This document shows, piece by piece, positions 1 through 33,159 of a DNA stretch of 33,159 nt. A model generated the notes under the pieces. The model was given only the letters and a program-made list of their open reading frames with translations, made no database searches and was not told the DNA's origin. The position numbers and the translations under genes are program-made. The stretch comes from Gammaproteobacteria bacterium. Its GTDB lineage: Bacteria > Pseudomonadota > Gammaproteobacteria > Thiohalospirales > Thiohalospiraceae. Position 1 is the first letter of the stretch, and every line of letters begins with the position of its first letter. The stretch covers positions 1 through 33,159 of the forward strand of contig JAJRUV010000195.1 of the NCBI GenBank assembly GCA_024277595.1. The letters run 5' to 3'.

Positions 1-45
1 ATACTGAATCTTGTAAACCGTGTGACTACCGTAGCGATATTCCAT
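1..45 (-). CDS. tnpA: IS200/IS605 family Y1 transposase TnpA, N-terminal fragment (runs off the window)
   Basis: Fifteen codons are visible, starting at the ATG at 43-45 and reading MEYRYGSHTVYKIQY. This is the typical opening of IS200-type transposases (MxYRxGSHTVYxLxYHFVWVTKYR), which use one catalytic tyrosine to cut and join single-stranded DNA ends. The catalytic HUH and Tyr parts lie outside the window. The visible part has no frameshift. Identification rests on a short but distinctive N-terminus together with the adjacent left-end hairpin. Confidence 0.75.
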   Translation of the reverse strand, partial: MEYRYGSHTVYKIQY

Positions 46-120
46 ACCTTACCACCTTCAATAGTGCCAGCGGCCAGTATCGCAGATAAATCTGACCGCC
101 TAAAGGCGGTGGTTTTAACC
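1..120 (-). mobile_element. Left end of an IS200/IS605-type insertion sequence, truncated by window edge
   Basis: A short perfect hairpin lies at 95-110 (ACCGCC, loop TAAA, GGCGGT). It is followed towards the left edge by about 50 bp of leader and then by the start of a tnpA reading frame on the minus strand. Elements of this family have no terminal inverted repeats but carry subterminal hairpins that the Y1 transposase reads as single strands, and this arrangement fits the left end. The outer tip is probably near 115-125 but cannot be fixed without an empty site. The hairpin loop (TTTA on the minus strand) is the same as in the hairpin at the other end of the window. Confidence 0.75.
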
Positions 121-238
121 TTTAATCGAGACGAATAAAAGATACTCTTTACATGGGGCCATTAAATAAACGATTCAACCTTGAACCAGATGCTGTTTGC
201 CCTTATGTTTGATTAAGCAGGAGAGTGGAGAGCAGATA

Positions 239-1024
239 ATGTCCGAAGTACGAGAATCTGCGGTGGCCGGGATGTTTTATCCGGAAGATACCGCCGAGTT
301 GGCCAACAGTGTTGATCAGTTTCTGGCCGCAGCAAGACCAGTAGCAGCATCACCCAAAGCCATAATCGTTCCCCATGCGGGATATATCTATTCCGGCGCG
401 GTTGCCGCCAGCGCCTACAAGACACTGGAAACATCGGCCACACTGATCCGGCGGGTGGTATTGCTGGGACCGGCGCACCAGATCGGCTTTCAGGGGCTGG
501 CACTCAGCAGTGCGGATTTTTTCAGCACCCCATTGGGAATTATCCCGATTGATCAGCGAGCCATGGAGCAATTGAGTGATCTGCCCCAGGTGCGAATTTT
601 TGATGATGCCCATACTCTGGAGCACAGCTTGGAGGTTCAGCTCCCCTTTCTGCAGCGGACGCTGGCCAACTTTACGCTGGTGCCACTGGTGGTTGGCGAT
701 GCATCGGCCGAAGAGGTTGCCGAAGTCATCGAACGGCTGTGGGACGGATCTGGCACGTTGATCGTAGTCAGCTCCGATCTGAGTCACTACCAGGACTACA
801 CCACCGCACAACAGCTGGATCGGACAACCAGCCGGGCGATCGAGAGGCTTCATCCGGAGGATATCGGTTATCACGATGCCTGCGGGCGCAATCCGGTCAG
901 CGGTCTGTTGCTGGCTGTCCGCCGCCATGGCCTGAAGGCAACCACACTGGATCTGCGCAACTCCGGTGACACCGCCGGCCCCCGTGATCAAGTGGTAGGT
1001 TATGGCGCCTGGATCTTTGAATAA
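239..1024 (+). CDS. amrB: AmmeMemoRadiSam system protein B (MEMO1 family)
   Basis: The 261-residue protein belongs to the MEMO1 family, which shares the fold of class III extradiol dioxygenases and usually lacks a demonstrated reaction in bacteria. The residues matching the human MEMO1 metal site (His49, His81, Cys244) are visible as His46 in VPHAGYIYSG, His80 in GPAHQIGF and Cys215 in ACGRNPVSG; SSDLSHYQDY is also conserved. The ATG at 239 is chosen over an in-frame TTG at 197 because it has a purine-rich GGAG-type SD just upstream and gives the family N-terminus (SEVRESAVAGMFYP). It overlaps amrA by 23 bp, so the two are probably translated together. The usual third partner, a radical SAM protein (AmrS), is not in the window; an IS200 end begins about 115 bp upstream. 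Confidence 0.9.
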   Translation: MSEVRESAVAGMFYPEDTAELANSVDQFLAAARPVAASPKAIIVPHAGYIYSGAVAASAYKTLETSATLIRRVVLLGPAHQIGFQGLALSSADFFSTPLGIIPIDQRAMEQLSDLPQVRIFDDAHTLEHSLEVQLPFLQRTLANFTLVPLVVGDASAEEVAEVIERLWDGSGTLIVVSSDLSHYQDYTTAQQLDRTTSRAIERLHPEDIGYHDACGRNPVSGLLLAVRRHGLKATTLDLRNSGDTAGPRDQVVGYGAWIFE

Positions 1025-1580
1025 TCTCTCCGCAGAAGAAAGAGGCATCTTGCTGGAGACGGCACGGCGCTCGGTTCGGCACGGCCTTGAAGAGGGCAGG
1101 CCGCTTGCCGTCGATCACTCCCGCTATCCTGAGTCACTGCAAGTGAAACGCGCTACCTTTGTTACCCTGCATATTGGCGACCGTCTGCGCGGCTGCATCG
1201 GCACCCTCGAGGCAGTGCGGCCACTGGTCGAAGATACCGCTTGTAACGCCTATGCCGCAGCCTTTTCTGATCCCCGTTTCCCCCCGCTGAACAAAAGTGA
1301 GTTTGATTCACTGCAGATCGAGATCTCGGTACTCAGTCCGCCAAAGCCGGTGGCGTTCAGCTCGGAAGCGGATCTTATCCGGCAGATCCGCTCCGGAGTG
1401 GATGGGTTGATCTTGGAAGAACGCAGCTATCGGGGAACGTTCCTGCCCAGCGTGTGGGAGTCGCTTCCCGAACCACGCGAATTTCTGCAGCATCTGAAAC
1501 AGAAAGCGGGGCTGCCTGCAAATTATTGGTCCGACACCGTAAAGATACACCGCTATACTACTGAGTCCTTTGGTGAGTGA
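1002..1580 (+). CDS. amrA: AmmeMemoRadiSam system protein A (AMMECR1 domain)
   Basis: The 192-residue protein is a single AMMECR1 domain. The family signature LRGCIG is present (DRLRGCIGTLEAVRPLVEDT), as are AYAAAFSDPRFPPL and the later FLPSVWESLPEPREFLQHLKQKAGLP block, so the domain is full length. Bacterial AMMECR1 proteins have no established reaction. Their recurrent linkage with MEMO1 and radical SAM proteins suggests a shared modification or redox pathway, and here the linkage is an overlapping gene pair with amrB. The start at 1002 lies inside the end of amrB; a TTG at 1017 is a weaker alternative. The stop codon is only 3 bp from the stop of the convergent methyltransferase, leaving no room for a conventional terminator. 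Confidence 0.9.
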   Translation: MAPGSLNNLSAEERGILLETARRSVRHGLEEGRPLAVDHSRYPESLQVKRATFVTLHIGDRLRGCIGTLEAVRPLVEDTACNAYAAAFSDPRFPPLNKSEFDSLQIEISVLSPPKPVAFSSEADLIRQIRSGVDGLILEERSYRGTFLPSVWESLPEPREFLQHLKQKAGLPANYWSDTVKIHRYTTESFGE

Positions 1581-1583
1581 CTG

Positions 1584-2165
1584 TCAGGGAGTGGAACATT
1601 TTTCAGCCACCAGCATGGCTTCATTACGAAATCCCTGGCTGACATCTCCAGCCTGCCCCTCCTCCCGGTAACATAACAGGTGCAGTGATTTGAACAGCTC
1701 CAGCAACTCATTTTGGGCCAGCCGGAAAACCGGATTTTTTGGCCCGATGGTTTTGTCAATCGCCTCCAGCATAAAGGTCTGGTAAAAGATCACCCCACCA
1801 GGCCGCAGAGCCTCTATCAGATAAGGGACAAGAGAACGATCAAGGAAACGGCTGACCACAATTACATCAAAACTTTGCGGCTCAGGTGGTTGTGCCGTGA
1901 CATCCCGTACTTTGGCAGTGACAGAAAGCTTCCTGCTCACAGCAGCGGCATGCAGTTTCTCTATCGCCACCACGCTGAAATCCCAGGCAGTGACATCCAA
2001 TCCGCTTTCGGCCAGAAACAGCGTGTTGGCCCCCAGTCCGCAAGCCAGATCCAGCACCCTGCCCCGTTGCGGCAGCAAGTGGTGGTTTTCCAGCAGCACC
2101 CGTGCCGGTTCAGCGCCAACAACAGCATCTCGATAACGCTCATCCCACGCTTCTGAATCCATCAC
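1584..2165 (-). CDS. Class I SAM-dependent methyltransferase
   Basis: The 193-residue protein has a Rossmann-type methyltransferase fold. Motif I is VLDLACGLGANTLFLAESG, the acidic end of strand 2 is in VTAWDFS, motif IV is FDVIVVSRFLDR, and motif V/VI is LRPGGVIFYQTFM. It resembles the TehB-like/type-12 group, but no substrate can be deduced. The start is one of two adjacent ATGs (2165 or 2162), 1 bp after the trkH stop, so it is probably the last gene of the DUF4390-ntrYX-trkAH transcript. No membrane segments or metal-binding motifs are evident. Confidence 0.8.
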   Translation of the reverse strand: MMDSEAWDERYRDAVVGAEPARVLLENHHLLPQRGRVLDLACGLGANTLFLAESGLDVTAWDFSVVAIEKLHAAAVSRKLSVTAKVRDVTAQPPEPQSFDVIVVSRFLDRSLVPYLIEALRPGGVIFYQTFMLEAIDKTIGPKNPVFRLAQNELLELFKSLHLLCYREEGQAGDVSQGFRNEAMLVAEKCSTP

Positions 2166-2166
2166 T

Positions 2167-3618
2167 CTATCTGCGCCAGAAAGCCGGTGTCAGCAACACC
2201 AGCATGGTGAAGATCTCCAGCCGCCCCAGCAGCATGGCGAAGCAGAGCATCCATTTGGCAGGGTCGTTGATATCGCGGTAGTGCATGCCCACCTCCCCCA
2301 GCCCCGGACCCAGATTGTTCAGAGATGCCGCCACGGCGGAGAAGGCGGTCACCTGATCCAGACCAGTCATCATCAGACCCAGCATAATGATGCTGAAGAT
2401 CGCCACATAGGTGGCGAAAAAACCCCACACTGCCTCGATAACCTGGGGAGGCAAGGGTTTTCCTCCCACTTTGATCGGGATCTGGGCGGTAGGATGAATC
2501 AGGCGCTTCAGCTCACGGATCCCCTGCTTGAACAACAGCAGAAAACGGATCACCTTCATGCCACCCCCCGTCGAACCAGCAGACCCGCCGATGAAACTGA
2601 TAAAGATGAGCAGAACCGGCAGGAATCCCGGCCAGGCAAAATATTCTACAGTGGTAAATCCTGTCGTAGTACCGATCGAGATCACCTGAAACAGCCCGTG
2701 ATGCAACGTATCGCTAAAATCAGGGAAGGTTCCCATCAAATACAAATAACCAACGGTCACCACGCTGACCGCCGCCAGTATCAACAAATAGGTTTTACAC
2801 TCTGAATCCTGAAAATAGGGCCGGATGCTGGTAGAGCGCCAGGCCAGAAAATGCAGCGCGAAGTTGATGCCCGACAGCAGCATGAACACCACTGCCACCA
2901 TCTCGATAGCGGTGCTGTGGAAAAAACCGATACTCGCATCATGGGTGGAAAACCCGCCAATGGCGACAGTGGAAAAAGCGTGTGCAACGGCATCGAAAAC
3001 CCCCATGCCGGCCAGCCAGTAGGCAACCGCGCAGGCGATGGTAAGCCCCAGATAGATATACCACAGCGCCTTGGCGGTTTCGGTGATGCGCGGGGTAAGC
3101 TTGTTGTCCTTCATCGGCCCTGGTGTTTCGGCCCGATAGAGCTGCATGCCACCAATACCCAGCATCGGCAGGATAGCCACTGCCAGCACGATGATTCCCA
3201 TCCCGCCCAGCCACTGCAACTGCTGTCGATAGAAAAGGATGGAGTGTGGCAGATTGTCGATGCCGACAATCACCGTTGCGCCGGTGGTGGTTAACCCCGA
3301 AATGGATTCGAATACCGCATCGGTAAGCGACATGTGCGGCAACTCTGACAACATCAACGGAATGGCGCCAGAGGCACCCAGCACGGTCCAGAACAGCACC
3401 ACTACCACGAACCCGTCACGAAGACGCAACTCCTTGCGCTGATGCCGGACCGGAAACCAGAGCAGTCCGCCGGTAACCAGAATCAACACAAAGCCAAGCA
3501 GAAAGGGATACAACGCCCCATCCCCATAGAGCAGCGCGATAGCCGCCGGTGGCAGCATGGTACTGCTGAACAGCATCAGTAACAGGCCGACGATTCGCTG
3601 GATGACTGCGGGTTGCAT
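2167..3618 (-). CDS. trkH: Trk potassium uptake system membrane subunit TrkH
   Basis: The 483-residue inner-membrane protein has the usual length and hydrophobic profile of TrkH, a K+ channel-like transporter with four pseudo-repeated membrane-pore-membrane units. Filter-type loops can be read at SISGLTTTGATV, AFSTVAIGGFSTHD, VISIGTTTGFTT and AVAASLNNLGPGLG. Each carries the central glycine needed for K+ coordination. The C-terminus GRLEIFTMLVLLTPAFWRR is characteristic. It follows trkA by 17 bp in the same direction, so channel and gating subunit are co-expressed. In the family, NAD(H)- and ATP-responsive TrkA rings control opening. Confidence 0.95.
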   Translation of the reverse strand: MQPAVIQRIVGLLLMLFSSTMLPPAAIALLYGDGALYPFLLGFVLILVTGGLLWFPVRHQRKELRLRDGFVVVVLFWTVLGASGAIPLMLSELPHMSLTDAVFESISGLTTTGATVIVGIDNLPHSILFYRQQLQWLGGMGIIVLAVAILPMLGIGGMQLYRAETPGPMKDNKLTPRITETAKALWYIYLGLTIACAVAYWLAGMGVFDAVAHAFSTVAIGGFSTHDASIGFFHSTAIEMVAVVFMLLSGINFALHFLAWRSTSIRPYFQDSECKTYLLILAAVSVVTVGYLYLMGTFPDFSDTLHHGLFQVISIGTTTGFTTVEYFAWPGFLPVLLIFISFIGGSAGSTGGGMKVIRFLLLFKQGIRELKRLIHPTAQIPIKVGGKPLPPQVIEAVWGFFATYVAIFSIIMLGLMMTGLDQVTAFSAVAASLNNLGPGLGEVGMHYRDINDPAKWMLCFAMLLGRLEIFTMLVLLTPAFWRR

Positions 3619-3635
3619 GCCTGTTCAGACCAATT

Positions 3636-5012
3636 TCAGATAAAGGTCACATCTACCTGGAACAGCCGCTCAACCTCGGGAATATGGCGCTTGTCCACAA
3701 GAAACAGGATGATGTGATCTTCAGGTTCGATAATGGTGTCATGATGGGCAATGATAACCTCTTTGCCACGCACGATAGCACCGATGTTGGTTCCGGGAGG
3801 CAGTTTGAGTTGATCCACCGCCCGACCCACCACCCGGGAGGAGTCCGGATCACCATGCGCCACCGCCTCAATGGCCTCGGCGGCACCGCGGCGCAATGAG
3901 TGCACCACCACCACATCACCCCGCCGCACATGGGCCAGCAGACTGCCGATGGTGGACTGTTGCGGAGAAATGGCGATATCGATGTCGGTACTCTCTACCA
4001 GATCCACATAAGAAACCCGGTTGATTAGCGACATTACCTTGCGCGCGCCCATGCGCCTGGCCAGCATGGCAGAAAGAATATTGGCTTCATCATCACTGGT
4101 CAGGGCACAGAACACATCGGTATTTTCAATGTTCTCCTCCAGCAACAGCTCCTCATCTGCAGCATCCCCCAGCAGGACAATAGTTTTCTCCAGCTCTTCG
4201 GAGGCAACCCGGGCCTGCTCATGATTATGTTCAATTACCTTGACCTGGAAATGCGGCTCCAGAGCCTTGGCCAGCCGCTTGCCGATATTACCGGCCCCGG
4301 CAATGATGATCCGCTTGTAGGGTTTGTCCAGACGACGCAACTCACTCATTACCGCACGAACATGTTTTTTGGCAACGATGATAAACACCTCATCATCCAC
4401 CTCGATAACCGTATCCCCATCCGGAGTTACTGGTTTTCCACGCCGGAAAATGGCCGCCACCCGGGTATCCACCCCGGGCATGTGCTCACGCAGAGTGCGC
4501 AGCGCATGACCCACCAGCGGACCACCATAGTACGCCTTGACCGCCACCAGCTGCACCAGACCGTTGGCAAAATTAAGTACTTGCAATGCCCCCGGATGCT
4601 CGATGAGACGTTGAATATAGTCAGTCACCAACTGTTCAGGACTGATAAGAACATCGACCGGCAGTGAGTCCTGGGCAAACAGCTTTTCTTTGTGAGCCAG
4701 ATAACCCACCCCGCGCACCCGGGCAATTTTGGTGGGGGTGTGGAACAGCGTGTAGGCAACCTGACAGGCAACCATATTGGTCTCATCGCTGTTGGTAACA
4801 GCAATGATCATGTCGGCATCATCCGCTCCCGCCCGGCTCAACACATCAGGATAAGATGCCTGGCCGACCACGGTACGAATATCGAGACGATCCTGCAGAT
4901 TGTGCAGCCGCTCCGGCTCAGTATCGACAACGGTTATATCATTGGCTTCACTGGCAAGATTCGCCGCCAGGGAGGCCCCGACTTGGCCGGCGCCAAGAAT
5001 TATAATTTTCAT
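3636..5012 (-). CDS. trkA: Trk potassium uptake system NAD-binding regulatory subunit TrkA
   Basis: The 458-residue cytosolic protein has two tandem RCK units, each with a Rossmann nucleotide-binding part and a TrkA_C part. The first dinucleotide loop is [10 protein letters not shown] at residues 7-16 with acidic VVDTEPER; the second is [10 protein letters not shown] near residue 240. This is the normal double-RCK architecture and length (E. coli TrkA is 458 residues). It forms the gating ring for TrkH, encoded immediately downstream. ntrX lies 83 bp upstream in the same direction with no clear terminator between them, so one transcript from DUF4390 to the methyltransferase is likely. Confidence 0.95.
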
Positions 5013-5095
5013 TGGGGTAACAACAGTTCCTGTTCTTCAAGGCAGGGTAATTAATAACCCGGCCAGGATGGAGATCACTCACCTATTTCACCTAT

Positions 5096-6481
5096 CTACG
5101 ATTCGGTGCCCTTTCCGGCCAACTCCTTGTGATCAATGCCCAGAGTACGCAGTTTACGATACAAATGAGTGCGTTCGATACCCGCAATCCGGGCTACCTT
5201 TCCTACATTCCCATCCATCTTGCGCAACTGGCATTCCAGATAGGCTTTTTCGAAACGCTCTCTGGCCTCACGTAAGGGCAAATCAAAGTTGGGCTGAAAG
5301 ACAGACATGCCCGGAGAGGGGGGCGAACCAGCTCCCAGAACCGCTTCAACCTCATCCCGATCTATCTCGTCCCCGTTGCCGACAATCAGCAACCTTTGCA
5401 CCAGGTTGGTCAGTTCACGCACATTTCCCGGCCAGGGATAGTTGCGCAGATAATTTTGTGCCGCCACTGTAAAACTGCGATAGGAAAGGTTTTCACGCGT
5501 AGCAAAAAAATCAGCATAAAATGCCAGCAGCTCCGGTATATCCTCGCAATGCTCCCGCAAAGGGGGAATATGCAGTGGTAGTTCATTCAGTTTGTAATAG
5601 AGATCCTGGCGGAAACTCCCCTTGCTCACCAGTGGCTCCAGAGCATGATGCGTAGCAGCAATCACACGCACATCGGTTTGCACAGCATCCTGTCCATCGA
5701 CCCGGTGGAAACGCCGGTTTTGCAGCGCACTGTATAGACGGGCCTGGATTGATGCATCCATTTCGGCAACATCCTCCAGAAACAAAGTGCCTCCATTGGC
5801 CTGCTCCAGGCGCCCGAAACGTACCTGGCCGTTCCGCTCGCTGCCAAACAGCTCTTCGTTGGCATCCTCTTCACCAAAAGAAGCCACGCTTATTTCAATA
5901 AAAGGTGCCTCCCTGCGTGAACTCAGCTCATGCAAATAACGAGCAAACAGACGCTTGCCAGTGCCAGATTCCCCAGTTAAAAGAACACCATTTTCATGCT
6001 TTGCAAAACGGGTTATGCTCTCCCGCAGCTGGTGCATCAGCAGACTCTTGCCAACCGGCTCAATCCGGTGGGGCGAGTAGCGCCGCAGATCAATATTTTC
6101 CTTTTTCAGCTTGTCCGTATGCAGCGTATTTTCCACAGTCAGTAGCAGTTTAGCCAGTGACAGTGGTTTTTCAATAAAGTCATAGGCGCCCAGACGGGTC
6201 GCCTCGACGGCGGTTTCCACCGTTGCATGTCCGGACATGATAATTACCGGCATATCAAGTCCGTTTTCATCCGACCACTCCTTGAGCAGGGAAAGACCAT
6301 CAACATCCGGCATCCAGATATCCAGCAGCACCAGATCCGGACGCCTAAAGCGTCGCGCTCGCCGGGCTTGTTCAGCGTTTTCTGCCACCGAGACCTCATA
6401 ACCCTCTTCTTCCAGAATTTCCTGAACCAGGTGGCGAATTTCAGGTTCGTCATCCACGACTAATATATAAGGCGTACTCAT
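5096..6481 (-). CDS. ntrX: NtrX-type response regulator (receiver, AAA+, Fis-type HTH) lacking GAFTGA
   Basis: The 461-residue protein has a receiver domain (acidic Asp10/Asp11, phospho-acceptor Asp54 in LLDIWMP, Lys105), an AAA+ domain with Walker A GESGTGK at 170-176, and a C-terminal Fis-like helix-turn-helix (VARIAGIERTHLYRKLRTLGI). The arginine-finger region SFRQDLYYKLN is retained. The sigma-54 contact loop GAFTGA is absent: the segment runs ELFGSERNGQVRFGRLEQA, with NGQVRFG where GAFTGA should be. The Walker B acidic pair is also inverted (TLFLED instead of TLFLDE). By family knowledge, loss of GAFTGA argues against classical sigma-54 activation. The start overlaps the ntrY stop as ATGA, so sensor and regulator are translationally coupled. 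Confidence 0.9.
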   Translation of the reverse strand: MSTPYILVVDDEPEIRHLVQEILEEEGYEVSVAENAEQARRARRFRRPDLVLLDIWMPDVDGLSLLKEWSDENGLDMPVIIMSGHATVETAVEATRLGAYDFIEKPLSLAKLLLTVENTLHTDKLKKENIDLRRYSPHRIEPVGKSLLMHQLRESITRFAKHENGVLLTGESGTGKRLFARYLHELSSRREAPFIEISVASFGEEDANEELFGSERNGQVRFGRLEQANGGTLFLEDVAEMDASIQARLYSALQNRRFHRVDGQDAVQTDVRVIAATHHALEPLVSKGSFRQDLYYKLNELPLHIPPLREHCEDIPELLAFYADFFATRENLSYRSFTVAAQNYLRNYPWPGNVRELTNLVQRLLIVGNGDEIDRDEVEAVLGAGSPPSPGMSVFQPNFDLPLREARERFEKAYLECQLRKMDGNVGKVARIAGIERTHLYRKLRTLGIDHKELAGKGTES

Positions 6482-8730
6482 GCCTGCTTCTCCCTTGTTA
6501 CGGCAGGAATTGAAGATTGACTATTTGCAGCTGCCAGTGGCAAACGAATGACAAAACAAGCACCACCCGTCGGCAAATTTTCCGCACGTATCAATCCATT
6601 ATGTTCCTCCACGATCTTTTTTACTACAGCAAGTCCCAAACCCGTTCCTTTTGGTTTGGTCGTCATATAGGGCTCAAACAGATGAGCCATAACATCGGCC
6701 GGAATACCCGGACCGTTGTCTTCAACACGCAGCTCGATGAAATGGCCGTCATGTTCATCTTTCCAGCAGGTGCGGATGGCTATTTTTGCACCCTGTTTTT
6801 CTGCCACAGTTTCCAGAGCATTCTTGAACAGGTTATTCAACAACTGCCGCATCCGCACTGAGTCTGCATCGATCAGAGGAATATCAGCTTGCAGATCAAG
6901 TATAAACTTTACTGTGTCGCCCTCCTCCCGGTAGAGATCAAGTACTTCGGAAATCAACTGGTTCAGGTTCAGCGGCCGCAAATAGATTTCAGGTGTGCGC
7001 GCATAATCAGAAAACGCCTTGACCATCTCTTTCAGGGCCTCAACCTGCTGGACAATCGTGTGGGTTGATCGATCCAGAAGTCCAGCATCTTCCGGCGGCA
7101 TGCTGGCCAGATATTTGCGCCGCAGCCGCTCGGCAGAGAGCTGGATGGGGGTCAACGGGTTTTTTATCTCATGGGCCAGACGCCGGGCCACTTCACTCCA
7201 GGCCGCATCGCGCTGGGATTTGATCTGGCTGGTAATATCGTCAAATACAATCACATGATCATGCAACGTATCACTCATACGATGCAATACGGTAGCACGG
7301 CACATAAGCACTTGTCTGCCAGTAGCGCCAAACAGCGCCACCTCCTCACGCCATTCGCCGGCCCCTTGCGCCGAAAGATGAGGAACAAGGGCTGAGGCAA
7401 AGGGTTCAAGGTGCGGAAACTGTTCGGCGATGGAGTTCAGAGTGCATCTGGCAAGCTCTGCCAACGGCACATCGAGAATGGCCGCAGCTGCGGGATTAGC
7501 CGTATGCAGAACACCATCAGCCCCTACTGTCAGTACACCGGAAGAAAGACGTTTCAGTATTGCCTCCAGATACGAACGCTGGGTCTCGATATGATGTTGA
7601 CTCTGTTGGGCTTCATCACGAGCCAGGGCAAGTCGTTGGGTCATCTCGTTAAACGAGCGAGCCAGGTGACCGAATTCATCATGGCTGCGAACCGGCAAAC
7701 GCCGGGCATAATCACCAGCGGCCACCGCCCGGGTACCCTTTACCAAATCACGAACTGGCGCGACCAGGCGATGAGCATAGACAAATGCCGCCCATACGGC
7801 AGTCAGTATGGTGAGCAGCAGCACCAATGACAAGGTAAGGGTAAAGCTGTATTTAAGCGGTTCGCGCAGAAAGGTTAGCTCGGTGTATTTGGTATAGGCT
7901 TGCTGCACACTTCCGGCCAGCGTGCTCATGCGCGGAGGCACTGTATACAGTGCCTGCAGAAAACCGGCATCACGAAACGCCAGCGAGGCAGGAACGTTGA
8001 CGGCCACCCGAACCCGCGCACTGTTTTCATTAAAAGGTTCAAGACCGACATATGAGCGTCTTTCGCGCAGTTGAATCAGGATTGCATCATTGGGTGGTGT
8101 CGGCGCCAGCCGACCCAGCTCTCTTAAACTGGACGCAATGGCATGACCATTGGCAGTAAACAGGGCAAGTTCGTCAGCCCCGCTACGCTGCCGAAATTCA
8201 TTTAACAACAGCACAACGGATCGTTTCTCCACATGCACAAGCTCGTCAGCCATCTGCTCTGTCGCATGCAGCAGTTCACGCTTTCGCACATTAAGTGAAG
8301 CACGACTCAACTCCAGGCTGTTCTGTAATGCATTTTCAATGGTCGCGTCGAACCAGCTGTCAACCCCGCGATGAATAAACTCCAACGAAAAATAGTACAT
8401 CACAGAAACCGGGGTAATTGATAAAACAATAAACAGAAATACCAGCCGCAGCTTCATTCGTGAGCCAGCGGCATGATGCCGATACTGTGATATTAACTGC
8501 TGCAACTGATAGAGAATCAACGCAAGCAGGGCTATCAGCGCCACAATGTTAAGAACCAGCAACAAACCAAAATACGGGCTGAACAACGCAGAATTTCTGG
8601 CCGCACCAATCATCACGTAGAGTGAAGCAAGCAACAGAACAACCAGCAGAATCAACAACCGCGGCCCGGTAATAATCCGGCCTGTTTTCCGCAGCAGCTT
8701 AATCAAAGCTGCGGTTTCCATGTGTACCAT
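6478..8730 (-). CDS. ntrY: NtrY-type membrane sensor histidine kinase
   Basis: This large kinase of about 750 residues has two N-terminal membrane helices, a third near residues 93-113, a long periplasmic stretch and a fourth helix near residue 300 (YSFTLTLSLVLLLTILTAVWA). These are followed by HAMP (PVRDLVKGTRAVAAGDYARRLPV), PAS, the dimerisation helix with phospho-acceptor His at about residue 520 (RRLAHEIKNPLTPIQ) and an ATPase domain (NNLFKNALETV, VEDNGPGIP, KGTGLGLAVV). The architecture matches NtrY, partner of NtrX. The start is an ATG at 8730 or 8721, both inside the end of the DUF4390 gene. In related bacteria NtrYX has been tied to nitrogen, redox or envelope control; the input here is unknown. 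Confidence 0.9.
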   Translation of the reverse strand: MVHMETAALIKLLRKTGRIITGPRLLILLVVLLLASLYVMIGAARNSALFSPYFGLLLVLNIVALIALLALILYQLQQLISQYRHHAAGSRMKLRLVFLFIVLSITPVSVMYYFSLEFIHRGVDSWFDATIENALQNSLELSRASLNVRKRELLHATEQMADELVHVEKRSVVLLLNEFRQRSGADELALFTANGHAIASSLRELGRLAPTPPNDAILIQLRERRSYVGLEPFNENSARVRVAVNVPASLAFRDAGFLQALYTVPPRMSTLAGSVQQAYTKYTELTFLREPLKYSFTLTLSLVLLLTILTAVWAAFVYAHRLVAPVRDLVKGTRAVAAGDYARRLPVRSHDEFGHLARSFNEMTQRLALARDEAQQSQHHIETQRSYLEAILKRLSSGVLTVGADGVLHTANPAAAAILDVPLAELARCTLNSIAEQFPHLEPFASALVPHLSAQGAGEWREEVALFGATGRQVLMCRATVLHRMSDTLHDHVIVFDDITSQIKSQRDAAWSEVARRLAHEIKNPLTPIQLSAERLRRKYLASMPPEDAGLLDRSTHTIVQQVEALKEMVKAFSDYARTPEIYLRPLNLNQLISEVLDLYREEGDTVKFILDLQADIPLIDADSVRMRQLLNNLFKNALETVAEKQGAKIAIRTCWKDEHDGHFIELRVEDNGPGIPADVMAHLFEPYMTTKPKGTGLGLAVVKKIVEEHNGLIRAENLPTGGACFVIRLPLAAANSQSSIPAVTREKQA

Positions 8731-9287
8731 TCGCTGGTCAGACGCCAGCGAGATGAAAGATAGGCCAGCAGACGCAGCGGCGTGGGCAGGGACTCAATAT
8801 CCAGAGCAACACGCATACGGGCCACATAATTCTCGCCTGCCGGCAACAGGTTCTGATCGATCAGGGGAAGCTCTTTCAATCGCCCAAGCGCCTCAAGAGC
8901 CGCACCCAGAGTCTGGTAGCTGGACTCGGTACCCATATTCAGGTTCCTCAACACATAATGTTGGGCAAGCGCAAAATAACGTAACCGATAACGCTGTTTG
9001 ATAACTGCGATGGTTTCATTCCACCAGGGCCAGTCCCGATTCTGTATCAGTTCGATACGCAACTCAATCGTCAATGGCACACCGTTACGCAAGGCATCGA
9101 GCACAGGCCGGGTAAGGCTGTAATGGATATTCGCATTAACGAGATATACCTTGTTATCAAGGTATATATGGGCACTGCGGATAGTAAATGGCGGATCCTG
9201 CGCTCGAACCGTAGCGGGTAAAACAAGCAGGAAATTGATTAACAACAGGCCGACCACGAACAAAGTTATCCGGTTCCCATTCAGCAT
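8703..9287 (-). CDS. DUF4390 exported protein
   Basis: The 194-residue protein has an N-terminal signal-type segment (NRITLFVVGLLLINFLLVLPATVRAQ, cleavage likely after VRA), followed by a beta-rich, arginine-rich periplasmic domain ending in LTSEWYTWKPQL. This is the DUF4390 pattern, found next to ntrY in many gamma- and betaproteobacteria; its function is unknown. The ATG at 9287 is preferred because GGGAG lies 5 bases upstream; an adjacent ATG at 9290 and one at 9320 are alternatives. It overlaps ntrY by 19-28 bp, suggesting it works with, or is sensed by, the kinase. It is the first gene of the trkAH-ntrYX unit, separated from rsmB by an inserted repeat. Confidence 0.85.
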   Translation of the reverse strand: MLNGNRITLFVVGLLLINFLLVLPATVRAQDPPFTIRSAHIYLDNKVYLVNANIHYSLTRPVLDALRNGVPLTIELRIELIQNRDWPWWNETIAVIKQRYRLRYFALAQHYVLRNLNMGTESSYQTLGAALEALGRLKELPLIDQNLLPAGENYVARMRVALDIESLPTPLRLLAYLSSRWRLTSEWYTWKPQL

Positions 9288-9371
9288 CATTTCTCCCTTG
9301 TTACCCTCGGCGTTTCTCATTGCAGAATGGTCTTATCATGAAATTTCATTTCAGCAGAAACCTCAAAAAGC

Positions 9372-9380
9372 GTTATAGCA
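9372..9380 (-). promoter_or_regulatory. Possible extended -10 promoter for DUF4390-ntrYX-trkAH
   Basis: On the minus strand TGCTATAAC is an extended -10 match (TGN followed by TATAAC). It lies about 85 bp upstream of the DUF4390 start and downstream (in the direction of transcription) of the inserted repeat at 9437-9599. No good -35 box is visible, which extended -10 promoters tolerate. A promoter is needed if the repeat uncouples this unit from rsmB. Prediction from sequence only. Confidence 0.3.
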
Positions 9381-9394
9381 AGGAGAACAGCGTC

Positions 9395-9425
9395 TATACC
9401 CAAACTCCCTGGAGGTGCGGGTATA
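9395..9425. repeat. Short palindrome between DUF4390 gene and inserted repeat
   Basis: TATACCC at 9395-9401 pairs perfectly with GGGTATA at 9419-9425, with an inner CTCC/GGAG pairing. There is no T-run on either strand, so it is not a convincing terminator. It lies between the putative promoter and the larger inverted-repeat element. Confidence 0.4.
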
Positions 9426-9436
9426 TGAATGCTGCT

Positions 9437-9599
9437 AGGAGTCTGTCGGGTTTGGGTAATCGTAGCGAGCTGGTGGGAGATCGAGTCAAAATATTTCTGG
9501 TTTTGAGGCGAATAGTGGGGCTATTTAACGAAAAACCGGGGATATTTTGGCCGCTCTCCCATCAGCGCAGTAGATTATTCCCAAATCCGACAGACTCCT
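9437..9599. mobile_element. 163-bp imperfect inverted-repeat element (MITE-like), type 1
   Basis: The two ends are inverted copies beginning AGGAGTCTGTCGG. The similarity continues inward for about 65 bp on each side with scattered mismatches, through GTTTGGG/GATTTGGG, TGGGAGA, CAAAATAT and GGTTTT, leaving about 25 bp of unpaired centre. It contains no coding sequence. Its outer end is 2 bp from the rsmB stop codon. It sits between rsmB and DUF4390, genes that read in the same direction. No target duplication is obvious. The size, structure and position suggest a non-autonomous transposable element or a large RNA hairpin unit; the parent transposase family is not identified. Confidence 0.7.
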
Positions 9600-9601
9600 G
9601 G

Positions 9602-10915
9602 TCAGTAATTATTAACACGTTTTTTATGCAGACACGCATAGTAGAAACCGTCCATCTGGTTGTCACCGGGCAAAATCTGCCGTCCTGCGGACATTGATCT
9701 TCCCCATAGCACATCCAGGGGAACCTCCCTTGCATCGAAATGCCTGTCAACAAAACCTGCTGCTTGCTGCTCGTTTTCCTGTTTCAGAATGGAGCAGGTT
9801 ACATACAACAGGATACCGCCTGGCTTGAGTAAAGACCACAACGACTCCAATAAATGTTGTTGTTTTGCCACTAAAGAAGAGATATCGTCGGCTCGCCGCA
9901 ACACTTTAATATCGGGATGACGCCGGATTACACCTGTACCCGAACAGGGTGCATCGAGCAAAATACGATCAAACCGTTCACCATCCCACCACTGTGAAGG
10001 CTCGGCGGCATCGCCGGTCAGTAACCGTGCGCTCAAGCCCAGTCGGGACAGATTCTGCTCAACCCGCGGCAAGCGTTCCTCGTCAATATCGATCGCCACC
10101 AACTCGGCAAGTTCTGGTTGTAACTCCAGGATATGTGCTGTGTTCCCGCCTGGCGCGGCACAGGCGTCCAGTACTCTTTCACCCGGTTTTGCACCAAGCA
10201 ACGCGCCAGCAAGCTGTGCCGCACCATCCTGCACCGAAACATCCCCTTCCAAAAAACCCGGCAGGGTGGTGACATCAACAGGCTGGGCCAACATCAGGCC
10301 ACTTTCAGAGTCCGGTAGCTCAACAGCATCCATTCCCGCAGCACGAAGCCGTTGCAGCCAGGCGGATCGCTCAATACGCCTCCGGTTGACACGCAGTGTC
10401 AGCGGTGGTTGTTCATTGCTGCCACAAACAATCGTTCGCCACTGCTCTGGCCAGTCTGAGCGCAGCATGTCAAACAACCAGTGTGGAAAGGCTGTAGCGA
10501 TTGCCTCATCCTGGTCAACCTGAACAAGGGTCTGCTCCTTGCAGCGCAGAAATCCTCGCAGCACAGCATTGACCAGAGATCGCGCCCAGGGCTTGCCAAC
10601 AGCACGAGTAAGCGCTACCGTTTCCGACACGGCAGCATGATCCGGGACACGCAGATAAATCAATTGATACAGACCCAGCAGGATGATGGCATGCAGATTC
10701 TGATCCTTTGCCTTCAACGAACGATTGAGATGATGCGTGGCGCACGCCTCAAGCCGTGGCAGAAAACGCAGCACCCCAAAACAGAGCTGCCGGGCAAAGG
10801 CGCGATCATTAGCCTGGGGAACAGACTCGAGAATTTCCGGCAACACGGTCGATAGAGAACGACCCTGACCAAGCACCTGGTTTAGTACTCGCACGGCTGC
10901 GAGTCTCGGTTTCAT
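9602..10915 (-). CDS. rsmB: 16S rRNA (cytosine-967-C5)-methyltransferase RsmB
   Basis: The 437-residue protein has an N-terminal NusB-like RNA-binding domain (about 1-135) and a C-terminal SAM methyltransferase domain. Both cysteines of m5C methyltransferases are present: Cys324 in DAPCSGTG (release) and Cys374 in VTCSI (catalytic). The SAM loop reads DACAAPGGNTA, where most relatives have PGGKT, so the usual lysine is Asn258 here. Length matches the E. coli enzyme. It is downstream of fmt and def, the usual def-fmt-rsmB order. The start has only a weak AAGG upstream, close to a palindrome. The 3' end abuts an inverted-repeat element. Confidence 0.95.
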   Translation of the reverse strand: MKPRLAAVRVLNQVLGQGRSLSTVLPEILESVPQANDRAFARQLCFGVLRFLPRLEACATHHLNRSLKAKDQNLHAIILLGLYQLIYLRVPDHAAVSETVALTRAVGKPWARSLVNAVLRGFLRCKEQTLVQVDQDEAIATAFPHWLFDMLRSDWPEQWRTIVCGSNEQPPLTLRVNRRRIERSAWLQRLRAAGMDAVELPDSESGLMLAQPVDVTTLPGFLEGDVSVQDGAAQLAGALLGAKPGERVLDACAAPGGNTAHILELQPELAELVAIDIDEERLPRVEQNLSRLGLSARLLTGDAAEPSQWWDGERFDRILLDAPCSGTGVIRRHPDIKVLRRADDISSLVAKQQHLLESLWSLLKPGGILLYVTCSILKQENEQQAAGFVDRHFDAREVPLDVLWGRSMSAGRQILPGDNQMDGFYYACLHKKRVNNY

Positions 10916-10922
10916 AACCTTA

Positions 10923-10958
10923 TTAACCCGGCAACTATATATGTTGTTACCGGGTTAA
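10923..10958. repeat. Intercistronic palindrome between fmt and rsmB
   Basis: TTAACCCGG at 10923-10931 pairs with CCGGGTTAA at 10950-10958, extended by CAAC/GTTG with a three-base bulge around an AT-rich loop. The arm includes the fmt stop codon and lies about 8 bp from the rsmB start. There is no T-run, so an mRNA-processing or translational-coupling hairpin is likelier than a terminator. Confidence 0.5.
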
Positions 10959-11914
10959 CAGGATAATCCCAACACAATATCGGGATCGTGCAAATCAGGA
11001 TGTCCATTAATAAATGCTGCAGCATCGAGCAGCTTGCCACCCGCACTTTGCAAACGTTGCAAACGGAGTATACCGTCACCAGTAGCAACATCTATCCCCT
11101 GCTTGCTGACCCGCAGCACCGTTCCGGGCACCTTATCGAAATCACCGGAAAAAGGCTCCGTCTGCCACACACGCAATACCTCCCCACACAACAAGGTCTG
11201 CGCCACAGGCCATGGATTGAACGCACGAACCTGCCGATCCAGTTCTTGCGCAGAGAGCACCCAGTCCAGAACAGCCTCATTCTTATGAAGTTTGGGAGCA
11301 TAGGTTGCGGATTTTTCATCCTGCGGAACCGGGCAAACTGTTCCGCCCACGATCAGCCCGAGGGTATCCAGCAGCGCCTGGGCTCCTAACCTGGCGAGCC
11401 GATCATGCAATATCCGGCCGGTATCATTGGCATGAACAGGTGTAGTCAGGCGATAAAGCTCGGGGCCGGTATCCAGCCCCTCATCCATCTGCATAATGGT
11501 TACGCCAGTTTCAGAGTCTCCCGCCAAGATGACCCGCTGAATCGGCGCAGCACCCCGCCAGCGAGGTAATAAAGAGGCATGAATATTGATGCACCCCAGA
11601 CGGGGGGCATCCAGTATCGGCGGTGGCAACAACAGACCATAGGCAACCACCACCATAAGATCTGCCTGCAGAGCACGCAACCGCTGCTGCTGTTCCAGAT
11701 CATTCAGGGTAGCGGGCTGATATACCGAAAGACTATATTCCAGTGCCGCTGCTTTGACAGGAGTAGCTGTCAGCTTCCGTCCCCGGCCAGCGGGCCGATC
11801 AGGCTGCGTATAGACTGCACAGATCTCATGCTGATCCATTTCCAGCAGGGCATCGAGTGCCGCAACGGCAAAATCCGGCGTACCGGCAAAAATAATTTTC
11901 AGACGAGTACTCAT
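10955..11914 (-). CDS. fmt: Methionyl-tRNA formyltransferase
   Basis: The 319-residue enzyme transfers a formyl group from 10-formyl-THF to initiator Met-tRNA. The N-terminal catalytic Rossmann domain shows FAGTPDFAV, the catalytic trio Asn110 and His112 in INIHASLLPRWRGAAPIQ and Asp148 in DEGLDTG. The C-terminal OB-fold tRNA-binding domain follows from about residue 205. Length is normal. It lies 18 bp downstream of def, which removes the formyl group later, so the two steps are co-expressed. Confidence 0.97.
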   Translation of the reverse strand: MSTRLKIIFAGTPDFAVAALDALLEMDQHEICAVYTQPDRPAGRGRKLTATPVKAAALEYSLSVYQPATLNDLEQQQRLRALQADLMVVVAYGLLLPPPILDAPRLGCINIHASLLPRWRGAAPIQRVILAGDSETGVTIMQMDEGLDTGPELYRLTTPVHANDTGRILHDRLARLGAQALLDTLGLIVGGTVCPVPQDEKSATYAPKLHKNEAVLDWVLSAQELDRQVRAFNPWPVAQTLLCGEVLRVWQTEPFSGDFDKVPGTVLRVSKQGIDVATGDGILRLQRLQSAGGKLLDAAAFINGHPDLHDPDIVLGLSC

Positions 11915-11932
11915 TGCGACAAATCCTGTGGG

Positions 11933-12436
11933 TTACATGGTGTGACGCCGCTGTTTTTCCAGCTTCTTGCGAATGCGTTGCTGCTTCATTTCCGACAGAT
12001 AATCAACAAACAGTTTGCCATCCAGGTGATCGATTTCATGCTGAATACAGACAGCCAGCATCCCTTCAGCTTCAAGTTCAAAGGGGGCGCCACTCCGATC
12101 CAGGGCGCTGACCTTGACCTGACTGGCCCGCTTGACCGGCTCGTATATGCCGGGCACGGAAAGACAGCCCTCTTCGGTCTGTTCCTGCCCGTCCAGAGAA
12201 AGAAGTACTGGATTGATCAATACCAGCGGTTGATTCTTGTTTTCCGAAATATCGGCCACCAGCAAGCGCTGGTGGACATTCACCTGGGATGCCGCCAGGC
12301 CGATACCCGGCGCATCGTACATGGTTTCAAACATATCTTCGATCAGCTTGCGAATGTCATCATTAACGTCGCTGACCGGCTTGGCTGCTTTACGCAAACG
12401 TGCATCGGGATAGTGAAGTATCGGTAACAGAGCCAT
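11933..12436 (-). CDS. def: Peptide deformylase
   Basis: The 167-residue Fe/Zn metalloenzyme removes the N-formyl group from nascent proteins. All three motifs are present: GIGLAASQV (45-52), EGCLSVP with metal ligand Cys91, and QHEIDHLDG with His133, Glu134 and His137. The frame is open up to 12484, but ATG 12436 gives the family N-terminus ([21 protein letters not shown]); the extra 16 codons come from sequence reaching into an inserted repeat. No SD precedes this ATG. A TAATAT box ends only 7 bases upstream, so the mRNA may be nearly leaderless. It is the first gene of the def-fmt-rsmB unit. Confidence 0.96.
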
Positions 12437-12469
12437 CGGATAAATATTATGTTGTGCGTTAAAAATATC

Positions 12470-12627
12470 GTAACTATTCACCACGAAGAGCGCGAAGAAA
12501 AAACGATATACTTGTAAAATAATAAGGTTAAATTACGATCAAGGTTTGCCAAAATGTCAATATCAACCATTTGCGCGTTGAAATCATGACCTTCGTGTGC
12601 CTCGTGCTCTCAGTGGTGACTGGTTAC
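12470..12627 (+). mobile_element. MITE-like element, GTAAC family, copy A (158 bp)
   Basis: The ends are GTAACTATTCACCAC and its imperfect inverse GTGGTGACTGGTTAC. The flanks are AAAATATC (12462-12469) and AAAATATT (12628-12635), an 8-bp target duplication with one mismatch. Long parts match copy B at 30218-30348 read on the other strand, for example CGATCAAGGTTTGCC, TCAATATCAACCATTT and TTGAAATCAT. Copy A has about 27 extra bp in the middle. It has no coding capacity. Ends starting GTAA and 8-bp duplications are typical of the IS66 family, so this is probably a non-autonomous IS66-type relic. It occupies the divergent spacer between def and the LysM gene. Confidence 0.8.
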
Positions 12628-12711
12628 AAAATATTTACGGTTAAGAATTATGATACTCGAACCGATATAGATTGTAACGTAACAAACCCAAAGGGATTGC
12701 AAACAGTGTTT

Positions 12712-13758
12712 ATGCTCAGGCACATGATACAGAAACTCACAATTTTACCCTTTTTTCTGCTCTTCTGCTGGGCAGGTTCTGCAATAGCTCAGACCATTGC
12801 GCTGAACCCCGGCCATCCCGACCGCTATGTGGTGGTCAAAGGGGATACGCTATGGGATATATCCGCGCGTTTCCTGCGTGCCCCCTGGCTGTGGCCGGAA
12901 GTGTGGCAGGTAAACCCGCAGATTAGCAATCCTCACCTTATCTATCCCGGAGATATCATTGCCCTTGAGCTGCGGGACGGGAAGCCGGTTCTGAGGCTTC
13001 ACCGCAGCCAAAATGTGGTCAAACTCTCTCCCCGCATGCGCGAACAACCGCTGGATCAGGCTATACCAACCGTTGATCCGGACGCAATACACCATTTTCT
13101 GAATCAGGCAAGGGTGGTAACAAAAGAAGAGCTGGAACTCGCGCCGTACGTATTGGGAGGCGTGGAAAAACGGCTTCTGGCGGGTATCACAGGAGAGCGA
13201 ATCTATGCCCGCGGCATACCGTCCGGAGTAACAACCCGCTATGGCGTTTACCGCGTCGGAGAAGTCTATCGCAACCCGAACAATAAAAAAGAGATACTGG
13301 GCCATGAAGCGGTCAGAGTAGCAGGCGCTATGCTGGACAGGGCGGGAGATCCCGCCACCCTGTTGATAACAGACGTTACACGAGAGATACGTACCGGTGA
13401 CCGCCTTCTGCCGCTGGGCGATAACTCGACCTCAAATCAGTATTATTTTCCTCACGCGCCCCAGCCCGGAACGAAAGGCCGTATAATATCGGTTTTTGAT
13501 GGAGCATCCATGGCAGGACAGTATCAGGCCGTAGTGCTGGATCTGGGGCGGCAACAGGATATCAAAACGGGTCACGTACTGGCTGTCTATCAGTCAAATG
13601 GCAGAATGAAAGATCCGGTCACGGGCGAGGATATCAAACTGCCCGGCGAACGCGCAGGTACACTACTGGTATTTCGAACCTTTGACAAGGTCAGCTATGC
13701 CCTGTTGATGGAATCCACCCGGCCAGTTCACGTCCTGGATGCCGTTCGCGCCCCGTGA
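12712..13758 (+). CDS. Secreted LysM domain protein
   Basis: The protein is about 348 residues. It has a signal peptide (LTILPFFLLFCWAGSAIAQ, cleavage after AIA) and one LysM peptidoglycan-binding domain at about residues 37-85 (YVVVKGDTLWDISARFLRAPWLWPEVWQ...NPHLIYPGDII), then about 260 residues with no recognised catalytic motif. This matches the LysM protein found upstream of dprA in many gammaproteobacteria, probably periplasmic and wall-associated. The start is uncertain: AAGGGA at 12691-12696 best serves a GTG at 12706, while ATGs at 12712 and 12724 are in frame. The frame remains open back to 12571 only because it runs into the MITE. Its stop overlaps the dprA start as GTGA. Confidence 0.85.
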   Translation: MLRHMIQKLTILPFFLLFCWAGSAIAQTIALNPGHPDRYVVVKGDTLWDISARFLRAPWLWPEVWQVNPQISNPHLIYPGDIIALELRDGKPVLRLHRSQNVVKLSPRMREQPLDQAIPTVDPDAIHHFLNQARVVTKEELELAPYVLGGVEKRLLAGITGERIYARGIPSGVTTRYGVYRVGEVYRNPNNKKEILGHEAVRVAGAMLDRAGDPATLLITDVTREIRTGDRLLPLGDNSTSNQYYFPHAPQPGTKGRIISVFDGASMAGQYQAVVLDLGRQQDIKTGHVLAVYQSNGRMKDPVTGEDIKLPGERAGTLLVFRTFDKVSYALLMESTRPVHVLDAVRAP

Positions 13759-14891
13759 CCACCGCTGCCACGGTGGAAGAAAATGATTTTTTTTACTGGC
13801 TGGCATTGTGGCGCGCCCCCGGAATTGGAACAAGGCTTTTTACCCGGCTGCTGGAACAGTTTGGCAAACCTGCCGCTGTATTCGCTGCGAGCCACGAGAA
13901 GCTAAGGGCCGCCGGGGTTACCCGGCCCGCCACGCTGAGTTACCTGGATGCCCCTGACCAGGCGGCTGTAGAACGGGATCTTGGCTGGCTGGAGGAACCT
14001 GACCACCACCTGTTGACCCTTGGGTCAGCAGATTACCCCCCACTACTGCGCGAACTCCCTGATCCCCCTCCTCTTCTGTTCGTACATGGCGAACCCGGCC
14101 TGCTCAGCTATCCCCAGCTGGCGATGGTCGGCAGCCGCAACGCATCCCGATCCGGCAGTGAAACCGCTTTTGATTTCGCCCGTCACCTTTCTGAGCACGG
14201 ACTGACGATTACCAGTGGTCTGGCGCTGGGAATCGATGCCGACTGCCATCGAGGAGCCTTGGCAGGAAACGGTCTGACCATCGCCGTCATCGGAACCGGA
14301 ATGGATCGCGTCTATCCCGCCCGGCATCGTGAACTGGCCCATGAAATAGCCGACAAAGGGGCTCTGGTATCTGAATTTCCTATCGGTACCTCTCCCGCCC
14401 GTGGCAACTTTCCCCGCCGCAACCGCATCATCAGCGGACTCTGCCTGGGAACACTGGTTGTTGAAGCAGCAACCCACAGCGGATCTCTGATCACCGCCCG
14501 GCAGGCATCAGAGCAAGGGCGGGAAGTATTCGCTATCCCCGGTTCCATCCACAACCCGCTGGCGCGGGGCTGTCACTGTCTGATACGTGAAGGAGCAAAA
14601 CTGGTCGAAACCGCGAGTGATATTATGGAAGAGCTTGCGGGAATCATTCCGCTGGCTCTGGAGAACGCCCACCGGACGGAACATCCCGGCAACCCGATGG
14701 TCGAACCGGATAGTGAATATCGCCAGCTGCTTGATACCATGGGTTATGATCCGATAACTGTCGATACAATAGTTGAACGGAGTGGATTGACGACAGAAGA
14801 AGTTTCCTCCATGCTGTTGGTACTAGAATTGCGGGACCGTGTAGCATCTATGCCGGGCGGTTTATACAGTCGGGTCGACAAGAGGGCATGA
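13755..14891 (+). CDS. dprA: DNA-processing protein DprA
   Basis: The 378-residue protein loads RecA onto incoming single-stranded DNA during transformation. It has an N-terminal SAM-like helix-hairpin part, a central Rossmann DprA/Smf domain with MVGSRNASRSGSE, TSGLALGIDADCHRGAL, IAVIGTGMDRVYPARHREL, EFPIGTSPARGNFPRRNRIISGL and EAATHSGSLITARQA, and a C-terminal winged-helix domain (about 305-375). It is full length. The start is GTG, overlapping the LysM stop as GTGA, and the stop overlaps the smg region. Presence of dprA alone does not show competence, because it is retained in many non-competent bacteria. Confidence 0.95.
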   Translation: MTTAATVEENDFFYWLALWRAPGIGTRLFTRLLEQFGKPAAVFAASHEKLRAAGVTRPATLSYLDAPDQAAVERDLGWLEEPDHHLLTLGSADYPPLLRELPDPPPLLFVHGEPGLLSYPQLAMVGSRNASRSGSETAFDFARHLSEHGLTITSGLALGIDADCHRGALAGNGLTIAVIGTGMDRVYPARHRELAHEIADKGALVSEFPIGTSPARGNFPRRNRIISGLCLGTLVVEAATHSGSLITARQASEQGREVFAIPGSIHNPLARGCHCLIREGAKLVETASDIMEELAGIIPLALENAHRTEHPGNPMVEPDSEYRQLLDTMGYDPITVDTIVERSGLTTEEVSSMLLVLELRDRVASMPGGLYSRVDKRA

Positions 14892-14893
14892 CC

Positions 14894-15370
14894 ATGAAAG
14901 AAACCGTACTCGATGTGCTGATGTATCTGTTTGAGAACTACATATATGAAGAGGTAGATATCGAACCGGACGAAGACACACTGCGTACCGAACTGAGTGC
15001 CGCCGGGTTTCAGAACGGCGAAATAGACAAGGCGCTCGGGTGGCTGGAGGGATTGGCGAACATACAGGATAACCTGAGTGAATCACCTCTCTGCAGCCAC
15101 TCTATCCGTCTTTATACAAGTGATGAGAGTGAAAAGCTTGATCGGGAAGCACGGGGTTTTCTGCTGTTTCTCGAACAGGTAGCCGTGCTGGATCAGGTCA
15201 GCCGTGAAATGGTGATCGACCGGGTGATGGCGCTGGAGGCAACCGATATTGATCTGGATCACCTCAAGTGGGTGGTGCTGATGGTGCTGTTCAACATGCC
15301 GGGGCAGGAAGCTGCCTTTGCATGGATGGAAGATATGGTATTTAATGAGATGCCAGTCGATCTGCACTGA
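14894..15370 (+). CDS. smg: Smg family protein (DUF494)
   Basis: The 158-residue acidic, helical protein matches the Smg/DUF494 family (MKETVLDVLMYLFENYIYEEVD at the N-terminus, LEATDIDLDHLKWVVLMVLFNMPG near the C-terminus). Its function is unknown; the gene regularly sits between dprA and topA. Two ATGs are close together. AGAGGG at 14881-14886 is only 1 base from the ATG at 14888 but 7 bases from the ATG at 14894, and the latter gives the usual MKETV start, so 14894 is preferred. Confidence 0.9.
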   Translation: MKETVLDVLMYLFENYIYEEVDIEPDEDTLRTELSAAGFQNGEIDKALGWLEGLANIQDNLSESPLCSHSIRLYTSDESEKLDREARGFLLFLEQVAVLDQVSREMVIDRVMALEATDIDLDHLKWVVLMVLFNMPGQEAAFAWMEDMVFNEMPVDLH

Positions 15371-15501
15371 GAAAAGCGTTAACCAGGACTCGTGGATTTA
15401 CAATAGATAGCGGGCGTAATGAATTGATTTTTAATAGATAATCAGTAGCTTTCCTTCGCTATTTCCCACGAACCCCAATTTGAGTGACATAACCAACTAC
15501 T

Positions 15502-15524
15502 GCCCGCGACAGCGGGCTTTTTTT
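15502..15524 (+). terminator. Intrinsic-terminator hairpin directly in front of topA
   Basis: A perfect 6-bp GC stem GCCCGC/GCGGGC with loop GACA is followed by seven T. By form it is a rho-independent terminator for the lysM-dprA-smg transcript. Its T-run ends only 5 bases before the topA ATG at 15530, on the same strand. It therefore also occupies the place where the topA SD sequence should be, and may act as an attenuator or initiation control. Confidence 0.8.
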
Positions 15525-15529
15525 AAATT

Positions 15530-17833
15530 ATGGCTAAAAATCTTGTTATTGTAGAGTCGCCAGCCAAGGCGAAAACAATCAAAAAATATCTGGGCAAAGA
15601 GTATGAGGTTCTCGCCTCCTATGGGCATGTACGCGACCTGTTGCCCAAAGAGGGGGCCGTCGATCCGGCCAACGACTTCGCCATGAAGTACCGGGGAATC
15701 GACAAAAATGCCCGGCATGTCGATGCTATCGCCAAAGCGCTGAAAAAAGCCGATGCCCTTTACCTCGCCACTGATCCTGATCGTGAAGGCGAGGCTATAT
15801 CATGGCATCTTTACGAACTGCTCAAGAAGAAAAAACTGCTCAAAGACAAGCAGGTAGGACGCGTGGTATTCCACGAAATCACCAAACGTGCAATCAATGA
15901 GGCTATCCAGCATCCACGTGAACTCTCCACCGATCTGATCAATGCCCAACAGGCGCGCCGGGCGCTGGATTACCTGGTGGGTTTCAACCTCTCGCCGCTG
16001 TTGTGGAAAAAGATCCGCCGTGGTCTGTCCGCCGGCCGTGTACAAAGCCCGGCATTGCGGCTGATAGTGGAACGAGAGCTGGAGATCGAGAAATTCCAGT
16101 CACGGGAATACTGGACCATAGAAGCAGATATCGCTGCCAAAAAGCAGGAATATCCCGCCAAACTGACCCATTATAAAAGTGAAAAACTCAGCCAATTCAG
16201 CATCACTGGCAACATACAGGCCAAAGAAGTTGAGCAAACCCTCAACCAGGCGGCAAATGGCAAGCTGGTAGTAACCAGGGTTGAAAAAAAGCAACGCAAG
16301 CGCAATCCCACCGCGCCGTTTACCACCTCAACCCTGCAGCAGGAAGCCTCCCGCAAGCTGGGCTTCACGGCTCAACGCACCATGCGCACCGCGCAACAGC
16401 TCTATGAGGGAGTTGATATCGGGGGTGAAACCGTCGGCCTCATTACTTACATGCGTACCGACTCGGTCACCTTGGCCCAGGAAGCACTGGATGAGATCCG
16501 TGCCCTGATCGGTGAACGTTATGGTGCTGGCAATGTACCGGATAAACCCCGTGTCTATAAAACCAAGGCTAAAAACGCCCAGGAGGCCCACGAGGCAATC
16601 CGGCCCACCTCTGTGCACCATCTCCCAGACACTATCAAGAGCCACCTCAGCGCAGAGCAATACAAACTCTATAATCTAATCTGGAAACGCACGGTTTCCA
16701 GTCAGATGACCCATGCAACCATCAATACCGTTGCCGTGGATATGCAGGCAGGAGAACCGGGTAACCTGTTCCGCGCCACCGGCTCCACCATCGTGAACCC
16801 CGGCTTTATGGCGGTCTATCAGGAAGGGAAGGATGATGCCAAAGGAAATGAAGACAAGGAGCGTCTGCTGCCGCCACTGAAAGAAGGTGATGAGGTCAAA
16901 CTGCTCGCTATCCGTCCGGAACAACATTTTACCGAGCCGCCACCAAGATACTCGGAAGCCAGCCTGGTCAAGGCGCTGGAAGAGTATGGCATTGGTCGGC
17001 CATCTACCTATGCCAACATTATCTCCACTCTGCAAAACCGGGAATATGTGGAGATGGATCGAAAACGATTTATTCCTACCGATGTAGGCCGGGTGGTCAA
17101 CAAGTTTCTTACCGAACACTTTACCCGTTATGTCGATTACAACTTCACCGCCAACCTAGAAGATGAGCTGGATGAGGTCTCTCGCGGAGAACGGGAGTGG
17201 ATCCCGCTGATGCGGGAGTTCTGGACGCCGTTTATTGAACTGGTAAAGGACAAGGAGACCAGCGTCAGCCGTAAGGATGTCACCCAGGAAGCAATGGATG
17301 AAGCCTGCCCGAAATGCGGTAAACCACTGGCAATCCGCCTCGGTCGCCGCGGTCGCTTCATCGGCTGTACCGCCTATCCGGAGTGTGATTACACCCGCAA
17401 CCTGAATGGTGACAGCGAACCCGACGAGCCGGAAACAGTCGAGGGACGCAGCTGCCCCGAGTGTAACTCACCACTGATTATCCGCCAGGGTCGCTATGGC
17501 AAATTTATCGGCTGCAGCAGCTACCCGAACTGCAAATATATCGAACCGCTGGAGAAACCGGAAGATACCGGTGTCCCCTGCCCCCAGTGCAACAAGGGCA
17601 CGCTATTCAAGCGCAAATCCCGCTCTGGAAAGATTTTTTACTCCTGCTCCAAATATCCGGATTGCACCTACGCAATATGGAATGAACCGGTCGAGGAACC
17701 CTGCCCCAAATGTGGCTGGCCGGTACTGACTATCAAGACAACCAAACGACGAGGCACCGAAAAAGTCTGCCCGCAAAAAGAGTGCAGTTTTGCCGAGTCC
17801 TATGAAGCGGAGGAGATGGCAAACACAGGGTGA
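15530..17833 (+). CDS. topA: DNA topoisomerase I
   Basis: The 767-residue type IA topoisomerase relaxes negative supercoils. The Toprim domain is at the N-terminus (LVIVESPAKAKTIKKYLG, acidic DPDREGEAISWHL). The catalytic tyrosine is about Tyr307 in GLITYMRTDSV, with further conserved ALEEYGIGRPSTYA. The C-terminus holds four Cys4 zinc-ribbon units (CPKCGKP...CTAYPEC, CPECNSP...CSSYPNC, CPQCNKG...CSKYPDC, CPKCGWP...CPQKEC). It is shorter than E. coli TopA (865) but typical of many relatives. ATG 15530 gives the invariant N-terminus MAKNLVIVESPAKAK but has no SD; a terminator-like hairpin precedes it by 5 bases. The stop overlaps the tsaC start as GTGA. Confidence 0.97.
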   Translation: MAKNLVIVESPAKAKTIKKYLGKEYEVLASYGHVRDLLPKEGAVDPANDFAMKYRGIDKNARHVDAIAKALKKADALYLATDPDREGEAISWHLYELLKKKKLLKDKQVGRVVFHEITKRAINEAIQHPRELSTDLINAQQARRALDYLVGFNLSPLLWKKIRRGLSAGRVQSPALRLIVERELEIEKFQSREYWTIEADIAAKKQEYPAKLTHYKSEKLSQFSITGNIQAKEVEQTLNQAANGKLVVTRVEKKQRKRNPTAPFTTSTLQQEASRKLGFTAQRTMRTAQQLYEGVDIGGETVGLITYMRTDSVTLAQEALDEIRALIGERYGAGNVPDKPRVYKTKAKNAQEAHEAIRPTSVHHLPDTIKSHLSAEQYKLYNLIWKRTVSSQMTHATINTVAVDMQAGEPGNLFRATGSTIVNPGFMAVYQEGKDDAKGNEDKERLLPPLKEGDEVKLLAIRPEQHFTEPPPRYSEASLVKALEEYGIGRPSTYANIISTLQNREYVEMDRKRFIPTDVGRVVNKFLTEHFTRYVDYNFTANLEDELDEVSRGEREWIPLMREFWTPFIELVKDKETSVSRKDVTQEAMDEACPKCGKPLAIRLGRRGRFIGCTAYPECDYTRNLNGDSEPDEPETVEGRSCPECNSPLIIRQGRYGKFIGCSSYPNCKYIEPLEKPEDTGVPCPQCNKGTLFKRKSRSGKIFYSCSKYPDCTYAIWNEPVEEPCPKCGWPVLTIKTTKRRGTEKVCPQKECSFAESYEAEEMANTG

Positions 17834-18408
17834 ACCAGTCAACGCGGAATTCCACGACTTTTCATCTGCGCATGGCGGCACATGCCATGCGCCACGGCGG
17901 CATCATTGCCTATCCCACCGAAGCCGTCTATGGACTGGGTTGCGACCCACTCGACGAAGCCGCCGTGCATTACCTGCTGACGCTCAAGCAGCGCCCCGTC
18001 AGCAAGGGATTAATCCTCATTGCGGCCGAGTTTTCCCAACTACGCCGTTATGTCACCGAGCCAACACCCAGCCAGCGCTCACGACTGGAACAGAGCTGGC
18101 CCGGCGCAGTCACCTGGCTGATGCCTGCCCGACCGGAAAGCCCCTACTGGTTGCGCGGCACTCATCATACCCTTGCCGCAAGGGTAACAGCCCACCCCGT
18201 TGCCTCCGCCTTATGCCGGGCGTTTGGTGGCCCGATTGTATCCACCAGCGCCAACCTGGCCGGTCATCCGCCTGCTCGCAACGCCCTTGCCGTACGCCGC
18301 TGTTTTCATCGCCAACTGGACTGTATCATTCATGACAAGGTTGGACCAAACAAAAATCCAACTGAAATCCGTAATCTGACCGACGGCAGCCTGCTGCGCT
18401 CTGCCTGA
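17830..18408 (+). CDS. tsaC: Threonylcarbamoyl-AMP synthase (YrdC/TsaC family)
   Basis: The 192-residue protein has the single YrdC domain of TsaC, which makes threonylcarbamoyl-AMP from threonine, bicarbonate and ATP for the t6A37 modification of ANN-reading tRNAs. Visible motifs are IAYPTEAVYGLGCDP, LKQRPVSKGLIL (substrate-binding K and R), WPGAVTWLMPA, LAARVTAHP and GGPIVSTSANLAG. The length is that of TsaC rather than the longer Sua5. It starts with GTG, overlapping the topA stop, so it is probably translated from the topA message. Confidence 0.93.
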   Translation: MNQSTRNSTTFHLRMAAHAMRHGGIIAYPTEAVYGLGCDPLDEAAVHYLLTLKQRPVSKGLILIAAEFSQLRRYVTEPTPSQRSRLEQSWPGAVTWLMPARPESPYWLRGTHHTLAARVTAHPVASALCRAFGGPIVSTSANLAGHPPARNALAVRRCFHRQLDCIIHDKVGPNKNPTEIRNLTDGSLLRSA

Positions 18409-18423
18409 TCCAGGAGTTTTTAG

Positions 18424-18648
18424 ATGTCACCATCCAGACAGTCCCATCCATCTGCCCGGCTCGGCCTGATTTCACTCATCGCCGGCGTGGCAGGTTCAAG
18501 TATCGCCTATCTGGGACTCTGGCTCGAATCCGATGCAGTAGGGCTGGCAGGTTTCAGTGTGGTGGCGGTCGCAGTAACCGGCGCTGTCGGTTCCCTGCTC
18601 TGGAATATAGTATGGATCATCACCGGAAACCAGCGTCAGGAAAAATGA
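18424..18648 (+). CDS. Small two-helix membrane protein of unknown function
   Basis: This 74-residue protein begins 15 bp after tsaC with a good SD (AGGAG, 7 bases before the ATG). Two hydrophobic segments are clear: LISLIAGVAGSSIAYLGLWL at about 15-34 and AVGLAGFSVVAVAVTGAVGSLLWNIVWII at about 38-66, with a basic N-terminus and a short polar tail (TGNQRQEK). Composition and SD support a real gene. It is not recognised as a named family. Confidence 0.65.
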   Translation: MSPSRQSHPSARLGLISLIAGVAGSSIAYLGLWLESDAVGLAGFSVVAVAVTGAVGSLLWNIVWIITGNQRQEK

Positions 18649-18701
18649 ATTAGCGTGAAAATGACAGCCTGGAAAAGCCAGTCACCTTTGTTTGGAAAAA
18701 A

Positions 18702-18779
<78 letters not shown>

Positions 18780-18785
18780 ATTGAT

Positions 18786-18813
18786 ACAATACAAACAAAC
18801 CGGCCACAAACAA
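18786..18813 (-). promoter_or_regulatory. Possible tRNA-Pro promoter
   Basis: On the minus strand TTGTTT (18808-18813) and TATTGT (18786-18791) are 16 bp apart. The -10 box ends 6 bp from the tRNA 5' end, so transcription would begin almost at the mature end. That close spacing lowers confidence. Confidence 0.3.
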
Positions 18814-18901
18814 CTGTTCAGCGTCAACCGCTGATGATAACCTGTCTCGCAATCAGAGAACACCTGATTAGCACGATTTAAGCGGTAATAGCAGCTCCAG
18901 A

Positions 18902-19258
18902 CTATGTTTTTAGAATCGCCACAAGCTCTTCCAACTCACTCCTGAGCTGGCGGATAAGATGGCGTTTGTAGCCGCTATCCTCGCCATCCTGGTGGCCGGA
19001 CATGCGCTGCCGGGCACCGCCGATGGTAAAACCATCTTCATACAACAAGGTTCTGATCTGGCGAATCATCAATACATCCTGGTGCTGATAGTAACGCCGG
19101 TTACCCCGCCTCTTTACCGGTTTCAGTTGCGGAAACTCCTGTTCCCAATAACGCAAAACGTGAGGTTTGACAGCACACAGCTCAGCAACCTCTCCAATAG
19201 TAAAATAGCGTTTCCCGGGAATTGGCGGAAGCTCATTATTGTTACTTGGTTCCAGCAT
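18902..19258 (-). CDS. MerR family transcriptional regulator
   Basis: The 118-residue protein has a MerR-type winged helix ([64 protein letters not shown]), followed by a short helical tail ([22 protein letters not shown]). There is no room for an effector domain and no metal-binding cysteine pair, so it is the short housekeeping type regularly found after ihfA. Its targets are unknown. The start overlaps the end of ihfA by 17 bp, implying co-expression with pheST-ihfA. Confidence 0.88.
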
Positions 19259-19538
19259 AGGTTTCTACCTTGGATTTCAGTTTCTGTCCGGGGCGAAAAA
19301 CAACCACTCGCCGGGCCGTAATCGGGATCTCTTCCCCTGTCTTCGGGTTACGCCCTGGGCGTTGTCTTTTTTCACGCAAGTCAAAGTTTCCAAAACCGGA
19401 CAGCTTTACCTGGTATCCCTGCTCCAAGGCAGTACGAATCTCTTCAAAAAACATCTCGACAACCTCTTGGGCCTCTCGCTTGTTCAGGCCAAGTTCGTTA
19501 AACAGGTGTTCAGCAATTGCAGCTTTTGTTAACGCCAT
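19242..19538 (-). CDS. ihfA: Integration host factor subunit alpha
   Basis: The 98-residue DNA-bending protein has the HU/IHF fold. [34 protein letters not shown] forms the helical body, [28 protein letters not shown] is the beta arm with the intercalating proline in PGRNP, and the C-terminus is [15 protein letters not shown]. It pairs with IhfB, encoded elsewhere. It starts 2 bp after the pheT stop, the standard pheST-ihfA order. Confidence 0.96.
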
Positions 19539-19540
19539 AA

Positions 19541-21907
19541 TTATTCTCTCAGTGTGCCCCCAAGCTTTTGCTCTATTGCATCAACCACACGATGTACTAG
19601 AGTATCGATCTCTTCATCTTCAAGAGTGCGTGAATAATGTTGCAAGGTCAACCCTAATGCAAGACTTTTTCGACCAGAATCAATGCCTTTGCCTTGATAT
19701 ACATCAAACAAGCAAATACTTTGCAATAACTTGCCGGCACTTTGCCGGACACACTGCAACACTGCTTCCGCCTCAGTTTCGTCGTCAACAATAACCGCCA
19801 GATCACGGCGAATCGCCGGATATCTGGAAATCTCCTCGAATGCCGGCAACGGCCTGCCCTGAATCTCTGCCAGCAACAGTTCAAACACAACAACCGGACA
19901 AGAGAGATCCAGCTTTTTCTCCACCGAAGGATGCAACAGCCCGAGCCAACCGATGGGCTTGTCATGCAGATAGATGCATGCGCTCTGCCCCGGGTGAAGC
20001 GCCGGATGCGTCTCCGCATGAAACTGAAGCGGAAGCTGATTTGTCAATGCTTCAATATCTCCCTTGAGGTCGAAAAAATCCACCTCGTGTGATGCAGTTC
20101 CCCACTGTTCAGGATCTGCCGTCCCGCATATTGCACCAGCTAACATCTTCTCCTGCCGGACGCCGGATTTGCCAGGAACAAAACGCAACCCGGTTTCAAA
20201 CACCCGAAGCCGGGATTGCTGGCGATTGAGATTATAGGCTACCGTTTGTAATAGACCTGTCCACAAACTGGTTCGCATTACCGCCATATCGGATGATATC
20301 GGATTGGCCAGCGCTACCGGTTTACAGTCCGGGGTCAGCAGTTGCTGTATTTCCGGATCCACGAAACTGTAGGTTATCACCTCCTGGTAACCCCGGGTTG
20401 TCAGGATATGGCGCAGCGTTTCCAGCGGCAGCTGCGATTCCGGACAGGCCCGCATCGCCAGCGCCGCCACTGGCCTGACGCTGGGAAGATTCTCATAACC
20501 GTGGATGCGCGCCAGTTCTTCTACAAGATCCACTTCCAGGGAAATATCAAAACGATAACCGGGTGGCGTCACCTGCCATCCGTCTGCCTGCCGTTCGACC
20601 TGCATGCCAAGCCGGGACAAAATCTGTTCCGTTTCTTCTCCGGCTATCCCTGTGCCCAACAGCCTTGCTATCTGTTGCTCCCGCAATAGGATGGCAGGGC
20701 TGCGCGGCAACTGTTCCACAACAGTGATATCCGTCACCGGGCCGGCTTCACCTCCCGAGATATCGATAAGTAATGCCGTTGCGCGTTCTATCGCCCTGCT
20801 CTGCAGATCCGGGTCAACCCCACGCTCAAAACGATGCGATGAATCGGTGTGCAACCCATATTTGCGTGCCTGACCGGCCAGTACCGCCGGACTGAAAAAA
20901 GCGCTCTCCAGAAAAATGTTCCTGCTGGTATCTCTTACTGCGGAGGCAGCACCACCCATGATGCCGGCCAGTGCCAGCGGACCATCCTCATCCGCTATCA
21001 CCAGCGAATCTTCCCGCAGGGTGATCAGCTGTTCATTGAGCAGCACCAACGTCTCGTCCGGTCGCGCTCTACGGATCTGAATCCCGCCGCTTAGTCTATC
21101 CAGGTCAAAGGCATGCATGGGTTGACCCAGTTCGAGCATGACATAATTCGTCACATCCACCACTGCGCCCAGCGAGCGCAATCCGCTGCGGCGCAACCGC
21201 TCCTGCATCCACAGGGGTGTTTCCGTTGCCGGATCGATACCCCGAATCACCCGCCCGACATAGCGCGGACAAGCCTCTTCCGAATCGACATGAACGGGAA
21301 AGGTATGTTCATGGACAACCGGCACGGCTGCCCCAATGGGGGTCTGCACCGGCAAGCAGTTCAGTACCCCGACCTCCCGAGCAACACCCGCCAGACTCAA
21401 ACAATCACCCCGATTAGGTGTCAGCCCCAATTCGATGGTTACATCATCGAGTTGAAGACAATCACGCAGATCGCGCCCCGGTTCTGCATTCGGGGGCAAT
21501 TCAAACAGTCCGGCTGCCTCCTCCGCCAGTCCCAGCTCTTTTGCCGAACAGAGCATGCCAAATGAGGCTACACCACGCAATTTTGCCTGTTTCATCCTGA
21601 AATCACCCGGCAGCACCGCACCAACCAGGGCAGCAGGAATTTTGATTCCGACCCGGGCATTACTGGCACCGCAGACGATCTGCAGCGGCTCATCCTGTCC
21701 GGCATCCACCTTGCAAACCTGTAATTTGTCCGCATCCGGGTGTGGCTCGGCACTGACAATTTCAGCAACCACGACCCCGCTGAATTCGGGGGCAACCGGT
21801 TTAACGGCATCCACCTCCAGCCCTGCCATGGTCAGTTGCCCGCATAGCTGTTCCCTGCTGATATCGGGATTGACCCACTCACGCAACCACTGTTCGCTGA
21901 ACTTCAT
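19541..21907 (-). CDS. pheT: Phenylalanyl-tRNA synthetase beta subunit
   Basis: The 788-residue subunit of the alpha2-beta2 enzyme has an N-terminal tRNA-binding OB domain (about 40-150, [23 protein letters not shown]), the B3/B4 editing domain (about 210-385, with [15 protein letters not shown] and [13 protein letters not shown]), B5, the catalytic-like core and a C-terminal FDX-ACB anticodon domain. No frame disruption. pheS ends 11 bp upstream, so the two subunits are expressed together. Confidence 0.96.
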
Positions 21908-21918
21908 CGGAATAGTGC

Positions 21919-23229
<1,311 letters not shown>

Positions 23230-23589
23230 TTAAACAGCCAAGCTGCTCTTGGCCTTCTCCGCAAAAACAGAAAATGCCACCATATCCGTTACCGCAAGAT
23301 CAGCCAGCACCTTGCGATCAACCTCGATTCCCGCCTTTTTCAAACCGTTCATCAGACGACTGTAGGAGAGGCCGCACTCACGTGCCGCAGCGTTGATGCG
23401 CACAATCCACAAAGCGCGGAACTGCCGTTTTCGCTGACGGCGATCACGATAGGCATACTGCCCTGCCTTGGTTACCGCCTGTTTGGCGACCCGGTAAACA
23501 TTTTTACGACGGCCGGAATAACCCTTGGCCTGCTTGATAATCTTTTTATGGCGGGCATGCGCCGTTACACCACGTTTTACTCTTGGCAT
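23230..23589 (-). CDS. rplT: 50S ribosomal protein L20
   Basis: The 119-residue, strongly basic protein has the L20 sequence throughout: [39 protein letters not shown] at the rRNA-binding extension, [41 protein letters not shown] in the globular domain. It is essential early in 50S assembly and in E. coli represses its own operon. It lies 15 bp after rpmI. Confidence 0.97.
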
Positions 23590-23604
23590 TGTTCCTTACC
23601 TCAC

Positions 23605-23802
23605 TCAGCTATAGGGCAGCATACGTTTGATCAGTGCGGTATCTGCCTGATGAACCTCGGCAGGTGCGCGCAAGTGACGTTTACGCTTGGTGCTTTTTTT
23701 GGTAAGGATATGACGGCGGTGCGACTGAGCGCGCTTGACCCGTCCGGAAGCGGTGATTTTGAAGCGCTTAGCTGCACCGCGATTGCTCTTTATCTTGGGC
23801 AT
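23605..23802 (-). CDS. rpmI: 50S ribosomal protein L35
   Basis: The 65-residue protein has the L35 signature [36 protein letters not shown]. The frame is open upstream to 23862, but ATG 23802 gives the conserved MPKIK start. It lies 127 bp after infC. That spacer contains a small palindrome (AGCGTC/GACGCT) immediately after the infC stop and a GCAAGCTTGC palindrome, possible parts of an L20-type operator that are not further resolved here. Confidence 0.96.
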
Positions 23803-23929
23803 CGATTGGATACTCCACACATTTGATGCGACAACAATGAGTGTACAGGTACCGGCTTCCACCAGTTTGCAAACCTCGACACACCCTCCAAAGCTGCAAG
23901 CTTGCGCCGACAGCTGAGCGTCCAGGACG

Positions 23930-24454
23930 CTACTTTTTTTTCGGGGCGATAACCATAACCATCTGTCGCCCCTCCATCTTGGGGAACTGTTCTACCGTAC
24001 CCAGTTCCGCCAGATCCTGCTCGACCCGCTTTAACAGATTACGGCCAAGCTCCTGATGAGCCATTTCGCGCCCCCGGAACCGCAGCGTCACCTTGGCCTT
24101 GTTTCCCTCACCGAGAAAGCGGGTCAGATTACGCAGCTTTATCTGGTAATCACCTTCTTCCGTTCCCGGACGGAATTTCACTTCCTTGACCTGAATCTGC
24201 TTCTGTTTCTTTTTGGCAAGCTGCTTTTTCTTGCGCTCTTCAAACACATATTTGCCATAATCCATGATGCGGCAAACCGGCGGCTTGGCGGTAGGAGAAA
24301 CCTCTACCAGATCCATATCCGCCTCAAGCGCTTTCTGCTTGGCATCTTCCAGCGAGACAATGCCTGCTTGCTCCCCATCCTGATCAATGAGCCGCACCTC
24401 GGGTGCCGTAATATCATCATTTATACGGGCTTGTTTTTCTTTTCCAGCAGCGAT
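23930..24454 (-). CDS. infC: Translation initiation factor IF-3, AUC start codon
   Basis: The 174-residue IF-3 has its N-domain ([29 protein letters not shown]), linker and C-domain ([22 protein letters not shown] ... [23 protein letters not shown]) all present. A conventional start (GTG at 24397) would delete the conserved N-terminal RINDDI segment. Reading upstream in frame, the conserved sequence continues to ATC at 24452-24454, 7 bases after a strong AGGAG (24462-24466); the adjacent ATA at 24455-24457 is the only close alternative. The ATC shares one base with the thrS stop. Non-AUG starts (AUU in E. coli) let IF-3 repress its own translation by proofreading, so the same control is expected here. 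Confidence 0.93.
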
Positions 24455-26385
24455 TATTTTACTCCTTCCAAAACAGAACGACCGCGGCTTGCGATGGTTT
24501 CGGCGAGATGTCCGGAAAATGCCTCCAAAGGCATGCTGCCGAGATCATCGCCTGTTCGCGTACGCACAGCCACAGAACCAGACTCCACCTCTCGATCACC
24601 CACTACCAGCAGGAACGGGATTTTCTGAAGTGTGTGCTCGCGAATTTTAAAGCCGATCTTCTCATTTCTCAAGTCCGATACCACACGAAATCCGCGTTTT
24701 CGCAAACTATTCCCGGTTTTTTGCACATATTCCGCCTGCCGGTCGGTAATATTCATCACCACCGCCTGAACAGGAGCCAGCCAGACAGGGAATGCACCGG
24801 CATGGTGTTCAATAAGAATACCGATAAAACGCTCCAGTGAACCAAGGATAGCCCGGTGCAACATCACTGGCACCTGACGGCTTCCATCCTCGGCAACATA
24901 GCTGGCATCGAGACGACCCGGCATGGAAAAATCCAGTTGAATGGTGCCGCACTGCCATACGCGCCCCAGGCAATCCTTGAGTGAAAACTCAATCTTGGGG
25001 CCGTAAAAAGCACCCTCGCCAGGCTGCAAATCCCAATTCAGCCCCTTGGAGTTGAGCGCCTGCTCCAGGGCGTGTTCAGCTTTGTCCCAGACAGTATCGG
25101 CTCCAACCCGCTGCTCCGGCCGGGTGGAGAGCTTGATGACAACCTCATCAAAACCAAAGTCCGTATAGACACCGCGTAGCAGATCGATAAAGGAAGAGAC
25201 CTCCTCCTGTACCTGCTCCTCTGTGCAAAAGATGTGGGCATCATCCTGGGTAAAAGCCCGCACCCGCATTAAGCCATGCAGGGTGCCAGAGGGTTCGTTG
25301 CGATGGCAGGAACCAAACTCGGCCATGCGCAACGGGAGATCCCGGTAGCTCTTGAGACCCTGATTGTAAATCTGCACGTGACAGGGACAGTTCATCGGCT
25401 TGACCGCATAGTCACGGTGTTCCGAATGGGTGGTGAACATCTCGTCACCAAACTTGGCCAAGTGACCGGAACGTTCCCACAAAGAGAGATCTACCAGTTG
25501 CGGAGTGCGCACCTCCTGGTAGCCGACATTACGCAATACCTGACGGATATACTGTTCTACCTGCTGGTAAAGAGTCCAGCCATGATCGTGCCAGAACACC
25601 ATACCCGGTGCCTCTTCCTGGGTATGAAACAGATTTAGCACCTTGGCCAGACGGCGGTGATCCCGTTTCTCCGCCTCTTCCAGACGATGAAGATAAGCTT
25701 TCAGATCCTTCTTGCTGGCCCAGGCGGTACCGTAGATTCGCTGCAGCATCTCATTGGACGAATCTCCTCGCCAATAAGCTCCCGCCAGTTTGGTCAATTT
25801 GAACGCTTTGATCCGTCCGGTAAACGGCAGGTGAGGACCGCGGCACAGGTCAATAAAGTCACCCTGTTTATAAAGTGAGATCTGTTCCCTGGCGGGAATA
25901 TCCCCGATAATTCTGGCCTTGTACTGTTCACCCATCGCGGTGAAAAACTCGATGGCCTCTTCCCGTGACATGACGCTGCGCTCAATCGGATAGTCTGCCT
26001 TGACCAGTTCAGCCATCTTGCTCTCGATACGCTTTAGATCCTCTTCATGAAAACCCTTTTCGTAAAAAAAATCATAATAGAAGCCATCGTCAATTACCGG
26101 GCCGATGGTCACCTGAGCATCGGGATAAAGCTCCTTGACAGCCTGCGCCAGTAAATGAGCAGCAGAGTGGCGGATGATCTCCAGCCCCTCTTCATCCCGT
26201 TCGGTAATAATCGCCAATCGGGCATCGCGATCGATGACAAACGAGCAGTCCACCTGTTCTCCATCGACCTTCCCGGCCAGCGCTGCCTTGGCAAGCCCTG
26301 GGCCGATATCGGAGGCAACATCATGGACGGAAACGGGATGGTCAAAACGGCGTTGAGTGCCATCAGGAAGCGTAACTACAGGCAT
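24454..26385 (-). CDS. thrS: Threonyl-tRNA synthetase
   Basis: The 643-residue class II synthetase has a TGS domain (1-62), the editing domain with [11 protein letters not shown] and later [12 protein letters not shown], the catalytic core with zinc-ligand Cys in [44 protein letters not shown] (motif 2) and [21 protein letters not shown] (motif 3), and a C-terminal anticodon domain. ATG 26385 is chosen over an upstream codon at 26424 because GGAGGAG sits 5 bases before it and it yields the usual MPVVTLPDG start. The leader directly upstream imitates a tRNA-Thr anticodon arm. Its stop overlaps the infC start by one base. Confidence 0.97.
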
Positions 26386-26400
26386 GGAATCTCCTCCAGT

Positions 26401-26492
26401 GGTGGCCCATACGAGAGGCCACATGGTAAATATAACCCGGCATGAGCAGGTTTTCCCGGCAAATTCAACGCACTATTCACCGGGGAAACCTG
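26401..26492 (-). promoter_or_regulatory. thrS translational operator imitating the tRNA-Thr anticodon arm
   Basis: In the minus-strand RNA, 26421-26401 folds as stem GUGGCC/GGCCAC plus a U-G pair, enclosing the seven-base loop CUCGUAU. That puts U at position 33 and CGU at 34-36, the anticodon of a tRNA-Thr isoacceptor. Three bases later comes the SD GGAGGAG (26391-26397) and then the thrS ATG (26383-26385). A second, 13-bp stem with one wobble pair (CAGGUUUCCCCGG with its complement, 26446-26492) lies upstream, separated by a 24-base unpaired linker. This is the domain layout of the E. coli thrS operator, where ThrRS binds both hairpins and blocks the ribosome. A TATACT box at 26502-26507 could start the transcript close to the second stem. 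Confidence 0.78.
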
Positions 26493-26510
26493 TCCGCGAT
26501 GAGTATAAAC

Positions 26511-26538
26511 AAAAAGCACCACCTGCGGGTGGTGCTTT
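26511..26538 (-). terminator. Intrinsic terminator after tRNA-Val
   Basis: On the minus strand AAAGCACCACC pairs perfectly with GGTGGTGCTTT around a short loop and runs into TTTTTGTTT. It lies 10 bp beyond the tRNA 3' end and separates the tRNA from the thrS leader. Confidence 0.85.
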
Positions 26539-26547
26539 ATACTATAT

Positions 26548-26624
26548 TGGTAGGCGCGATTGGATTCGAACCAACGACCCCCACCATGTCAAGGTGGTGC
26601 TCTAACCAACTGAGCTACGCGCCT
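26548..26624 (-). tRNA. tRNA-Val (anticodon GAC)
   Basis: Complete cloverleaf on the minus strand: acceptor AGGCGCG/CGCGCCT with discriminator A and encoded CCA, D arm GCTCAGTTGGTTAGAGC, anticodon stem CCACC/GGTGG with loop TTGACAT (anticodon GAC), T arm GTTGGTTCGAATCCAAT. Confidence 0.97.
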
Positions 26625-26641
26625 GTTGTTCGAGGGCGTGT

Positions 26642-26671
26642 ACCATACCACAAAGACGGGAAACGAAACAA
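26642..26671 (-). promoter_or_regulatory. tRNA-Val promoter
   Basis: On the minus strand TTGTTT (26666-26671) and TATGGT (26642-26647) are 18 bp apart. They are followed by a GC-rich discriminator (ACACGCCC), typical of stable-RNA promoters, and end 17 bp before the tRNA 5' end. Confidence 0.5.
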
Positions 26672-26735
26672 GACGGTGATTGTTTGCAGCACACTGGTTA
26701 AAATAGATCGATACCCGAACAACAGGAATTCGTTT

Positions 26736-27971
26736 ATGTCCGACTTAAAACAGGCTGCGCTGAACTATCATGCCCAACCGGTACCCGGAAAAATTGCCAC
26801 CCGGATCAGCAAATCCTGTGATACCCGACATGAACTCTCCCTCGCCTACACACCGGGCGTTGCTGAACCGGTACGGGAGATTGCAGCAAATCCCGAAAAT
26901 GCCTGGCGCTATACCGCCAAAGGCAATCTGGTTGCCGTCATTACAGATGGCAGTGCCGTATTGGGGCTGGGCAATACTGGTCCACTTGCTGCCAAACCGG
27001 TCATGGAAGGCAAAGCGGTTCTGTTCAAGAAGTTTGCCGGCATTGATGTCTTTGACATCGAAGTCAATGCCACCAGCCCGGAAGATTTTATTCGCACGGT
27101 CGAAGCTATTGCACCCACGTTTGGGGGCATCAATCTGGAAGATATTGCCGCCCCTCACTGCTTTGTTATCGAACAGGAGCTGAGCAGGCGGCTGGACATT
27201 CCCGTATTCCACGACGATCAACATGGCACCGCGATTATCACTGCTGCTGGCCTGCTCAATGCCCTGCAGCTCCAAGAGAAAAAATTGGAGAACGTGAAGC
27301 TCGTCTGCCTGGGAGCAGGAGCTGCCGGAATCGCCTCCATGAAGTTGCTCTGCAAACTGGGATTGCGGCAGGACAATATCCGTCTCATCGACCGCTGTGG
27401 CGTCGTTCACTCCAGACGCACCGACCTGAATGAGTACAAACAGGCGTTTGCTGTCACCACAGACGAACTCACACTGGATGACGCCATGCAGAATGCTGAC
27501 GTTTTTATCGGTGTTTCTGGCCCCGGGCTGGTTACCCCGGTCATGGTCGAATCCATGGCGGCCAGGCCTGTCCTGTTCGCCCTGTCCAACCCGGAACCGG
27601 AGATTCAACCCCGGCAGGCACATGCTGTCCGTGATGATTTGATTATGGCAACCGGTCGCTCAGACTACCCCAACCAGGTCAACAACGTACTCGGTTTCCC
27701 ATTCATCTTCCGCGGCGCACTGGATGTGCGAGCATCCCGTATCAACGATGAGATGAACATCGCCGCTGTCCATGCTCTGGCAGAACTGGCGCAACGACCG
27801 GTACCCGATGAGATACTGGATATCTATGGAGTGAAGTCGCTAAGTTTCGGTCCGGACTACATCATTCCCACTCCTTTCGACCCCCGTCTGATTGAGCGGA
27901 TACCCGCTGCAGTGGCACAAGCAGCAATACAGTCCGGAGTCGCAGGAAAGGATGCCGCAGTCACCAGCTGA
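26736..27971 (+). CDS. Malic enzyme (oxaloacetate-decarboxylating), single-domain type
   Basis: The 411-residue enzyme converts malate to pyruvate and CO2 with NAD(P)+. Conserved blocks are [10 protein letters not shown] (catalytic Tyr), [48 protein letters not shown] (catalytic Lys), [15 protein letters not shown] and [16 protein letters not shown] (metal ligands), and the dinucleotide loop [14 protein letters not shown]. It ends after the malic domain, without the phosphotransacetylase-like half of MaeB. ATG 26736 has AGGA upstream and begins [12 protein letters not shown]; an open frame reaching back across the tRNA is incidental. Cofactor preference cannot be read reliably. Confidence 0.92.
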
Positions 27972-27993
27972 GTCTGCGCAGATTGCCATGGTA

Positions 27994-28020
27994 TATAATT
28001 GGGGCGCCGCCAATATTTTT
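27994..28020 (+). promoter_or_regulatory. TATAAT box and small T-tailed hairpin between malic enzyme and rhodanese genes
   Basis: A perfect TATAAT lies at 27994-27999, without a convincing -35 at standard spacing. It overlaps a 5-bp stem ATTGG/CCAAT (27998-28014) followed by ATTTTT, which could be a weak terminator for the malic enzyme gene. Either or both readings are possible. Confidence 0.35.
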
Positions 28021-28043
28021 GCTTAAATACTGGAAACTATCGC

Positions 28044-28868
28044 ATGTCGCAACAAACCACCTCATCCATCATCATCGAGCCGGAACAACTGGAGCAGCAG
28101 CTTGAGCAGGACAATCTGCTAATCGTCGATCTATCGAACCGGGCCAACTATGTCCAGCACCACATCCCCGGCGCTATCCGGCTGGAGTGCTCCAGTATCC
28201 TCGCCCATCGCCGACCGGTCATGGGCCTGTTGCCCTCCAATCTGCAGCTCAGTGAAGTGCTGTCCGATATTGGCATGACAAGCAATACCCGAGTAGTCGC
28301 CTGCGATGACGAAGGGGGTGGCAAGGCAAGCCGTTTTCTGTGGACACTGGATGTGGTTGGACACACAAAATTTTCCCTGCTGAACGGGGGAATGCGTGCA
28401 TGGCTGGCGGAAGATCGCCCGGTCAGTGATGAACCGGTTTCCCCATCAGCCGGTGACTTTACAGCCAGGCGCAACGAGGAGCACATCATCAACAAGGAAC
28501 AGCTGTTGCAATGTCTGGAAGATCCGGATATCGCCCTGCTGGATGCCCGCTCGCCTGCCGAATTTCGCGGTGATGATGTACGCGCAGCCAGAGGAGGACA
28601 CATTCCCGGAGCAGCTAATCTGGATTGGATAAAACTGATGGATCCTGGATGCAACATGCGTCTCAGACCAGAAAAGAAACTGCGCGGAATACTGGAATCA
28701 CTGGCCATTACGCCGGACAAAACAGTAATCGTCTATTGTCAAACCCACCACCGCTCTTCGCTAACCTATATTGCACTCAAATCCCTGGGTTACCCCTCAA
28801 TAAAAGGTTACGCCGGCGCCTGGTCCGAGTGGGGCAATGATCCCGAAACGCCCATTAGCGCAGGATAG
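28044..28868 (+). CDS. Thiosulfate sulfurtransferase (RhdA-like two-domain rhodanese)
   Basis: The 274-residue protein has two rhodanese domains. The N-terminal one is inactive, with ACDDEGGGKASRFLW where the cysteine loop would be. The C-terminal one carries the active loop CQTHHRSS with catalytic Cys232. The loop CQTHHR and the length match Azotobacter vinelandii RhdA (271 residues, Cys230), a single-turnover rhodanese. The reaction is transfer of a sulfane sulfur from thiosulfate to cyanide or another thiophilic acceptor; the physiological acceptor is unknown. It lacks a signal peptide, so it is probably cytosolic. ATG 28044 gives MSQQTTSS; it is 72 bp from the malic enzyme gene. Confidence 0.9.
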   Translation: MSQQTTSSIIIEPEQLEQQLEQDNLLIVDLSNRANYVQHHIPGAIRLECSSILAHRRPVMGLLPSNLQLSEVLSDIGMTSNTRVVACDDEGGGKASRFLWTLDVVGHTKFSLLNGGMRAWLAEDRPVSDEPVSPSAGDFTARRNEEHIINKEQLLQCLEDPDIALLDARSPAEFRGDDVRAARGGHIPGAANLDWIKLMDPGCNMRLRPEKKLRGILESLAITPDKTVIVYCQTHHRSSLTYIALKSLGYPSIKGYAGAWSEWGNDPETPISAG

Positions 28869-28925
28869 ATTCCCCCCCCAAAAACCGGAGCCGTTAGTTT
28901 TGCAACTATTCAGGCACCAGTATTT

Positions 28926-29918
28926 TTACGCCCGGCCAAACCGAAGATGCCGCCATAGCCCGCTCCCGGCGAAGAAAAAGAATATCGGCCCGCCCGCCAA
29001 CAGATACCAGTAGTAAGTGGCAAAACGCCACGCAATCAGTGCAGCGGCGAGAGTAGCGGGATCCAGCCAGGGCGCAAGCAGAGCGCTGAAACCAATCTCA
29101 ACCCCGCCACTGCCTCCGGGTAGCAAAGTAAGTTGGCCAATACTGAGAACAAACATCTGCACTAGAAACAGGTAGGCCCAGGATAGATTTCCTCCCAACT
29201 CACGAATAATGAAGTACAGGATGGTATAGCGCAGCAACCAGTGACCAATACAGAGCAGGTAGATAAACAGCAACCGCCAACGAGACAGGCGGAGCATCAA
29301 ACCAATCCCCTGCCGGAAACGGATAATCCAGCGCGCAACCTTGCGACGACGTCTGGACGCAATCCCGAACCGGTTCAGCAATCGGCCACCGAGCAGCATA
29401 ACGGAACGATAATGGTGAGCCAGTAACCAGAGCATACCCAGCCCTCCGCCAATCATTCCCCCCAACAGAACAAGCTGGGTGCCAACATGAAACTCATCCC
29501 CACCCGCCAGCAGAACAACGGAAAGAAGAATCAGGGCAGGCAGGAAAAAGAGAAGATCCAGCAACTGTTCAAGCGCATAACAGGCAGCAGCGTGACTACT
29601 CGCAAGACCATGGCGGTGCAGCAGGAAAATATAGGTCAATGCTCCGCCGGTACCGGCTGGCGTTGCGCTCATGGCAAACTCGGATGACATGATGGTCGCC
29701 AGCGCCTTGCTCTGCCCCATGCGTACACCGGTGCCACCCAGCACCAGCCGCAGACGTGCGGCATTCAGATTCCAACCCAGCACTACCATCACCAGCGCAC
29801 TGCTTATTAGCCCCAACGGCAGTTCACGCAGACGACTCAATCCATCCCAGCCGCCATAGCTCAACGGGATCAGCAGGCCAGCAAGCAGGGCAACAAGAAA
29901 AATATGCCAGAAACGCAT
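28926..29918 (-). CDS. Integral membrane protein of the LPG synthase TM / UPF0104 (YbhN-like) family
   Basis: The protein is about 330 residues with eight or so membrane helices. Family features are SEFAMSATPAGTGGALTYIFLLHRHG near residue 80-105 and LTLLPGGSGGVEIGFSALLAPW near 260-280. Relatives include the flippase-like domain of MprF and YbhN-type proteins, suggesting lipid movement or modification, but the catalytic half of MprF is absent, so no specific substrate is assigned. ATG 29918 is preferred to GTG 29927 because GGTGG precedes it. It converges on the rhodanese gene with a 57-bp spacer containing an eight-C run (28872-28879). Confidence 0.8.
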   Translation of the reverse strand: MRFWHIFLVALLAGLLIPLSYGGWDGLSRLRELPLGLISSALVMVVLGWNLNAARLRLVLGGTGVRMGQSKALATIMSSEFAMSATPAGTGGALTYIFLLHRHGLASSHAAACYALEQLLDLLFFLPALILLSVVLLAGGDEFHVGTQLVLLGGMIGGGLGMLWLLAHHYRSVMLLGGRLLNRFGIASRRRRKVARWIIRFRQGIGLMLRLSRWRLLFIYLLCIGHWLLRYTILYFIIRELGGNLSWAYLFLVQMFVLSIGQLTLLPGGSGGVEIGFSALLAPWLDPATLAAALIAWRFATYYWYLLAGGPIFFFFAGSGLWRHLRFGRA

Positions 29919-30089
29919 CAATACCACCGATAGAGATTAAACCAGAAATAATTATTCCACATCTGTTTACCTGCTACTGGGTACTATGAATCAGAATTAA
30001 CATTTTTTGTGATTATCTGGCCGGGAGCAGGCTCGGTAGTTGAGAAACGCGGGCGAAAGACAGAATTTTGCAGTTTATAGTGATTAGTG

Positions 30090-30210
30090 GTAACTACTCA
30101 GCTTGTCCCTGAAATTCGCCAGATCAAGGCGAAAAATGTGAGTTTACAAGGGTAAATGACCATTTTTTAACGTGGAAATGGTGGATTTCAGGGGCAAGCT
30201 GAGTAGTTAC
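30090..30210. mobile_element. MITE-like element with GTAACTACTCAGC ends (121 bp)
   Basis: The ends are near-perfect inverted repeats of about 31 bp (GTAACTACTCAGCTTG, then TCCCTGAAATTCGCC against CCCCTGAAATCCACC). The flanking 8-mers are GATTAGTG (30082-30089) and CATTAGTG (30211-30218), an 8-bp target duplication with one mismatch. There is no open reading frame of note. The GTAA tips and 8-bp duplication again fit IS66-type ends, but the inner sequence differs from copies A and B, so it is a separate family. Its right duplication includes the first base of copy B, showing that it inserted at the edge of copy B afterwards. Confidence 0.8.
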
Positions 30211-30217
30211 CATTAGT

Positions 30218-30348
30218 GTAACTATTTACCACAGAGAACACGACGGTTATGATTTCAATGCGCAAAATGGTTGATATTGAAATTCTGGCAAACCTTGATC
30301 GCACACATGATCGGTTTTTTCTTCGTACGCTTCGTGGTAAATAGTTAC
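30218..30348 (-). mobile_element. MITE-like element, GTAAC family, copy B (131 bp)
   Basis: The ends are GTAACTATTTACCAC and its exact inverse GTGGTAAATAGTTAC. Read on the minus strand it matches copy A (12470-12627) over most of its length. If the neighbouring 121-bp element is removed, copy B is flanked by TGATTAGT on the left (30081-30088) and TGATTAGT on the right (30349-30356), a perfect 8-bp target duplication. Its ends are better preserved than those of copy A. No coding capacity. Confidence 0.85.
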
Positions 30349-30386
30349 TGATTAGTTACGCCCTGAAAAGAAAGTTCAGGCTACTG

Positions 30387-31088
30387 CTAAAATTCAAATA
30401 GCAACCCTGCCTGATAGCTGATGCCACCCAGCTCGACAGGATCCGAACCGATTTCAACGCTGCTGCGCTGCACCTCCAGGAAAAAATAGCTGTTATTTAC
30501 ACCAAAACTCTCGTAAAAACCCCAGGCAGTGCTCCGATCAATATTGTCGAGCAAAAGCTGTAAGCCGCCGCGAATGTGTGTTCCGGTTGCATCGCCACGG
30601 CGTTTTTCCTGGCCACCAATATCCTGTTCATAATAAATACGGCTCCATCCTGCCCCTAGATAGGGTACCAGCCACTGATTTTCGCTGAAAACACCTCTCA
30701 CCAGGGCAAACAGCTGAACAGGATAGAGTTCAAGAGTCACTTTGCCGGTAATCTGTTCCTGTTGTGGGGCCAACCCTTTTCCCTTGTCTTTGATATAGGA
30801 ACCGTCAATGCCAACCTCGAACTGACGAGTTACCTTGTAGGCAATCGCCCCACTGATCTGACCGGTCTTGTCATCACCATAATAGGCCTCCCAGTTATCC
30901 TCCCCGGGAAAGAAGTTTCCGCCCTTGATCTCCAGTGACCAGCGGGGTGGCTGCTGCGATGTTCCAGAGGCCAGGCCAATCAATGGAAACAGTGACAGCA
31001 ACAACAGAATCCACTTCCCGCACAAAACTTCCCCCGGTCTGCCCCGTGTATCTGCTTGCTCCGAACTTACTGCAACGATTGTTTTCAT
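30387..31088 (-). CDS. Predicted outer-membrane beta-barrel protein
   Basis: The protein is up to 233 residues. A hydrophobic export segment (WILLLLSLFPLIGLASG) is followed by alternating beta-strand sequence with many aromatic and glycine residues (WSLEIKGGNFFPG, QFEVGIDGSYI, VTLELYPVQLFALV, WLVPYLGAGWSRIYYEQDI, GGLQLLLD, FFLEVQRSSVEI). The terminal Phe is the outer-membrane assembly signature (YQAGLLFEF). It resembles small OmpW/OprF-N-type barrels; no exact family is recognised. The ATG at 31088 overlaps the upstream stop as ATGA after AGGGAAGA, indicating coupling. It leaves an unusual 24-residue polar stretch before the export segment; a TTG at 31025 after GGGGGAAG would give a standard signal peptide. 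A CCTGAA/TTCAGG hairpin (30362-30380) lies just downstream. Confidence 0.75.
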   Translation of the reverse strand: MKTIVAVSSEQADTRGRPGEVLCGKWILLLLSLFPLIGLASGTSQQPPRWSLEIKGGNFFPGEDNWEAYYGDDKTGQISGAIAYKVTRQFEVGIDGSYIKDKGKGLAPQQEQITGKVTLELYPVQLFALVRGVFSENQWLVPYLGAGWSRIYYEQDIGGQEKRRGDATGTHIRGGLQLLLDNIDRSTAWGFYESFGVNNSYFFLEVQRSSVEIGSDPVELGGISYQAGLLFEF

Positions 31089-32839
31089 TCTTCCCTCGGG
31101 ATGGAGTACGGATTTTTGCATGAAATCAGCCCTGCTATTGTAACCAATAATGCACCCAGCACCATTAACGATGCCAGGTAAAACAGCGAACCGTTAAGCA
31201 TGATATCCGCAATCACTATCAGCGGAAACAGCGCCGCCCTTGCCATCAGTTTGTTCTCCGGGTGGGCGTCAAGCCAGTGCGCGACCGTCGGGCCATACGT
31301 GTAGTACCAGCGAACAAACACCTTGCCCGGCGCATGGGTGAGCAGGTAGCGATCCCGGAAATCACGCAACAGTTGCACCTGGGGAGCAGAGTAGTACCCG
31401 TAGGCGGCGGTTGCAACGAAGCATCCTTCATCCGGCAGATCGGGGTAGGGTTCGAGGGCTTCGGGGAAAGCGGTCACTTCGTTGGAGAGCGGGCTTTGCA
31501 TTACCGGTCCCACGCTGGCTTTTACTATGCTCTCATCAGCAAACACACTTTCATTGCGGTTACTGGTGGTATCGTAAACAGTAACGCCAAAATAGTATTC
31601 CGCCTGACTGTACGCGGTCACTGCCATACGATAGATGACCTCGTTTTGCAGACCGGTAATACGGTAGGAGGTGCTGTTGCCGACATCTATCTTCTGTTCT
31701 TCGACCGAATTGATGCCATAATGCACCTTGTAACCTGCGGCTCCACTCACCGCTGACCATGCAATCTGCAGCGCCTGATGCAATGGCGCCGGTTTTCCGG
31801 CTGTCGGCGCGCTCAATCCGGCCGGGGTTGGCAGCGCCAGCCCGGTCAATGGATAGCTGGTAACCTTGCCAGCATCAATCGGGGAAACCCCTTCAGCCGC
31901 ATCGCTCCCCTGAAAATTCTTGCCACTGCCGTAGTGCAGTTTGTAACCCGCAGCAAGATAGGAAAAATTCGCTGACCATTTTACGGTCACGGAGTCGGCG
32001 CCATCACTTATGACACTCAGGCCGGATACGGGAAAGGGAGTGGCATCGGCATAAGACCCTCCATAGGCACCCATATCCGCCCGGGTGCCATTAATAGCAT
32101 CAGTGTCATTTTCATCCCCTTTATCGATACCCCCGGACAATGCGCGCAGATGAAAATCCCGATCATCTATACTGATAAACTTAAGCGATTTGTTCAGCAG
32201 AGCATGTGTGCCAACCGGGCCATCGTCATCATTGTTGAGAAAACCGTTATAACTGATATTTTCTGTCAGGTCGGCCGAAGCAATCGCAGTACCGTTTTCA
32301 TAGAACAGATTGCTGCGGACAGTGACACCATCGCTTTCTCTGCTGAGGGCAGTACCGTTTTCATAGAAGGTATTATTGATTATCTCTGCGATGGCAGAAT
32401 CCAGTGTCATCACTGCAGTTCCCGCTTTCCCGGTATGGAACACATTACCGGCGACGATGATATCCGCGCTACCCGAGACCCGCACACCAACCGAGGCATC
32501 GACAAAAGTAAAATTGCTGACCCGCGCATCGACAACACCATCAGCGGTGATAACAGGGGCGTCATCGTTACCTTCGAGCAGGGTCCGTGCTGTCTCCTGG
32601 CCGCGCAAGACAATGTTGCTGCGCAGGGTAAGGCTCTCTCGATAGGTATCCGGCTTCACTACTACGGTGTCACCCGGCTGGCTGGCATCGATAGCCGCCT
32701 GAATGGTTTTGTAATCGCCAGGAACCGTCCGTTCTGCAGCATGAAGTAACGTGCTAAACAGCAGTACAATAATGAAAACGAGCAGCTCACCCATCTGCTC
32801 AAAGATGCCCGGAAGCCGCCACCTTGTAAATCTTGTCAT
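31085..32839 (-). CDS. Exported parallel beta-helix protein with Fn3-like domains and CFI-box C-terminus
   Basis: The protein is about 584 residues. After a signal peptide (LLVFIIVLLFSTLLHA, cleavage near AAERTV) comes a right-handed parallel beta-helix of about 200 residues, starting TVPGDYKTIQAAIDASQPGDTVVV and containing coils such as NNTFYENGTALSRES. Two Fn3-like domains follow, each with a GYKLHYG or GYKVHYG strand. The C-terminus carries CFVATAAYGYYSAPQVQLL, then FRDRYLL, PGKVFVRWYYTYGP and a last membrane segment, matching the CFI-box C-terminal domain of surface proteins. It is probably a surface or periplasmic carbohydrate- or surface-binding protein; no catalytic residues are evident. 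The start is an ATG at 32839 or a GTG at 32854. It is coupled to the barrel gene by ATGA. Confidence 0.8.
   Translation of the reverse strand: MTRFTRWRLPGIFEQMGELLVFIIVLLFSTLLHAAERTVPGDYKTIQAAIDASQPGDTVVVKPDTYRESLTLRSNIVLRGQETARTLLEGNDDAPVITADGVVDARVSNFTFVDASVGVRVSGSADIIVAGNVFHTGKAGTAVMTLDSAIAEIINNTFYENGTALSRESDGVTVRSNLFYENGTAIASADLTENISYNGFLNNDDDGPVGTHALLNKSLKFISIDDRDFHLRALSGGIDKGDENDTDAINGTRADMGAYGGSYADATPFPVSGLSVISDGADSVTVKWSANFSYLAAGYKLHYGSGKNFQGSDAAEGVSPIDAGKVTSYPLTGLALPTPAGLSAPTAGKPAPLHQALQIAWSAVSGAAGYKVHYGINSVEEQKIDVGNSTSYRITGLQNEVIYRMAVTAYSQAEYYFGVTVYDTTSNRNESVFADESIVKASVGPVMQSPLSNEVTAFPEALEPYPDLPDEGCFVATAAYGYYSAPQVQLLRDFRDRYLLTHAPGKVFVRWYYTYGPTVAHWLDAHPENKLMARAALFPLIVIADIMLNGSLFYLASLMVLGALLVTIAGLISCKNPYSIPREE
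32286..32368 (-). repeat. Direct repeat of one beta-helix coil (63-bp period)
   Basis: The 20-bp sequence GCAGTACCGTTTTCATAGAA occurs at 32286-32305 and again at 32349-32368, exactly 63 bp apart. It encodes FYENGTA twice, 21 residues apart, which is one turn of the beta-helix. This points to recent coil duplication inside the gene. Confidence 0.85.
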
Positions 32840-32951
32840 AGCGTGTTTTTCCACGTTTCAGGAGATCGTGTTGTTGAACAGCGATCCGGTATCTCTTGAA
32901 TACATACAGCGGCTTCTGCATTATTTGAACTCAAGTTCCGGAGTTCATTAG

Positions 32952-32983
32952 CTCCCTCTTCCTTCGGGAGGGTCGGAGTGAGG
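32952..32983. repeat. REP-like GC-rich palindrome
   Basis: CTCCC (32952-32956) pairs with GGGAG (32966-32970) in a segment that ends GTCGGAGTGAGG. This resembles the CCCTCTCC...GGAGAGGG...GTGAGG palindromes scattered between genes in many proteobacteria. It lies upstream of the beta-helix gene and beside the IS200 right end. Only one copy is present in the window. Confidence 0.35.
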
Positions 32984-32999
32984 TGGATTAGAAAAACTC

Positions 33000-33159
33000 A
33001 ACAACCACCAGCTAAAGCTGGTGGGTTAGTCTTATGGGCTGAAAGTCCGGATACGGGTCGAAAGACCCGTTTAGTCTTCAGTTCTGAAATTATCATCAAC
33101 CTTTGGCTCAAAGTGATGCTCCAAATATTCTTTTATCATCTCTTCCGTCAGTTCTCCCG
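33000..33159 (-). mobile_element. Right end of an IS200/IS605-type insertion sequence, truncated by window edge
   Basis: Two hairpins follow the tnpA stop: ACGGGTC/GACCCGT with loop GAAA (33053-33070) and the terminal CCACCAGC/GCTGGTGG with loop TAAA (33005-33024). The terminal hairpin near the element edge is the right-end recognition structure of this family. The outer boundary is a few bases to the left, around 32990-33002. The orientation is the same as in the fragment at the left edge of the window. Confidence 0.75.
33071..33159 (-). CDS. tnpA: IS200/IS605 family Y1 transposase TnpA, C-terminal fragment (runs off the window)
   Basis: The last 28 codons are visible, stop TAA at 33071-33073, and include LTEEMIKEYLEHHFEP and DDNFRTED. 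This is the C-terminal helix and tail common in IS200-type TnpA, just after the region holding the catalytic tyrosine. No disruption in the visible part. With the N-terminal fragment at 1-45 it would belong to the same kind of transposase; whether the copies are identical cannot be judged because the fragments do not overlap. Confidence 0.75.
   Translation of the reverse strand, partial: GELTEEMIKEYLEHHFEPKVDDNFRTED

Follow-up and report, generated by a model that had tools for sequence, protein, structure and literature searches.

In this study, we describe two overlapping genes, here called A and B, whose products almost certainly work together, probably as an adhesin or receptor at the cell surface and its partner in the membrane. 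A encodes a putatively exported protein that combines a beta-helix, nested Fn3 domains and a CFI-box with a C-terminal membrane segment, and B encodes a small outer-membrane beta-barrel protein. The two genes are adjacent wherever they were found in Gammaproteobacteria, across lineages with unrelated flanking genes, and at one locus they are fused.

Organization of the locus

The window, that is, the whole stretch of 33,159 nt analysed here, corresponds to an entire contig (C169) from a gammaproteobacterial genome of 2.5 Mb in 196 contigs. The pair lies on the minus strand at the contig end, and the contig stops ~320 nt upstream of A. The features are the following.

31085–32839, minus strand: gene A, beta-helix, nested Fn3 and CFI-box protein with C-terminal membrane segment, putatively exported (584 aa from ATG 32839)
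32735–32839, minus strand: signal peptide region of A (hydrophobic core ending LLHAAE in the sequence; AF2 helix 11–31)
32147–32734, minus strand: right-handed beta-helix of A, residues 36–231 (Pfam PF13229, 5.8e-9, and NosD; AF2 pLDDT ~90)
31835–32017, minus strand: outer Fn3-like domain of A, part 1, residues 275–335 (AF2 strands 275–332; family-conserved GYKLYY...SPIDVG...T)
31601–31834, minus strand: inner Fn3 domain of A, inserted into the outer one, residues 336–413 (Pfam PF00041, 1.2e-7)
31469–31600, minus strand: outer Fn3-like domain of A, part 2, residues 414–457 (AF2 strands 414–423, 438–448, 455–457)
31217–31423, minus strand: CFI-box domain of A, residues 473–541, with invariant Cys473 (NF041770, CFI_box_CTERM, 91 bits, cut-off 40)
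31121–31261, minus strand: two C-terminal hydrophobic helices of A, residues 527–573, then a short tail (hydropathy; AF2 helices 527–549 and 551–573)
31085–31088, minus strand: ATGA stop/start overlap of A and B (sequence)
30387–31088, minus strand: gene B, small outer-membrane beta-barrel protein with signal peptide (233 aa, ending LLFEF)
30390–30944, minus strand: eight-stranded barrel of B, residues 49–233 (AF2 strands 50–61, 75–85, 90–106, 113–131, 140–157, 163–179, 199–213, 222–232)

The open reading frame of A spans 31085–32854, with GTG 32854 or ATG 32839 as possible starts and its stop at 31085. The ATGA overlap reported in the initial annotation is confirmed with ATG 31088 as the start of B (MKTIVAV); the start of the longest frame, 31121, would give an overlap of 37 nt. 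As the same ATGA recurs in relatives, namely in five of the six sister-species pairs (L031, L032, L034, L035 and L036) and also in L039 and L110, the overlap is not an accident of the choice of start.

The pair had also been described as isolated between mobile elements and away from housekeeping genes, which is true only in part: inverted repeats lie downstream and hairpins with an ORF end upstream, but the contig ends ~320 nt from A, and a flippase gene, found after B in the sister species as well, is located ~460 nt downstream of B. The two imperfect inverted repeats between B and this gene (30085–30215 and 30218–30348) have arms of 52 nt (81%) and 26 nt (81%), are MITE-like, and are absent from all other fetched loci. 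At the contig end upstream of A, positions 33005–33159 hold two hairpins and the ORF end (GELTEEMIKEYLEHHFEPKVDDNFRTED), resembling the end of an IS200-type element, although the 28 residues of the ORF end matched nothing in Pfam. The flippase gene (28926–29927) encodes a relative of the glucosaminyl-phosphatidylglycerol flippase (NF053789, 308 bits, just below the cut-off of 320) and follows B throughout the genus.

Domain architecture of A

The composition first read from the sequence of A, with a beta-helix, Fn3-like domains, a CFI-box C-terminus and a final membrane segment, is borne out by Pfam, NCBIfam, hydropathy and an AF2 model. This model, built with 10 sequences, has a mean pLDDT of 80 and a pTM of 0.47, the inter-domain arrangement being unreliable. 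Pfam scores a single Fn3 domain, and the alignment together with the model reveals a second one, into which the scored domain is inserted, with one continuous strand (403–423) joining the inner to the outer domain. In the model, the inner Fn3 domain occupies residues 351–413, and the helices of the CFI-box are located at residues 474–525. A Foldseek search with the whole of A returned Fn3 proteins only, with very low TM-scores, and was uninformative on the CFI-box.

In the alignment, the relatives of A retain the beta-helix, nested-Fn3 and CFI layout, and the tail that follows the C-terminal helices is basic in most of them. The CFI-box cysteine is the only one kept in all 22 aligned proteins; two further cysteines, located in the beta-helix, are present or absent together, as a disulfide would be. 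The best PDB sequence matches of the beta-helix are PfbA-type surface beta-helix adhesins of streptococci, the first being 3zpp, a pneumococcal surface-anchored beta-helix protein (1.1e-9), followed by 4mr0 (2.3e-7); the likeness covers one helix stretch (~85 residues), and both anchoring and host differ. One homologue of A (L116, 4921–6990) has a degenerate CFI-box in which ATAAYG is lost and the cysteine kept; the called ORF also has a GreB-like sequence, matching NCBIfam greB, in frame ahead of this homologue.

B is a narrow outer-membrane barrel

B belongs to a named family, since it matches the NCBIfam model NF040596 (MXAN_2562 family) above cut-off (121.5 bits against 100), over model positions 1–208 of 208. 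Its relatives in the genus score 119.6–125.3 bits, and all 19 B relatives match at E<=0.001. The AF2 model (mean pLDDT 78, pTM 0.69) is an eight-stranded barrel, the best PDB matches of which, by Foldseek, are OmpA (1e-8) and NspA (2e-7), with OprF, Ail and OmpW also found. The C-terminal LLFEF is an outer-membrane C-terminal signature. The initial reading of B as ending like an outer-membrane barrel is sustained by the family match and the eight modelled strands. An OmpA-type peptidoglycan-binding domain was not found in B with Pfam, and in the model the protein stops at the last barrel strand.

It had been suggested that the barrel could anchor, export or display A. Translocators of the FhaC type have 16 strands, and the lumen of an eight-stranded barrel of the OmpA/NspA type is too narrow for protein passage. 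Export of A through B is therefore rejected on the fold of B, which is too small, while anchoring or displaying A is plausible. A beta-helix gene beside a barrel gene superficially resembles a TpsA–TpsB pair, so that B might be taken for a translocator or secretion pore serving A in the style of two-partner secretion. However, a TpsB-type protein is a 16-stranded Omp85 translocator with POTRA domains, whereas B has eight strands, OmpA and NspA as best matches and no POTRA, and no TPS domain was detected in A with Pfam; we regard this reading as highly improbable.

A and B occur together across Gammaproteobacteria

The coupling of A and B proposed in the initial annotation was examined outside the source genome, and it was found there: B lies directly after A in 23 of 23 loci from 21 gammaproteobacterial genomes, and one further argument comes from a fusion. 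The adjacency was recovered from both sides. When a species-level genome collection was searched with A, each of the nine full-length relatives (9/9) had B as the next gene. When B alone was used, as an HMM built from nine barrels (profile A4), the barrel was found in 13 of 369 sampled Gammaproteobacteria; of the 13 genomes belonging to the same order as that of L039, 4 had it. The gene upstream was A at every B-side locus fetched, and between its end and the start of B lie anything from a few bases to some tens. The 13 class-wide genomes with the pair span seven families (f1, f120, f121, f137, f158, f174 and f182), and the lowest pairwise identity among members is 27% for A and 22% for B. Flanking genes are common only within lineages and differ between them, so that shared synteny is not the reason for the adjacency of A and B.

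Locus L037 has a natural in-frame fusion (3200–5701): a single open frame of 833 codons runs through A and B, with no stop at the junction. A basic stretch at the junction is followed by a second segment that resembles a signal peptide and ends AGAQ. The fusion may be a polyprotein that is processed internally, or else reflect an indel in the assembly.

Operons can hold unrelated genes, and within the genus the wider neighbourhood of the pair is conserved too, which would fit two genes brought together by chance or by regional shared ancestry, with no joint function. Set against this are the obligate adjacency in all 23 loci at identities down to 22–27%, the unrelated flanks in different families and the fusion, and such a coincidence can hardly be credited. 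The distances among A proteins and among B proteins are also correlated (r=0.60 without genus repeats; Mantel 0/5000), which speaks of joint inheritance and not of contact, as joint inheritance alone can explain the correlation.

A phylum-wide search with NF040596 (E<=1e-10) gave the window's genome as the sole match among 398; either profile A4, which found more, is more sensitive, or the sample differed. No relative was found when viral_contigs was scanned with gene A. Among plasmids, tblastn gave no match with B and, with A, CFI-box or short beta-helix matches only, with zero pairs.

Relation to known two-gene systems

In Myxococcus, MXAN_2561 and MXAN_2562 are neighbours by locus tag and, like A and B, represent an anchored protein followed by a barrel. 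B itself is a member of the MXAN_2562 family. As for A, 12 of 21 proteins weakly match the MXAN_2561 model NF045522 over its Fn3 part (best 3.9e-8); the protein from the window scores 19.1 bits, over the Fn3 part only and far from the cut-off of 150, and falls outside the MXAN_2561 family. The inner Fn3 domain alone gives a weak match (2.3e-5), and human Fn3-10 and two other CFI-box proteins give none at all, so that the match of A is not one that any Fn3 or CFI-box protein would produce. The two proteins differ in that MXAN_2561 ends in MYXO-CTERM and A in a CFI-box, and the beta-helix of A lies outside the NF045522 match. From its sequence, A is thus a CFI-box protein and neither an MXAN_2561 member nor a JDVT-CTERM or MYXO-CTERM protein.

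A second parallel is offered by TraA and TraB, which act in outer membrane exchange in Myxococcus: the two reading frames overlap, and TraA, which depends on TraB, forms 1:1 complexes with it (PMC11980579, PMC12045341). MXAN_5598 is a natural fusion of adhesin, sorting tag and barrel (PMC11980579, PMC12045341). A and B share with them the overlapping genes and the order of a putatively exported receptor or adhesin with a C-terminal membrane segment and then an outer-membrane barrel, and the fusion at L037 has the same layout as MXAN_5598. TraB, however, has an OmpA peptidoglycan-binding domain and a TSP3 linker, whereas B has neither, and A showed no sequence homology to TraA. A tentative and rather doubtful proposal is that A and B are an as yet undescribed equivalent of TraAB in Gammaproteobacteria. 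The two would serve as a receptor in cell contact or adhesion, and the CFI-box of A, whose invariant cysteine is unpaired, would replace MYXO-CTERM as the device docking A at the barrel.

In the literature searched, we found neither a description of the pair as a system nor papers on the CFI-box, MXAN_2561 or MXAN_2562. The earlier characterization of the locus as an uncharacterised surface system is therefore to be qualified: the system is absent from that literature, but its barrel family already has a name in NCBIfam. The best reading of the pair is that of an anchored surface protein with its cognate outer-membrane barrel, not described before in the literature searched.

The CFI-box and the location of A

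The CFI-box is not confined to the pair. It is also the C-terminus of secreted M6-type metalloproteases, of DUF11-like or SBBP-like proteins and, on plasmids, of a cold-shock-domain protein and a TPR protein that have neither signal peptide nor TM segment. The role of the CFI-box thus extends beyond export, and it was rejected as a surface-sorting tag by itself. The plasmid set, in which all proteins lack a signal peptide and a TM segment, comprises L140 (2153–2734), L141 (1333–2184) and L142 (2875–3309): one protein with a cold-shock domain, one with TPR and a short protein encoded next to an S49 peptidase. A survey of whether this barrel regularly comes after CFI-box beta-helix genes showed that the rule is true of the beta-helix/nested-Fn3/CFI family, but not of CFI-box genes generally, the CFI-box being widespread on unrelated secreted and cytosolic proteins.

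These observations bear on where A resides. A could be retained in the inner membrane and extend through the periplasm to the inward face of B, where its binding would tether the two membranes or sense the state of the envelope, with no display at the surface. The C-terminal hydrophobic helices of A, the absence of a recognised surface-sorting tag and the fact that the CFI-box by itself is no export tag agree with such an envelope-spanning link, and the basic stretch HLGRRGAGRRGASVR that precedes the second signal-like segment in the L037 fusion suggests a cytoplasmic tail of A and its insertion in the inner membrane. Beta-helix and Fn3 domains, however, are typical of surface and secreted proteins, and the weak homology to MXAN_2561, whose annotation gives it a MYXO-CTERM anchor, likewise favours the surface. 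We consider the envelope link possible, though unlikely.

A model for the pair

We favour a two-gene surface adhesin or receptor module in which B is the outer-membrane partner of A, and hold it to be fairly probable. Both proteins would be exported by Sec. A would first be held in the inner membrane through its C-terminal hydrophobic segment, with the beta-helix, the nested Fn3 domains and the CFI-box in the periplasm, and B would fold into the outer membrane as a narrow eight-stranded barrel. A would then reach the outer membrane, probably its outer surface, where B, in putative contact with it as its dedicated partner, would anchor and position it as TraB partners TraA in Myxococcus. The beta-helix would face outward and might bind a glycan or another surface. 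Against such a module, A carries no MYXO-CTERM or other known tag leading to the surface, CFI-boxes also end cytosolic proteins, and B does not have the OmpA peptidoglycan-binding domain of TraB; A might never leave the inner membrane and meet B only on its periplasmic face.

With this module, CFI-box-CTERM and MXAN_2562, two families that are named but unexplained, become one testable system, in which the CFI-box would gain its first defined molecular partner. The pair has been kept in at least seven families of Gammaproteobacteria, with the natural fusion as proof of linkage, and suggests that a TraAB-like layout of anchored adhesin and outer-membrane barrel is used well outside the myxobacteria.

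The MrtJ neighbourhood

In the window's genus, the pair adjoins a JDVT-CTERM/MrtJ system, of which MrtJ is the intramembrane protease. In the sister species, the genes preceding A encode a JDVT-CTERM protein with repeats of the FG-GAP and TSP3 types, a protein resembling OmpA, MrtJ, and a protein of 220 aa that has a single N-terminal TM segment and no family match. The JDVT-CTERM protein scores 39 bits with NF033191 (cut-off 27) and MrtJ 103–111 bits with NF033192 (cut-off 75). MrtJ was not found in the window's genome, most likely because the contig breaks just upstream of A. A itself is no JDVT-CTERM protein: it matches neither the JDVT-CTERM nor the MYXO-CTERM model, and its conserved cysteine does not lie directly before a TM helix, as the cysteine motif does in those tags, where a basic tail comes after the helix.

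This proximity raises the question of whether A is a substrate of MrtJ, or of another sorting enzyme, in which case the CFI-box cysteine would be lipidated, the C-terminal helices cut, and A moved to the surface and held there by B. Besides the position of MrtJ and the JDVT-CTERM gene directly upstream of A in the genus, MrtJ is above cut-off in 9 of 13 genomes with the pair against 43 of 356 without it (369 sampled; Fisher p=5e-6, a lead only, as the genomes are not independent and phylogeny, which the test ignores, may explain part of the enrichment). The CFI-box cysteine, moreover, is the only one that the all-or-none pair of the beta-helix does not account for. On the other side, the conserved cysteine lies ~60 residues before the C-terminal helices, unlike in JDVT-CTERM or MYXO-CTERM, CFI-boxes exist without any membrane segment, and outside the genus MrtJ is unlinked to the pair or absent. 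Since MrtJ is absent from 5 of the 14 pair genomes tested (G614, G509, G456, G438 and G431), some of them nearly complete, it is held unlikely to be the processing enzyme of A, and the substrate reading as a whole is, in our judgement, improbable. Within the genus, the conserved cluster of JDVT-CTERM, OmpA-like, MrtJ and 220-aa genes directly upstream of A (L023, 3258–8556; L025, 1–3449) is larger than the two-gene JDVT/MrtJ neighbourhood of PMC11980579.
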